NCBI RefSeq assembly: GCF_016097415.1
Contig: NZ_JAEHGE010000001.1
Coordinates: 2,777,157 to 2,841,156 of the forward strand
Reading direction: 5' to 3'
Source: a sulfur-oxidizing endosymbiont of Gigantopelta aegis
Lineage (GTDB): Bacteria; Pseudomonadota; Gammaproteobacteria; GRL18
Length of the DNA: 64,000 nucleotides
The translations under genes were made by a program, and so were the position numbers. Within the stretch, counting starts at the first letter, position 1. Every line of letters starts with the position of its first letter. Positions 1-64,000 of this stretch are shown here, one piece after another. The notes under the pieces were generated by a model, which saw nothing but the letters and a program-made list of their open reading frames with translations, did no database searches and was not told the origin of the DNA.

Positions 1-66
1 AGTCGCTTTCATCACACAGTGATTACAAGACATTCCGGTGATTTTTAAATTAATAACATTTCTCAT
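1..66 (-). CDS. HMA-domain copper chaperone, N-terminal part (runs off window)
   Basis: The first 22 codons of a gene that continues beyond the left edge. The visible protein begins MRNVINLKITGMSCNHC, with the GMxCxHC metal-binding motif of heavy-metal-associated (HMA) domains such as CopZ/Atx1. The start is well supported because AGGAG lies a few bases upstream on the minus strand. It follows copA in the same direction, with a gap of only 36 bases, so it is probably the last gene of a copA-copZ unit, delivering Cu(I) in the cytoplasm. It could also be the first domain of a longer HMA protein, because the end is not in the window. Confidence 0.8.
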   Translation of the reverse strand, partial: MRNVINLKITGMSCNHCVMKAT

Positions 67-102
67 AATATTCTCCTATTTTTAAATTCTTTATATTTGA
101 AC

Positions 103-3100
103 TTAAGGTTTAAAAAATCTTAATCGATTGGCATTGGCCACAACAGTGACTGATGACATGGCCATAGCAGCGCTTGCAAACGCTGGCGCTAATAACCAAC
201 CCGTTAGAGGGTAAAATACTCCTGCTGCTAAGGGTATGCCAATGACATTGTAAATAAATGCACCAAATAAATTTTGTTTTATATTTCTTATAGTTGCCGT
301 GGAAATAGCGATTGCTGTACCGACATTCATTAAAGAGTTTCCCGCCAAGGTAATATCAGAATTTTCAATAGCAACATCAGTACCACTACCAATTGCAAAA
401 CCGGTATTAGCCTGTGCTAAAGCAGGTGCATCATTCACGCCGTCGCCTACCATTCCAACCAAAAATCCTTCTGCTTGTAATGCTTTAACAATTTTTAATT
501 TATCTTCCGGCATCACTTGGCTATGTACTTCTTCGATACCTAATTCATCAGCAACAGCCTGAGCTGTTTTATGGCTATCACCTGAACACATAACCACTTT
601 AATATTCTTTTGTTTCAAGTTTGCAATGGCTGCAGGAGTATCCGCCCGAATGGGGTCTTTTAAAGCAATTAAACCCAACAACTGTTGCTCACTCGCAAGC
701 CAGATGGGTGTCGCTGAAGATTCTGCAAGCTTTTCAGCCTGTGACTGCAATTCTTCAGAGACTTTAACCTTGTTGTCCAGCATAAAGGCTAAATTACCTA
801 ATTGAATATTGCTATTTTTTACTATAGCTTGCACTCCCCTGCCTTCCACAGCTAAAAAAGAATCAATATCTAATAAAGCAATGCACCTTTCGTCACTCGC
901 TTTAAGAATAGCTTCGGCGAGAGGATGTTCAGAATTTGTTTCAAGTGACGCTGCTAATTGTAAAAGACTATTCTCATCAAATTCCTGTAAATCATCCTTG
1001 GTGTCTTCTAAATCAGGATTAACAATAATTTTTGTCACTGTTGGACGTCCCTGAGTTAAAGTACCTGTTTTATCAACAACGATATGAGTTAAGGTACTAG
1101 CTGTTTGCAGGGCATCAGAGTTTTTAATTAGAATGTTGAGCTGTGCGGCTTTACTGGTTCCCATCATTATGGCAATGGGAGTTGCAAGACCCAGAGCACA
1201 AGGACATGCTATCACTAAAACAGCGATTCCCGCTGTAAGAGCATAGGCAAGTTGTGGTTCAGGGCCAACAAAGAACCAGATAAAAAATGTACTAATAGAC
1301 ACTACAATAACAATAGGCACAAATACTGATGCAATTTTATCCACCATTCGACCAATAGCAGGCTTGGTCATTTGAGCCTGTTTCACCATATTAATAATCT
1401 GTGATAAGGTCGTATCATCGCCCATTTTATTTACAGCGAAAATAAAACTACCCGATTTATTAATTGTACCACCGGTCACTTTATCGTCGATCGATTTCTT
1501 AACAGCTAAGGGTTCTCCGGTCAACATAGACTCATCTACCGTTGAAGAACCTTCCACAATACTACCATCAATTGCAATCCTTTCACCCGGTTTAACCTTG
1601 ATTAAATCCCCCATTTGTAAGAGTGATACGGGTAAGGTAACATCGCTATTCTCATAAATAATGGTCGCAGTTTTAGGCGCTAACTCCACGATACTGGCGA
1701 TTGATTCACTCGTAGTACGTTTTGCTTTCACTTCCAAGGCGTGACCAAACTGTAGAAATGCTAAAATAATGACTCCTGCGTCAAGGTACAAATGCCCTCC
1801 CCCTGGTATAAATTCAGGGTCAATGATAATAAGTAAGGATGAAAGCCATGCAGCTGATGTGCCTAAGGCAACTAGAGTATCCATATTAGACGATAAGTGT
1901 TTCGCTTGTTTTACTGCAGTTATATAGTAATTTCGACCACTGAACCACATCGTAAAAAGGCAAACCAAGGCAACAATAAACCAAAATAATTGCGTACTAA
2001 TACCATAAAACTGCGTATTACTGCTGAGTTCTGGAAACCAGTTAAAATGCTCAGCAGTCATCAGTGTTGCGCCCACACTACCTGCCCAAATCGCACGTTG
2101 CCATGATTTGCGTATTTCTATTTTCGTTTTTCTAGCTTGCTCAAAATAAGGATTTTCATACTGCTCATTAATTGTTGCATCGATGCCAGCATTTTTAAGA
2201 ATGACTAGTAATTTTGCTGGATGCAAGGTGCTGGTGATTTTAACAGTAATATCATTCTTTGAGTCAAGAAAGTTTGAGTCAAGAAAGTTTAACTCAGAAA
2301 TATCAGCTTTTTCATCGGCTGAAGACGTTTTTATATAAGATGAAAAACATGCATTGACTTTATCTTTCAATAAGGTGAATTCTTTTTCATTTTGAACGTT
2401 TTTTAAAATGATTTGATAAGCATTACTGGTTTTTTTTTGTTCAATTAAATGTGCATCATAACCTTGATCAATAATCGCATTAATAACACTTTGTGGCTCA
2501 CCACCTAATATCTGAGCGGTCTTTTCAAGTAGATTGACACTGCCTTCAATCACACCCGATACAGACATAATGGCTTTTTCTACTGATGAGACACAACTGG
2601 AACAGGTCATATCTTCAATTAAAATGGCATAGTAGTGATTTGATTGCGTTGATTTTGTTTGTTCTTTTATACTGGCATTATAGCCTTGATCAATAATCGC
2701 ATTAACAACCTCTGTTGCCGAACCACCATGAACCTGGGCAATGTGTTCAAGTAAATTGACAGCAACATCGCTCACACCAGAAACGGATAATATGGCTTTT
2801 TCAACACTTGAAACACAACTAGAACAGGTCATATCTTCAATGTTAATAATATAAGGTATAGAGACATCGTTAACGTTAGGGGTAATATTCATTCTGTTGC
2901 TTACAGTTTTAGAATCATCTGAACCATTAATGTCACAGGATTCTGGAATGTCTGCAATGGGATGTGCAGGATAACCTGCCAGTGTTATAGCTTCTATGAC
3001 TTCATGTGGTAAACCACCTTTAATACGAGCCAGGGAATTCTCTAAATCGACATCAATTGACTCGACATTACTTATAGCCAAGGCCGCTTTGCTGACACTC

Positions 3101-3168
3101 GCTACGCAATGTTCACAAGTCATATCTTCGATACCAATAGAATATGATTTGGTTTGATTTTCACTCAT
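103..3168 (-). CDS. copA: Cu(I)-exporting P1B-type ATPase with three HMA domains
   Basis: Inner-membrane pump that uses ATP to export Cu(I) (or Ag(I)) from the cytoplasm. Seen: three N-terminal metal-binding domains with MTCxxC motifs near residues 16, 114 and 187; the actuator TGEP loop; the transmembrane CPC metal site in ACPCALGLATP; the phosphorylation motif DKTGTLT; and GDGVNDAPAL near the C-terminus. At 1021 residues it is longer than the usual ~750-830. The excess is the third HMA domain plus residues ~250-335, which look like a fourth HMA fold without cysteines and contain a duplicated NFLDS stretch (15-bp direct repeat around 2265-2295). It is transcribed towards the small HMA protein at the left edge. 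No metal box of the kind seen upstream of its neighbours was found ahead of it, so control may be separate (CueR-like regulation is common for copA, but no site was identified). Confidence 0.95.
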   Translation of the reverse strand: MSENQTKSYSIGIEDMTCEHCVASVSKAALAISNVESIDVDLENSLARIKGGLPHEVIEAITLAGYPAHPIADIPESCDINGSDDSKTVSNRMNITPNVNDVSIPYIINIEDMTCSSCVSSVEKAILSVSGVSDVAVNLLEHIAQVHGGSATEVVNAIIDQGYNASIKEQTKSTQSNHYYAILIEDMTCSSCVSSVEKAIMSVSGVIEGSVNLLEKTAQILGGEPQSVINAIIDQGYDAHLIEQKKTSNAYQIILKNVQNEKEFTLLKDKVNACFSSYIKTSSADEKADISELNFLDSNFLDSKNDITVKITSTLHPAKLLVILKNAGIDATINEQYENPYFEQARKTKIEIRKSWQRAIWAGSVGATLMTAEHFNWFPELSSNTQFYGISTQLFWFIVALVCLFTMWFSGRNYYITAVKQAKHLSSNMDTLVALGTSAAWLSSLLIIIDPEFIPGGGHLYLDAGVIILAFLQFGHALEVKAKRTTSESIASIVELAPKTATIIYENSDVTLPVSLLQMGDLIKVKPGERIAIDGSIVEGSSTVDESMLTGEPLAVKKSIDDKVTGGTINKSGSFIFAVNKMGDDTTLSQIINMVKQAQMTKPAIGRMVDKIASVFVPIVIVVSISTFFIWFFVGPEPQLAYALTAGIAVLVIACPCALGLATPIAIMMGTSKAAQLNILIKNSDALQTASTLTHIVVDKTGTLTQGRPTVTKIIVNPDLEDTKDDLQEFDENSLLQLAASLETNSEHPLAEAILKASDERCIALLDIDSFLAVEGRGVQAIVKNSNIQLGNLAFMLDNKVKVSEELQSQAEKLAESSATPIWLASEQQLLGLIALKDPIRADTPAAIANLKQKNIKVVMCSGDSHKTAQAVADELGIEEVHSQVMPEDKLKIVKALQAEGFLVGMVGDGVNDAPALAQANTGFAIGSGTDVAIENSDITLAGNSLMNVGTAIAISTATIRNIKQNLFGAFIYNVIGIPLAAGVFYPLTGWLLAPAFASAAMAMSSVTVVANANRLRFFKP

Positions 3169-3260
3169 AGATAAACCTGATTAATTAAACTGAATTCTGG
3201 ATGCTAAATTAGCTGAATATTATCGCATTATTGATAGCGTCTAACAATCAGCAAGGCATT

Positions 3261-3298
3261 AAAAAAGCCTCGAGTTTTTAAGGGCTCGAGGCTTTTTT
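3261..3298. terminator. Strong bidirectional Rho-independent terminator
   Basis: A 14-bp perfect inverted repeat, AAAAAAGCCTCGAG paired with CTCGAGGCTTTTTT, encloses a 10-base loop. The A-run on one side and T-run on the other make it work in both directions. It sits just downstream of the minus-strand Met-rich protein gene and upstream of copA, and so insulates copA from read-through. Confidence 0.9.
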
Positions 3299-3328
3299 GT
3301 TTAGACTCAAATAAAACCGAGTTAAAAC

Positions 3329-3748
3329 TTAACGAAGTTGGTATTCATCAGCAGCTTCATCCCAAACAAAAACAGAATCAGGAGCAGATAAAATGACTTG
3401 ACTGACAACAACTTGCTCCATCATAGCTTCAAGCATGCTGATGCGAGTTTCCATTTTTGACATTTTATCCATGTGATCCTTACCCATCATTGAATTCTTA
3501 TCACCTTTCATCGTACTCATCATAGCACTCATACCCTTCATGTGCGTTTTCATCATTGATTTACGCTTGGCAGGATCTTTTTCTTGCTGAATTTTTTTCA
3601 TATCCGCTTTCATTGACTTCATGCTAGCGCTCATATCGCTTGACATGCTCATAGCCATACCATCAGAATGCTTATGATCATCGCCTGCATAAGCCATAGT
3701 GCTAGTGGCCAAAACTAGTGCTGTTGCAATCATTGTGATTTTTTTCAT
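3329..3748 (-). CDS. Methionine-rich periplasmic protein, putative copper binder
   Basis: Protein of 139 residues with a clear signal peptide (MKKITMIATALVLATSTMAYA, cleavage after AYA). The mature part begins with a His/Asp-rich stretch (GDDHKHSDG) and is full of methionine and lysine (repeated MSxxM, MKxxM, MMxxM patterns). Such composition is typical of periplasmic Cu(I)/Ag(I) binding or buffering proteins, but I do not recognise a named family. Its position between copA and a cytochrome c gene, and the shared metal-regulon box upstream (3864-3880), support a metal role. A strong terminator follows. The family is unknown; the function is inferred from composition and neighbours. Confidence 0.8.
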   Translation of the reverse strand: MKKITMIATALVLATSTMAYAGDDHKHSDGMAMSMSSDMSASMKSMKADMKKIQQEKDPAKRKSMMKTHMKGMSAMMSTMKGDKNSMMGKDHMDKMSKMETRISMLEAMMEQVVVSQVILSAPDSVFVWDEAADEYQLR

Positions 3749-3863
3749 TTGTAAATCTCCATATATATAAATAAATTTTTGATTAACATCCTAAAACAAG
3801 TTAGACATTTATTAAAATATTTAACTTGTATTAAGTATATAAAATCTTATATTACACAATGAT

Positions 3864-3880
3864 GACATGAACATTAAATA
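3864..3880 (-). promoter_or_regulatory. Metal-regulon box upstream of the Met-rich protein
   Basis: The minus strand reads TATTTAATGTTCATGTC, matching the core shared by six promoters in this window. About 25-27 nt downstream there is an AT-rich TATATA-like -10. The box lies ~115 bp upstream of the Met-rich gene's start. The sequence match is seen directly; the role as an activator site is inferred from recurrence. Confidence 0.6.
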
Positions 3881-3902
3881 TAATTCATCTTAGCTAAAAC
3901 GT

Positions 3903-4550
3903 TTAGTGTGAGTGATTATGTCCATCATCGGCTACAGGTTTTTCTTCTACATGATGAACAGGGGTTGATTCTGAACTGCCATCATGGTGATCGCTGGTCT
4001 CACTACTGATGCTGCTTTGTTCACCATGCCCACCTGCTCCATGACTATGACCACCACCACTGGATGTAGATAATTTTGTATATTGCTCTGCTGAGTAGGA
4101 CTTAATTTTTTGCAAGAAGGCTACCATACCCCATATTTGCTCATCTGTGTGAGCAGGAGACCAGGCTGGCATTCCGGTCATTTTGATGCCATTTTTAATG
4201 ACCCAAAATTGAGCTTCTGGTGTGCTAGCGTATTCTTCACTAGTAAATACAGGAGGAGTAGGATATAGACCAGCATTCAATTCTGATGATTCAAGCCCTG
4301 GCGCAAGGTGACAGCCTGTGCACATTTCAGCATAATGAACCGCACCTTCTGTTATCTGTGCTGTATCAGTGAGATCAGGTACTTTAATATCAGCAGAACG
4401 GGTGCTAATGGAGCGTTTAAGAACAAATTTTAAAAACTGTTCTGTACTATTTAAGTGTTTATCATTAGCAGCGACATTGTACAATCCAAACCAGATGACC
4501 GACATGGCAATCAGTAAACCTATAACAGCAGCTATTATTATTGTTTTCAT
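3903..4550 (-). CDS. Membrane-anchored class I cytochrome c with His-rich tail
   Basis: Single N-terminal transmembrane anchor (KTIIIAAVIGLLIAMSVIW) followed by a periplasmic c-type haem domain: CTGCH haem attachment motif, then MTGMPAWSPAHTDEQIW, whose Met-Pro is the usual distal haem ligand region. The last ~45 residues are rich in His, Gly and Ser (GGGHSHGAGGHGE, HHDG, HNHSH), which suggests metal binding. The start chosen is the ATG at 4550, preceded by AAAGAGAATAAAGAAT; an upstream GTG/ATG adding eight residues (4574) is less likely. It is divergent from the SHOCT gene, and the shared intergenic region carries the large palindromic metal box. Likely role: electron transfer coupled to metal redox chemistry or stress, by context only. 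Confidence 0.88.
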   Translation of the reverse strand: MKTIIIAAVIGLLIAMSVIWFGLYNVAANDKHLNSTEQFLKFVLKRSISTRSADIKVPDLTDTAQITEGAVHYAEMCTGCHLAPGLESSELNAGLYPTPPVFTSEEYASTPEAQFWVIKNGIKMTGMPAWSPAHTDEQIWGMVAFLQKIKSYSAEQYTKLSTSSGGGHSHGAGGHGEQSSISSETSDHHDGSSESTPVHHVEEKPVADDGHNHSH

Positions 4551-4623
4551 ATTCTTTATTCTCTTTAATCTCAAATAATTAGTGTCAAATTTTGTACTAT
4601 TTTAATTCATTTATTGTGTCGCT

Positions 4624-4667
4624 AACCTTACATGAACATTACATTTAATTAATGTTCATGTAAGGTT
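4624..4667. promoter_or_regulatory. Palindromic metal-regulon operator between divergent genes
   Basis: Perfect 17-bp inverted arms, AACCTTACATGAACATT (4624-4640) and AATGTTCATGTAAGGTT (4651-4667), separated by 10 bp. Each arm is one copy of the regulon box facing one gene. Towards the cytochrome gene a TAAAAT hexamer starts 27 nt after the arm's GTAAGG, and towards the SHOCT gene a GATACT hexamer starts 26 nt after it. The geometry suggests that a dimeric activator serves both promoters. Confidence 0.7.
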
Positions 4668-4761
4668 AAATTCACTCTGATATGTGATACTGCTTTTTAT
4701 ATAGACAAGCTTATTCGAAATAAATTCGATAATTATTTTCAAAAAATTGAGGTCTTTTAAT

Positions 4762-5178
4762 ATGATGAATAATGGTTTAGAGATTGAGTCAATCGGCTAC
4801 CAAACCATGGGCTACGGCGCTAATGGGATTTTTTGGGTTTTATTATTTATTCTCATTGTCTGGCTTATTTCTGTTTTAATGAATAAAAAAAATAACAATC
4901 AAGATAACAGCCATGAGCAAGATGACAGCCGTGAGCAAGATGACAGCCGTGAGCAAGATGACAGCCGTGAGCAAGATGACAGCCGTGAGCAAGATGACAG
5001 CCGTGAGCGAGATGACAGCCGTGAGCGAGATAACAGACGTGAGCAAAATAACAGCCATGATAGATCTGAACGCAATAATAGCCCAGTCGAAATATTACAA
5101 AAACGTTATGCCGAAGGACGTATTAACGAAGAGGAATACAATAAACGGATGGCTCACCTGCATAAAAGTATAGACTAA
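4762..5178 (+). CDS. SHOCT-domain membrane protein with QDDSRE tandem repeats
   Basis: Short N-terminal region, one transmembrane helix (IFWVLLFILIVWLISVLM), a very hydrophilic linker made of nine six-residue units (QDNSHE, QDDSRE x5, RDDSRE, RDNRRE, QNNSHD), and a C-terminal SHOCT motif (PVEILQKRYAEGRINEEEYN). SHOCT is a short C-terminal oligomerisation/adaptor motif of unknown exact function. The start chosen is ATG 4762, preceded by TGAGG; the TTG at 4747 overlaps that ribosome site. The linker is encoded by perfect 18-bp repeats that could change in number without breaking the frame. A second SHOCT protein (21309-21512) lies in the operon containing the two-component system. Regulated by the palindrome at 4624-4667. 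Confidence 0.85.
   Translation: MMNNGLEIESIGYQTMGYGANGIFWVLLFILIVWLISVLMNKKNNNQDNSHEQDDSREQDDSREQDDSREQDDSREQDDSRERDDSRERDNRREQNNSHDRSERNNSPVEILQKRYAEGRINEEEYNKRMAHLHKSID
4900..5061 (+). repeat. 18-bp in-frame tandem repeat, nine units
   Basis: The unit CAAGATGACAGCCGTGAG is repeated head to tail nine times. Five central units are identical and the outer units carry a few substitutions. Each unit encodes six residues (QDDSRE type). Degenerate outer units with identical inner ones are typical of repeat expansion by slippage. Confidence 0.95.
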
Positions 5179-5247
5179 AATAGCCCTATACTTTTATCAG
5201 ATGATAGTTGAGATAATTTAAGCAATTCAATATAAGAAAAAATCTTT

Positions 5248-5736
5248 CTAATATTGATTGACCACCGCAGCCTTTCCTGACTTATCAAATTCATAAACAG
5301 AATATTTATCAACTCGATTACCTTCCATACCAGGCGACCCCATCGGCATCCCAGGTACAGCTAGACCAGTGACCTGACGTTTTTCTTGCAATAATTTTTT
5401 TATGTCATCCGCCGGGACATGGCCTTCTATCACATAACCACCAACAATAGCAGTATGACAAGACCTTGCCCCCATTGGTACTCCATTTTTGTCCTTAATT
5501 GCCGTCATATTATCAGTATCAATAGCATTTACTTTAAAACCATTGTCTTCCAGGTGAGACACCCATTTTTTACAACAACCACAAGTAGGTGATTTATACA
5601 CGGTGACAACATTTTCATCAGCATAACTTTCATCTGTTTGTAAGACTAAAATCAACACAATAAAAGATACAAAGGCAGCTGAAAAAATATACATAAAAAA
5701 ATTGTTTTTCTGCGCTTTATTATTGGTTTGTGACAT
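5248..5736 (-). CDS. DUF411 family metal-binding protein, membrane anchored
   Basis: N-terminal signal-anchor (FFMYIFSAAFVSFIVLILVL), then a DUF411 domain: VVTVYKSPTCGCCKKWVSHL with the CGCC metal motif, GARSCHTAIVGGYVIEGHVP, and GLAVPGMPMGSPGME with its Met-rich loop. DUF411 proteins are recurrent partners of copper/silver efflux systems and are thought to be periplasmic metal-binding proteins. It is the last gene of the tolC-cusB-cusA-P-II-like operon, 11 bases after the previous stop, with AAGGA before its ATG. It converges on the SHOCT gene. Confidence 0.9.
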   Translation of the reverse strand: MSQTNNKAQKNNFFMYIFSAAFVSFIVLILVLQTDESYADENVVTVYKSPTCGCCKKWVSHLEDNGFKVNAIDTDNMTAIKDKNGVPMGARSCHTAIVGGYVIEGHVPADDIKKLLQEKRQVTGLAVPGMPMGSPGMEGNRVDKYSVYEFDKSGKAAVVNQY

Positions 5737-5747
5737 AAAATTATTCC

Positions 5748-6059
5748 TTATTTTTCTGCTAATTTTTTTACATTGAGTAATTTTGAAACGGGTTCAATAG
5801 CGACTAATCCACCGCCTTCTGTCATGCTCATTGACAAATCAGCCAATACTTGAGCAATTTCATCGGCCTGTTCGATGCTGGTATAAATTTCTACTTTTAA
5901 GCTATCACACAAGCCTAATTGTAAAAAATGATTGGCATAATCACCATAGCCTTGGACGTGACTCACCGTCACACCGGGTACATTTAATTTTTTTATTTCT
6001 TCACTGATTAAATTATAATCAGTGATATTTATTAGCATAATAACTTTACAATATGACAT
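5748..6059 (-). CDS. P-II-like protein of the metal efflux operon
   Basis: About 100 residues with a P-II/GlnB-like ferredoxin fold pattern: KVIMLINITDYNLISEEIKKLNVPGVTVS at the N-terminus and a C-terminal MTEGGGLVAIEPVSKLL. A canonical T-loop with Tyr51 is not evident. P-II-like proteins are frequently encoded directly after CusA/CzcA-type pumps and are suspected to sense metal or nucleotide state; their action is not established. Starts 22 bases after the cusA stop. ATG at 6059 or TTG at 6065 are both possible, because AAGGAG sits 5 bases before the TTG and 11 before the ATG. Confidence 0.78.
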   Translation of the reverse strand: MSYCKVIMLINITDYNLISEEIKKLNVPGVTVSHVQGYGDYANHFLQLGLCDSLKVEIYTSIEQADEIAQVLADLSMSMTEGGGLVAIEPVSKLLNVKKLAEK

Positions 6060-6081
6060 GAGCAATAAATCTCCTTGTTAC

Positions 6082-9000
6082 TTACGAAAGCGATGCATTT
6101 TTAGTTTCATCAGTTGAGGGACAGGCTTTAAGTGTCACTGATTTCCATAAGTAATAGATAGCAGGGATCACCAACAAGGTTAATACAACTGAGCTAAGCA
6201 TTCCACCAATCATTGGTCCAGCGATACGTTGCATGACTTCTGAGCCAGTTCCCGAACTAAACATAATCGGAATTAAACCCACAACAATTGCCGCCACGGT
6301 CATAACAATAGGACGAACTCTTTGACCTGCACCCGTCATCACAGCCAATTTTACATCATCTTTAGTTAAACATTGCCCTTTACTTTGTGCATCATCAGCA
6401 AACTTACAATAGGACTGATTCAGATAAACCAACATTAACACACCAATTTCTACTGTCACACCGGCCAAAGCAATAAAACCTACGCCGACAGCAACCGACA
6501 TATCAAACTTGAGTAAATACATAAGCCAGAAACCGCCAATTAATGCGAAAGGTAACGTGCCCATAATGATCATTACTTCAATAATATTTCTAAAGTTAAT
6601 ATAAAGCAGCAAGACAATAATACCTAGTGTTAAAGGAATAACCACTGTCAGGCGTTCTTTTGCTCGCACCATATATTCATACTGACCTGACCAGGCAAGC
6701 GAATAACCAGCAGGAAGTTCTACTTGTTCAGCCACAATACGTTGTGCTTCGGCAACATAAGAACCCAAATCACGACCTTCGATATCAACCAGCGTCCAAC
6801 CATTCAATCGTGCATTTTCACTCTTGATTGCTGGTGGTCCATCAGCGACATAAATATCTGCTACATCCGATAATGCGATGCGTTGATTACTCTTAGTGAC
6901 CAATGGTAGCAATCTGATTTTATCAACAGAATCTCGATAACTCTGAGGATAACGTACATTGATAGGATAGCGTTCCAAACCCTCAATGGATTGGGAAACA
7001 CGCATACCACCAATAGCAGTCATAATAACCTGTTGGATATCCGCTATATTGAGCCCATAACGCGCGGCTTTATCGCGATCAATGTCTGCTTTAATATAAC
7101 GTCCACCGGCGACACGTTCAGAATAAACTGAAGCCGTCCCTTCTACATCTTTAAGCACTAGCTCCAATTGTTTACCGACTTTTTCAATTTCTTTTAAGTC
7201 AGGGCCTGAGACTTTAATGCCAACGGGGGTTTTAATACCTGTTGCTAGCATATCAATTCGAGTCTTAATGGGCATTACCCAGGCATTAGTTACACCTGGA
7301 AATTTAACTAATTTATCCAGTTCTTTACGTAAACTTTCTGTGGTGACCCCCTCTCGCCATTCACTCTTTGGCTTTAATTGAATGGTTGTTTCAATCATGG
7401 TTAGAGGTGCGGGGTCAGTCGCAGTTTCTGCTCGGCCTATTTTACCGAAAACAGTTTTTACTTCCGGAATAGTTTTTATCAGTTTATCCGTTTGTTGCAG
7501 TAATTCTCTTGCTTTACCAATCGAAATACCTGGATAAGTAGTAGGCATATACATCAAATCACCCTCATCTAAGGGGGGCATAAATTCGCTACCAATTTGA
7601 GTGACTGGCCATAAACCAATTGCCAAAACAATACCTGAAATGAAAATCATTGTTTTTGGTGCATCTAAGACGTTTTTGATAATCGGGTTATATATCCAAG
7701 TCACTAGACGATTAACCGGGTTTTTATGTTCGGGTAAGATCTTTCCACGCACAAAGTAACCCATTAATACCGGCACCAAAGTAATAGATAAACCAGCAGC
7801 CATAGCCATTGCGTAGGTTTTGGTAAATGCTAAGGGAGCAAACATTTTACCTTCTTGTGCCTCCAGACTGAATACGGGCAAAAAGCTCATGGTGATAATC
7901 AATAGAGAGAAAAATAAAGGTGGTCCGACTTCAACTGACGCTTCAGCGATAATTTGCCAACGATTTTCATCGGTCAATGGTGTTTTTTCTATATGTTTAT
8001 GAACATTTTCAACCATCACAATAGCACCATCAACCATGGCACCAATAGCAATAGCAATACCACCTAATGACATAATATTGGCATTAAGTCCCTGCGCATG
8101 CATAATAATAAATGCACCGAGAATTCCGATGGGCAGACTGAAAATAATGACCAGTGAAGAACGAAAGTGAAACAGGAAGATGGCACAAATTAATACCACC
8201 ACAATAAATTCTTCTATGAGTTTTTCATACAAATTTTCAACTGCGTGATTAATTAATGTTGAACGATCATAAGTAGGAATGATCTCTACACCTTCAGGTA
8301 AGCCTAATTTTAATTCTTCAAGTTTTTCCTTAACCAGATCAATGGTTTTTTGAGCATTCTCACCAAATCGCATGACGACAAAGGCACCAACCACCTCACC
8401 TTCACCATTTAATTCAGCAATACCACGGCGCATTTGTGGGCCAATAATGACATCGGCAACATCTTTGAGTTGTAATGGTGTGCCATTAACGTTAAGTCCC
8501 AAGGGTACTTTCTTTATATCATCAATGCTGGTCAGATAGCCTGTTGCTGTGACCATATATTCAGCTTCACCTAATTCAAGCACTGAAGCTCCTGCTTCTT
8601 GGTTACCCCGTTGAACAGCTTTTTTAATTAAATCAAGTGGAATGTTATAAGCACGTAATTTTTCTGGGTCAACAATAATTTGATATTGTTTAACCATGCC
8701 GCCAATAGTGGCAATTTCTGACACCCCAGGGACTGTTTGCAATTCATATTTTAAGAACCAGTCTTGTAAACTACGCAATTGACTAATATCGGTTTTACCC
8801 GTTTTATCAACCAGCGCATAACCATAAACCCAGCCCACACCGGTCGCATCAGGCCCTAATTGTGAAGAGGCCGTTGCCGGTAATGAAGAGGCCACTTGAC
8901 TCAGATATTCGAGTACCCGAGAACGTGCCCAATACAGATCGGTGCCTTCTTCAAAAATGACATAAACATAGGAATCACCAAAGAAAGAATAGCCACGTAC

Positions 9001-9243
9001 GGTGATAGCCTTGGGCACTGACAACATGGCTGTTGTCAGTGGGTAAGTCACCTGATCTTCAACAACTTGAGGCGCCTGCCCAGGAAATGATGTTTTTACA
9101 ATCACTTGCACATCTGATAAATCAGGCAAGGCATCAATAGGGGTTTGTTTGACTGAGTAAATCCCAAAAGCAAACATAATCAGGGTGGATAAAATAACAA
9201 AAAAGCGGTTTTTTATCGACCAATGAATAATAGCAGCAATCAT
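6082..9243 (-). CDS. cusA: CusA/CzcA-type heavy-metal RND efflux pump
   Basis: Inner-membrane proton-driven transporter of the HME-RND family, 1053 residues (family ~1040-1060). Seen: N-terminal IIHWSIKNRFFVILSTLIMF helix, DALPDLSDVQVIV, GGIAIAIGAMVDGAIVMVENVHK (proton-relay segment of TM4), methionines in the periplasmic cleft region, and a typical C-terminal permease half ending with MQRIAGPMIGGMLSSVVLTLLVIPAIYYL. It probably exports Cu(I)/Ag(I), judging by the CusF-type domains of its partner; CzcA-type divalent export cannot be excluded. The start abuts the stop of the adaptor gene, so the two are translationally coupled. Confidence 0.95.
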   Translation of the reverse strand: MIAAIIHWSIKNRFFVILSTLIMFAFGIYSVKQTPIDALPDLSDVQVIVKTSFPGQAPQVVEDQVTYPLTTAMLSVPKAITVRGYSFFGDSYVYVIFEEGTDLYWARSRVLEYLSQVASSLPATASSQLGPDATGVGWVYGYALVDKTGKTDISQLRSLQDWFLKYELQTVPGVSEIATIGGMVKQYQIIVDPEKLRAYNIPLDLIKKAVQRGNQEAGASVLELGEAEYMVTATGYLTSIDDIKKVPLGLNVNGTPLQLKDVADVIIGPQMRRGIAELNGEGEVVGAFVVMRFGENAQKTIDLVKEKLEELKLGLPEGVEIIPTYDRSTLINHAVENLYEKLIEEFIVVVLICAIFLFHFRSSLVIIFSLPIGILGAFIIMHAQGLNANIMSLGGIAIAIGAMVDGAIVMVENVHKHIEKTPLTDENRWQIIAEASVEVGPPLFFSLLIITMSFLPVFSLEAQEGKMFAPLAFTKTYAMAMAAGLSITLVPVLMGYFVRGKILPEHKNPVNRLVTWIYNPIIKNVLDAPKTMIFISGIVLAIGLWPVTQIGSEFMPPLDEGDLMYMPTTYPGISIGKARELLQQTDKLIKTIPEVKTVFGKIGRAETATDPAPLTMIETTIQLKPKSEWREGVTTESLRKELDKLVKFPGVTNAWVMPIKTRIDMLATGIKTPVGIKVSGPDLKEIEKVGKQLELVLKDVEGTASVYSERVAGGRYIKADIDRDKAARYGLNIADIQQVIMTAIGGMRVSQSIEGLERYPINVRYPQSYRDSVDKIRLLPLVTKSNQRIALSDVADIYVADGPPAIKSENARLNGWTLVDIEGRDLGSYVAEAQRIVAEQVELPAGYSLAWSGQYEYMVRAKERLTVVIPLTLGIIVLLLYINFRNIIEVMIIMGTLPFALIGGFWLMYLLKFDMSVAVGVGFIALAGVTVEIGVLMLVYLNQSYCKFADDAQSKGQCLTKDDVKLAVMTGAGQRVRPIVMTVAAIVVGLIPIMFSSGTGSEVMQRIAGPMIGGMLSSVVLTLLVIPAIYYLWKSVTLKACPSTDETKNASLS

Positions 9244-11007
9244 TTACAGACCCTCTTTGTTCATTTCGATAATTTCAATGGAACCATCACCGTGTTTCTC
9301 AACTAAGAAATTAAATTCAGTGCCTTCTTTGAGGCTAGTTAAATCCATGGATTTAATGACCGGAAAATCCATTTTCATAGCAGGCCAACCCCAGCTTTTT
9401 ACTGGTTCATGTTCCAGTTTGAGCTTTTGCGCATCAGCCATAATGGTTAAAATTTTACCTTTAATCCATGCTTGATCATTGTTCGCTTTTTTATCCATGC
9501 TATTACTATTAGTCATACCTTCAATTTCAATGAGTTCGATAGAACCATCGTTATATTTTTCGACTAAAAACTTAATATCTTGCTGTGCTTTAAGCGCATC
9601 CATGGCTATGGATTTTTTTACAGGGAAATCCATTAACATATCAGGCCAGCCCCATTCTGCGACGGCCTTATGTTGTATAGTTAACATCTTGTGCCCAGGC
9701 ATTACATCAATGATTTTTCCTTCAATCCATACTTGTGTCTTATCATCAGACATCTCATCGCTGTCACTCATCTCAGCCGGCTCTTCCATTCGGTCAAAAG
9801 AAGCTGTCAGACTCGATTCTGAATCAATCAAAAATTGTGCAGAAGTAACAATGACATCATTTTCTTTCAGACCACTTAATATCTCTATAAAATGACCACT
9901 TTCACTGCCAGTTTTAACGGCAACTGACTGAAACTTTCCATCGCCAAGAGATTTAACAACTCTTTCCATCGTGCCACTGCGAATAATCGCTTCACGTTTA
10001 ACAAATAATGAATTTTTGTTAAAGCTACTATGGATTATTAAACGAGAAAACATATTGGGTTTTAACAATTGGCCGGGATTATTGAAACGAATTCTAACGC
10101 GGAGAGTTCTAGTTTTTTTATCAAGTACAGGATATATGTAGTCGACAATGCCTTTCCATGATTTTTCAGGATAGGATTCCACATTCATATCCACTGTCTG
10201 CCCTTCTTTAACCCAACTACTTTGGCGCTCAAATACTTCGGCAATGACCCAAACAGTATCAATTTGTCCAATGGTTAATACATTCATCGAAGGTTTAACA
10301 AACATACCTTCGAGAATTTTCATATCCTGAATAAAGCCACCTTCTTTAGCAAAATAAGAGACACGTTGTTGAATTTTACGTGTTTTGCCTAGTCTTGCTA
10401 TCTGACCCTTGCTTATCCCCAATGAGATTAAACGATCTTTTGATGCTTTGATTAAAATTCTATTTTGACTTTTTAATGCAGTCACATATTCTTCTTGGGC
10501 ATTAACTAAGGTAGGACTGTAAATTTCAAATAGTTTCTGACCTTTTTTTACCACTTCACCGGTTGCTTTAACCAGTAACTTTTCTACCCAGCCTTCAACG
10601 CGTGTATGCAAATGGTAGAGTTTTTCTTCATCAAAATTAATATAACCCACGGTATCAATTTCACGATCTAGCTGGCCTTTTTTGACTGAACCAGTACGAA
10701 CACCGAGATTGTTTTGTACGATGGGAGAAATTTTAACCACCCCATCTTCACCACCATCGGCTTTATAAAATGGCACTAAATCCATTCCCATAGGTGATTT
10801 GCCTGGCTTATCTCGACGATAATTGGCATCCATTGGTGCCACCCAATAAAGAACTTCTTCTTCATCTGATTTGGCCGCACCCCCAGATGATTCATCCATT
10901 GCAATCAATCCGGATGCTTGTAATTGTTCTTGTAAAAAGGGCTGTGCATAATAACCCGCAACTAAGCCAGTACTGACTAGGATAAAACCTGATAAAAGTT
11001 TATTCAC
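9244..11007 (-). CDS. cusB: CusB-type periplasmic adaptor fused to two CusF-like copper domains
   Basis: Membrane-fusion protein linking the pump to the outer-membrane channel. Order: N-terminal signal/anchor; heavy-metal-binding stretch YWVAPMDANYRRDKPGKSP-MGMDLVPFY (~55-82); biotinyl-lipoyl, hairpin and barrel regions (~95-400); then two consecutive CusF-like domains (~425-500 and ~510-585). Each carries the CusF ligand set in the right spacing: H-x8-W-P-x-M-x-M, seen as HKAVAEWGWPDMLM and HEPVKSWGWPAMKM. In E. coli CusF is a separate periplasmic chaperone that hands Cu(I)/Ag(I) to CusB, so here the chaperone is duplicated and tethered. At 587 residues it is longer than E. coli CusB (~407), which the fusion explains. 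Second gene of the operon, 71 bases after the channel gene. Confidence 0.93.
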   Translation of the reverse strand: MNKLLSGFILVSTGLVAGYYAQPFLQEQLQASGLIAMDESSGGAAKSDEEEVLYWVAPMDANYRRDKPGKSPMGMDLVPFYKADGGEDGVVKISPIVQNNLGVRTGSVKKGQLDREIDTVGYINFDEEKLYHLHTRVEGWVEKLLVKATGEVVKKGQKLFEIYSPTLVNAQEEYVTALKSQNRILIKASKDRLISLGISKGQIARLGKTRKIQQRVSYFAKEGGFIQDMKILEGMFVKPSMNVLTIGQIDTVWVIAEVFERQSSWVKEGQTVDMNVESYPEKSWKGIVDYIYPVLDKKTRTLRVRIRFNNPGQLLKPNMFSRLIIHSSFNKNSLFVKREAIIRSGTMERVVKSLGDGKFQSVAVKTGSESGHFIEILSGLKENDVIVTSAQFLIDSESSLTASFDRMEEPAEMSDSDEMSDDKTQVWIEGKIIDVMPGHKMLTIQHKAVAEWGWPDMLMDFPVKKSIAMDALKAQQDIKFLVEKYNDGSIELIEIEGMTNSNSMDKKANNDQAWIKGKILTIMADAQKLKLEHEPVKSWGWPAMKMDFPVIKSMDLTSLKEGTEFNFLVEKHGDGSIEIIEMNKEGL

Positions 11008-11078
11008 ATCGAAATCCTCAAATTTTCATATACCACAAAAGCTATTTTTTATAAGCTATAGTTATAAATATTATTTTT

Positions 11079-12392
11079 TTAAGTGCCTGTATTATTTTGC
11101 TCAAAACTGGACGTAAAATATAAAATCTTTGCTTTACTCTGCAAATGATCAACGGCAATACGACGTTCATCCAATTTGACATTCAAGTCATCAATATAAG
11201 CACGCATTACATCAGCGAAATCACCACGATCTGACTGATAGGCGAGCAGAGAAGCCTGAGTTTGTTGTTTAGCCTGAGGCATCAGCAAATTGATATAAAG
11301 TTGATGACGGTTTTGCAATTGTTCTTCAACTGCTTGTTGTTGTTGTAAGCTAGCGACAAGTTGACGCAACATACTTACTCTTTTATCTTTTAAGGCTTGT
11401 AATTTATGTTCTTTGGATAAGAGTTTTTTATCCTGTCGATTGGCCGTAAACATCGGCAAATCAAAAGTCACGCCAGCAGAGACAAAATCAGAGCGAGAGC
11501 CACCACCAAATTCTTTTGGCTTGTTGTCACGATAGGCATAGCCAACATTAAGAGCCCAACCGGGTTTAAATGCTTCTTTGGCTAAGGCAATATCTTCACG
11601 AGAAATGTCAATTTGTTTATCGATTTCTTGAATTTTAGGATGGGAGTAAAACAATTGACTCAAGGTTTCAAATTCATCACTGATTTCTGGGATACTTAAC
11701 TCCGGCAATTGACTACTCAGGGCATGAGTACTGTTTTGGTCTCGCACCCAACGGGAAAGTTTAGAGCGTTGCATATTAATTTTTTGCGTGATTTTAACAA
11801 TCCGATCATCCAAACGGCTTAGTTCTAATTGCGCACGAATAAGATCTTGTTGATTATTGCGTCCCACAGAAAACATCGATTGAACAATTTCAACTAATTG
11901 CGAAAAAAATCGTTGATTTTGAACAATTGTTTTTTTGGCTTCTTCCCAATAATATATCTCAAAGTAAGTTAAGCGCACTTCTTTAATAATACTTAACTTT
12001 CGATCAGCAATTTTTGATAAGAATAATTCAGATTGCTTCTGAGTTTTTGCTTGCTTGATACTTAGGGTATCACCTGAGGGGAACTGTTGGATAATACCGA
12101 CCTTAAGTTGGGTCATATTTTCCTGATCAAAATCAAAGGTATCGGTGGGCATGTTTGCCAGTGCCACTTGCATCTTAGGATCATTTAATTGGCCATCAGC
12201 AATCGACTGAGCCGATAATGATTCCATTTGCCATTGTTGGCTAATAATCTCTGGTTCATCTTCAAGCGCCATCGTTTCTGCTGCTTGTAAAGTGAGGATT
12301 GGTGCGGCTAAAGCCATGTTTGAAGCGCCAATAAGATTAAAGCCAATAATCAGTGCAAGAAGCTGTTTTTTTGAATGAAACACCAAGTGCAT
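11079..12392 (-). CDS. TolC-family outer-membrane channel of the metal efflux system
   Basis: Outer-membrane factor (CusC/CzcC type) that completes the tripartite pump. Signal peptide KKQLLALIIGFNLIGASNMALAA, followed by the helical-barrel architecture with long heptad-rich helices (e.g. YYWEEAKKTIVQNQRFFSQL). The start chosen is ATG 12392, preceded by GGGAG at a 6-7 base spacing; a TTG at 12416 would add eight unlikely residues. First gene of a minus-strand operon with the adaptor, pump, P-II-like and DUF411 genes. A palindromic metal box (12501-12540) lies ~110 bp upstream. Confidence 0.92.
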   Translation of the reverse strand: MHLVFHSKKQLLALIIGFNLIGASNMALAAPILTLQAAETMALEDEPEIISQQWQMESLSAQSIADGQLNDPKMQVALANMPTDTFDFDQENMTQLKVGIIQQFPSGDTLSIKQAKTQKQSELFLSKIADRKLSIIKEVRLTYFEIYYWEEAKKTIVQNQRFFSQLVEIVQSMFSVGRNNQQDLIRAQLELSRLDDRIVKITQKINMQRSKLSRWVRDQNSTHALSSQLPELSIPEISDEFETLSQLFYSHPKIQEIDKQIDISREDIALAKEAFKPGWALNVGYAYRDNKPKEFGGGSRSDFVSAGVTFDLPMFTANRQDKKLLSKEHKLQALKDKRVSMLRQLVASLQQQQAVEEQLQNRHQLYINLLMPQAKQQTQASLLAYQSDRGDFADVMRAYIDDLNVKLDERRIAVDHLQSKAKILYFTSSFEQNNTGT

Positions 12393-12500
12393 AATAAACT
12401 CCCAAATTATAATCAATGCCTTATCGCATTAATTAATTATCATCCGTTTTAGTATAGTTATAATTTTAGAGCCTATTCTACGGCCACTACATAACACCAG

Positions 12501-12540
12501 CCCTTCGTGAACATTAAATAAATTTAATGTTCATGAAGGG
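12501..12540. promoter_or_regulatory. Palindromic metal-regulon operator ahead of the efflux operon
   Basis: Arms CCCTTCGTGAACATTAAAT (12501-12519) and ATTTAATGTTCATGAAGGG (12522-12540) are inverted with one mismatch and two central bases. The minus-strand arm aligns with the other regulon boxes, and a TAGAAT hexamer begins 26 nt after its GAAGGG, in the same place as the -10 of the other promoters. The minus strand leads into the channel gene. The bases between here and 12650 hold no gene that I can see. Confidence 0.65.
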
Positions 12541-12650
12541 CCTAAATGGCAAGAAGACAAGGATAAACCCTAACAGAGGGGTAAAAGTTTGAAAATAGGT
12601 CTAAGATATTATCTAAGAAGGGAGAATTAATGACATTTTATCCTTTTAGA

Positions 12651-13064
12651 TCAGGAGCTTAAAACCCTCCTTAATCGTTTACTCCAAATCCAAACACCAC
12701 TTAAAGCAAGCAGTAGTAATATTATAGCAATAAGATCCATAAATAATACACCCAATGACCCCATTATTCTTCCGGAATGTAGGTCTTGAATTAATTTTTC
12801 CAAACTGAGTTTATTATCCAAATAATGTGCCTGATAGTTTTTAATTATTATCTTAGGGACTAAATGGTTGGCAAGAGGTTCTAATGAAGCAATTAATTCA
12901 TTGCTCTCATCATCTGCTATTGCCTGCCAGTTGATATATTCATCATCCGGTGAAAAAAGCTGATTATGGACCCTTATTGCATATTTCGCTTCATGCGATG
13001 GAGTACTATTAATTAAGAGAAGCTCTGAAATAGGTGTAGGTAAGCCCTTTTCACTATCAAGTGA
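12651..13064 (-). pseudogene. PepSY-TM family protein, C-terminal remnant
   Basis: An open frame of ~137 codons with no start, ending in TGA at 12651. It ends with DLHSGRIMGSLGVLFMDLIA followed by a hydrophobic helix and the WIWSKR boundary, the hallmark of PepSY-associated transmembrane proteins (PiuB-like, linked to iron-siderophore reduction). The N-terminal part is missing: the frame runs directly into the left end of an IS3 copy at 13065. Its original upstream neighbour was probably the FMN-binding gene whose first codons survive at 14188-14305. Confidence 0.8.
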
Positions 13065-13148
13065 TGTGTCAACACTTTTCCGGACAGTTTTCTAAATATT
13101 TTTTTGGCTGTTTCAAGTGATTTTTGTCATTTTGTATTTCCTATCATT

Positions 13149-13870
13149 TTAGTTTCTCATAGTTTTCAAACTATGAAAGAAGCTCTCTGATACAGCATTG
13201 TCCCAGCAATTTCCTTTGCGGCTCATAGACTGAATTATGTTATGATCCGACAATATTTTTCTATGACTATCAGAGGCATATTGGCTACCTCGGTCAGTAT
13301 GCCAAAGCAATCCATCCATTGGTTTACGCTTCCATATGGCCATCAGTAAAGCATCATTGACTAGCTTGGCTTTCATTCGCTCATCCATCGACCAGCCAAC
13401 AATTTGCCTAGAGAATAAGTCAATGACAACCGCTAAATATAACCAGCCTTCCTTGGTGGCAATATAGGTAATATCACCCACATAGTAGCGATCAGGTTGA
13501 GAGACAGTAAACTCTCTTTCCAGTAAATTTGGAGATATACGCTTATTATGCTTGGAATTAGTCGTCGCTTTAAAGCGTCTCTTCGTTTTACAAAACAAAC
13601 CGGCTTTTTTCATTAATCGACCAATTCTCCGGCGGCTTATATGAACGCCTTTTTCAGCCAGTTTTCTTTTTAAGACGACGGGTTCCATAAGTCTTGCGAC
13701 TGTCTTCAAACAGTTTTTTAGCTGCTCAGTAAGCGCTTCATTTTCTTTCTCTCTATCCGTTTTAGGAGAGCTAACCCAATCATAATAGCAACTACGGAAA
13801 CATCCATAAAACGGCACAGAATCGTTACCGGGTAATCTTTAGCCTGATCAGTTATCCATGCGTACTTCAC
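13149..13870 (-). pseudogene. IS3 copy 1 transposase orfB, deleted and frameshifted
   Basis: DDE integrase of the IS3 type ([50 protein letters not shown]). The C-terminal ~65 residues are deleted. A base missing near 13797 and an extra A near 13670 put the segment around residues 20-70 into another frame and then restore it. Not functional. Confidence 0.85.
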
Positions 13871-14168
13871 AAAGTTTCCCTTGCAAAGTACGCTGTGGCC
13901 TTTTTAATAAATCACGCTCCTGAATCACTTTTGCCAATTCTTTTTTCAGACGTTTTACTTCATCATAAATGTGTTCATCACTTCTATTGGCTACCGTCTT
14001 CACCGGTTTGGAATATTTACTGATCCAGGTATGTAGAGTATTTACATTAACACCTAGCTCCCTGGCAGTCTGAGAAACGGGTTGATCCGTCTCATTAGCT
14101 AATTTGACAGCTGATTCTTTAAATTCTGATGTATAGCTTTTTATTCGGTTTTTTGTTTGATCATTCAT
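13848..14168 (-). CDS. IS3 copy 1 transposase orfA (helix-turn-helix)
   Basis: Begins MNDQTKNRIKSYTSEFKESA, with the IS3 orfA helix-turn-helix (SQTARELGVNVNTLHTWISKY) and leucine-zipper region (DEVKRLKKELAKVIQERDLL). The last codons (KRPQRTLQG...) are out of the usual frame: one A less than expected in a run replaces the family ending KKATAYFA. It overlaps the orfB start. Confidence 0.75.
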   Translation of the reverse strand: MNDQTKNRIKSYTSEFKESAVKLANETDQPVSQTARELGVNVNTLHTWISKYSKPVKTVANRSDEHIYDEVKRLKKELAKVIQERDLLKRPQRTLQGKLCEVRMDN

Positions 14169-14187
14169 TTTAGGTCACACTTTTTAT

Positions 14188-14305
14188 TTGGCACCGTATG
14201 ATTGAAGACTTCATTTAGAAACTCATCGGATGTTTGATACACACCCTTAGCTAAAAGACTGCTAGGAAATATAATAATTAATAAAAAAAATGACTTTGTA
14301 TTTCA
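14188..14305 (-). pseudogene. FMN-binding domain protein, N-terminal remnant
   Basis: About 39 codons from an ATG at 14305: signal peptide MKYKVIFLLIIIFPSSLLA followed by KGVYQTSDEFLNEVFNHTVP, a pattern typical of secreted FMN-binding (flavin-trafficking) proteins that neighbour PepSY-TM proteins. The reading frame is cut by IS3 copy 1, and the rest of the gene is absent. The gene follows the porin in the same direction, so porin, FMN-binding and PepSY-TM were probably one operon. The family call rests on few residues. Confidence 0.6.
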
Positions 14306-14387
14306 TTATGAACAACTTATAAAAGATTGATAGACATAGAAAACTTCAGGGGTGAATAACTCCCCTGAAACTGTCACTATTGGTTAA

Positions 14388-15602
14388 TTAAAATTGATAA
14401 CCAACGCCTAGATTAATACCACTGAATTCATTTTTACCTTTGGGTGCATTCTGGCTTTGATAATCAGCTTTTAATACCACACCTTCGTCTAACCAGTAGT
14501 TAACCCCGAAATCACTTTGCTTGTATTTTGTGTCTGAAGAGCGACCCGCAGCATTATCCCACTCATTGTAACGTGCAAATATACCCCATTTTTCGGTAAT
14601 TTTATAGGATGGCTCTATATACCAGCCCTTTTGCTTATCAGCACCAATAACTTTTGCATTATCACCATTAAGACTCCAACTGGCATAGAGTGCCTTTAAA
14701 GTGACATCCTTAAGGGTATAAATAACATGTGATTCAAAACCATTTAAGCTATCAGAGCCACTGATTTGACCCTGGTTATAATCATCCTGATAAAAACCTG
14801 AAAGTGAAAGTTCAAGTCCTGACATACCGGTATACTTGACACGCCCAGCCATCGCCACAGAATCAGCCTTGGCCTGAGAAACACTTTGACGTCCCTTACG
14901 AATTTTAAAGTTATTTGCTGCTGTTAGATACAAGCCTGAAGTAACAGATACATCAGTACTGATGCCATTTTCAAAATGAGAGCTCAAACCCACTCCACCT
15001 TCCCACCAAGTTGCAGGAATAATATTCTTTTCCACGGGATTTCGTTCGGTACCATAAAAAGTTGTTGGCTCATGGCTTTCATTAATAATACCAAAGGGCA
15101 TTAAAAAGACACCTGCCTTGGCACTATGGCTATCATTCAAGTCATATTCCACATAGGCTTGCTCAACTTCAACTTCACCATTTTTGCCTTCACCTGATAC
15201 GGTGTGCTCGACTTCTAATTCAGAAAAAAATCTCAGGTCATCGGTAAACTCATGACCAAAAAACAACACAAAACGATGTAAATCAATTTCTTTTTTATCA
15301 TTACCACCAGTTCGGTCATTGTCTAGATTATTGTAATGTAGTTCACCATAGCCACCCACGGAGGTTTTATTAAACCACTCTTTGGTTTTGCCATAAGTTT
15401 TATCCGATTCTTCTAATGCCAGCGTTGTTGCCTCAATTTTTTCTTCATTATCATTGGCAACATTTTTTAATCGGGATATTTCCTGTTTCTGAGCATCAAG
15501 CACTTTTTGTTGTGCTTGAATCATTTTCCACATTTCTTCCATACTCGGTGTACTACCGGCCATAGATGCCTCTGCCATTGTCAGCAGCAATAATGCTGAC
15601 AA
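14388..15602 (-). CDS. Outer-membrane porin with coiled-coil N-terminus
   Basis: After a hydrophobic leader (LSALLLLTMAEASMAG) comes a coiled coil (MEEMWKMIQAQQKVLDAQK), then a beta-barrel region with alternating pattern, VGGYGELHYNN, and a terminal phenylalanine (GVGYQF) as recognised by the Bam machinery. The proper start is probably GTG at 15625, preceded by GGAG, giving VNKSSK-; one A missing in the run at about 15608 puts that start out of frame with the rest, so the gene has a frameshift in its signal peptide or a sequencing error. IS21 inserted 14 bases upstream of this GTG cuts it off from its original promoter and a Fur-like box. Likely substrate unknown; the operon context suggests iron or flavin-linked uptake. 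Confidence 0.82.
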   Translation of the reverse strand: MSALLLLTMAEASMAGSTPSMEEMWKMIQAQQKVLDAQKQEISRLKNVANDNEEKIEATTLALEESDKTYGKTKEWFNKTSVGGYGELHYNNLDNDRTGGNDKKEIDLHRFVLFFGHEFTDDLRFFSELEVEHTVSGEGKNGEVEVEQAYVEYDLNDSHSAKAGVFLMPFGIINESHEPTTFYGTERNPVEKNIIPATWWEGGVGLSSHFENGISTDVSVTSGLYLTAANNFKIRKGRQSVSQAKADSVAMAGRVKYTGMSGLELSLSGFYQDDYNQGQISGSDSLNGFESHVIYTLKDVTLKALYASWSLNGDNAKVIGADKQKGWYIEPSYKITEKWGIFARYNEWDNAAGRSSDTKYKQSDFGVNYWLDEGVVLKADYQSQNAPKGKNEFSGINLGVGYQF

Positions 15603-15828
15603 AGTAATTTTGATGACTTATTCACTACAATCTCCACTGTGTCAGGGGTCTCCTGAAAGTGTCCTAATCTTGGCCATTTGAAAATGTCATTTCTTCTTCT
15701 GCTTTTTCTTCCCAATTTTTAAAAAAATCTTTTGTTCTACTTGGATTTTCTTCTGTCTTCTTCCGTTCTTTTCTTTGCTGTACTTTTTCTTGCTTTTCCT
15801 CAACTATCTCAGGTAGAGGAAATACTCA

Positions 15829-16407
15829 ATGCCACGTTCAGGAACTTGCAAGTGCTTGCACTGCCACACTTTTTTCAAACCCAACCCCCGCTCTAAAGGT
15901 CGTCAGAAATTCTGCTCAGCACCTGAGTGTCGACAAGCCAGTAAGGCCGCCAGTCAAAAAAAATGGCTGCAAAAACCTCAAAATAAAAACTACTTCTGTG
16001 GCACTGTCAATGTCCAGCGTGTTCAGCAATGGCGTTCCCAAAATCCAAAATACTGGAAAATTGTACAACAATCATTGGATAACCCATTACCGTTACAAGA
16101 TACCTTAATCACGCAAGCGATTGATATAAAAGAGAAAACAGACGATCTTAACGCCAATGCGTTACAAGAGATCTTAAAGTCCCAACCCACTGTTTTAATA
16201 GGATTAATTGCACATCTTATCGGTAGTACGTTACAAGATGACATAGTCGAGAGTGGTCTGAAACTGCGAGAATTAGGCGAGGATCTTTTACTCAACACTC
16301 ACCTAAAACATGGAGAAAACAATGACCGAGCATCCTATGCCCAATCCAGGGCAATTACGTCAAATCCCCTCTCAGTTCAGTTGGATCGATCACCGCCTGG
16401 TTCGTGA
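15829..16407 (+). CDS. IS21-associated zinc-finger protein
   Basis: 192 residues, N-terminal cysteine cluster CKCLHCHTFFKPN...QKFCSAPECRQASK (a zinc ribbon-like finger), then a helical body. Proteins of this kind are found ahead of istA in some IS21-family elements; their function is not known to me. The last ~35 codons overlap the next gene in another frame. A possible role is DNA binding at the element ends, which is inference. Confidence 0.7.
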   Translation: MPRSGTCKCLHCHTFFKPNPRSKGRQKFCSAPECRQASKAASQKKWLQKPQNKNYFCGTVNVQRVQQWRSQNPKYWKIVQQSLDNPLPLQDTLITQAIDIKEKTDDLNANALQEILKSQPTVLIGLIAHLIGSTLQDDIVESGLKLRELGEDLLLNTHLKHGENNDRASYAQSRAITSNPLSVQLDRSPPGS

Positions 16408-16720
16408 TGGCCACTTTGAGTCTTGCTCTTGTGAATCAATGGCATTTTATTTATTTTTACTTACCGTTGCCGATCAAAATGGGCTGAGTTATTACTCACA
16501 ACCGAGCTTAATGAAACAGTTGAATATAGGGACATTAAAGTTCACTCAGGCACGAACAGAACTCATTCAGGCCAAACTAATCACTTATAAACATCCTTTG
16601 TATCAAGTCCTATCTTTATCCCCATCAGCCAAATCTGACCCCGTTAGACAAACCTCATCTTCACCTGTCCACATAAAACAAATACTCAAACAATTAAATG
16701 CTGGAGGCCATCATGATTGA
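16322..16720 (+). CDS. IS21-associated helix-turn-helix protein
   Basis: About 132 residues from an ATG at 16322 preceded by GGAG; an ATG at 16310 is also in frame. Contains FSWIDHRLVRDGHFESCS and a winged-helix-like region (SQPSLMKQLNIGTLKFTQAR) that resembles a DNA-binding domain. It lies between the zinc-finger gene and istA and overlaps istA by eight bases. Function unknown. Confidence 0.65.
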   Translation: MTEHPMPNPGQLRQIPSQFSWIDHRLVRDGHFESCSCESMAFYLFLLTVADQNGLSYYSQPSLMKQLNIGTLKFTQARTELIQAKLITYKHPLYQVLSLSPSAKSDPVRQTSSSPVHIKQILKQLNAGGHHD

Positions 16721-18238
16721 TTATGAAGCCTGGTGCCGTATGAAACAGTATCAACAGGATAAGCTGAACGTAGGTCAGATTGCACAAAAGATGGATCTCA
16801 GATCACCGCACAGTAGAGAGCTGGCTACAGGAAAAACATTATCGACCACGGAAACCGGCAGCACAAAACAGCAAACTCGATCCCTATAAGGATGATATTG
16901 TCAGTTTGCTGGAAAAGCATGCTTATACGGCGACTCAGCTCTTTCAACGAGTACAGGAGGAGGGTTATGACGGGAGCTACTCTGTGGTCAAACGTTATGT
17001 TCATCAGGTTCGACCCAAACGAAAGCCCGCTTTTTAACCTTAGCCTTTGCACCAGGTGAAGCTGCTCAGGTTGACTGGGGCCTGTACAAAACCATTCAAG
17101 TGGGTGAAACCACTCGCAAGCTGAACTTCTTTGTGATGGTGTTATGCCATTCCAGAATGATGTACGTAGAATTCACTTTATCACAAAGCATGGAACACTT
17201 TCTGGCCTGTCATCAACATGCTTTTGAGTTCTTTGGTGCCGTGCCGGAAAAAGTCATGATTGATAATTTGAAGACGGGCGTTCTCTCTCGCCCTGCAGGA
17301 GAAGATATTGTTTTTAACCCTAAATACTTAGACTTTGCACATCATTATGGTTTTAGAATTAAAGCCTGTGGCGTTCGTAAGGGCAATGAAAAGGTCGGGT
17401 TGAAAACGGGGTGGGTTATGTCAAAAAAACTTCCTCAATGGCCTGGAGTTGACTCAGTTTGAGATCTTGAATCCAGCCATTAAAATCTGGATGGCTGACA
17501 TTGCTAATGTGCGCATCCATGGCGAAACCCGAAAAAGCCAGTGGATTGTTTGCCTGAAGATGTGCAGGCCATGCGCTCTTTGCCCATTAACCGATATGAC
17601 ATTGCACGGATTGAAACCGTCCGCCGACCGAACAAACTGTTTCGCATCAGTCTGGATTCTAACCGCTATTCAGTGCCCGCAGAATATGCCAGCCAGTCAC
17701 TGACCTTAAAAATCTATCCCGAGCGACTTTGTGTTTATGATCAGGAAAAACTCATTGCCCGACACATTCGCAGCTTTGAGCGCCATCGTGATTTTGAAGA
17801 TCCGGACCATCCCAAAGAATTGCTAGCCCAGCGCAGACGTTCAGAAGATCAAAACTGTTTCAACGCTTTATTGCACTGTCACCTCGTGCCAGTGATTACT
17901 ATCAAAAGCTGGCTCAGAAGCGTTTAAACCCTAAAGTTCATGTGCGAAAGATTGTTGGCCTCAGTGAAATCTATGGCATTGAAGCCACTGAACGAGCCAT
18001 GCTGGATGCCTTTGTCTTTGAAGCCTTCAGTAGTGAGTATGTGGCCAATTTATTGGAACAGCGACTCAACAAATTACCCGAAGCAGGTGCTTTGCATTTA
18101 ACCCGCAGTGAAGACTTACTCGACATTACGTTAGAAAAACCCGACATCAATATTTATCAACCTAAAGAAATCAAAGGAACAACTTATGACTCAACCATCC
18201 AGTTTGAAACAAAACAATCAAACAAAGAAGAAAAGTGA
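16713..18238 (+). pseudogene. istA: IS21 transposase IstA, multiply frameshifted
   Basis: Starts MIDYEAWCRMKQYQ at an ATG preceded by GGAGG. All IstA parts are present but in different frames: helix-turn-helix (16713-16900), DDE core with AQVDWG, VMIDNLKTGV and the Glu of KGNEK (17050-17400), and the C-terminal domain (17450-18238). Breaks lie near 16800, 17035, 17395, 17535 and 17850. Several are single-base changes, so no full-length transposase can be made without recoding. Confidence 0.85.
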
Positions 18239-19010
18239 AGCCATTCAAATGATGCTTGATATGCCCACTGATAAAGAAGTCGAAAGACTACTTGAACAGT
18301 TGAAATACTTTAAGTTGCCTGGTATTGCCGAGCATTATGAAGAGACGGCTTTAAAGGCTAATAAAGACAGTTGGTCTCATGTTAATTACCTGACTCAGTT
18401 AATTGAGTTGGAAAATAATAGGCGACAGGAAAGAGCAATTGAACGTAAAGTGAAAACGGCTCGATTCCCATTTGTGAAAACACTACAGCAGTTCAGTTGG
18501 AACTGGCCAAAGAAAATTAATCAACTGCAGATCAAGGATCTCTTTCGGCTACAGTTTTTAAAGCAACACACTAATATTATTTTACTGGGTGGCGTTGGCT
18601 TAGGAAAAACGCATCTGGCCACCGCCTGTCATCATGCCTGTCTCAATGGAAAACGGGTCTTGTTTACAAATACGGTGGATGCCATTAACTCACTCATTGT
18701 GGCACAGAAATCGGGTCGTTTGAAACTGGAAATGCGCAAATACATTAAACCTGAAATCCTCATTTTAGATGAACTGGGCTACTTACCCATTGATAAGAAT
18801 GGAGCCGATATGCTGTTTCAAATCATCTCTGGTCGTTATGAAGTGGGCTCAACGGTGATCACCACCAATCGTGCCTTTAAGGACTGGCCAGAGATCTTTA
18901 ACAATGACAGCACATTGACCTCAGCATTGCTGGATAGATTACTGCATCATGCTCAGACAGTGGTTATTGAAGGAAAAAGCTATCGTATGAAAGATCAGAT
19001 TGAAAGTTAA
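18186..19010 (+). CDS. istB: IS21 helper ATPase IstB
   Basis: 274 residues, intact. AAA+ ATPase related to DnaC: Walker A GGVGLGKTH, Walker B ILILDELGYLP, sensor region STVITTNRAFKDW. It delivers target DNA to IstA. Preceded by AGGA and overlapping the end of istA by ~50 bases. The first ~20 residues are Gln/Lys-rich and may be optional; an ATG at 18249 is a possible shorter start. Confidence 0.93.
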   Translation: MTQPSSLKQNNQTKKKSEAIQMMLDMPTDKEVERLLEQLKYFKLPGIAEHYEETALKANKDSWSHVNYLTQLIELENNRRQERAIERKVKTARFPFVKTLQQFSWNWPKKINQLQIKDLFRLQFLKQHTNIILLGGVGLGKTHLATACHHACLNGKRVLFTNTVDAINSLIVAQKSGRLKLEMRKYIKPEILILDELGYLPIDKNGADMLFQIISGRYEVGSTVITTNRAFKDWPEIFNNDSTLTSALLDRLLHHAQTVVIEGKSYRMKDQIES

Positions 19011-19150
19011 AGGGAAGTCATTCAAATCCCAGATCATGACTTGATCTGGGAGTCATTGAGGTGATCTGGCCGAAACAATTTCAAATGGCCAACTCTTTAC
19101 AAATTCACGAGACCGCTGTCACCACTGTTTTAATTTTACGAGATCATAAT

Positions 19151-19169
19151 ACGAATCATTATCATTTGC
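19151..19169 (-). promoter_or_regulatory. Fur-like box, original promoter region of the porin operon
   Basis: The minus strand reads GCAAATGATAATGATTCGT, matching the 19-bp Fur consensus at 13 positions, including the central AATGATAAT. It lies just beyond the right end of IS21. Without the IS it would sit ~50 bp upstream of the porin start, so the porin/FMN-binding/PepSY operon was probably iron-repressed. The stretch 19011-19429 has no gene. It holds the IS21 right end, this box, a metal-regulon box and a 15-bp repeat. Confidence 0.55.
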
Positions 19170-19230
19170 AATAGTATTACTTAAATATTTCCTAATTAAC
19201 TAATTGATTAAAAATAATCAAATGTGAATT

Positions 19231-19278
19231 TTATTTAATCTTCGTGTAAGGTTTGAGTAAGAATTGATATGGGATAAT
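19231..19278 (+). promoter_or_regulatory. Metal-regulon promoter of the first 61-residue membrane protein
   Basis: Box ATTTAATCTTCGTGTAAGG (19233-19251) followed by a GATAAT hexamer at 19273-19278. The hexamer starts 27 nt after GTAAG, exactly as in the promoter at 20921. A ~150-nt leader with a tandem repeat follows before the start codon. Confidence 0.6.
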
Positions 19279-19305
19279 AACGAGAAAAATAATTAATATA
19301 AATTT

Positions 19306-19416
19306 CTGAACTATTAAATTCTGAACTATTAAATTCTGAACTATTAAATTCTGAACTATTAAATTCTGAACTATTAAATTCTGAACTATTAAATTCTGAA
19401 CTATTAAATTCTGAAC
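19306..19416 (+). repeat. 15-bp tandem repeat in a 5' leader, 7.4 units
   Basis: CTGAACTATTAAATT is repeated seven times without a mismatch plus six more bases. It lies between the promoter and the ATG at 19430. Perfect identity points to recent expansion. It contains no open frame of its own in the sense direction (TAA lies near the unit end), so it would be untranslated leader. Confidence 0.95.
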
Positions 19417-19429
19417 AAAAGAGCAGACC

Positions 19430-19615
19430 ATGATAAATAAAGGCAATGAAAATTTCACAATCAAACTATTATTTATACTGCTAATCACCCTATTATTAAT
19501 AGTATTAACTTTAATGTGGACACAACATAAAAAGTACCACAACTATCAAACAAACCAATATGGCCATTCTGAGGTGGTATTAATAAGTAATGAGGCGAGC
19601 AAGAAATTAAAATAG
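19430..19615 (+). CDS. Small single-span membrane protein, paralogue of 21054-21239
   Basis: 61 residues: charged N-terminus, one hydrophobic helix (KLLFILLITLLLIVLTL), then MWTQHKKYHNYQTNQYGHS with many His, Tyr, Asn and Gln. The same plan and motif (M-W-[ST]-Q-x-H-x-Y-x-N) recur in the second 61-residue protein. The helix is N-terminal with no clear cleavage site, so it is probably a membrane peptide with its tail outside the cytoplasm. The family is not recognised. The shared metal box suggests a role in metal stress. AGAGCAG precedes the ATG. Confidence 0.7.
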   Translation: MINKGNENFTIKLLFILLITLLLIVLTLMWTQHKKYHNYQTNQYGHSEVVLISNEASKKLK

Positions 19616-19658
19616 ATTTATTTTAATTAAAGACTGTAAGCAATTGAAATAAAATCAT

Positions 19659-20654
19659 TTAATGACTATTGCCATGATAAAAAGAATAGGTATTGCGACC
19701 AAGAGATTTAGCGTGATACATCGCATCATCCGCCTGTTTTAATAACTCACTTGAATCAGTCGTGTCATAAGGATAGAGGCTGACACCCACACTAGCACCT
19801 ATATTAATTTGTTGTGACTTAAGATGAAAAGGTAAATGCATTGCCTGTATGATATTTTTAGCTATCAGTGAAATGGTCTGCTCATCAGACAGTGAGTTAA
19901 TAATCATCACAAATTCATCACCGCCTACTCTTGCTAAGAAGTCACTACTACGCTTAACATTATTCATTCTTTGGGCAGCCATTTTTAGGATGGAATCACC
20001 AACATCATGACCATAAGTATCATTAACCGCTTTAAAACCGTCAAAGTCAATGAATAATAAAGCAACAGACATCTCATTACGTTGGGCATAAATGAGCGTC
20101 TGATTTAAGCGTTCATTGAGCAATAGGCGATTCGGAAGTCCGGTTAGATGATCGTGAAATGCCAAGTGCGCTAATTGTTCATCTCTGTCATCGGTATCAG
20201 AAATATCACTGAACACCCCAAAATGATACATTATCTTGCCCGACTTATTTTTGATGACATTGATTGTCAGGAGTTCAAGAAAAACCTCACCATTTTTACG
20301 CTTATTCCACACTTCTCCCTGCCATTGTCCTGTATTTTTAAGTGACTTCCAGAGTCTTTCATAAAATTGTTTGTTATGGCGCCCAGACTGTAAAAAACGA
20401 GGATTATGTCCCATAGATTCGGCCTCACTATAACCTGTGATTTTACTATAAGCATCATTCACACCGATTATTTTATGCTGGCTATCCGTCACTAACATAC
20501 CGTCAGATGAATGGTTATAAATAAGTGAGCTATTAAAGGTATTTTGATTAGTAAAATAAGAAGTAAATGAAGTCATAGCACAACTCAGTTTGTGCATGAA
20601 TAATGATAATAGGCCAATAACCCATTGCATTAAATGACTCAATGACATTCTCAT
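19659..20654 (-). CDS. PAS-GGDEF diguanylate cyclase
   Basis: N-terminal hydrophobic segment (HLMQWVIGLLSLFMHKL), a PAS domain (YNHSSDGMLVTDSQHKIIGV, with GYSEAE and a PAC-like GQWQGEVWNKRKNGE), then GGDEF: HDHLTGLPNR, FIDFDGFKAVNDTYGHDVGD, and an intact RVGGDEF catalytic loop. Makes c-di-GMP. The start chosen is ATG 20654, preceded by GGGGAAG at seven bases; a GTG at 20678 would add eight residues. No RxxD inhibitory site is obvious just before GGDEF. It is encoded on the strand opposite to the metal genes and may be unrelated. A PilZ-type c-di-GMP receptor candidate lies at 42032-44176. Confidence 0.9.
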   Translation of the reverse strand: MRMSLSHLMQWVIGLLSLFMHKLSCAMTSFTSYFTNQNTFNSSLIYNHSSDGMLVTDSQHKIIGVNDAYSKITGYSEAESMGHNPRFLQSGRHNKQFYERLWKSLKNTGQWQGEVWNKRKNGEVFLELLTINVIKNKSGKIMYHFGVFSDISDTDDRDEQLAHLAFHDHLTGLPNRLLLNERLNQTLIYAQRNEMSVALLFIDFDGFKAVNDTYGHDVGDSILKMAAQRMNNVKRSSDFLARVGGDEFVMIINSLSDEQTISLIAKNIIQAMHLPFHLKSQQINIGASVGVSLYPYDTTDSSELLKQADDAMYHAKSLGRNTYSFYHGNSH

Positions 20655-20920
20655 AAACTGACTTCCCCAAGTATTCACTCATTTAAGCAATGCAGCATTG
20701 AAGCTGTAATGCCAGATGAATATTTATTTAAATTACGCTTATTTCTAAGCATAATTTCACATTAGGATTATCTAATTTGATCAAAAAAACATCAACAGCC
20801 TAAAGGTATACAGTTTTAAAGCCTCATTTGAGACTAAAGTCTATTTTCTTTAAGCCTATGATTATAATAGCAGATTTGTAATTTTTTTCATTGATATGTC
20901 TCACACAAGAAACCTAAATT

Positions 20921-20970
20921 ATATTTAATGATGGTGTAAGGTTAGCGACAGAATTCTTATGTGATAATAC
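20921..20970 (+). promoter_or_regulatory. Metal-regulon promoter of the small-protein/two-component operon
   Basis: Box ATATTTAATGATGGTGTAAGG followed by GATAAT at 20963, 27 nt after GTAAG. The stretch GTAAGGTTAGCGACA is identical to that in the cytochrome promoter (minus strand, 4616-4630). The rest of 20655-21053 shows no gene; only AT-rich leader sequence was seen. Confidence 0.65.
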
Positions 20971-21053
20971 AGCCATAGAAAGAAATTAAACCTTAAGTCA
21001 ATCTAAACCTGACTCAATTAAAAAAACGACAAAAAAATTAAGGAGAAATAGTC

Positions 21054-21239
21054 ATGAAAAACACTCACAAGCTAAATATAACATTAAATGCATTGGTTCT
21101 TCTGCTACTGGCATTATTTTTTCTGGCAGGCACTATGATGTGGTCACAAAGTCATCAATACCAGAATCATAGTTATATGCATCAAGATAGTTCCTACGGT
21201 CAGTTTAACTCCATGACTTGGAATAAAGCGGGTCAATAG
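21054..21239 (+). CDS. Small single-span membrane protein, paralogue of 19430-19615
   Basis: 61 residues: KLNITLNALVLLLLALFFLAGTMMWSQSHQYQNHSYMHQDSS. One hydrophobic helix, then a His/Tyr/Asn/Gln/Met-rich tail that could bind metal. Preceded by AAGGAG at seven bases, so the start is firm. It opens the operon that continues with a SHOCT protein, a DUF4399 protein and the CusR/S-like genes. Not a family I recognise. Confidence 0.75.
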   Translation: MKNTHKLNITLNALVLLLLALFFLAGTMMWSQSHQYQNHSYMHQDSSYGQFNSMTWNKAGQ

Positions 21240-21308
21240 TATAAAAGTAATAATTAAATCAAAATAATATAAGGCTATAAATTTTAATTTTATCTCTGGA
21301 GGTGTATC

Positions 21309-21512
21309 ATGTTGTGGCTACTTTTATTAGTTGTTTTCGGTGCATTATATCTGTCCCACCAATCCGGTTATCTGGCTCAGACACTGCCTGAGTCACATAG
21401 AAAACAAAAAAATGCACAGGACGTTCTCGATGAACGCTATGCACGCGGTGAATTAGATACCGATGAATATGAGTCAATGAAAGCAACACTGACTCATAAT
21501 CAGACTCACTAA
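21309..21512 (+). CDS. Small SHOCT-domain membrane protein
   Basis: 67 residues: N-terminal helix MLWLLLLVVFGALYLS and a C-terminal SHOCT motif (AQDVLDERYARGELDTDEYESM). Strong ribosome site (GGAGG) before the ATG. Resembles the SHOCT half of the 4762 gene but without the repeat linker. Probably a membrane adaptor in the metal-response operon; no biochemical role is known to me. Confidence 0.82.
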   Translation: MLWLLLLVVFGALYLSHQSGYLAQTLPESHRKQKNAQDVLDERYARGELDTDEYESMKATLTHNQTH

Positions 21513-21580
21513 TTCTTTATCATGAGCAAAACTGGCGGTATAAAAGAGCTTTCTTTTATGCCGTTTTATTGGAATTATCA

Positions 21581-22015
21581 ATGACACTCAATTTAACTGG
21601 CATTACTTTTTATATAGTCTTACTTAATATCGTCATATTTAGTGCAGATATTTCTGCTCATGGGATTCCTGTCCCCATGAATGCCTCAACGTCTATAAAC
21701 TCACCGGCAGATGGCGATACTGTTAGCTCCCCTTTTCTGGTTAAATTCAGCGTTAGAAATTTTATGATCGCACCATCGGGTGAGAATGTTAATCGTGCCG
21801 GTCACTATCATCTTTTAATTAACGTCATTGAGCCGGTAAATTATCATGAAAGTCTGCCTTTTGATCAACAGCACTTAGATTTTGAACAAGGTGAATCAGA
21901 AGTATTACTCAAGTTACCTAAAGGTAAGCATCGCCTACAGCTAGTAGTGGGGGATCAAACTCACGAACCCATAAAGCCCTTGGTTTCTAATCCTATTACC
22001 ATTACTGTTAAATAA
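21581..22015 (+). CDS. DUF4399 secreted protein
   Basis: Signal peptide (TGITFYIVLLNIVIFSADISAHG), then a single beta-rich domain: INSPADGDTVSSPFLVKFSV, NRAGHYHLLINV, LKLPKGKHRLQLVVGDQTHEP, ending ITITVK. This matches DUF4399, a small periplasmic domain with conserved His residues and unknown function. Start at ATG 21581; the TTG at 21569 is in frame but has no better ribosome site. Formerly followed at ~70 bases by the response-regulator gene; an IS1595-type element now separates them. Confidence 0.8.
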   Translation: MTLNLTGITFYIVLLNIVIFSADISAHGIPVPMNASTSINSPADGDTVSSPFLVKFSVRNFMIAPSGENVNRAGHYHLLINVIEPVNYHESLPFDQQHLDFEQGESEVLLKLPKGKHRLQLVVGDQTHEPIKPLVSNPITITVK

Positions 22016-22040
22016 AAAGCTAAATAAGAAGAAAAAATTA

Positions 22041-23081
22041 CTTGATTACCCACAAAGCTCCGCCATATTTCGATAATTATACTATAATTATACTATAATT
22101 AAAGTATAGATTATGTGTGGAGTAGAATGATGTCAAAAAATAAAATTCAGTTTCAAGAAGGTTATAGTTTATTTGAGCTTTTTAATGATTATGGCACTGA
22201 CAAACAGTGCCGACAAGCCTTATTTAAATGGAAATTTCCTGATGGATTTGTTTGCCCAGAGTGTGGCAATAAGACTTATTGCACTCTAGAACATCGCCAT
22301 CTTTATCAGTGCCACCATTGTCATCATCAGACATCAGCAACCTGTGGGACAATATTTGATAGTACCAAACTGCCTTTATCTAAGTGGTTTTTAGCGATTC
22401 ATCTTATGACTCAATTGAAGACAGCGGTTTCAGCATTAGAATTAAAGAGACAGCTTAAGGTAAGCTACAATACAGCCTGGAGTATGAAACAAAAGATCAT
22501 GCAGGTTATGAAAGAACGTGATGACAGTAAACCTTTATCAGGCATCATTCAAATTGATGATGCCTACTGGGGTGGTGAGCACAGAGGCGGCTCCAGAGGT
22601 CGTGGTTCAGAAAATAAAACACCGTTCGCAGCCGTTTCTACTAATGAAGATGGACACCCGATTGCAATGAATTTAAATGTGCTTAAAGGGTTTAAATCCA
22701 GTGAAATAAAACGATGGGCACAAACTCATTTAACACCTGGAAGTACTGTTTACTCAGATGGGTTAAATTGTTTTCCTGCGGTTAAAGAAGCTGACTGTAA
22801 GCATGTTCCAATCGTCACGGGTGGTGGTGCGGCAAGTGTTGATAAAATTGAGTTTATCTGGGGTTAACACTATGATAGGTAATATTAAAAACTCTATGAA
22901 GGGAAGCTATCATTCCATTAACTCAAAACATTTACCTCGGTATCTTGCTGAATTTTGTTATCGGTTTAATAGACGCTTTAACTTAAAAGACATGATGCCA
23001 AGGTTTTTTATGCGTGGCGATGAAAACGCCACCTATGAATGGAAAGCTCCTAAAAATGGCGGAGCTTTATGGGTAATCAAG
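22041..23081 (+). mobile_element. IS1595-family element with 8-bp target duplication
   Basis: Terminal inverted repeats of ~27 bp with one mismatch: CTTGATTACCCACAAAGC at the left and, inverted, CTTGATTACCCATAAAGC at the right. Target duplication AAAAATTA at 22033-22040 and 23082-23089. Length 1041 bp. The right duplication overlaps the A of the response-regulator ATG, so the element has moved that start codon away from its leader. Confidence 0.93.
22130..23080 (+). pseudogene. IS1595-family (ISXO2-like) transposase, frameshifted
   Basis: N-terminal zinc ribbon (CPECGNKTYC...YQCHHCHHQ), then the ISXO2-like DDE domain (IIQIDDAYWGGEHRGG, TVYSDGLNCF). A G-run of four instead of three at ~22859 shifts the frame (FIWG-stop instead of FIWVNTMIGNIKNSMKG). 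The C-terminal part (YRFNRRFNLKDMM) continues in another frame without an obvious stop inside the element. Start at ATG 22130 after GGAG; ATG 22127 is also possible. Confidence 0.85.
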
Positions 23082-23088
23082 AAAAATT

Positions 23089-23321
23089 ATGCGTATATTA
23101 TTAATTGAAGACGATATCAGTGTTGCTGATTTCATTATCAAAGGCCTCGGTGAAAACAATCATGTTGTCGATCATCAGGCCGACGGCAAAGAAGGATTAT
23201 TTTTTGCCACCACGGAAAACTACGATGTTATGATCGTGGATAGAATGCTCCCAGGCATCGAAGGCTTAACCATTATACGTACTATACGCGCCTCAAATAT
23301 AAAAAACCCCCGTTATTATAC
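23089..23321 (+). pseudogene. OmpR-family response regulator, N-terminal half of split gene
   Basis: MRILLIEDDISVADFIIKGL, acidic pocket DD and the phospho-accepting Asp in DVMIVDRMLPGIEGL: the first ~74 residues of a receiver domain. The frame then enters the left end of the 9.66-kb transposon. The rest (IILSAMADVEQ...) resumes at 32986. One extra C (run of five at 23307-23311) also throws the two halves out of frame, so simple excision would not restore the gene. The start codon touches the IS1595 target duplication. Confidence 0.93.
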
Positions 23322-23374
23322 CAAGCCGATAAACAAAGGTGTTGATATTTTTGTATAAAAACACCCATATTTGC

Positions 23375-25263
23375 TCAAAGTAATGAATTTCCAAGTTTAG
23401 AAATAGTTTTTAACAATGCTTGTCTTTTGATTTTGTTATCTTCATTATGTGCTACTTCACTTAATGCTGATAACTCTTTATGTTTCTTATTATCTGCATC
23501 AAATTCTGGTAAATTCATGTGTTTAAACACATTACCCACTTGAATTGAAATATTATGACTATCAATAAAAGCTTGTACTGTAGAGCTGTTTAGTAAACCA
23601 CAAAGATAATAGGCTGGCTCTGAATCATAAAAATCAACAAAAAACAATTTGTGGTCGGGAACAAAAACTTTTTGACCACTGATAGGATCGTTACCTTTTG
23701 TAATGACTGCCGCTCTAAATGATTTATTGCCAGGCTGTTCAGGCCATACCACTTTAAATGGTGCGAAAGTATAACTGCCAACATTTGAAATACAGAAATA
23801 AAGGTGCGTGTTCTGTCATTCGTTTGCTATATGTTGATCTTAAAATAAGCTGGTCTTGATAGGTGCTAAAAAATCCTTCACACTTTGGTTTGTCTTCCAT
23901 GTCATTTTCACAATCTTCTAATAACTGTTTTGTGATCCCCTTATTAGGCACCAGTACATATAAATCTTTTTTGATTGAGACATAACATTCCTGTATATCT
24001 CCAGCCCCTTAACTAAAGGATATAGAAAATCAGGTTCTATCCAAAACTTTCTTGCTGGTTTTACTTTTTCATTTCTTCCAAAGTCAGGGCAGGTTTTAAT
24101 TTGCACCAAATTATTATTTTTATTTGTATCAATAATTTTTACAAAATAAATACCATTTAATTCTGTGGTTACTCCTTTTCTGCCGTTAACCCAAGTGCTT
24201 GCACCAGTGATCTTTTAAATGCTTTAAAACCACCTTTCGGTGTAATAGCCCATGGTGAATCACCTCCCGTAACAGGGGTTGCCTCACACTTATCAATGTC
24301 AACTGAATCAAGAGCTTCTTGTTTTGTGAGGTGAGCAGGGATTGCTTTTTATTTCCTTTAGCCGCTTCCCATATAGCATAGGGTATAGGATATTTTATTG
24401 TGTTACCTTTGCATTTTTTAGCAATAAAAATAGCTGTTTTATTGGCTGCATCAGGAAATGGCTTTAAAGCTTTTAGATCATCAATCCCTACAGGTTGAAT
24501 GATCTGATTATTTCCGATATAAAATGATCGAAAACCTGCTGAAGATGGTGATTGAAAATGAGTTTGCGTGATAACAAATGCTAAAATTCCGTCTTCATCT
24601 TTGAGCCATTTATCTGCAACGGTATAGGTGATCATTCCTGATATATCAAGTTCATTTCCACCATGAAATTTTGTTTTTGAGAAAATTCCATAATGATCAC
24701 AGGTTGGCTTTATACGTTCACGGTATAATTCGGGTAATTTTGACCATCTGACCCAAGGTGGATTACCAACAACCACATCAAACTTTCCTGCAATAGCAGA
24801 CAGAAGAAATTACGCACTATACGAAACCAGATACCATTCCAGTTTCTTTCATGTAAATCCAGAATTTTTTTCATAAGTATGCTTGAGTGGTGATCTCCAT
24901 TCTTTCATTTCATTGGATGTAATTAATTTTTTTGTATTAATTTTTTTCTGTCTCACGCCACTGAGTACTTTTTGAAACTAAATTATCCATTAGTAAAAAT
25001 ACGGAATCTAAACGACTTCTATCAAAAGCCAATTCTGAAGGCAATAAAATTTCAAGATCGGCTACTTCACTACCAATTTTATAAGAGACAATCAATTCAT
25101 CTTTTTAGGATTTCGAGCTGGGGAATACACTGCATCCGCTAAAAGAATCGGTATTTCTATATCTGTTCCTTTGTTATTGTCTAATAAATCAGAAATAGCG
25201 ATTAATATATTCACTCGGGCAGTCTGGACTGCTAAAGGATTTAAATCAAAGCCCCAGACATTG
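23375..25263 (-). pseudogene. Transposon-borne DNA methyltransferase, C-terminal part
   Basis: Contains the FDLNPLAVQTARVNIL segment (SAM-binding motif region), the catalytic NPPW motif (VVGNPPWVRWSKLPELY) of N6-adenine methylases, and a target-recognition-like C-terminus (LCGLLNSSTVQAFIDSHN). The frame is broken near 25090, 24960, 24850, 24240, 24000, 23850 and 23750, mostly at A-runs. Continues the N-terminal half at 26856-28143 across IS3 copy 2; removing that IS joins the two in frame (LEVLKHIINNVWGFDLNP). A type IIG-like restriction-modification or orphan methylase is possible; no separate nuclease motif was confirmed. Confidence 0.8.
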
Positions 25264-25629
25264 TGATGTGTCAACGGACAGTTTTCTAAATATTTTTTGG
25301 CTGTTTCAAGTGATTTTTGTCATTTTGTATTTCCTATCATTTTAGTTTCTCATGTTAACTTTAAACAGATGAAGAGAAAGGGCTTTGCCCTCTGGAACTT
25401 TTGTCATTTTGTATTTCCTATCATTTTAGTTTCTCATGTTAACTTTAAACAGATGAAGAGAAAGGGCTTTGCCCTCTGGAACGATAGAGCCGTTCCATTC
25501 ACCCAAGGTATTTTCACAACGGTAATGATCCTGTTACAATATCTTCACGGCACAGGCTGAGGAGCCGATGGCCGTCAACGGTAATGGGCGGCATTTATGT
25601 CGCCTTTTACCCCTCTTCAATCAATCGAT

Positions 25630-26493
<864 letters not shown>

Positions 26494-26534
26494 AAAGTTT
26501 CCCTTGCAAAGTACGCTGTGGCCTTTTTAATAAA

Positions 26535-26789
26535 TCACGCTCCTGAATCTTTTGCCAATTCTTTTTTCAGACGTTTTACTTCATCATAAATGTGTTCATC
26601 ACTTCTATTGGCTACCGTCTTCACCGGTTTGGAATATTTACTGATCCAGGTATGTAGAGTATTTACATTAACACCTAGCTCCCTGGCAGTCTGAGAAACA
26701 GGTTGATCCGTCTCATTAGCTAATTTGACAGCTGATTCTTTAAATTCTGATGTATAGCTTTTATTCGGTTTTTTTGTTTGATCATTCAT
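26535..26789 (-). pseudogene. IS3 copy 2 transposase orfA, truncated by small deletion
   Basis: MNDQTKKPNKSYTSEFKESA with the helix-turn-helix SQTARELGVNVNTLHTW. Two bases are missing near 26549 compared with the other copies, which ends the frame early (AKDSGA). Confidence 0.8.
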
Positions 26790-26855
26790 TTTAGGTCACA
26801 CTTTTTATCTTTTAGTTATTTTAAGTTGTGTGTCCGGTTAAGTATAACCACATTA

Positions 26856-28143
26856 TTGTTTATGATGTGTTTTAACACTTCTAAATCACCCCACCCATCA
26901 TCTGTTGCTTGTATTTTTTATTTTCCTGATTAAAGCCAGTAAGAAAGAAGCTGAACCACATGTTGGATCAAGAAATCGTTGAGTTAAAAAATTTTTTACA
27001 TTGATTCTATCCAGAGTGACTTCAACCAACCATTCTGGTGTATAAAATTCACCCAGACTTTTTCGTAGCTCATTTGGCACGAGATCTTGATAAAACGACT
27101 TAAGAACATCTTTTGAACGTGCGGAAGTTAATTTATCCGCTCTATACATGGAGAATGAAAGCAAAATACCTTTTAATCCATCAATTATTTTGGCTTGATG
27201 TTGTTTCAATCTTGCAACATCAAGATACCAACTGAAAATAACTTCTTCTCCAAACCCATTTATTCCAGCACCAGAAAAGAAATTACCCTGTTCAATTTCA
27301 TATTCCATTCGGTCAATTAATAATTGACCATCAAGGCTGACTGTTTCTCTGATAAATCCTTTATAAGTGGTTAGTGCATGTTCGGCAACAACTTCTGCAC
27401 CAAGAATTTTTATCAAAAGAGAGTTGTAAGTATGTATGACAAAAAAGTGCAACAGGGATCTTCAATTCTTCAGACTTTTTTGTTCAGAGAAATTGACTTG
27501 AAATCAATATTATCAAGAATCCCATTCACTTGGCTGATGGAAAGATTTGATGTTTGTCCATAAAGAGCTTTCCACTCTTCAAAGATCATTTTTATTTTAT
27601 TATTATTTTTCTTTTCCAGTCGCTCTGATAATGCGTCAGATAAAGCCTGTAACATATTACAGCCAGCATCAGAACTATGACCAAAATCAGTGATTAGATT
27701 TTCTGATGTAACAGGAACCCATTTACAATCAGTCAGAGCCTTAACTATCAAAGATACACTGGATTCACTTAATGGTAATAATGCATCATGAACTATTTTT
27801 CCTCGGCTGTACCGTGCAAATGCAATATGCTCTGCATCGGTAACTATTCCAATATAATCCTCATTGTCGAGGGATTCGAGTTTAGCACGAGTCGGGATAT
27901 ATTTTTTAAGCGATCAAACACCGCATTTTTAAATGCAGAACTGGAAGTACTGCCATTAAATAAGCCCTTATCCTTAAATTCAATAATAACTCTGTTATAA
28001 CTGGCATCAACTCTTTGCCTCTCCATTTGAAAAGGAATATTTAAAGCATCACCAATAATCTTTATCCATCCCTGGCGTACTTCTGTTTCATTGAGCCAGT
28101 TACCTTTGTCTTTCTTAAGTTGTTTGAAAATTGTTTTATTCAT
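26856..28143 (-). pseudogene. Transposon-borne DNA methyltransferase, N-terminal part
   Basis: Starts MNKTIFKQLKKDKGNWLNET at 28143. Contains an N-terminal nuclease-like or recognition region (VIIEFKDKGLFNG resembles the E-x-K half of a PD-(D/E)xK site), a helical region (ELRKSLGEFYTPEWLVEV) and SAM motif I (FLDPTCGSASFLLALI). The frame breaks near 27845, 27465 and 26910. The gene starts 13 bp after the transposase stop, so the two were co-transcribed. Interrupted by IS3 copy 2. Overall it resembles class I N6-adenine methylases of combined restriction-modification enzymes. Confidence 0.8.
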
Positions 28144-28155
28144 AATGGCTCATAG

Positions 28156-28186
28156 TTAATTAGGTGAAAAATAAATGATGTCTTCT
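28156..28186 (-). pseudogene. Last codons of the large transposase
   Basis: When IS3 copy 3 and one TCT duplication are removed, the transposase frame continues as GLAKGIVSPEDIIYFSPN and ends in TAA at 28158-28156. This shows that the transposase gene and the methyltransferase gene are adjacent and that IS3 copy 3 is a clean insertion. Confidence 0.75.
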
Positions 28187-28477
28187 TGATGTGTCAACAC
28201 TTTTCCGGACAGTTTTCTAAATATTTTTTTGGCTGTTTCAAGTGATTTTTGTCATTTTGTATTTCCTATCATTTTAGTTTCTCATGTTAACTTTAAACAG
28301 ATGAAGAGAAAGGGCTTTGCCCTCTGGAACGATAGAGCCGTTCCATTCACCCAAGGTATTTTCACAACGGTAATGATCCTGTTACAATATCTTCACGGCA
28401 CAGGCTGAGGAGCCGATGGCCGTCAACGGTAATGGGCGGCATTTATGTCGCCTTTTACCCCTCTTCAATCAATCGAT

Positions 28478-29340
28478 TTAAGCTATTTCCTGCTGTATTT
28501 CATAATCGACTGGTGACAAATAATCATTAGCCGAATGAAGTCGCTCCCGATTATAAAATACCTCAATATATTCAAATATTGCCTGCTTTGCTTCTACTCT
28601 GGTTTTGAATCGACAATGGTGCGTCAATTCAGTTTTCAAACTATGAAAGAAGCTCTCTGATACAGCATTGTCCCAGCAATTTCCTTTGCGGCTCATAGAC
28701 TGAATTATGTTATGATCCGACAATATTTTTCTATGACTATCAGAGGCATATTGGCTACCTCGGTCAGTATGCCAAAGCAATCCATCCATTGGTTTACGCT
28801 TCCATATGGCCATCAGTAAAGCATCATTGACTAGCTTGGCTTTCATTCGCTCATCCATCGACCAGCCAACAATTTGCCTAGAGAATAAGTCAATGACAAC
28901 CGCTAAATATAACCAGCCTTCCTTGGTGGCAATATAGGTAATATCACCCACATAGTAGCGATCAGGTTGAGAGACAGTAAACTCTCTTTCCAGTAAATTT
29001 GGAGATATACGCTTATTATGCTTGGAATTAGTCGTCGCTTTAAAGCGTCTCTTCGTTTTACAAAACAAACCGGCTTTTTTCATTAATCGACCAATTCTCC
29101 GGCGGCTTATATGAACGCCTTTTTCAGCCAGTTTTCTTTTAAGACGACGGGTTCCATAAGTCTTGCGACTGTCTTCAAACAGTTTTTTAGCTGCTCAGTA
29201 AGCGCTTCATTTTCTTTCTCTCTATCCGTTTTAGGAGAGCTAACCCAATCATAATAGCAACTACGGGAAACATCCATAAAACGGCACAGAATCGTTACCG
29301 GGTAATCTTTAGCCTGATCAGTTATCCATGCGTACTTCAC
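28478..29340 (-). pseudogene. IS3 copy 3 transposase orfB, -1 frame break at A-AAA-AAC
   Basis: GTG start at 29340 ([14 protein letters not shown]). The first frame runs to 29107 and reads [14 protein letters not shown] after CTA AAA AAC. A -1 shift there gives [22 protein letters not shown], the proper IS3 sequence, continuing without a break to the DDE core and stop at 28478. Either the enzyme is made by programmed frameshifting or the copy is dead. Catalytic residues (DITY, DRGSQY, SESFF) are present. Confidence 0.85.
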
Positions 29341-29635
29341 AAAGTTTCCCTTGCAAAGTACGCTGTGGCCTTTTTAATAAATCACGCTCCTGAATCACTT
29401 TTGCCAATTCTTTTTTCAGACGTTTTACTTCATCATAAATGTGTTCATCACTTCTATTGGCTACCGTCTTCACCGGTTTGGAATATTTACTGATCCAGGT
29501 ATGTAGAGTATTTACATTAACACCTAGCTCCCTGGCAGTCTGAGAAACGGGTTGATCCGTCTCATTAGCTAATTTGACAGCTGATTCTTTAAATTCTGAT
29601 GTATAGCTTTTATTCGGTTTTTTTTGTTTGATCAT
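29318..29635 (-). CDS. IS3 copy 3 transposase orfA
   Basis: About 105 residues. Helix-turn-helix and leucine-zipper of IS3 orfA. The ATG of the family start (MNDQTK) is one frame off here because of an extra T-run base near 29620; an in-frame MIKQKK start is used. The C-terminal codons after ERDLL are out of the family frame, as in all copies. Confidence 0.75.
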   Translation of the reverse strand: MIKQKKPNKSYTSEFKESAVKLANETDQPVSQTARELGVNVNTLHTWISKYSKPVKTVANRSDEHIYDEVKRLKKELAKVIQERDLLKRPQRTLQGKLCEVRMDN

Positions 29636-29705
29636 TCATTTTAGGTCACACTTTTTATCTTTTAGTTATTTTAAGTTGTGTGTCCGGTTAAGTATAGCCA
29701 CATTA

Positions 29706-29988
29706 TCTGGACTAACAATGCCTTTTGCCAGACCTAAACGCATAGCGGGTGTTTTTTTGTCTTTTCCTGCAATACAATAATTATAATAAACTCGGAATAT
29801 ATCGAGTAACTTAACAATGTTCTTTGGGTTGTAAGCAGAATACCCATACCACCTTCTGCCAGAACTGCTGGCAGATGAAATAACTCGCTCTAATAATGAT
29901 AATCTACGTCTAACCTGCATAAAAAAATTATCAATCCCATGCATGGAGGCTTTGTTATATAACCATGCCTGATGGTCTTCATCATAGT
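29706..29988 (-). pseudogene. Large transposase, C-terminal segment
   Basis: Frame NYDEDHQAWLYNKASMHGID...WYGYSAYNPKNIVKLLDIFRVYYNY...DKKTPAMRLGLAKG. The YxYSAYNP...RVYYNYC..KKTPAMRLGLA pattern is a recurrent ending of large DDE transposases. Flanked by IS3 copies 3 and 4. Its upstream continuation is at 31453. Confidence 0.75.
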
Positions 29989-30054
29989 TAATGTGGCTAT
30001 ACTTAACCGGACACACAACTTAAAATAACTAAAAGATAAAAAGTGTGACCTAAA

Positions 30055-30351
30055 ATGAATGATCAAACAAAAAACCGAATAAAAGCTATACATCAGAATT
30101 TAAAGAATCAGCTGTCAAATTAGCTAATGAGACGGATCAACCCGTTTCTCAGACTGCCAGGGAGCTAGGTGTTAATGTAAATACTCTACATACCTGGATC
30201 AGTAAATATTCCAAACCGGTGAAGACGGTAGCCAATAGAAGTGATGAACACATTTATGATGAAGTAAAACGTCTGAAAAAAGAATTGGCAAAAGTGATTC
30301 AGGAGCGTGATTTATTAAAAAGGCCACAGCGTACTTTGCAAGGGAAACTTT

Positions 30352-30355
<4 letters not shown>
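30055..30355 (+). pseudogene. IS3 copy 4 transposase orfA, frameshifted at the start
   Basis: The ATG at 30055 is followed within seven codons by a missing A, so the frame becomes MNDQTKNRIKAIHQN and stops. The helix-turn-helix sequence is intact downstream in another frame. Confidence 0.8.
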
Positions 30356-31217
<862 letters not shown>

Positions 31218-31452
31218 ATCGATTGATTGAAGAGGGGTAAAGGCGACATAAATGCCGCCCATTACCATGACGGCCATCGGCTCCTCAGCCTGTGCCGTGA
31301 AGATCATGTAACAGGATCATTACCGTTGTGAAAATACCTTGGGTGAATGGAATTCTATCGTCCAGAGGGCAAAAGCCTGTTTAAAGTTAACATGAGAAAC
31401 TAAAATGATATGTTGTAAAATGACAAAAATCACTTGAAACAGCCAAAAAAAT

Positions 31453-32903
31453 AGTTTGAGTAAGATAACAAATCGCTTTTTCTGGTTCAGACATATTAGG
31501 AAAAGGGTGTAAAAGCCATTTATCTTTCCAGTTTCCAATTTCCTGCATGTTTTCTAATCGATCTTTTATTATTTTTAATTTTATTTTATTTTTGATAAAT
31601 CAGGGTGTTCTTTTTTTTGCTGATCTGAAAAATAGTTCCTGGAATCATTTAAAGTTCTCCGCTTTTCATCAACAGTTAAATCCTTTGTTATTCGAACATA
31701 AAAAGCATCACAGCTTCTATTTTTTATTTCGTTATGGAAAGCTGTTAAGCAGGTTGCTCTCATTCCAGAATCTTGATCTAAAAAGAATCTGATTTTTTCA
31801 ACACCACTGAACAATTTATGTATAAAAAGAAATGTCCATACATCGTATATTCAGAATGGATCTGCATTCCATTTTGAGGCAATTTTTGTACTTGATAGAG
31901 AGCTTCTGATTCTTCTATATCATCACGAGAAATTGCATCCTTGTATGTTGCTGATATATCGGCACTTAAAGATGATCCATTTGTCTTTTTGGATCTTGAA
32001 TTTTTCACACTCTCTTTATAATCACCATTCAACCAGAATCTTGCATGTTTTCGATAGGCGTATTGGGCATTATAATCATTAACAGATAAAGCATTTTCTT
32101 CTATTTCAATAGGGCTAATACAAGGATCATAGTTTAAATTCATTTGAAATACGTAGCCCGTTTCATTGTCAGCACTACCGATTGCTGAAAGTTTAATATT
32201 TCGTTTATCTTCTCGTCTTGTCCAATTAACAATATATTCCTGTCTATCCACGCTAACATAAAGTCGCTTTATATTGCTTTTAATTAACCTCTGTTCTCTT
32301 TCTGATACAAAGGTCATGCACTGTTTATGCAGAAAATCAATTTTTGCATAAACAGTCGCCATACCAACATCAGCAACTTCACAGATTCGCCTTAAAGGAT
32401 TTATTCATTAGAAGTTTGAAAATAAGATTGTTTTTATGAGGCTGTTTTTGACCAGTTGTAGATTGTTTAACTGAAAATGTTTTCTTACAAGACTTGCATC
32501 GATAACGACTAGAACCTGATTTTGTTTTCCCAAAAGACTGGTAAAATTCTTTTCCTAACTTAATACTAATGAGATTATTTTTACATGAATTATCAGGGCA
32601 TGACACCTCTGGAGTTTCTTTTAAATATTCTTCAATTCGCTGTAATTCATCCCAAATTCCTTGATTGCTCTTAACTGGGAATAACTCATTACAAGACTTG
32701 CAAATCAGTTTAGTAACTGGCTTTCGACTACCACTTGATAATTTGTAGCAGTCTTTTTGTGATTTATGGAGTTTAACTTGGCTTTCTGTGCTGGCAGGAA
32801 CACCATAATTTTGGCACAATGGATTTTTGCAAAAATTAACCTGAATATCGTTAATTTCAACTGGAATTCTTGGTTGTTTTATATCAGAAGATATTTTATC
32901 CAT
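31453..32903 (-). pseudogene. Large zinc-finger DDE transposase, N-terminal part
   Basis: Starts MDKISSDIKQPRIPVEINDI. Three Cys4-type zinc elements (CKNPLCQ, CKSCNELF with CPDNSCK, CKSCKKTFSVKQ), a helix-turn-helix (LRRICEVADVGMATVYAKID), then a DDE-like core (VSVDRQEYIVNW; FFLDQDSGMRA). Frames break near 32385, 31825 and 31455, so it is decayed. The zinc-ribbon plus HTH start recalls the InsA part of IS1, but the protein (~620 residues in all) is far larger. It is the mobilising gene of the 9.66-kb transposon and ends beyond IS3 copies 4 and 3. Confidence 0.78.
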
Positions 32904-32985
32904 TTAGATATCCCCTTAAATGTTGATTTTACAAGAATAATAGCTTAATTTATCGCATTTATCAACACCTTTATTTATCGGCTTG

Positions 32986-33446
32986 TTATTATACTCAGTG
33001 CTATGGCTGATGTTGAACAACGCGTTGAGGGTCTTCAAAGCGGTGCCGATGATTATCTCGTCAAACCCTTTGCATTTTCTGAATTACTCGCCCGCATTGA
33101 AATACTTGGAAAACGAAATAATTCTTCAGAATCACAAGCACAAGAAACTCAGTTACAAATTGCAGATTTGAAAGTCGACTTATTAACGCACAAAGTCACT
33201 CGCAACAATCAGGACATTACTCTACTTGCAACTGAATATCGCTTATTAGAATACTTAATGCGGAATGCCGGTCATGTTGTTTCACGCACCATGCTATTTG
33301 AGCATGTTTGGGATTATAACTTTGACCCACAAACCAATGTTATTGATGTGCACATGAGTCGCTTACGAAAAAAAATAGATAAGCCTTTTGAATTTCCTTT
33401 GATACATACAATTCGTGGGGCAGGCTATGTTGTCAAAAGCAATTAA
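32986..33446 (+). pseudogene. OmpR-family response regulator, C-terminal half of split gene
   Basis: Resumes as VIILSAMADVEQRVEGLQSGADDYLVKPFAFSELLARIE, with the conserved Ser/Thr-type switch residue and Lys of LVKPF, followed by a winged-helix DNA-binding domain (DLLTHKVTRNNQDITLLATEYRLLEYLM...VWDYNFDPQTNVIDVHMSRLRKKID). Linker and wing are typical of CusR/CopR-type heavy-metal regulators. An internal ATG at 33003 could start a fragment retaining the DNA-binding domain without phosphorylation control. Overlaps the start of the kinase gene, which is the usual two-component arrangement. Confidence 0.92.
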
Positions 33447-33844
33447 ACCAAACCTCAGTAAAGATAAAAATCTCAGTTTAAAGCAGCACATAAGAAAAGT
33501 AATACACAATTCAACCTTTAGAATGGTTATTTTGTATTTTATACTCTTTATTCTTTCCTCACTAATTTTATTGAGTTTTATCTATTGGTCTACTGTTGGC
33601 TATATTTACAAACAATTAGACCATCATATTGAATATGATATGGAAAGACTGCAATTAATTTATAATACTCAAGGAAAAGATGCATTAATAGTTGCCATTG
33701 AAACCAGCTTGCTACAAAAGAATTATGATTCAATTTATTTGCTTTACAATAAAAATACTAAAGAAATTTTTGCCGGCAACTTAAAATACATCCCCAGCAC
33801 ACAAACCAAAACCAAAGGCTGGCATATTATTGAATTAACCGGTT
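33427..33844 (+). pseudogene. Sensor histidine kinase (CusS-like), N-terminal part
   Basis: Start ATG 33427 inside the last codons of the regulator. First transmembrane helix (FRMVILYFILFILSSLILLSFIYW), then a periplasmic domain (HIEYDMERLQLIYNTQGKDAL...TKGWHIIELTG) that is cut by IS3 copy 5 at 33845. It continues at 35926. Metal sensor kinases of this type have a short periplasmic sensor domain between two helices, as here. Confidence 0.88.
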
Positions 33845-34468
33845 TGATGTGTCAACACTTTTCCGGACAGTTTTCTAAATATTTTTTTGGCTGTTTCAAG
33901 TGATTTTTGTCATTTTGTATTTCCTATCATTTTAGTTTCTCATGTTAACTTTAAACAGATGAAGAGAAAGGGCTTTGCCCTCTGGAACGATAGAGCCGTT
34001 CCATTCACCCAAGGTATTTTCACAACGGTAATGATCCTGTTACAATATCTTCACGGCACAGGCTGAGGAGTCGATGGCCGTCAACGGTAATGGGCGGCAT
34101 TTATGTCGCCTTTTACCCCTCTTCAATCAATCGATTTAAGCTATTTCCTGCTGTATTTCATAATCGACTGGTGACAAATAATCATTAGCCGAATGAAGTC
34201 GCTCCCGATTATAAAATACCTCAATATATTCAAATATTGCCTGCTTTGCTTCTACTCTGGTTTTGAATCGACAATGGTGCGTCAATTCAGTTTTCAAACT
34301 ATGAAAGAAGCTCTCTGATACAGCATTGTCCCAGCAATTTCCTTTGCGGCTCATAGACTGAATTATGTTATGATCCGACAATATTTTTCTATGACTATCA
34401 GAGGCATATTGGCTACCTCGGTCAGTATGCCAAAGCAATCCATCCATTGGTTTACGCTTCCATATGGC
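33845..34468 (-). mobile_element. IS3-family element, copy 5 (truncated)
   Basis: Left end TGATGTGTCAACAC at 33845, noncoding tail and orfB C-terminus. Broken off in mid-orfB at 34468, where IS66 sequence starts. Part of a nested insertion in the kinase gene. Confidence 0.92.
34136..34468 (-). pseudogene. IS3 copy 5 transposase orfB, C-terminal fragment
   Basis: Only the last ~110 residues ([20 protein letters not shown] ... [12 protein letters not shown]). Sequence identical or nearly so to copies 3 and 7. Confidence 0.9.
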
Positions 34469-35068
34469 GTATACGTCAAAACTTCCCACGTTGACGTATC
34501 ATTCCACTTTATTTAAAGGCTGAATTTTTTCAGTCAAATTCCATGGCAACAATTGCTCTAAAGCCTCATCATCATAATGCCTGCCCAGCTTAGGTAACTC
34601 AGTCAGAATGTGTGTTAAAAAGGCAAAGGGCTCTAGGTTGTTTGCTTTCGCTGTTTGCACGATTGAATATAAAATAGCACTGGCCTCAGCACCACGAGGA
34701 TTTTGGTTCATGACCCAGTTTTTGCGCCCAATCACAAAGGGTTTGATCCGCCGCTCTGCCATATTATTATCAATCTGGAGGTTGCCCTCTTCAAGATAGA
34801 CAGTCAGATACTTCCATTGATTGATCACATAACGAATAGCGACACCCAACTTACTGTCTTTTGTTGTTTTAGTCACTTTATCATCACACCACTTTTTAAA
34901 GTCATCCAGTAGTGGTTTGCTTTTTTTCGACGGATCAGGTAACGTTGTTCAGCATTGAGCGGTTTGATTTGTTTTTCAATCGCATACAATTTAGCAATTT
35001 TACTGATCGCCATTTGTACCATGCCAGGCTTTTTCTGACTGTTCTTGGGTAATGCTTTTAAGGCATCA
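34469..35068 (-). mobile_element. IS66-family fragment nested between two IS3 copies
   Basis: One IS66-like end is marked by the short inverted pair ATACGTCAA / TTGACGTAT (34470-34499). It contains the 3' part of a TnpC gene and stops at the left end of IS3 copy 6. Not complete. Confidence 0.8.
34499..35068 (-). pseudogene. IS66 transposase TnpC, C-terminal fragment
   Basis: Typical IS66 C-terminus: GNLQIDNNMAERRIKPFVIG with the catalytic Glu of NNMAERRI, and KNWVMNQNPRGAEASAILYS. The upstream portion (KKPGMVQMAISKIAKLYAIE) is in another frame after a break near 34900-34925. The N-terminal half is missing. Confidence 0.88.
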
Positions 35069-35925
35069 TGATGTGTCAACACTTTTCCGGACAGTTTTCT
35101 AAATATTTTTTTGGCTGTTTCAAGTGATTTTTGTCATTTTGTATTTCCTATCATTTTAGTTTCTCATGTTAACTTTAAACAGATGAAGAGAAAGGGCTTT
35201 GCCCTCTGGAACGATAGAGCCGTTCCATTCACCCAAGGTATTTTCACAACGGTAATGATCCTGTTACAATATCTTCACGGCACAGGCTGAGGAGCCGATG
35301 GCCGTCAACGGTAATGGGCGGCATTTATGTCGCCTTTTACCCCTCTTCAATCAATCGATTTAAGCTATTTCCTGCTGTATTTCATAATCGACTGGTGACA
35401 AATAATCATTAGCCGAATGAAGTCGCTCCCGATTATAAAATACCTCAATATATTCAAATATTGCCTGCTTTGCTTCTACTCTGGTTTTGAATCGACAATG
35501 GTGCGTCAATTCAGTTTTCAAACTATGAAAGAAGCTCTCTGATACAGCATTGTCCCAGCAATTTCCTTTGCGGCTCATAGACTGAATTATGTTATGATCC
35601 GACAATATTTTTCTATGACTATCAGAGGCATATTGGCTACCTCGGTCAGTATGCCAAAGCAATCCATCCATTGGTTTACGCTTCCATATGGCCATCAGTA
35701 AAGCATCATTGACTAGCTTGGCTTTCATTCGCTCATCCATCGACCAGCCAACAATTTGCCTAGAGAATAAGTCAATGACAACCGCTAAATATAACCAGCC
35801 TTCCTTGGTGGCAATATAGGTAATATCACCCACATAGTAGCGATCAGGTTGAGAGACAGTAAACTCTCTTTCCAGTAAATTTGGAGATATACGCTTATTA
35901 TGCTTGGAATTAGTCGTCGCTTTAA
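35069..35925 (-). mobile_element. IS3-family element, copy 6 (truncated)
   Basis: Left end TGATGTGTCAACAC at 35069. Cut at 35925 in mid-orfB, where kinase sequence resumes. With copy 5 and the IS66 piece it forms a 2.08-kb nested insert in the kinase gene. Confidence 0.92.
35360..35925 (-). pseudogene. IS3 copy 6 transposase orfB, C-terminal fragment
   Basis: About 188 C-terminal residues with the full DDE region ([30 protein letters not shown]). No N-terminal part, no orfA and no right end. Confidence 0.9.
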
Positions 35926-36980
35926 AGATGTATTTAAGTTTAAGCAATATTACCCAACAAAAAAATCATTCTGCTCGCACTTTAGTCATGCCCCTACCGG
36001 GTAATTTAATCCTCCTTAATGGTCTTGATATCGAGTCTGCTCATCAACAAGAACACATGATTTTTAATTCCTTAATTACTGGCATTGCAATCATATTGTT
36101 ACTTGGTGCAATCGGTGGTTTTATTATCGGCATCAGTACCATCAAGAAAATCAATCTTATTAATGAAACGATCCGTGAAATAGGTCAGGGAAATTTATCA
36201 TTACGTGTCCCTACACGAGGTAGTGATGATGATTATGATTTACTGGCAATTAATATCAATCAAATGCTCGATCAAATTAATAAGCTTATGCAAGGAATAC
36301 AGAATATATCTAATAATATTGCTCATGATTTACGTACCCCATTAACGCGCTTACGTGGGCACTTAGAAAGCATTGAAAAAAATTCAGATAATGAATCTGC
36401 TAATGATATACGTGAAGCTTTATTAGAAACAGATAATCTATTATCAACCTTCAATGCCATGCTGAGAATCAATAAAGTAGAAAGTGGTGCCAACAAGGGG
36501 CATTTCACCCATTTATCATTAGATCGCTTAGTTTCAGATGTGGTTGAATTTTATGAACCGCTGGCAGAAGACAAAGAAATTAACCTAAGCGTCAAAACGG
36601 ATGCGCCCTACTCTATTGATGCCGATAGAGACATGCTCTTTCAAGTGTTTACTAATTTATTGGATAATGCCATAAAATACACGCCAAAGCAGGGTAATAT
36701 TAGTGTTGATATTTGTTGTATTAATAAAAACAGTACTGATAATATTAGAATAGAAATAGCAGATTCAGGTATAGGCATACCAGAAGGTGAACATAAGAAA
36801 GTATTAGAGCCATTTTATCGACTTGAAAAACACCGTGATCATCAGGGTAATGGTCTTGGTTTGAGTCTTGTTTCTGCCATCATTAACTTGCACAAGGGTA
36901 ATATTGAATTCCAAGACAACCATCCAGGACTTAGAATTTGCATAAACTTACCCCGTTCAAATAATAGTGTTGTAAGTTGA
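35926..36980 (+). pseudogene. Sensor histidine kinase (CusS-like), C-terminal part
   Basis: Rest of the periplasmic domain (from [13 protein letters not shown]), second transmembrane helix (SLITGIAIILLLGAIGGFIIG), HAMP (INETIREIGQGNLSLRVP), HisKA with the phospho-accepting His (NIAHDLRTPLTRLRGHLE), and the ATPase domain with N box (FTNLLDNAIKYTP), G1 (IADSGIGIPEG) and G2 (GNGLGLSLV). All catalytic motifs are intact, so an internal start at ATG 36058 or GTG/ATG sites nearby could give a soluble or singly anchored kinase, but the sensor domain is split by the nested IS insert. Few if any residues seem lost at the junction. Confidence 0.9.
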
Positions 36981-37008
36981 TAGGCTTATTTGAGAGGCAT
37001 AGCTCAGA

Positions 37009-37103
37009 CCGTAGGGTGGGCACGCTTTTTGTGCCCACGCTGAAAGTGTACATAATAAGCGCTTGAGTCAGCGTGGGCAGATAAAGCCATGCCCACCCTA
37101 CGG
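37009..37103. repeat. ~95-bp palindromic intergenic repeat
   Basis: Outer arms CCGTAGGGTGGGCA (37009-37022) and TGCCCACCCTACGG (37090-37103) are perfect inverted copies. Inside are GTGGGCACG...GTGCCCAC and CCCACGCTGA...TCAGCGTGGG, giving a branched fold. GC-rich against AT-rich flanks. It resembles the GTAGGGTGGGC family of dispersed intergenic repeats of many bacteria. It lies between the convergent kinase and receiver genes and could act as a terminator or MITE. Confidence 0.85.
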
Positions 37104-37125
37104 TTCTTTATATAAAAAAACCTAT

Positions 37126-38274
37126 TTACGGATGGGCACTAATTAAAGAATAAATAGATAAAACAATAGCACTCGCAGAAAATATGATGGCTGCAATGCT
37201 ATAGAGTTTTGCCTGTGAGTCTTTAATTTTTAGTGTTTGTAGAGATTTGTAAGTATTATTGTGTTCCGTGAGTTTTTCTTGTACTTTTTGTTCAATTAAA
37301 TCATGAGCGAACTGATGCTCAAGTATCGTGCTGGCATAAATGGCCAAATTCTTTTCCAAGGTTTCATGGGTCTTTTGTTCGATCATCTGAGCCCAATGGT
37401 TATTATTTTCAAGTCGATCAACTTGAAACTTTAACTCTCTTAATTCTGTCATTAAATCTGCTAAAACAGCGTCATTATCTTGCTCTGAGTTATTATCGTC
37501 AACTTTTTGTAAAATATATTGATGAATATCCCTCAGCGAGGTTTTGACAGCAAAAATTATTTTTTCTTCAAATTGACTGGCTAGATTTTGCATTTTCTTA
37601 TCATAATCAGTAGAGAATTCTTTTGAAAATGCCGATAAGCCTGCTAAAGAAATATTGTTTGCAACCTCATTAGCTATCTCATTAGAGACAGTTGAAGAAA
37701 CTTCATTTGATATTTTTTCAGCCGTTTCCTGAGCTATTTTTAGCGCAACATCTTCACTGATTTTACCTGAAAGTTCAGCAATTTTATTAATAAGAAAACT
37801 AAAATCAAAGTGTTTAAGATGTTCTGATAAGACTTTATCCAGCGCCTTAATCTGAATGTAATTTTCTTTTAAATATTGAGTATCTAGCGTAAGTGATTGT
37901 TTATTGATGTTTTTTAAGTTATTAAGTACCGCCTGTAGGGGTTCTGGTGATGATGACTTACACATATAGTCTGAGGCGCCCATATCTTTAGCCCGTTGCT
38001 TATCTTCATCGGCTTCCTTTCCAGTACAAATAACGATAGTATTATTTTTTGTTTCGGGGTTATTCTTAATCTGCCGAGTGGTCTCAAAACCATCCATGCC
38101 TGGCATAAGACAATCCATAAAAACAACATCGGGATAATTAGACCGTAAAAACTCAAGGGCTTGTTCACCTGAATCGACCATGTCTACAAAAATATCTTTT
38201 GCTTCCAGTTGTTTCTTCAACACAATACGTGCCATTTGAGAATCATCCACAATCAGGGCGGATTGAATTAGCAT
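37126..38274 (-). CDS. Receiver-domain protein with coiled coil and C-terminal membrane anchor
   Basis: N-terminal receiver: ALIVDDSQMARIVLKKQLE, phospho-accepting Asp in DVVFMDCLMPGMDGFE, Thr in VICTGKE, Lys in DYMCKSSSPE. Then a long helical region with repeated IAQETAEKISNEVSSTVSNE patterns (~160-340, coiled coil) and one terminal helix (LYSIAAIIFSASAIVLSIYSL). There is no output enzyme or DNA-binding domain. Receiver proteins with a membrane tail may act as scaffold-like outputs, for example in motility or chemotaxis pathways, but the partner is not in the window. The start is ATG 38274; the following RBS region is ordinary. Confidence 0.85.
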   Translation of the reverse strand: MLIQSALIVDDSQMARIVLKKQLEAKDIFVDMVDSGEQALEFLRSNYPDVVFMDCLMPGMDGFETTRQIKNNPETKNNTIVICTGKEADEDKQRAKDMGASDYMCKSSSPEPLQAVLNNLKNINKQSLTLDTQYLKENYIQIKALDKVLSEHLKHFDFSFLINKIAELSGKISEDVALKIAQETAEKISNEVSSTVSNEIANEVANNISLAGLSAFSKEFSTDYDKKMQNLASQFEEKIIFAVKTSLRDIHQYILQKVDDNNSEQDNDAVLADLMTELRELKFQVDRLENNNHWAQMIEQKTHETLEKNLAIYASTILEHQFAHDLIEQKVQEKLTEHNNTYKSLQTLKIKDSQAKLYSIAAIIFSASAIVLSIYSLISAHP

Positions 38275-38402
38275 CTATAGGCTTCCTTAATTATTGTTTT
38301 TTATTATTATATGTAATAGAAGTAGTCGGATTTAAAGCCAAATGTATATTTCATGGAGCATAATATAAAATAAATAACACAAATTTTGAAGCACTATTGC
38401 GC

Positions 38403-38662
38403 TTATTTTGTTAATAACGTTAAGGTGTTCAAATAATGAGCTAAAAAGTAGTCCGACTCAGCACTTAATAAATCAGCACTCTGCTCACAATTCTCCGGCA
38501 TGACATGAGTATCAATAAACTCAAGGCAAGATCGCCAAATGACTTTTTTTCCTTCTAAAGTATAAGCTTGTAACTCGCCCCGTTTTCGCAAACGTCTTTG
38601 GGCAATTAATACTTCGTGTTTGGCTGATTCTAGTTGCTCTTTTAATGATTTGCTGAGTACAG
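38403..38662 (-). pseudogene. DUF2285-like protein, C-terminal part of a gene split by IS
   Basis: Native frame from VLSKSLKEQLESAKHEVLIA to the stop at 38403 (ELQAYTLEGKKVIWRSCLEF IDTHV...). The frame extends on into the IS (to a GTG at 38741), but those residues are IS-derived. Matches the C-terminal half of DUF2285 proteins, in which FDL-x-QLE-A is followed by the helical end. The N-terminal half is at 40076-40539. Confidence 0.7.
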
Positions 38663-38855
38663 TGGACCCCATTGTCAAGACAGCTTTCTCAAATATTAAG
38701 ATATAATTCTGTTGGTTATTTATAGTATTAGTCTTATCCACATATCCACAGGTCTGCCAGTAGTCCAGAGACGCTTGCGATATATCTCAGGGCTACTGGC
38801 TTGGCCTGTGGATATGTGGACAAGGCGGTTGCCAGTAAAGTTGATTATCCTCTCA

Positions 38856-39677
38856 TCATGCTGCCCGTTTTAAGTCTGGAACAACTTCTTTCATCACGCC
38901 ATAGATCTCTGCAGGCGTTTTTCCACCGTGTGTACTGTGTGGTCGTTCATGGTTGTAAAACTCAAAATATTCCTTTAATGAGCTCTTTAGCTCATCAATA
39001 CTTTGGTAATCCTTGAGGTAAATTTCCTCATATTTTACACTTCGCCAGAGTCGTTCAATCATAATGTTATCCATTGCTCTGCCTTTGCCGTCCATGCTGA
39101 TTTTTATATCATTGGCCTTTAGAACACCTGTAAATGCTCTGCTAGTATATTGAGCACCTTGATCCGTATTGAAGATTTCTGGCTTTCCATATCGTCGCAG
39201 TGCTGTTTCCAGACTACTGATACAAAAGCTTTCTTCCATGCTGGTTGACACTTCCCAGGACAGCACAAAACGGCTACTCCAGTCCATAACAGCACTTAGG
39301 TAGACAAATCCATGTGGCATCCGTAAATACGTGATATCTGTGCACCAAACCTGGTTATTCCTATTAATATCAATTCCTTTGAGCAAATATGGATAGAGGT
39401 TATTTACTTTGCAAGGCTTGCTGGTATTGGGTTTTGGTGCCACTGAAACCAATCCCATGATCCGCATAAGCCGTTGAACTTTTTTACGATTAATTTTATA
39501 ACATTTCAATCTTAATGCATTACGAATTTGACGACTGCCATAGAATGGATGTTTTATGTACAACTCATCAATCAAATTCATTAATGTTAAATCTTTATTT
39601 TGCAGAGGCTTTTTAGGTTGATAGTAATAGCTTGAACGGTTCAGGCCGATAAGCTCACATTGTTTTTTGATGCTCAA
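38856..39677 (-). CDS. IS-B transposase orfB (DDE integrase)
   Basis: 273 residues: HTH-like CELIGLNRSSYYYQPKKPLQ, IYIKHPFYGSRQIRNALRLK type HTH_21 region, then DDE: VWCTDITYLRMPHGFVYLSA, EIFNTDQGAQYTS, AMDNIMIERLWRSVKYEEIY, and C-terminal YNHERPHSTHGGKTPAEIY. Apparently complete in its catalytic part. The natural N-terminus extends upstream (SRAEKRCCIEKEHPQLSIKK) in the same frame, so translation probably depends on frameshifting from orfA. Confidence 0.9.
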   Translation of the reverse strand: MSIKKQCELIGLNRSSYYYQPKKPLQNKDLTLMNLIDELYIKHPFYGSRQIRNALRLKCYKINRKKVQRLMRIMGLVSVAPKPNTSKPCKVNNLYPYLLKGIDINRNNQVWCTDITYLRMPHGFVYLSAVMDWSSRFVLSWEVSTSMEESFCISSLETALRRYGKPEIFNTDQGAQYTSRAFTGVLKANDIKISMDGKGRAMDNIMIERLWRSVKYEEIYLKDYQSIDELKSSLKEYFEFYNHERPHSTHGGKTPAEIYGVMKEVVPDLKRAA

Positions 39678-39744
39678 CTGAGGGTGCTCTTTTTCTATGC
39701 AACACCGCTTTTCTGCTCTACTCAGTTGAACATCTTCAACTTTT

Positions 39745-40013
39745 TTGACAGCCAGTCAGCCTCTCTTTTAGTTGACCTATTTGGCTGTACAGGTGTTCTT
39801 TTTCCTTTTCATGTTCAGCATCTTTATTCTCTAATTTTTTTTTTGAAAAAGTATCGGCTGCACCATCAAGCATCTGCTTTTTCCAGCTATTGACCTGGGT
39901 GGTGTGCACTTCAAATTCTGACGCAATTTCTGCGACTGTTTTTGACCTTTCAAAGCCTCAATGGCTACTTTTGCTTTAAATTTGTTGTTGAATGTTTTTC
40001 TTTTTGTGCTCAT
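39745..40013 (-). pseudogene. IS-B orfA, frameshifted
   Basis: MSTKRKTFNNKFKAKVAIEALKG starts a typical IS3 orfA. At ~39945 the frame shifts: the annotatable frame reads KQSQKLRQNL and ends at 39831, while the family sequence (VAEIASEFEVHTTQVNSWKK, then KKKLENKDAEHEKEKEHL) continues in the neighbouring frame to ~39745. A base is missing. Confidence 0.8.
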
Positions 40014-40075
40014 TTTTTTGTTCCCCGTTAGGTTAGCTCTTATATCTTAACCTATTGTCCAGTTTTCGGGGTCCA

Positions 40076-40539
40076 CTATAGAGATCAAAGCTTATGTCAT
40101 GATGAATTTTACTTTTATTGAGTGAGCTATCTTTATCACAAGAATGATTATCAGGTGCATGATAATCTACTGGGAGAGGACGCCAGGTAATATCCACTTC
40201 TAAGGCATTAAGTTCAGGTGAGACAGGAAATTGATAAAAGCCCCATTTATTGCCCATCCAGCATTCAATGAGTAATTTATCGTCTGAAATGGCACAATTA
40301 CCATCCGCATCAGAGTTTATATCAATTATTTTATAAGAGCGGGGATCTTGTTTCCAGGCTTGATAGTCAACGTCCGGCGCACAACCATAGTCTTTTTCTA
40401 AACTACGCCAAAGTTGAATAAACCATTGATAATCTTTCTGATAATCAGAATTTCTACGCAAGAATTCCCATGCCCACTGTTGTTGTTTTAAGTCACGGGT
40501 ATAGGCATAAGTATCTAATGACTGATCACTTGTTTGCAT
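40076..40539 (-). pseudogene. DUF6499/DUF2285-like protein, N-terminal part of a gene split by IS
   Basis: MQTSDQSLDTYAYTRDLKQQQWAWEFLRRN resembles the DUF6499 domain, a ~60-residue module at the start of DUF2285 proteins; then WRSLEKDYGCAPDVDYQAWK and a DUF2285 start (ISFDL). The frame passes into IS-B after SFDLY. The complete gene would be ~240 codons. DUF2285 proteins are found on conjugative elements and in plasmid-like regions and are thought to be DNA-binding regulators; here no conjugation gene accompanies it. Confidence 0.68.
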
Positions 40540-40550
40540 AAATGATTAGT

Positions 40551-41567
40551 CTAGGGCAATTGCCAAAACTGTAGTATTCCACGGGACGTTTCACTCAATA
40601 AGACTGGCTTATTTTTATACCCATCACGTTTAAAACTCATGGTAGTGACATTAGCCAGTGAAGACTGCCAGATATAGCGGCGCTTGGGTTTCCAATTGCG
40701 TAATTTCTTGCCACTTTTGACATCCCAAAGAATGATTTCCTCACGGCTATAGCCCGTGGCAATGGTTTTGCTATCGGGTGAAAAAACCGCAGATGCAACC
40801 GTAGCACGTATTTTATTCAAACGATGCACCTGCTTACCGCTTTGGGTATCCCAGATATAGACACCATCCGATGCACCATTGGTCATGGCATATTGACCAT
40901 CTGGTGAAAGTGCCACTTTAGACACTTTTAGCACTTTAGAAGATTTAGATTGATGTGGCCAAGTATATTTTAGTTCACCTGTTTCTAAGTCCCATAAGCG
41001 CGCATTACCATCATCTGAGCCGGATAAGGCATACCGACCATCCGCTGATAAGGCGACACTACTGATGATGTCATCATGATAAAAGCCATATTTGATGCCA
41101 CCTGTTCTTAAATGGAAATAAACGATACGATACAGAGGATATTTGCCAGATTTATCTCGACTAGAAACCAGTGCATATTCACCATCACTTGATAGCTTTA
41201 TATCGCGAATATCATCCATTGACCAGAAATACAGCACTTTTTTCTCAGCCAAGCTATACAATGCCATTGTGCCTTGCTCTGCAGTGACCACAAACTTGCT
41301 ATCACTTGAAAAATCAGCGGCAATGACGCCGGCCTTAGGAGATTGATCATGTTGCCATTGGGCAATGACTTTATTTGTTTCTGTGCTTAATAACTCAACA
41401 TAACCTTGTGAACGTGCTAATAAGACATAATCACCATCATGCGATAAGGTAATACTTAGGGCATTCTCATTGTGCTCAACAGTTTTCAAAGCCGGATCAC
41501 CAAAGCAACCCGATAGAAAAAAAACGATTATCGATAAGAACAATATTGATATAGGACGTAGGGACAT
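40551..41567 (-). CDS. WD40-repeat lipoprotein
   Basis: Lipoprotein signal (SILFLSIIVFFLSGC, lipobox LSGC), then about seven WD40-like blades: LSHDGDYVLLARSQGYVELL, SVALSADGRYALSGSDDGNARLWDLETGE, KVALSPDGQYAMTNGASDGVYIWD, SAVFSPDSKTIATGYSREEIILWD. Length 338 fits a single seven-bladed propeller. A surface or periplasmic scaffold is likely. The stop is only 11 bases before the DUF2285-like gene, and a TPR gene precedes it, so they may be one transcript with a shared unknown role. Confidence 0.85.
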   Translation of the reverse strand: MSLRPISILFLSIIVFFLSGCFGDPALKTVEHNENALSITLSHDGDYVLLARSQGYVELLSTETNKVIAQWQHDQSPKAGVIAADFSSDSKFVVTAEQGTMALYSLAEKKVLYFWSMDDIRDIKLSSDGEYALVSSRDKSGKYPLYRIVYFHLRTGGIKYGFYHDDIISSVALSADGRYALSGSDDGNARLWDLETGELKYTWPHQSKSSKVLKVSKVALSPDGQYAMTNGASDGVYIWDTQSGKQVHRLNKIRATVASAVFSPDSKTIATGYSREEIILWDVKSGKKLRNWKPKRRYIWQSSLANVTTMSFKRDGYKNKPVLLSETSRGILQFWQLP

Positions 41568-41594
41568 ATTTTATTAGTTCATTATGTTAATTAT

Positions 41595-42014
41595 TTAAAC
41601 ATTAGCTTTTAAAAAATCACGATACTTTTCATCACCTTCATGAAACACAGTATCACCTTCCAGATCGTAGGCTATTTGTAATTCGATCCTAGCATTGGCT
41701 TTATCATTTAATTCATAATAGCAAATTCCCAGAAGTAAATGCACTAATTGATTACTCACTGCTCCAGCACAGAGCATCGCATCTAATAATTTTTGTTTTG
41801 CCGTATCGAAGTCATCTAAAGCAAGTAAGCATTCTGCTTGTCCCACCTTTATCCATAAACCAGCATCCCAGAGTTGTTTGGGTTCAGGCAAGGCATTCCA
41901 GGCTTTTTGATAGCTTTTAACGGCTTCATGAAACTCTTCCTGAGCAATTAATTCATCAGCTTGGCTATTAAATATTTCAATTTTTTTAAATATTTTTTCT
42001 TGTAATTTAGGCAT
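41595..42014 (-). CDS. TPR-repeat protein, small
   Basis: 139 residues with helical TPR units (ADELIAQEEFHEAVKSYQKAW, KVGQAECLLALDDFDTAKQKL, LLGICYYELNDKANARIELQ). No signal peptide or other domain. Between the PilZ-domain gene and the WD40 lipoprotein, spaced 17 and 27 bases, so probably co-transcribed. Likely a protein-binding adaptor; partner not known. Confidence 0.8.
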   Translation of the reverse strand: MPKLQEKIFKKIEIFNSQADELIAQEEFHEAVKSYQKAWNALPEPKQLWDAGLWIKVGQAECLLALDDFDTAKQKLLDAMLCAGAVSNQLVHLLLGICYYELNDKANARIELQIAYDLEGDTVFHEGDEKYRDFLKANV

Positions 42015-42031
42015 ATTAATTTTTTATTATC

Positions 42032-44176
42032 TTACTTGTATTGGTAAAGTTGGTGATATATATCAGTTAAATCAAGCATCTCTGCAAAGCCAATGATATC
42101 TTTATATTCCTGGGCTAATAGTTTCGCCGAAGCTTTATTTAGCTGCTCAACTTTATCCAAGGTCATATTACGATAAAGTGTATCAACAACCAAATTATTC
42201 ATGAAGCGTATGTGTATACAAAGTCCTTTATTTTGTAAAGTATAACGTATAAATTCTTCAAGCTCTGCATCGTTGATGATTTCAAAGTCAGTAATCGATG
42301 TAAAGTGCTTTCTACCCTGCTCATCTTCTTCTAAAAATAAAAATAACATAAAGCTTTGATCATTTTTATCAGTCGCTTTAAGTGCACGTTGATGAATTTC
42401 ATTACGACGCAATTCCGTTGTTAAAAAATGGAAATCATAACCCTGACCATCAATGTATAGTTTTTCTGCCAGGGGACAAGGATTTTGTGTAATCCCAACC
42501 TCTCTCACATAATGTTGTTTGTTTTTATCACGGGCAAGTACAACTGGAATGGTTTGAATATTTTCAGTCACAAAGGCTTCAAAAAACAAGGTATTCACTG
42601 TATCCACTTTATCTTGAATACAGAGTTCCAATTTGCCTTTATTACGCTTAACCAGCTTAGTAAAAAATTGATTAATACTACGATGACATAGATTCGTATT
42701 ACGTATAAGTCCTAAAAATAAGCCTTCATCGGTTTTTCTTGAAATCATAACCCGATGAGAGATGTTTTCTAATTGGGTGACGATGCCTTTTATCATTAAA
42801 CTGGAAAAACTAATTTCAACTATCGCATCCTGAGGAATATTTACTTCCTGTTGTATGACCAGGCCTAAACCAGAACGAGAAAAGTCGATTGTTTTTGCCG
42901 CATATTTTTGCTCTTCGAACTTAACTGTAATACGCATTTCATATTGATAGCGAGGATCGTAGCGGTGATGATCGATTTTAAAACTTACAATGTCAGGTAA
43001 TTGTAATTCACCTTGTTGATAGTCTTCAATAAGATGTCCATCAGCCATTCTAAGCTTTTGTTTCTCACAGATGACATTCAGATCAAGAGATTCACCTTCT
43101 TTAAACTCTAAATCATTAAAAAAAAGTGTTTGACGCGTGAATATTTTTGTAATATCAACCAAAATTACCTGAGCAATAGATTCTGAAGCACGTTTGTCAA
43201 TGATCCTTGATGCCATCGCATCTATTTTTTGAATTTTTCCCAGCATTGCAGTGACTTTTTCAGCCACAGGCTTTTTATTGAGGTTGGTTAAAATTTTATA
43301 AATTCTTCCTTGGCAAGACTTAAGCTTATTAGTTATTTGTGAGATAGCTTGAAGCTTATCCTTAGCTGATTTATCAGTATTTAATTCAAAATCAAAAACC
43401 GTATGAAACTTATCATTTTCCCAATAAGAAAATAAAATGGCTGATTCATTTTCTGGTGCCATTTTGGCAAATTGCTCTATTCGTTGTGGTAGACACAAAG
43501 CATCCAGTTGTAGTTTTTGTTCTTTATCACAAATATAATTAAAAAAATCTTCATTGTGAGCCGTCTTTATCAGCGTATCAATATAAAAGCCTTGTTCAGG
43601 CTGCCAATGAATAAACATTGGCACATGTTGCATATTGACTGAATATAATTTTTCATAATACTGAGCTTTAGAGGCAAAAATTCTATCCGTTGCATCAATT
43701 TTATAACGTAGACGATTACCTGCAATAAAGCGTTTAAAGAAATCCTTGGTGACGGGTGATAAATTAACTTGGGTTAAACTTAAGTAGGTTTTTTCACCTA
43801 GATGTTTCACGTCTCGAATAAGATAGTCTATATTCTCATAAGGCGTAAATTGATCCACACCACCAATCAATGAATTTTGGTTTTCTATAAACTTGTCAAA
43901 GCTAATTTGTACCTTTTGATTGGATTCAATAAAAGTTCTGGGCAGGAAGACTTGTAAACCATTAATGGAAATATTTTTACTTTTAACAATGAATTTCTTG
44001 CCCTGATAAATCATTGTCAAGGGCATGACATACAATAAGCGTGGCTCTTTACGCTTAACAAAATAACCTAAGGGAAAAATACTGGGTTGATAGTCGTCAA
44101 CGGGGTTGCTGACTTTATTTAAAATCAAATGGATAGATTGTTCAATAACATTGTTTGGATTAGTTACAATGGGCAT
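42032..44176 (-). CDS. Large PilZ-type protein with two PilZ-like domains
   Basis: 714 residues. An N-terminal PilZ-like module (VKRKEPRLLYVMPLTM...SKNISINGLQVFLP, ~40-150) and a second, more canonical one (RYDPRYQYEMRITV...TIDFSRSGLGLVIQ, ~395-500) with the R-x3-R and D-x-S-x2-G motifs that bind c-di-GMP. Between and after are helical and mixed regions I do not recognise. No transmembrane segment is evident. Probably a c-di-GMP effector that controls surface or motility functions. It starts a possible operon with the TPR, WD40 and DUF2285-like genes. Confidence 0.8.
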   Translation of the reverse strand: MPIVTNPNNVIEQSIHLILNKVSNPVDDYQPSIFPLGYFVKRKEPRLLYVMPLTMIYQGKKFIVKSKNISINGLQVFLPRTFIESNQKVQISFDKFIENQNSLIGGVDQFTPYENIDYLIRDVKHLGEKTYLSLTQVNLSPVTKDFFKRFIAGNRLRYKIDATDRIFASKAQYYEKLYSVNMQHVPMFIHWQPEQGFYIDTLIKTAHNEDFFNYICDKEQKLQLDALCLPQRIEQFAKMAPENESAILFSYWENDKFHTVFDFELNTDKSAKDKLQAISQITNKLKSCQGRIYKILTNLNKKPVAEKVTAMLGKIQKIDAMASRIIDKRASESIAQVILVDITKIFTRQTLFFNDLEFKEGESLDLNVICEKQKLRMADGHLIEDYQQGELQLPDIVSFKIDHHRYDPRYQYEMRITVKFEEQKYAAKTIDFSRSGLGLVIQQEVNIPQDAIVEISFSSLMIKGIVTQLENISHRVMISRKTDEGLFLGLIRNTNLCHRSINQFFTKLVKRNKGKLELCIQDKVDTVNTLFFEAFVTENIQTIPVVLARDKNKQHYVREVGITQNPCPLAEKLYIDGQGYDFHFLTTELRRNEIHQRALKATDKNDQSFMLFLFLEEDEQGRKHFTSITDFEIINDAELEEFIRYTLQNKGLCIHIRFMNNLVVDTLYRNMTLDKVEQLNKASAKLLAQEYKDIIGFAEMLDLTDIYHQLYQYK

Positions 44177-44303
44177 ACGCTTTATAATGTTTAAGTGCTT
44201 TTTTTATTGTTTTTCTTATCTGAAACAGGGTTTATTAGCCCCTGCCTACTTAAATATAGCCTAATTTATGACTTTGTCTACAATAAGGTCATTAGATAAT
44301 AGC

Positions 44304-44984
44304 CTAATCTGTTTGTTCCAATTCAACGGGAGATTTGATTAATATTTCATAATGACGGTAATAGAGCACGTAGGCCATGCTCTGAAATATTAAAATATAA
44401 GCCAGCAAAATAATAGGATTGGCCAGTTGCACTAAATTGATAAAGACAAAACCAACAACAAACAACATCACTAGAATAATGATATCAATCAAAATGGTTA
44501 AACTATAGCCCTTCGTCAGCTTAAAACTATCAATAATTGCTTCAAATGGTGTCTTATTTTTTAAAATAACCAGATACGGCACTAAAAATAATCGGCTAAA
44601 CAACCATATTCCCGGTAAGACAAATAATAATAAACCACCAAATATAATAAATGAGGTGATCACATTCGCCAACAACATATAGGGCCAGCGCAGAACACCC
44701 GCATACAAGCTATTCAACACCCCTTTTCCTTGCTCCTTTGCCAAACTATAAATAAGCACTATCAAACCGCCAGTATAAATGGGTTGAATGACTAAATTCA
44801 TGAGTTGAGCAAAAGGTCTAATGCTTTCCTGATTGATTTCTTCAGCGCTCACACCATCAAAAAAAACCGGGATAAGCAATTGTGCAATTAATAGCACCAA
44901 AAGACCAATCGCAAAGGTATAGGTTAATATTTTTAATACATTACTGCGAAAAAAATAAAATGCTTCTTTAAATGTCTGTGTCAT
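44304..44984 (-). CDS. YciC/UPF0259-like inner-membrane protein
   Basis: 226 residues with five or six hydrophobic helices (ILTYTFAIGLLVLLIAQLLI, IYTGGLIVLIYSLA, NVITSFIIFGGLLLFVLPGIWLF, LIDIIILVMLFVVGFVFINL, ILLAYILIFQSMAYVLYY), with the PGIWLFSRLFLVPYLVI segment seen in UPF0259/DUF-type membrane proteins. Eight bases after the M16 peptidase stop, same strand; a two-gene unit is likely. Function unknown. Confidence 0.75.
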   Translation of the reverse strand: MTQTFKEAFYFFRSNVLKILTYTFAIGLLVLLIAQLLIPVFFDGVSAEEINQESIRPFAQLMNLVIQPIYTGGLIVLIYSLAKEQGKGVLNSLYAGVLRWPYMLLANVITSFIIFGGLLLFVLPGIWLFSRLFLVPYLVILKNKTPFEAIIDSFKLTKGYSLTILIDIIILVMLFVVGFVFINLVQLANPIILLAYILIFQSMAYVLYYRHYEILIKSPVELEQTD

Positions 44985-44991
44985 ATTTATA

Positions 44992-47900
44992 TTAGGCTAG
45001 GTTTATAATTTCCAGATCAAGTTCAAGGCATTCTTTTTCGTGTTCGTGATTACTCACAACAGCCATACTGAAAGCTTGATCGATAAGATAGGTTTTTGTT
45101 ACACGCACTAAATCATCAATTGTTACAGCCAGGATTTGTTGACGAAATTTCTTGCGTTGTTCTGCATCCCGGCCATATAAATTGTTATGGAAGGTTTGCT
45201 TGGCATCACCCGCTGGTGAACCCGGTTTATCAACACTACTGATCACACCTAAAATAGCTTCTTCTAGTGCTTGATACTCATGCTCGGTGTCAATTAACCA
45301 TTGTAGGGATTGAGTAAAATCCTTAAAAGTATCCGTTAATCTTGGATCTCGATAAGAAAAGAATTTAAAACAAGCACCGGCAGAATCCTGACTCGCACCA
45401 CTACCATAGGCACCGCCCTGTTCACGAATAGCACGATGCAGATAACCATTTCTTAAAAAACCACCTAACACAGTCAAAGCAGCCGCATCTTTATGTCCCA
45501 CAGGGACTGTAGCATAGCTTGTGGCACAGAAGTTTACCTGAGTACTGGTCAGCCAGGCTTGTTTAACATATTCTTTTATTGCATCGAAATTCAAATAGTG
45601 ACTACTTTCAGGCGCAATTGTTTTTAATTCAGTATTAGACCATTGTTGTAAAATATCATCACAGCAACTTTGATACGCTTCTTCTTCACAGATCAATAAA
45701 AATTGCGCCGGAGCTGATTTTAATTTAGTGTGTATTGTTTGTAATATCTGACATAATTCTTTCAAGGCTTTATCATCACTTTGGATGCTATTATCCAAAG
45801 CTTTAATAAAGGCAATACTCGCCAAACCACGGGTTTTATGCGTCAACTGAGCCACAGGATTCATCCCACTAGACGCTGCTTGCATGGCCAATGAATGACC
45901 ACTGCCGGTAATGCTATTTTCTTTACGCGTTCTGATTTGAGCAATGAGCTCTTTAATGCGATCAGTTTCATCAAAACGCATCGCTTCAAAAGACTCTTTC
46001 AATAAGGCTGTCATCGCTGCATGATTGCGTAACAAGGACTTGCCGGAAACACTATAAAAGCCTTGAACAATTTGCTCGTCATCTGCTTTGCCACGCAAGC
46101 TACCACTGGCATGAATACCGCCGGAAATTTGTGCCTGCAACACCTGCATTTGTAGATAATCTTTATCACCACAGCCCAACTCACCAAAGCAATAATTAAA
46201 CAAAGGCAGATATTGCTGTTCTTCAGCCGTTAATTCAGGCATATCAAGAATCAATTGTTGATAAACCAGGCCGTTAGTGCCCTGATTAAAATGTGATACT
46301 TTGAGCTTTGAATAACCTAAGGGATAAAAATCTTCCAAGTTTTGTGGAATTTTGAAATCTTCAGGCACATCATCAATGGTGACTTTAGGGAGAATTTCTT
46401 CAATATTGCTCTCTAATTCATTTTGACGTTGCTCTAATTGCGCTGCCTGAGTGACAATAAGTTGTTTTTCAGCATCATTTAATGACGCTTTAATGTCTGC
46501 CAGACGTTGTTTTTCAGCCTCAGTACGACGTTGATCTAATTTAGTGTCAGGCTTATAGATCACTCTCACACGATGAGCATTATTCAATAATTGTGAACGC
46601 ACCAATTGCTTAACATAATCAGGTTCTTTAGCCTTCTCACGCAAACTCTCTAAGGCCTTATCAAGGTTCATGTGACTAATCACATCGCCACGATGCATCG
46701 CAGTCGATAAACTAGAAAGAATAATTTGCAAGCCAAAGGGATAATGATCACCACCAATTTCCCGCTGACTCATTTCTAATTGATGTAAGACTGCTTCAAT
46801 TTGTTCTTCAGCAATACCTTTTTCAGCGACTTCTTCTAAGACTCGAATGACTAATTGTTCAAAAGCTTGTGCATGTTCTGGAGCACTGCCTTCTAAACCA
46901 CAAATAAAGCTCATTTCCTTATTGGAATCTTCCAGACCACAGAGGGGTGAAGGTGAATTACCCAATTCAGTGGTTTCAAGTGCTTGCATCAATGGCGAAG
47001 CGGAATTTTCCAGTAATAGACTGGCTAAAAACTGCGCTTCCAATTGTTGTTCAAGATTAATACTTTGCCCCAATAACCAGCCCATCACTAAATGGGTTTT
47101 ATTACTTTGATCTTCTTCGGCATCCAGAGGGTAGGATTCTTCAATATTGAGTTGTGAAAAATAGCGCTTTTCATTTTTAACCGAAATCACTTTATCCAGT
47201 CGTTCAAATTGATTCAGCACCTGATTTTCAAATTTTGCCTGATGCACCGCAGCAGGAATATCGCCAAAAGTCATAAACACCGCATTGCTGGGATGATAGT
47301 GAACACGATAGAATTCTTTTAACTCATCATAACTTAAGTCAGGAATATCAGTAGGTTCACCACCACTATTAAAGTGATAGGTTACGGTTGGAAAGAGGTG
47401 TTTACTCACCGATTGCCATAAAGCACTCACCGTAGAAGACATTGCCCCTTTCATTTCATTAAACACTACGCCTTTAAATTGCAAATCTGAATTAATATCA
47501 TCTGCCTTTTCAAATTCCAAGCGATGACCTTCCTGAGCAAAATCTAATTTATCCAGTCTGGAGAAAAAAACCGCATCCAGATAGACATCCAGCAAATTAT
47601 TAAAGTCTTTAAGATTTTGACTGGCAAAAGGATAAGCAGTCCAGTCGCTACTGGTAAAGGCATTCATAAAGGTATTCAAGGAACGCCGAATCATCATGAA
47701 AAAAGGATCTCTCACTGGATATTTCTTACTACCACATAAAGCCGTATGTTCAAGAATATGGGCAACACCCGTCGAGTCAGTTGGAATAGTCCGCAATGCC
47801 ACTAAAAAAACATTTTCATCATTGTCTGCATCAATATGGTAGTGCATCGCACCGGTATTTTTATGTTCGTAGTGATTGACAACAATATCTAAGGAGTCAA

Positions 47901-48003
47901 TCTTCTCACTGCGTATCCAGGTAAATGATTCGTGGCAGGCTTGGACTGGTAAATTATTATCTTGATATGATTCAGAGCTTTGAACTTCAGTGGCAACGGT
48001 CAT
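44992..48003 (-). CDS. M16C insulinase-type metallopeptidase (presequence-protease-like)
   Basis: 1003 residues. Inverted zinc motif HILEH (in GVAHILEHTALCGSKKYPVR) with the third ligand Glu about 77 residues on (VVFNEMKGAMSS), and a second inactive-type half with RGGAYGSGASQ, the Arg/Tyr substrate-binding pair of this family. Length and the internal coiled linker match the single-chain presequence protease/Cym1 subfamily (M16C). Degrades short peptides; bacterial members are probably cytosolic. Divergent from sucA with a 209-bp intergenic gap. No signal peptide. Confidence 0.92.
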   Translation of the reverse strand: MTVATEVQSSESYQDNNLPVQACHESFTWIRSEKIDSLDIVVNHYEHKNTGAMHYHIDADNDENVFLVALRTIPTDSTGVAHILEHTALCGSKKYPVRDPFFMMIRRSLNTFMNAFTSSDWTAYPFASQNLKDFNNLLDVYLDAVFFSRLDKLDFAQEGHRLEFEKADDINSDLQFKGVVFNEMKGAMSSTVSALWQSVSKHLFPTVTYHFNSGGEPTDIPDLSYDELKEFYRVHYHPSNAVFMTFGDIPAAVHQAKFENQVLNQFERLDKVISVKNEKRYFSQLNIEESYPLDAEEDQSNKTHLVMGWLLGQSINLEQQLEAQFLASLLLENSASPLMQALETTELGNSPSPLCGLEDSNKEMSFICGLEGSAPEHAQAFEQLVIRVLEEVAEKGIAEEQIEAVLHQLEMSQREIGGDHYPFGLQIILSSLSTAMHRGDVISHMNLDKALESLREKAKEPDYVKQLVRSQLLNNAHRVRVIYKPDTKLDQRRTEAEKQRLADIKASLNDAEKQLIVTQAAQLEQRQNELESNIEEILPKVTIDDVPEDFKIPQNLEDFYPLGYSKLKVSHFNQGTNGLVYQQLILDMPELTAEEQQYLPLFNYCFGELGCGDKDYLQMQVLQAQISGGIHASGSLRGKADDEQIVQGFYSVSGKSLLRNHAAMTALLKESFEAMRFDETDRIKELIAQIRTRKENSITGSGHSLAMQAASSGMNPVAQLTHKTRGLASIAFIKALDNSIQSDDKALKELCQILQTIHTKLKSAPAQFLLICEEEAYQSCCDDILQQWSNTELKTIAPESSHYLNFDAIKEYVKQAWLTSTQVNFCATSYATVPVGHKDAAALTVLGGFLRNGYLHRAIREQGGAYGSGASQDSAGACFKFFSYRDPRLTDTFKDFTQSLQWLIDTEHEYQALEEAILGVISSVDKPGSPAGDAKQTFHNNLYGRDAEQRKKFRQQILAVTIDDLVRVTKTYLIDQAFSMAVVSNHEHEKECLELDLEIINLA

Positions 48004-48212
48004 TCCAGACTGTACTCCAGATTATTTTATTAAGTAAAATTTAGATATGGTATCAGATATGGATAATTTCAAGCAAAGATAAGGGGTGGCACGAAAATTG
48101 GTGCTTTAAAAGTCATATCGAACCAAAAAACTGAGTTTTTTAATAAAAAATCATGTTAAATAGACGTTTTACATCTATTATTAACTGAATACAGAAAAAC
48201 GTTGGTATTTCC

Positions 48213-50298
48213 ATGTCTGATTCCGATAATATGCAGAATAAACAAGCAAGTTCATGGTTGGATGGTGATAATGCAGTCTGGCTTGAATACATGTATGAAG
48301 CTTATATTAATAATCCTGAAGCCATTGATCAACAATGGCGGAATCACTTTGATACCCTTTCACTACAAGCGAACAAGACAGGCAATACAGTCAAAGAAAC
48401 AGCACACTCAACTATTCGAGAACAATTTAGAAAACAAGCTAGTCGAGCGACTATAAGCGGTAACACGATAACTAACAATAGTTGCCCTGACATCAGCAGT
48501 GAACGTAAACAGGTTAAGGTCCTGCAACTTATTAATGCTTATCGTATTCTGGGTCATTACAAGGCCAATCTTAATCCCCTGTATGCGACCAATGAGACTA
48601 ATATTCCAGAACTGACACTCAGTTATCATCAATTAAGTGAAGCTGATTTAAGTCGTGAGTTTGATACCGGTTCATTAAATACCGATGAACGTGCCAGTCT
48701 GGCAAAAATATTACTCATTGTTCAGCAATCCTATTGCCATACGATTGGTTCTGAATATATGCACATCAGTGACACCAATGAAAAACGTTGGTTACAACAG
48801 AAGCTAGAAAGTGTCACTAATTTACCGGATTTACATTTCAAAGCCAGGCAGCGCATTTTACGTCGTTTAACTGCGGCTGAAGGTCTTGAAAAATATCTGC
48901 ACACACGTTATGTCGGGCAAAAACGTTTTTCACTTGAAGGCGCTGAGTCCCTGATTCCGTTATTAGATGAACTAGTGCAAAAATCAGCCAGTTATAACAT
49001 CAAAGAAACCGTAATTGGTATGGCACACCGGGGTCGTTTAAATGTCTTGATCAACATACTGGGTAAAACTGCTAGTGAATTATTTGATGAATTTGAAGGC
49101 AAAAAAGATACCGGGGATTACATGGGGGATGTGAAATACCACATGGGATTTTCCTCAGATATTACCACCACCCATTCTGCCATGCATTTGACTCTGGCAT
49201 TTAATCCTTCTCACTTAGAAATTGTTGCTCCCGTTGTTGAAGGTTCTGTACGTGCTCGGCAGGATCGCCGCTTTGATAAAACCGGCGATCAAATTATTCC
49301 CATACAAATTCATGGTGATGCTGCATTTTCCGGTCAGGGTGTAGTGATGGAAACCTTTCAAATGTCGCAGGCTCGTGGCTATTCCACCAAGGGTACGATC
49401 CATATTGTCATCAACAATCAAATTGGCTTTACGACCAGTAATGTCATGGATGTGCGCTCAACTCAATATTGTACTGAAGTGTCAAAAATGGTTAATGCGC
49501 CAATTTTTCATGTCAATGGTGATGATCCAGAAGCGGTGGTATTTGTAGCGCAGATGGCTCTGGATTATCGCATGAAGTTCAAAAAAGATGTGGTCATTGA
49601 TATGATTTGCTATCGCCGTCATGGCCATAATGAAGCGGATGAGCCATCAGCAACACAGCCCATGATGTATAAACTGATCAAAGCATTACCCACCACTCGG
49701 GAAATTTATGTAAAAAAAATGCAACAAGCACAAATTTTTACTGCTGAGGAAGCCGAACAACTGAAAGAGGAATACCGAAATAAAGTTGAAGCCGGTTTAT
49801 GTGTCGCCCCCAATATCAGTAGCCAAAGTGATGATTCTATTATTTTTCATTGGTCAAAATATACGGGCAATGCATTGGGTCAGGCAGTGAAAAGCTCGAT
49901 TACAGTTGAGACCATCAAATTGCTTATGGATCAACTTGAAGTGCTTCCTAAAGGTTTTGAGCGCCATCCACGTGTGGAAAAAATTATTGTAGATCGGCAT
50001 AAAATGACTGCTGGTGCATTGCCTCTGGACTGGGGTTATGCAGAAACGCTTGCCTATGCCAGCCTGGTGAATGATGGTTATAATGTACGCTTGTCGGGTC
50101 AGGATAGTGGTCGTGGCACATTTTTTCATCGCCACGTGGTTTGGCACAATCAATTAAAAAAACAAGCTTGGGTACCGCTCAAGCATTTAAAAGATGGGCA
50201 ATTAAAAGACGATGACCAAGCTCAGATAGGTGATTTTCTAGTCATTGATTCATTATTATCAGAAGAAGCCGTATTAGCCTTTGAATATGGTTATAACT
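48213..50298 (+). pseudogene. sucA: 2-oxoglutarate dehydrogenase E1, truncated by IS3
   Basis: E1 (ThDP-dependent) component that decarboxylates 2-oxoglutarate in the TCA cycle. The first 695 of about 930 codons are intact: WLDGDNAVWLEYMYEAYINN at the start, GMAHRGRLNVLINILGK, HGDAAFSGQGVVMETFQMS, YRRHGHNEADEPSATQP, and the start of the pyrimidine-binding half (DSGRGTFFHRH), ending EEAVLAFEYGYN. There IS3 copy 7 begins, so the last ~235 residues are absent, which should inactivate the enzyme. sucB, which normally follows, is not present anywhere in the window, and lpd lies further on with its N-terminus lost. Confidence 0.93.
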
Positions 50299-50315
50299 AA
50301 AAAGTGTGACCTAAA

Positions 50316-50616
50316 ATGAATGATCAAACAAAAAAACCGAATAAAAGCTATACATCAGAATTTAAAGAATCAGCTGTCAAATTAGCTAATGAGACGGATC
50401 AACCCGTTTCTCAGACTGCCAGGGAGCTAGGTGTTAATGTAAATACTCTACATACCTGGATCAGTAAATATTCCAAACCGGTGAAGACGGTAGCCAATAG
50501 AAGTGATGAACACATTTATGATGAAGTAAAACGTCTGAAAAAGAATTGGCAAAAGTGATTCAGGAGCGTGATTTATTAAAAAGGCCACAGCGTACTTTGC
50601 AAGGGAAACTTTGTGA
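50316..50616 (+). pseudogene. IS3 copy 7 transposase orfA, frame-broken near the end
   Basis: MNDQTKKPNKSYTSEFKESA and helix-turn-helix as in other copies. One A missing at ~50540 (GAAAAAG instead of GAAAAAAG) ends the frame at 50558 (KKNWQK). In the family frame it would run to 50616, overlapping orfB. Confidence 0.85.
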
Positions 50617-51475
50617 AGTACGCATGGATAACTGATCAGGCTAAAGATTACCCGGTAACGATTCTGTGCCGTTTTATGGATGTTTCCCGTAGTTGCTATT
50701 ATGATTGGGTTAGCTCTCCTAAAACGGATAGAGAGAAAGAAAATGAAGCGCTTACTGAGCAGCTAAAAAACTGTTTGAAGACAGTCGCAAGACTTATGGA
50801 ACCCGTCGTCTTAAAAGAAAACTGGCTGAAAAAGGCGTTCATATAAGCCGCCGGAGAATTGGTCGATTAATGAAAAAAGCCGGTTTGTTTTGTAAAACGA
50901 AGAGACGCTTTAAAGCGACGACTAATTCCAAGCATAATAAGCGTATATCTCCAAATTTACTGGAAAGAGAGTTTACTGTCTCTCAACCTGATCGCTACTA
51001 TGTGGGTGATATTACCTATATTGCCACCAAGGAAGGCTGGTTATATTTAGCGGTTGTCATTGACTTATTCTCTAGGCAAATTGTTGGCTGGTCGATGGAT
51101 GAGCGAATGAAAGCCAAGCTAGTCAATGATGCTTTACTGATGGCCATATGGAAGCGTAAACCAATGGATGGATTGCTTTGGCATACTGACCGAGGTAGCC
51201 AATATGCCTCTGATAGTCATAGAAAAATATTGTCGGATCATAACATAATTCAGTCTATGAGCCGCAAAGGAAATTGCTGGGACAATGCTGTATCAGAGAG
51301 CTTCTTTCATAGTTTGAAAACTGAATTGACGCACCATTGTCGATTCAAAACCAGAGTAGAAGCAAAGCAGGCAATATTTGAATATATTGAGGTATTTTAT
51401 AATCGGGAGCGACTTCATTCGGCTAATGATTATTTGTCACCAGTCGATTATGAAATACAGCAGGAAATAGCTTAA
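50613..51475 (+). pseudogene. IS3 copy 7 transposase orfB, -1 break at A-AAA-AAC
   Basis: GTG start ([14 protein letters not shown]), with the common A-AAA-AAC frame break near 50770. The catalytic part from 50870 is intact to the stop (QQEIA) at 51475. Same sequence as copy 3. Confidence 0.85.
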
Positions 51476-51770
51476 ATCGATTGATTGAAGAGGGTAAAAG
51501 GCGACATAAATGCCGCCCATTACCGTTGACGGCCATCGGCTCCTCAGCCTGTGCCGTGAAGATATTGTAACAGGATCATTACCGTTGTGAAAATACCTTG
51601 GGTGAATGGAACGGCTCTATCGTTCCAGAGGGCAAAGCCCTTTCTCTTCATCTGTTTAAAGTTAACATGAGAAACTAAAATGATAGGAAATACAAAATGA
51701 CAAAAATCACTTGAAACAGCCAAAAAAAAAAAATATTTAGAAAACTGTCCGGAAAAGTGTTGACACATCA

Positions 51771-52713
51771 TAGTACTTATATCCATGTTGATGATACGGG
51801 TAGTCGTCATGATGGAAAGAATGGTTATTGTACTCACGTTGGCAATGAAACCTTTGCCTGGTTTTCAAGTACTCGATATAAGAGCCGGATTAATTTTCTA
51901 CAATTGTTACGAGGTGCTGCTGTTGATTATACGCTCAACGATGCAGCACTTGATTATATGAGAGCAGAAAAATTACCTCACAAGCCATTGAGCGTTATTG
52001 AACAAAGTCATCAGACTTGCTTTGATAATGAAGAAGCCTGGAAATACTATCTGCAGAACAATAGTATCATAACACAACGGCATGTTCGCATTGCCACAGA
52101 AGGCGCTTTACTGGGGGCATTAATTAACAGTGGCTTTCCAAGTGATTTGGTGATTGTGAGTGATGATGCAGGACAATTTGATATTTTGTTGCACGCATTA
52201 TGTTGGATACATGCAGACAGAGTGTTTCAGCGGATACTACCACTCAATGAGCGACATGATAAAGAACTGAACTGGGTACATACTCAGATTTGGGAACTAT
52301 TTTATGATCTCAAACAATATAAACTTGAGCCAGATGATCCGTTGAAGTCAGCGATTGCTGAACATTTTGATGAATTGTGCCGGACTAAAACAAGCTTTGA
52401 AACGTTGAATCAGGCACTGAAACGATTGGCAAGAAATAAAACAGAATTACTGCTGGTATTGGAACGGCCTGATATTCCTCTTCATAATAATTTGAGTGAA
52501 AATGATATTCGAGAATATGTTATTAAGCGTAAAATTAGTGGTAGTACACGCTCAAAGGATGGGCAACTTTGCAGAGATACCTTTGTCAGTTTAAAGAAAA
52601 CTTGTTTGAAACAAGGAATTTCATTCTGGGATTTTATTAATGACCGGATCAGCAAGAGAAATTTGATCCCATATCTGCCTGAGTTGCTGAAAGGTAAAGT
52701 TTGTGCTGTTTAA
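51771..52713 (+). pseudogene. IS66-like transposase, C-terminal two thirds
   Basis: In frame from YIHVDDTGSRHDGKNGYCTH (first catalytic Asp) through VIVSDDAGQFDILLHALCWI (second Asp) to LHNNLSENDIREYVIKRKIS (catalytic Glu), ending FDFINDRI...KGKVCAV. Both the N-terminal DNA-binding part and the upstream IS end are missing. Belongs to the IS66-like group but is not the same element as the IS66 fragment at 34469. It sits between IS3 copy 7 and the lpd remnant, and probably took part in the deletion. Confidence 0.85.
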
Positions 52714-52746
52714 ATGCACAGACTTATTGAGAAGTTACTCGTTAAT

Positions 52747-53928
52747 ACCCTAACCTTCGGTATTGAATCATTATTTAAGTCCAACAAAATTGACTGGATT
52801 CAAGGTCAGGCCTTGATTGAATCATTTGAAATACAAAACAAAACGACTGATGACTCAACACAATACGATAAACAAATTAAAGTGCTTCTGCATAATAAGA
52901 AGGAGCAACGATTTAAGACGAAACATATTATTATCGCGACGGGATCGTCACCAGTTAATTTGTCGATTGCCCCCATTGATGACGAATTCATAGTCGATTC
53001 TACGGGCGCCTTGGCATTTAACAAAGTGCCTAAAAAACTCGGCATTATTGGCTCTGGTGTTATTGGCTTGGAATTAGGCAGTGTCTGGAAACGCTTGGGC
53101 TCAGAAGTCACCATTTTTGAAGCACAGGATACTTTCCTAGCCTTTGCCGATCAATTTGTCGCCAAAGAAAGTCTCAAACTATTTCAAAACCAGGGTTTAA
53201 ATATCAACCTTAACACCCGTTTGCTGAATGCAAAGAAGATCAAAAAATCCGTACAGGTGAGTTATACGGATGCAGAAGGTGAGCATAGCGAGAAATTTGA
53301 TAAATTAATTATTGCAGTGGGGAGGAAACCCAATAGTGAAAATTTGTCCAATGACGAAATGGGTCTGGTCATCGACGAAGGCGGCTTCGTACATGTTAAT
53401 GAACATTGTCAAACTTCAATTCCTGGCGTTTATGCCATAGGTGATGTTGTCCGTGGTCCTATGTTGGCACATAAGGGTTCTGAAGAAGGTTCGATGGTTG
53501 CTGAATTAATTGCCGGTCGCTTCCGTGAAGTTAATTATGATCTAATCCCCTCGGTCATCTATACCCACCCTGAAGTTGCCTGGGTGGGTAAAACAGAACA
53601 AGCACTTAAAGCAGCTGGAATTGACTATAAAATTGGCACATTTCCTTTTGCTGCCAGTGGTCGTGCTCAGGCTTTAAACGAAACCCCAGGCATGGTTAAA
53701 ATCATCTCCGATGCACAAACTGACAGAATTTTAGGTGTGCATATATTAGGCTCTCAAGCTTCAGAATTAATTGCTCAGGCAGTCATTAGTATGGAGTTTG
53801 GAGCTAGCGCTGAAGATATCGCTTTAATGATGTTTGCCCACCCTACTTTTTCAGAAGCCTATCATGAGGCATCACTGGCCGTTTCTGGTCGGGCAATACA
53901 TATAAAACAGAGAAAAAGCAAAATTTAA
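52747..53928 (+). pseudogene. lpd: Dihydrolipoamide dehydrogenase, N-terminus lost
   Basis: The open frame covers residues ~90 to the end of E3: LTFGIESLFKSNKIDWIQG, then the NAD domain GIIGSGVIGLELGSVWKRLG, GVYAIGDVVRGPMLAHKG (FAD contact), and the interface with FAHPTFSEAYHEA (catalytic His-Glu pair). Missing are the N-terminal FAD-binding GxGxxG and the redox-active CxxxxC, so it cannot work as E3. The apparent ATG 52714 belongs to IS sequence. Together with truncated sucA it marks an IS-mediated collapse of sucA-sucB-lpd. Another lpd (e.g. with pyruvate dehydrogenase) may exist elsewhere. Confidence 0.92.
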
Positions 53929-54082
53929 TGAGTTTCCACGCCTGAATTTGATTAGTATATTAGGCTAATCTAAATATCATTAAAATGGCTTATTTTTTCC
54001 CCAATAGCCTCTTATTTCTGGTAGAATCCATGTCACTAATTTATCGTGTTTGATGCGCCTTATTAAGCAATTGCTTAAATAG

Positions 54083-54096
54083 TTGATAAATATCAA
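54083..54096. promoter_or_regulatory. Perfect FNR-type box upstream of sat
   Basis: TTGATAAATATCAA matches the FNR/Anr/CRP-FNR consensus TTGAT-N4-ATCAA at every fixed position. It is centred ~104 bp ahead of the sat ATG. A 16-bp palindrome TTAAGCAATTGCTTAA (54063-54078) lies just before it. Suggests oxygen-responsive control of sat. The rest of 53929-54193 has no gene. Confidence 0.65.
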
Positions 54097-54193
54097 TACT
54101 AATTATCAGTAAATGCGCTAGTCTTTCACGGTTAAAAAAATTTAGCCCGCATTGGATGAGCCGATGCGTTATTTGAAGATTTGGAGAAACTAT

Positions 54194-55384
54194 ATGATCA
54201 AACCTCATGGGTCGGATGAACTAAACCCGTTATTCGTTTATGATTCAGCTAAAAACGAAGCCTTACAAAAGGAAGCAGAAGGTCTTGCTTCTATCGTTGT
54301 TAGCTCTGCCACAGCAGCAAATGCGGTTATGTTAGGCGCTGGTTATTTTAACCCGCTAACAGGTTATATGAACAAGGCTGATGCCTTATCAGTTGCGACT
54401 GATATGAAAACCACTTCAGGTCTTTTCTGGCCAACACCAGTATTAAACCTACTTCAAGATGCTGGCAATATTAAAGCCGGTGATCGTATTGCACTTAAAG
54501 ATCCCAATGTTGATGGCAACCCTATTCTGGCAATAATGGATGTTGAAGCTGTTGAAGAATTCAGTGATGACGATATCGCTTTGATTTCTGAAAAAGTCTA
54601 TGCCCCTAGCCCTGATGAAGCACACCCGGGTGTTGATGCCTTTGTTGCACAAGGTAAAGTCTGTCTTTCAGGTTCTATCCAGGTATTAAACTTCTCTTAC
54701 TTTATCACTGAATTTCCTGATACTTTCCGTACTGCCGTTGAAATTCGTAATGAAATTGCTGAACGCGGCTGGAACAAAATTGTTGCATTCCAAACACGCA
54801 ACCCAATGCACCTGGCACACGAAGAACTTTGTCACATGGCAATGGATCGTTTAGAGTGTGATGGCTTAGTCATTCACATGTTATTGGGTAAACTTAAGCC
54901 CGGCGATATTCCTGCACCGGTACGTGATGCCGCTATTCGTAAGATGGTTGAATTGTACTTCCCTAAGAACAGTGCCATGGTAACCGGTTACGGTTTTGAT
55001 ATGTTGTATGCCGGTCCTCGTGAAGGCGTATTGCATGCTCTTTTCCGTCAAAACATGGGTGCTACCCACTTCATCATTGGTCGTGACCATGCTGGTGTTG
55101 GTGATCACTATGGTGCATTTGATGCACAAACTATCTTTGATAATGACGTCCCTGAAGGCGCATTAGAAATTGAGATTTTCAAAGCTGATCACACTGCTTA
55201 TTCTAAGAAATTAGATAAAGTTGTTATGATGTGTGAAGCACCTGATCATACTAAGGATGACTTTGTATTGTTATCAGGTACTAAGGTACGTGAAATGTTA
55301 GGTAATGGCATTGCGCCACCTAAAGAGTTCTCACGTCCTGAAGTCGCTCAAATCTTAATGGACTACTATGAAAGCATCAAGTAA
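54194..55384 (+). CDS. sat: ATP sulfurylase, dissimilatory single-subunit type
   Basis: 396 residues. Interconverts APS + PPi and ATP + sulfate. PUA-like N-terminal domain, then catalytic domain with QTRNPMHLAHEEL (substrate/Mg site), GRDHAGVGDHYG and the HxGH-like loop RNPMHLAHE; C-terminal SGTKVREMLGNGIAPPKEF. Homo-oligomeric Sat of sulfur bacteria; with Apr it makes ATP while oxidising sulfite in sulfur oxidisers (or the reverse in sulfate reducers). The start is ATG 54194, preceded by GGAG; an upstream ATG at 54152 adds 14 unlikely residues. No apr genes are in the window. A strong terminator follows. Confidence 0.95.
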   Translation: MIKPHGSDELNPLFVYDSAKNEALQKEAEGLASIVVSSATAANAVMLGAGYFNPLTGYMNKADALSVATDMKTTSGLFWPTPVLNLLQDAGNIKAGDRIALKDPNVDGNPILAIMDVEAVEEFSDDDIALISEKVYAPSPDEAHPGVDAFVAQGKVCLSGSIQVLNFSYFITEFPDTFRTAVEIRNEIAERGWNKIVAFQTRNPMHLAHEELCHMAMDRLECDGLVIHMLLGKLKPGDIPAPVRDAAIRKMVELYFPKNSAMVTGYGFDMLYAGPREGVLHALFRQNMGATHFIIGRDHAGVGDHYGAFDAQTIFDNDVPEGALEIEIFKADHTAYSKKLDKVVMMCEAPDHTKDDFVLLSGTKVREMLGNGIAPPKEFSRPEVAQILMDYYESIK

Positions 55385-55402
55385 TTGAGCGCTTCATAAG
55401 CA

Positions 55403-55448
55403 GCAAAAAAAAGGCCTAATCTAGCAATAGATTAGGCCTTTTTTTTGC
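55403..55448 (+). terminator. Rho-independent terminator after sat
   Basis: 18-bp perfect stem AAAAAAAAGGCCTAATCT / AGATTAGGCCTTTTTTTT with a six-base loop, 20 bases after the sat stop. A-run and T-run make it effective in both directions, also ending the FHA transcript from the other side. Confidence 0.93.
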
Positions 55449-55523
55449 TTTACTTAAACGTTACAAGCTATGATATTTTACAAGCTATGATCTAAAACCA
55501 TAGCAGCTCAATCCTAGCAGCCT

Positions 55524-56000
55524 CTAAAAACCAAAGAATGCTTTAAATTTCTGAAAGAAAGTTAAAGGCTTGCGACTCGTTCTACTGGTAGTACGCTGGG
55601 TCACTTTACTTTTTGATAACTCGTCTTGAAGTTGTTGTTGAAAATCAGCCGACATCATGACAGTAGCTTCACTCTGATCGTCTGAGCCTGCGGTACTAAA
55701 AATAGATTGATGGAAAAATATGATCTGATGTTTACCCATACCAATAATATCCCCATCATTTAAGTTCTGCTGGATAATCTTCTTATCATTGACAAAAGTA
55801 CCATTGGTACTTTTCATATCTTCCAGTATCACCCCATCGTCCGTGTCATGAATAGTGGCATGATGTGTACTGACTGCAAGATTATCTATCGCAATATCAT
55901 TCGCAGGGGTTCGACCAATTGTTATTCTTGCTTTATCCAGAACAAATTCCTGAACATCCTGCCCGTCAAATCGTAAAACCAGTCTCATTTTTTCTCCCAA
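55524..56000 (-). CDS. FHA-domain protein
   Basis: 158 residues. Forkhead-associated domain (~5-95) with the conserved GR (TIGRTPAND), S-x-x-H (VSTHHATIH) and NGT (STNGTFVNDKK) motifs that bind phosphothreonine. The C-terminal ~50 residues are polar with a basic tail (KVTQRTTSRTSRKPLTFFQK). Reads phospho-sites made by serine/threonine kinases; two such kinase genes lie directly upstream on the same strand. Confidence 0.92.
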   Translation of the reverse strand: MGEKMRLVLRFDGQDVQEFVLDKARITIGRTPANDIAIDNLAVSTHHATIHDTDDGVILEDMKSTNGTFVNDKKIIQQNLNDGDIIGMGKHQIIFFHQSIFSTAGSDDQSEATVMMSADFQQQLQDELSKSKVTQRTTSRTSRKPLTFFQKFKAFFGF

Positions 56001-56102
56001 GCAAATAATTTCTTAACAAATTCGTGTAAAAACACGTTTTATAAATATTTTTGTTAATAATAGACCATTATTTCGATATTTACCTTGATGAAGAACTATT
56101 TA

Positions 56103-57662
56103 TTACAAATTATTAAAAAAACTTTTCACTTTATTAAGTACCCGCTTTGGCTCATTTTGTAAATTAGCTTCTTTTTGCAGTTCAATCAGTCTTTCATTAT
56201 TGGTATCAATGCTCAAACCACGGCTAATATGTGCCTGTGCTTTTTGGTAATTGTATTTTTCCAATTCAGCTCTGGCTAATATTTCATAGCGATAAACCAC
56301 ATCGTTAATGCCTTTTTTAGCCAATTTGTTTTTCCTATCTAATTCCAACACTTTTTGAAAATAATAGAGGGCATTATCGTTCAACGGGGTGGTTAATTGG
56401 TATTTTTTTAATGAATTATTACCCTTGCTGAGTAATTTACTAATAGTGTGTTTCTTATTAAGGCGCTTTTGGTGTGCTAATTTTTTCTGTATTTCAAGCT
56501 CTTTTTTTATTCTGGACAATTCAAAATTTGTTTGTTCAAGTAAAGTTTTTTGCTCCAGATGCTGCTGCTCTACTGCTTGGACTCGTAATGCTTCAAGTTG
56601 TGCATCTAAATTGCTTTTTTCTTGTGCCTTGAGTTTATCAGAGTCATTTAATACCAAACCTGAGGTATCCTCGATAATATTTTTTTCAAAAAACTGTTGC
56701 CATAATAAATCCTTATAAAACCAAAAGCTGGTTAATAAGGCTAATAAAAAGAAAATAGGTAGAAATAATACTTTTCGTTGTGTCGCCTGCATATTTTTTT
56801 TGTTTTTTGCAATATATTCCACCACGACCTCAGTATCGATTAACTTGGTATCTGACGAGCGTGTAAGATCCGGATGATCTTTTAAGTATTGCGTAATAAA
56901 GCGGGTGACTAGTTTTGTATCTGAAAGACGATCATCAGGTGACTTGGCTAACAAACTATCTAACAATGGCTGAAGTTCTTTGTAGGGTGCAGGAAGTTCG
57001 GGAATCGGATCTTGAATACTATTAGCAATGGTTTCAATTTCAGTTTTTCCAGTATAGGGCTTCTCTCCCAATAACATTTCATACATCATGATACCGAGAC
57101 TATAAATATCCGTCCGATAATCAAATGGCTTACCTTGTATTAGTTCTGGTGAAGCATAGGTTGGACTGGCATAGAGTTCATCATTAGACAAATCCACTTC
57201 TTTCTTAGGCTCGACCCGATGAGAGATACCAAAGTCAGTCAGCAAGGGACAGCTACCCCGAAATAATATATTGCCCGGCTTGATATCACCATGAATAATA
57301 CCCTGCTTATGAATGACATGCAGCGCATCAGAAACTTTACTGATAATTTCAAGTACAGTATAGGTATCAAGACGTTTTAAAAGACGAGTTTCCAGATCAC
57401 CATCGGGGAGGAATTCCATGGCAAGAAAATTATTTTTGCCAATGCTGACAACATCATAAACAGTAATGATATTAGGATGTTTTAAAGAGGCAATGATCCG
57501 CCCTTCATCGATAAAGCGCTTTTTTATTGCCTCATCAAGTTTAGGGTTTAAAAACTTAAGAACCACCTGACGCTGTAATGAGGCTTGTTCTGCTAGGTAG
57601 ATGGCTGCCATGCCACCTTTTGCAAGAAGTTTTATTACATTGTATCCAGCAATCGACTTCAT
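56103..57662 (-). CDS. Transmembrane serine/threonine kinase with C-terminal coiled coil and TPR-like region
   Basis: 519 residues. Kinase domain (~5-265): glycine-loop LAKGGMAAIYLAE, Lys in VVLKFL, catalytic loop HGDIKPGNILF (HGD instead of HRD), DFGIS, PTYASPELIQG. Then one membrane helix (VLFLPIFFLLALLTSFWFY, ~300), a coiled coil (KAQEKSNLDAQLEALRVQAV) and a helical repeat region resembling TPR (LYYFQKVLELDRKNKLAKKG). Paired with the next kinase gene and with an FHA gene. Targets unknown. Confidence 0.9.
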   Translation of the reverse strand: MKSIAGYNVIKLLAKGGMAAIYLAEQASLQRQVVLKFLNPKLDEAIKKRFIDEGRIIASLKHPNIITVYDVVSIGKNNFLAMEFLPDGDLETRLLKRLDTYTVLEIISKVSDALHVIHKQGIIHGDIKPGNILFRGSCPLLTDFGISHRVEPKKEVDLSNDELYASPTYASPELIQGKPFDYRTDIYSLGIMMYEMLLGEKPYTGKTEIETIANSIQDPIPELPAPYKELQPLLDSLLAKSPDDRLSDTKLVTRFITQYLKDHPDLTRSSDTKLIDTEVVVEYIAKNKKNMQATQRKVLFLPIFFLLALLTSFWFYKDLLWQQFFEKNIIEDTSGLVLNDSDKLKAQEKSNLDAQLEALRVQAVEQQHLEQKTLLEQTNFELSRIKKELEIQKKLAHQKRLNKKHTISKLLSKGNNSLKKYQLTTPLNDNALYYFQKVLELDRKNKLAKKGINDVVYRYEILARAELEKYNYQKAQAHISRGLSIDTNNERLIELQKEANLQNEPKRVLNKVKSFFNNL

Positions 57663-57752
57663 ATAATATTGTAACTATTGTCCTAATAACCAAAAAAGGA
57701 TTTAGCCTAGGATAAGCCATAAATCATTATAGAAAAAACGATTTGCTCGCAA

Positions 57753-58799
57753 CTAAATCACAAAGTGCCAAACTGACAGTGCAACTATAACAGAAAACAG
57801 TACAACAAGCAGAGGTAATAACATTTTTGATGAACTTATTGTCTCCGGTAGGCTTGTTGATGAGCTAGAATTAGAACTAGAATCAGAGACATATTCTAAT
57901 ACCACATCACCGTTAGCATTATTATCAATATCACTATTTTGCTGATTTTTTGTTTCAGAAGTATTAGGATGATCACGTAGATATTTCTTTATATAACGTG
58001 AAATCATCCGGGCATCGCCAATACGTTCATCCGGATCTTTTGCCAACATATGATCTAATAAAGGCTGCAATGATTTCAAATTATCAGGGAATAAGGGAAT
58101 GGGCTGCTGAATGCTATTAGCCACTAATTCAGCCGGTGAGGCACCATTATAAGGCTTACTACCCACCAACATCTCATACATCATTACACCCAAGCTATAA
58201 ATATCAACCTTATGGTTGAAACTTTGATTCTGCATAAGCTCTGGACTTGCATAACTAGGGCTGGCAAGAATATTGGCTGGCGAGTCATCCTTGGATGTTT
58301 CACTAGAGGAATAAGCAAGTTCGATACGCTTTGAAATGCCAAAATCAGTAATAACCGGACAGTCATCACTTCTAAAGACAATATTGGCTGGTTTAATGTC
58401 ACCATGAATAATACCCTTGCTATGCACCAGATGCAAAGCATCTGATAGTTCAAGAATAATTTCCAAAACAGTATGTTTATCAATACCTTGAGCAATCCTT
58501 GTTTCTAAATCACCACCTTCTAAATATTCCATCGCATGATAAAAATGAATGCCCACACGACCGACATCAAAAACTGGGATAATATTAGGATGTTTTAAGG
58601 AAGCAATAATGCGACTTTCATCTAAAAAATGCTCCAACAAGGTCATGTCGAGTTTTGGATCTAAGATTTTTAAAGCGACTTGTCGCTTCAGTGATTCTTG
58701 CATGGCGATATAAACAGTTGCCATACCACCCTTAGCGAGAATGCTTTGTATTTGATACCCTTTGATAACACTCATAATGAAATAATCTATCACCTTCAA
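57753..58799 (-). CDS. Transmembrane serine/threonine kinase
   Basis: 348 residues. Kinase domain with LAKGGMATVYIAM, VALKIL, HGDIKPANIVF, DFGISKRIE and PSYASPELMQN; single C-terminal helix (LLPLLVVLFSVIVALSVWHFV). It also has HGD in place of HRD, like its neighbour, which it resembles throughout the kinase domain; so the two arose by duplication. ATG 58799 is used (MKVIDYF); MSVIKGYQ at ~58775 is a plausible alternative start. 58800-59094 has no gene that I can see. Confidence 0.9.
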   Translation of the reverse strand: MKVIDYFIMSVIKGYQIQSILAKGGMATVYIAMQESLKRQVALKILDPKLDMTLLEHFLDESRIIASLKHPNIIPVFDVGRVGIHFYHAMEYLEGGDLETRIAQGIDKHTVLEIILELSDALHLVHSKGIIHGDIKPANIVFRSDDCPVITDFGISKRIELAYSSSETSKDDSPANILASPSYASPELMQNQSFNHKVDIYSLGVMMYEMLVGSKPYNGASPAELVANSIQQPIPLFPDNLKSLQPLLDHMLAKDPDERIGDARMISRYIKKYLRDHPNTSETKNQQNSDIDNNANGDVVLEYVSDSSSNSSSSTSLPETISSSKMLLPLLVVLFSVIVALSVWHFVI

Positions 58800-59094
58800 G
58801 TCGATAAACTGAGCAAAAACTGAGTAAGGACTTATTATATAATTTAAGTTTGACTACGAATACTTAGAAACAAATAGTTATAAATGAATTGTAGCTTATT
58901 TTTTGCTTAGTCTTTGTAATCTGAAACTGACATTAGCGTTTGGCTTGCTAAAATTATAGGACAGAATTTTAAGAATTGTAGGTTTTGAAGCAGTTTATGT
59001 GAAATTTATGAAGTTTGTCTATAGAAGGGGTAAAAACCTTCATTAACCACAAAAATAGCGATTAATGAAAAGTTTTTATGTCACTTAAAATCGC

Positions 59095-61215
59095 TTATTC
59101 TTCGCTAGTCGTTTCTGCACTTGCAGCTGCATCAGCAACAATTGCTTTCATACTCAGACGAATACGACCCTGCTTATCAATTTCAAGCACTTTAACATCA
59201 ACAAATTCACCTTCAGTGAGCTTGTCAGTCACATTGTTCACACGTTCTTCACAAATTTGTGAAATATGAACCAAACCATCTTTACCTGGAATGATAGTAA
59301 CAAAAGCACCGAAGTCCATGATCTTAGTCACACGACCATTATAGATTTTACCCACCTCAACATCTTGAGTAATTTCTTCGATACGACGCTGACATTCTTG
59401 AGCAGCAGTATTATCAGTAGAAGATATTTTAACAATGCCTTCTTCATTAATATCAATATTACAACCCGTCTCTTCGCTCAAACCTTTGATAGTTGAACCA
59501 CCCTTACCTATCACATCACGAATCTTATCTGGATTGATTTGAATCGTCAGGATACGAGGTGCGAAATCAGACATATTAGTATTAGCACCAGAAATAACCG
59601 CATTCATCTGACCTAAGATGTTTATACGAGCATCTTTGGCTTGTTCCAAGGCGATTTCCATGATTTCTTTGGTGATACCTTCGATCTTAATATCCATTTG
59701 CAGGGCATTAACACCATTTTCAGTACCGGCTACTTTAAAGTCCATATCGCCTAAGTGATCTTCATCTCCCAAAATATCCGTCAGTACAGCAAAACCATCA
59801 TCCTCTTTAATAAGACCCATCGCAATACCGGCAACAGGTGAAGAAATTGGTACGCCTGCATCCATCAAGGATAAGCTAGTACCACAAACAGAAGCCATAG
59901 AGCTGGAACCGTTAGATTCGGTAATTTCTGACACCACGCGAATGGTATAGGGAAATTCTTCCACGGTAGGTAATACCGCAGCAACACCACGTTTAGCTAA
60001 GCGACCATGGCCAATTTCACGACGTTTTGGTGTACCAACACGTCCGGTTTCACCAACACTGTATGGAGGGAAGTTATAATGCAACATGAAGGAGTCTTTA
60101 TAACTTCCTTCTAAAGCATCAATAATCTGTGCATCACGGGCAGTACCCAAAGTCGTTACAACCAAGGCCTGAGTTTCACCACGAGTGAACAAAGCTGAAC
60201 CGTGAGTACGCTCTAAAACGCCGGTACGAATGTGTAAAGGACGCACAGTTTTAGTATCACGACCATCAATACGAGGATTGCCAGCAATAATACTGCTACG
60301 CACAACATTCTTTTCCAGTTTGTAGAATGCACCAGACACATCAGAGTCTGTCCATTTTGCATCATCACCACTAGCTAGCTTGTCAATCAGAGCAGCACGC
60401 ACGTCATCAAGCGTATTTAAACGCGCTAGCTTATCACTAATTTTATAGGCATCACTGACAGCAGTTTCACATTCAGCCTTAACCGCATCGACTAACGCTT
60501 GATCAACAGCAGCAGGTGTATATTCTGAACGTGTATTACCGACTTCAGCAACAAATGCTTTTATTTCATTAATCACTGTTTGGAATTGCTCATGGCCATA
60601 CATGACCGCACCCAACATAACTTCTTCTGATAACTCATCAGCTTCTGATTCAACCATTAATACTGCGGTGTCAGTACCAGCAACCACTAAGTCCAACTCT
60701 GAATCATCTAACATTTCACGGCCGGGGTTCAGTACATATTGCTCGTCAATATAACCCACACGACAACAACCAATAGGACCATTAAAAGGTACGTCAGCTA
60801 ATGACATAGCAGCAGAAGCACCAATCATTGCTGGAATATCAGGATCAATATCAGGGTTAAGAGAAACAACCGTACAGATAACCTGAACTTCGTTATAATA
60901 AGCTTTAGGGAATAATGGACGTAGGGGACGGTCAATTAAACGTGAAATTAAAGTTTCATTTTCACTAGGACGACCTTCACGTTTGAAAAAACCACCGGGA
61001 ATTTTACCCGCAGCATAAGCTTTTTCTTGATAGTCTATGGTTAAAGGGAAAAAATCAGCACCAGGACGTGCGTCTTTTTTAGCCACGACAGTAACAAAAA
61101 CTGAGGTACCCCCTACGCTGACCATCACTGCGCCAGATGCTTGACGGGCGATTTCGCCAGTCTCTAGTGTTACGGTGTCTTGTCCAAACTGAAATGTTTT
61201 TGTAATTGGTGTCAC
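59095..61215 (-). CDS. pnp: Polyribonucleotide nucleotidyltransferase (PNPase)
   Basis: 3'-5' phosphorolytic exoribonuclease and RNA polymerase of the degradosome. About 706 residues: two RNase PH domains, KH domain ([18 protein letters not shown]) and S1 domain ([21 protein letters not shown]) at the end. Catalytic region [18 protein letters not shown]. The start is taken as GTG 61215 ([11 protein letters not shown]), which matches the family N-terminus and has GGAG upstream; the open frame extends to a TTG at 61260. It follows rpsO, as is usual. Confidence 0.95.
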
Positions 61216-61277
61216 GCTATTTTTACTCCGTTCATTCGGCTGATTTGTGCCTGAAATCAAAATGCGCTAAAAATCAG

Positions 61278-61303
61278 CACTCTAAATCAGACAATTTAGA
61301 GTG
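61278..61303 (-). promoter_or_regulatory. Stem-loop in the pnp leader
   Basis: Perfect arms CACTCTAAAT and ATTTAGAGTG around six bases, between rpsO stop and pnp start. In E. coli the pnp leader hairpin is cut by RNase III for autoregulation; this may be the equivalent, or a weak attenuator. The structure is seen; the role is inferred. Confidence 0.5.
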
Positions 61304-61403
61304 TGACTCAATTTTTTTAGAAAGGCATTTTGATTCAGATACATTATGAAGTGCTTATTTTTATCAATTTTTTTAAAACTAATCTTTCAAGAACTAATAG
61401 AGA

Positions 61404-61670
61404 TTACTTACGTAAACCTAATTTAGTAATCAGTGAACGATAACGCTCGCTGTCTTTTTTCTTTAAATAATCAAGCATTTTTCTACGCTTGCTAACCATT
61501 CTTAATAGACCCTGACGTGAATGGTGATCATGGATATGAACTTTGAAGTGTTCAGTCAGATCAGTAATCTTTGCGGACAATAAGGCCACTTGTACTTCTG
61601 GTGAACCCGTGTCGTTAGTGCCACGGCCATGTTCTTTTACTATTTCGCTTTTTTCTTCTACAGAAATCAT
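61404..61670 (-). CDS. rpsO: 30S ribosomal protein S15
   Basis: 88 residues, full length. [59 protein letters not shown] are diagnostic. Binds 16S rRNA h20-h22. AGGAG precedes the ATG. The 261-bp region upstream (61671-61931) has no gene, only AT-rich sequence and a short repeat. Confidence 0.97.
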
Positions 61671-61786
61671 TTACTACTCCTAAAACATTAAAGGATCAGA
61701 AAAAACAAATAAACAGTTGATTCTATTTACTTATTTAAACCAATGTACTCAACTAAAGAATTTATTAGATAAAGGATGAAACTATC

Positions 61787-61820
61787 ACGTTAATTTAAAC
61801 GTTAATTTAAACGTTAATTT
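61787..61820. repeat. 12-bp tandem repeat upstream of rpsO
   Basis: ACGTTAATTTAA occurs twice, followed by ACGTTAATT, head to tail. Lies between truB and rpsO. No function can be assigned. Confidence 0.8.
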
Positions 61821-61931
61821 GTAAGCTAAACTTACATGCTAACTCATAGCATCAAACAAGGCGTGTATTTTACCTGCTCAACTTGTTTAAAACAAGCAAG
61901 CATAGGCTTTTAATGACAATAATTATCAGCT

Positions 61932-62915
61932 TTATAAAAATAGCAGTCTTTTGGGCTTAAGTTGCATTTCATTATTATCATTTTTGACGGGAATTGCTAG
62001 GGCAATCAGGATGTTATTATAATAAAGTCGATAGTCACTTGAATGCTTTGTTAAGTCACTATCAGGCTGAAAATCAATATTAATCCCATGTTGAATTTTA
62101 TCAAACTCTGCTGCATTAATTTCAATACTGGGAAAATTTTGTATGGCAGTATCAGTGGGCAATAAGAGTTGATCCATTGCCGTATAATCCTGCTCTTCAG
62201 GTATAGTTTCCAGCCCTTCTTCAGGTTTAAAACGTGTCAATAAGTCATCTAGAGTAATGGCCTGAGATAAGAGAAAAGGGCCGGAGTCTATGCGTCTTAA
62301 AGCACCAATATGCGCACCGCAACCTATTTTAGTGCCTATATCTTCACATAGGGTACGAATATAAGTCCCTTTAGAGCAACGAACTTCTATTTCAATAAAA
62401 GGCTTATCACTGTCTTTTGTTAAATCGTAGCTGAGTAACTTGATGCTAAATAGAGTGATGGGGCGTGATTTTCGTTCGATAACGATACCCTTGCGAGCAT
62501 ATTCATAGAGAGGTCGGCCATTGTGTTTCAAGGCCGAAAACATGGGTGGTGTTTGCTCTTGAGGGCCTTCAAAATCAGCTAGTATAGCCAATAAGTCACT
62601 TTCTAATAATTCTGGTACCGGTGTTTCACCAATAATATCACCATCAGAGTCACCGCTAGTCGTCACTTGGCCTAGAATGCATTTAGCACGATAGCTTTTA
62701 TTAGAGTCGAGAAGATAGTGAGAAACTTTGGTGGCTTCCCCTAGGCAAATGGGCAAAACACCCGTTGCTAAAGGATCAAGACTACCGGTATGACCTGCTT
62801 TTTGAGCAAAAAACAGTCGTTTAACTTGTTGTAGGGCTTTATTAGATGACATTCCAGTGGGTTTATCTAATACTAGAATACCATTAACGAGACGGCCTTT
62901 TTTTCTTCGTGCCAT
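61932..62915 (-). CDS. truB: tRNA pseudouridine(55) synthase
   Basis: 327 residues. Makes Psi55 in tRNAs. NGILVLDKPTGMSSNKALQQ, AGHTGSLDPLATGVLPICLG with the catalytic Asp, GTYIRTLCEDIGTKIGC and the C-terminal PUA-like region. 15 bases after the rbfA stop, same strand, in the standard infB-rbfA-truB-rpsO-pnp order. Confidence 0.96.
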   Translation of the reverse strand: MARRKKGRLVNGILVLDKPTGMSSNKALQQVKRLFFAQKAGHTGSLDPLATGVLPICLGEATKVSHYLLDSNKSYRAKCILGQVTTSGDSDGDIIGETPVPELLESDLLAILADFEGPQEQTPPMFSALKHNGRPLYEYARKGIVIERKSRPITLFSIKLLSYDLTKDSDKPFIEIEVRCSKGTYIRTLCEDIGTKIGCGAHIGALRRIDSGPFLLSQAITLDDLLTRFKPEEGLETIPEEQDYTAMDQLLLPTDTAIQNFPSIEINAAEFDKIQHGINIDFQPDSDLTKHSSDYRLYYNNILIALAIPVKNDNNEMQLKPKRLLFL

Positions 62916-62930
62916 TAATTGACTACTTTA

Positions 62931-63356
62931 TCAGCTCGTTTTATCAGACTTATCATGATCGCTACGATCTTCATCTGTAGCAATGGCATTATCAATGAGT
63001 TGAGTTAATTGTGCACCATGTAAAACTGACTCATCATAGCGAAACTCTAAGCGAGGAACAATGCGTAATTTAATGCGCTGACCTAGTTCATAACGTAAAA
63101 AACCCGACGCTTTAACCAAAGCTTCTTTTACTTTAGCCTTATCTTCAGTGCGTTTCTCTTCGCTGCTCTTACTCTCATCATTATCAGTACTAATAATAGT
63201 GTAAAAGATTTTTGCAAATCCTAGATCTCGGGTCACATCGACCGCTGTTATAGAAACAAATGACAAACGAGGATCTTTAACATCCCGGGTTAGCATCGTT
63301 GCTAGTTCACGTTGAATAAGTTCACCCACGCGGCGACTACGATTAAAATCAGCCAT
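62931..63356 (-). CDS. rbfA: Ribosome-binding factor A
   Basis: 141 residues. KH-type 30S maturation factor: RVGELIQRELATMLTRDVKD, VSITAVDVTRDLGFAKIFYT, LRYELGQRIKLRIVPRLEFR. A polar insertion (STDNDESKSSEEKRTEDKAK, ~68-87) and an acidic tail make it longer than the ~120-residue norm. Follows infB by 96 bases. Confidence 0.95.
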   Translation of the reverse strand: MADFNRSRRVGELIQRELATMLTRDVKDPRLSFVSITAVDVTRDLGFAKIFYTIISTDNDESKSSEEKRTEDKAKVKEALVKASGFLRYELGQRIKLRIVPRLEFRYDESVLHGAQLTQLIDNAIATDEDRSDHDKSDKTS

Positions 63357-63452
63357 TCCTAATCCCTATTTCTTAGAGCAATCTATTCTTTAAGAGCACT
63401 TTTTTATGAGCTATTTTTTAAGAACTACTCTTTAAGAGCTACTCTTTATAAA

Positions 63453-64000
63453 CTAAAGTGTCCGCTTAACTTGGACTCGTTCATAGACTTCAATCTGATC
63501 GCCGGGTTTGACATCGTTATAGTTTTTCACGCCGATACCACATTCCAGTCCCGATTTAACTTCCTGAACATCATCTTTGAAACGTCTTAGTGATTCTAGC
63601 TCGCCTTCATAAATGACCACATTTTCACGTAGTACACGGATTGGGCTGCTACGCTTAAGCGTTCCATCAATGACCATACAACCCGCAATAGCACCGAGTT
63701 TAGGTGAACGGAAGACATCACGCACTTCTGCAAGTCCCATGATAACGTCTTTAAATTCAGGCGCTAACATACCGGTCATGGCAGTGGTGATTTCATCAAT
63801 GATGTCATAAATAACACTATAATAATGTAAATCAACCGCTTCATTTTCGATGATACGCTTAGCAGAAGCATCTGCTCGAACATTAAAGCCTATAACTATC
63901 GCATTAGAAGCAACTGCAAGTTGCGCATCAGACTCATTAATTCCACCCACACCATCAGAAACGATAACGACTTTAATTTCATCCGTAGAGAGTTTTTTCA
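63453..64000 (-). CDS. infB: Translation initiation factor IF-2, C-terminal part (runs off window)
   Basis: C-terminal ~180 residues: [80 protein letters not shown], ending VQVKRTL. Domains IV (C1-C2) of IF-2. The G domain lies beyond the right edge. The short stretch to rbfA contains repeated CTTTAAGAGCTA motifs. Confidence 0.96.

Follow-up and report, generated by a model that had tools for sequence, protein, structure and literature searches.

The stretch of DNA analysed here (the window) comprises 64,000 nucleotides (nt), positions 2777157 to 2841156 of contig C1, of the genome of a sulfur-oxidizing endosymbiont of Gigantopelta aegis (Gammaproteobacteria; 4.9 Mb, 11 contigs). It carries two short open reading frames (ORFs) on the forward strand. 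ORF A (19430 to 19615) and ORF B (21054 to 21239) both start with ATG and, as an earlier note on this DNA had read them, both encode 61 residues. The box TTTAAT-N5-TGTAAGGTT, a 19-nt spacer and GATAAT precede each of them (19234 to 19278 for A and 20924 to 20968 for B, forward strand), confirming that the two genes share one promoter type. B is followed on the same strand by genes for a small protein with a SHOCT domain (21309 to 21512; Pfam SHOCT, 30.6 bits, cut-off 27) and a DUF4399 protein (21569 to 22015; Pfam DUF4399, 90.8 bits, cut-off 28), then by a transposase-like ORF, and then by a response regulator and a sensor kinase, each in two pieces. tblastn and a genome search placed codons 1–74 of a relative's regulator at 23089 to 23310 and codons 75–225 at 32985 to 33440, and tblastn likewise placed residues 2–141 of a relative's kinase at 33421 to 33846 and residues 141–475 at 35940 to 36953, all on the forward strand. 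About 9.7 kb of mobile DNA separates codon 74 of the regulator from codon 75, and a further insert of mobile DNA, about 2 kb long, interrupts the kinase near residue 141. The earlier note had missed both this operon and the breaks in it. The 9.7-kb insert contains what look like transposase ORFs and fragments resembling a restriction-modification protein.

Genes for CusA, CusB and an outer-membrane efflux protein lie on the reverse strand (6082 to 12416). This CusB carries fused CusF and heavy-metal-binding domains, with CusF in two matched stretches. Between A and B, the opposite strand encodes a PAS-GGDEF protein (Pfam). A is a solitary paralogue, with ORFs of transposase type (named by look) on its 5′ side. 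Most of its presumed leader is a 15-bp tandem repeat (19299 to 19416; 7.8 copies, 99% match), lying after the promoter and before the start codon; the repeat does not lengthen the protein, because its copies contain in-frame stops (by reading).

The two small proteins and their family

On sequence grounds, A and B are members of a family of putative single-helix proteins of 53 to 73 residues. A profile built from eight orthologues, with A and B left out, scored A at 45.4 bits and B at 56.9 bits, and none of 2,000 segment-wise shuffles of either sequence scored as high (the best gave 26.5 bits for A and 21.4 bits for B). The paralogy proposed in the earlier note is thus upheld, whereas two details attached to it did not survive. 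The equal length of the pair looks coincidental in a family of this span, and the motif M-W-[ST]-Q-x-H-x-Y-x-N holds in B (MWSQSHQYQN) but not in A (MWTQHKKYHN), which has K at the sixth place. The alignment of the orthologues gives the family motif as M-W-x-x-H-x-x-Y-H. A has its M, W, H, Y and H, whereas B departs from it in having S and Q at the two His places.

Eleven positions are invariant in the eight orthologues (in B numbering, K2, K6, N12, L14, L21, M29, W30, H33, Y36, H37 and a tail Trp). B keeps all of them except the two His residues and the tail Trp. A retains 7 of the 11 invariant residues (L, L, M, W, H, Y and H), compared with 10 of the 44 other positions (one-sided P = 0.014). 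W30 is present in both A and B and is missing, together with the M of the motif, from the member in one relative (G018; relatives are numbered throughout). Six orthologue pairs gave pN/pS values of 0.20–0.39, as for translated genes, with synonymous sites saturated in two of the six (B with G012, and G010 with G015). To this extent the values speak against an absence of translation, which the earlier note had named as a refuting outcome; they support translation and do not demonstrate it. Values for A against three others were looser than in the orthologue pairs (0.66–0.90). In a tree of 12 short sequences, support was too weak to fix the position of A.

Of the single N-terminal helix claimed for both proteins, an AlphaFold model of B, a modest one (mean pLDDT 66, and 57 for residues 31–40), shows one helix at residues 3–38 followed by a disordered tail. 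In this model the helix runs beyond the expected end of the membrane; M29, H33 and H37 would then share one side of it, each roughly a turn from the next. Ahead of the predicted hydrophobic core, the net charge ranges from 0 to +3 over 12 sequences; in A it is 0 before the helix and +3 after it, which argues against an N-in arrangement. The most likely, weakly supported topology is that of a single-pass inner-membrane protein, N-in/C-out, which would place the C terminus in the periplasm. Descent of the small protein from the first helix of the kinase itself was considered and rejected, the profile comparison giving a 7-column match with a probability of 0.7%.

A search with B reached 10 of the 96 relatives at E ≤ 0.01, and one with A reached 11; each count includes the window's own genome and some matches judged to be chance (G067 for B, G039 and G023 for A). 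Within the window's order, a profile of ten members, A and B among them (profile A2), matched 13 of 24 genomes, and reading of a contig edge added a fourteenth (G019), so that homologues, whose absence would have told against the earlier note, are present in 14 of the 24. At E ≤ 1e-4, A2 matched 2 of 369 genomes in a sample of the class, both of the window's genus and one the window's own, and 1 of 398 in a sample of the phylum, again the window's own; the matches to its own genome are by construction, since A2 contains A and B. These two samples yielded no family member in any other lineage. The 212 pattern matches in viral contigs included no relative, plasmids gave zero matches (one query, E limit 1), and a scan of genome contigs found nine loci and no genome beyond those already known. 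From their reading frames we dropped G008:C157 and G010:C51 as chance, together with the single-sequence matches in G067, G039 and G023 and at G013:C7.

The earlier note knew of no family for the pair, and no Pfam or NCBIfam model reached its curated cut-off for A or B (matches to E 5) or for the ten members (E ≤ 0.01). The models scanned included small-protein families and CusF; CusF_Ec gave no match, and the best scores were helix matches below threshold. Those with E near 0.01, among them DUF3139, FA_desaturase and cytochrome b561, seem to be noise from the helix, and the one match among solved structures had an E value of 0.56 and was of no use. The family thus lies outside the Pfam and NCBIfam copies used, and is known so far from one order of Gammaproteobacteria.

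The operon and its promoter box

In relatives, the family gene is the first, or nearly the first, in an operon that encodes a CusRS-like two-component system, and in all 11 genomes in which it is linked to the regulator–kinase pair it is upstream on the regulator's strand. The order is small gene, SHOCT, DUF4399, regulator and kinase in G012, G004 and G022, as it is in the window but for the transposase-like ORF and the breaks. SHOCT alone intervenes in G021, and DUF4399 alone in G015, where no SHOCT ORF is among the listed ORFs of at least 50 codons. The small gene directly precedes regulator and kinase in G013, G005 and G010; the ORF in G013 was masked by an overlapping one in the ORF list and was found in a separate reading. 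DUF4399 precedes the small gene in G018, and G019 has SHOCT, regulator and kinase, preceded at the contig edge by the final 16 codons of the small gene. Pfam assigned SHOCT and DUF4399 in the window and in G012; in the other genomes the two are named from resemblance.

A CusC-like gene is divergent from the operon on the same contig in five relatives (G005, G010, G012, G013 and G022), and contig ends repeating the small gene point to a divergent CusC in G015 and G021 as well. G004 has a DUF411-like gene divergent in place of CusC. In two genomes whose small gene lies elsewhere (G007, locus L096, and G001, locus L098), the regulator is adjoined by a gene that resembles those for DUF2282-type proteins.

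Exact copies of the box number four in the genome, compared with about 0.05 expected from a rough base composition, and two of them are those of A and B. With three mismatches allowed, the window contains 19 boxes compared with 15.6 expected; as this is chance level, only near-exact boxes carry weight. Box, 18–19-nt spacer and −10 element were found together by one pattern in 7 of 11 upstream regions of family genes. In G015 the box is exact and the −10 element falls outside the pattern used. By eye, the box of G022 has one mismatch, no box is seen upstream of the member in G018, and the unlinked member of G007 has just a degenerate one. Of the 11 upstream regions scanned, 6 also have a box-like site on the other strand. 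Two boxes, one per strand, lie back to back as a near-palindrome at 4624 to 4667 in the window, flanked on one side by a cytochrome c gene and on the other by a gene whose SHOCT match is below threshold.

The earlier note had called this element a metal box. It is indeed shared, but the name is too narrow, because near-identical boxes in the same genome also precede unrelated genes, for a repeated secreted-type protein and a porin-like protein (named by their look). At four loci (L105, L108, L109 and L115), a box with at most one mismatch precedes repeated genes for secreted-type proteins of about 113–130 residues, with a −10 element that is GTATAGT-like or similar; no tie of these genes to metal was seen. 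The shared box and the place in the operon make the family gene a candidate for expression under its own two-component system, even if the box is not confined to that operon.

The regulator–kinase pair and its co-occurrence with the family

The regulator and kinase of G012 scored best, among the matches listed, with the heavy-metal families TIGR01387 (response regulators; 255.2 bits) and TIGR01386 (sensor kinases; 169.6 bits), but below the curated cut-offs of 279.2 and 292.55 bits. In the sensor region of the 11 aligned kinases, His70 is present in 11, His69 in 10, His150 in 9 and His175 in 8; the kinases of G007 and G001, the two with no small gene beside them, lack His150 and His175, and that of G019 lacks His69 and His175. 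These sensors contain 3–7 His and 1–7 Met residues, and one pattern applied to the 11 found neither a Met triad nor three close His residues. When a model of the kinase (mean pLDDT 65) was compared by fold, the 50 matches listed were almost all to the kinase core, so that the comparison is silent on the sensor, and the absence of the CusS sensor domain from those 50 excludes nothing.

Escherichia coli CusS is reported to bind Ag(I) at the membrane-adjacent residues H42, F43 and H176, with S84, M133, M135 and H145 as further sites (PMC10100754). The present pair resembles the E. coli CusRS/CusF/CusCBA system in being nearest to heavy-metal regulators and kinases, in having CusCBA divergent in several relatives, and in having kinase His residues that adjoin the membrane on either side of the sensor. 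It differs from that system in its below-cut-off scores, in the lack of a Met triad or tight His cluster by the pattern used, in the fusion of CusF to CusB and in the extra small membrane protein that heads the operon. The pattern of His residues in these kinases, together with the missing Met triad, suggests, as an unproven possibility, that the small protein may supply metal ligands or contact in trans.

The regulator, counted at 72% identity or above and with the split copy of the window included, occurs in 13 of the 24 genomes of the order. The family is present in all 13 of these and in 1 of the 11 others (Fisher P = 5.6e-6), a P value that, like those below, overstates the case because the genomes share ancestry; several of the genomes are also fragmented. 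The 13 comprise the 11 linked cases, an unlinked member in G007 and an unlinked, frameshifted member in G001. The sole member without a regulator (G008) is interrupted by a transposase-like gene. Counting linked small genes only, the numbers are 11 of 13 and 1 of 11 (P = 6.4e-4). By contrast, the family is present in 9 of 13 genomes with a CusB orthologue (at least 61% identity) and in 5 of 11 without one (P = 0.41).

The main count set aside regulators of 52–60% identity (in G014 and G020, and as second copies in G010, G019 and G020) and CusB-like proteins of 48–49% (G001, G004, G007 and G008), a cut picked after the list had been seen. Counts at looser cut-offs, which include these proteins, gave 13 of 15 with and 1 of 9 without a regulator (P = 4.9e-4), and 13 of 17 with and 1 of 7 without a CusB-like pump (P = 0.009). 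The regulator still ranks above the pump, with a narrower gap. Because the family follows the CusRS-like system better than the CusB orthologue, the CusS-like kinase would be the likelier partner of the small protein than the pump. The general remark in the earlier note, that the small membrane proteins of metal regulons frequently regulate a pump or a kinase, thus finds qualified support in operon place and co-occurrence. A family that heads the kinase's operon, and is near-inseparable from the regulator in these 24 genomes, would make control of metal sensing by the small protein directly testable.

Possible roles of the small protein

A few single-pass small proteins are known to steer sensor kinases (MgrB, SafA, UgtL and MzrA; PMC8534201). 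According to two articles (PMC8404706 and PMC8534201), MgrB, of 47 residues, inhibits the kinase PhoQ, and a conserved Trp in its helix is needed for contact with the kinase; SafA, of 65 residues, activates PhoQ and is induced by another two-component system, thereby linking the two (PMC8534201). In the part of this literature consulted, no such protein is named for a CusS-type copper kinase. The present family would share with MgrB its small size and single pass, a C-terminal part that is probably periplasmic, presumed control by its own two-component system and a conserved helix Trp. It differs in that no homology was found, in its Met/His/Tyr/Trp motif as against the two conserved periplasmic Cys residues of MgrB, and in leading an operon of regulator and kinase, with kinase contact as a candidate property. 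It would resemble SafA in size, single pass and probably periplasmic C terminus, and differ in sitting with what is presumably its own system.

Given the family, operon, box, co-occurrence and conservation shown here, we tentatively favour a metal-binding membrane protein that acts as an accessory or feedback component of the CusS-like kinase, in the manner of MgrB or SafA. The operon led by the family gene would be a CusRS-like copper/silver operon whose box is probably read by that system. With the regulator driving its own operon, the small protein would build up at high periplasmic Cu(I)/Ag(I). The helix would continue past the membrane and carry Met29, His33 and His37 along one side, flanked by Trp30 and Tyr36, as a surface that binds metal and contacts the kinase. 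There the small protein may touch the membrane-proximal part of the kinase, and either present metal to it or damp it as feedback. The conserved upstream position, the joint occurrence with the regulator, the promoter elements in 7 of 11 upstream regions, the invariant M29, W30, H33, Y36 and H37, the low pN/pS values, the nearest families of regulator and kinase, the membrane-adjacent kinase His residues that recall the reported Ag(I) sites of CusS, and the MgrB and SafA precedents are in its favour. Against it stand the sub-cut-off scores, the two genomes in which regulator and small gene are unlinked (one small gene being frameshifted), the members that lack M and W (G018) or both His residues (B), the charge of A, the 3–7 His and 1–7 Met that the kinase sensors themselves keep, boxes at genes beyond metal handling, the association with the pump at looser cut-offs, the saturation in two pN/pS pairs and the common ancestry of the genomes.

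In this genome kinase and regulator are split and B lacks both family His residues, while A, a solitary second copy behind a promoter of the same type, retains them. It is quite possible that here A and B are remnants of a dismantled operon with no working CusRS pair in control. Besides the breaks and the loss of His residues from B, this is favoured by the looser pN/pS of A and by the next-best regulator in the genome being only 41% identical; unless the box is read by some other regulator, both genes may lack control here. Such reading is possible, given that near-identical boxes stand before other genes, and this counts against a remnant, as do the intact state of both ORFs and both promoters and the conservation of A at invariant positions. 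Locus L100 of G008, where the small gene is interrupted, DUF4399 remains and the regulator search came up empty at E ≤ 1e-60, is a second, separate case of decay of the locus. Such decay is compatible with an accessory role at the kinase for the family as a whole.

Rather unlikely is a carrier or buffer of periplasmic Cu(I)/Ag(I) that is tethered to the membrane, holds metal on its Met/His/Trp helix and tail, and hands it to CusCBA or shields other targets from it without touching the kinase. The residues invariant at the membrane exit would suit it, as would the copper-type gene neighbourhood, often divergent from CusC; but the window's CusB already has CusF domains, the family tracks the regulator better than CusB, and B persists without both His residues. 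Less probable again is a split sensor, in which, in this lineage, the copper-binding loop that E. coli CusS itself carries would be supplied by the small membrane protein, presenting Cu(I)/Ag(I) to the kinase through its helix beyond the membrane (M29, H33 and H37 with W30 and Y36). Metal would then be sensed by kinase and small protein as a pair, an arrangement we likewise regard as unlikely.

AcrZ is a small subunit that works with the AcrB pump, and a similar subunit of a CusA-type pump is a further, very improbable role. It would fit the divergent CusC genes and the looser co-occurrence with CusB-like proteins, but 4 of 13 genomes with a CusB orthologue lack the family, 5 of 11 without one have it, and in G004 and G018 the gene is beside the regulator and away from CusCBA. 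Chance ORFs, alike through the composition of a hydrophobic helix alone, are scarcely credible and for B refuted: short single-helix sequences of this kind do match unrelated profiles weakly, but no shuffle reached either score, the orthologue pairs have low pN/pS values and the place in the operon is conserved.
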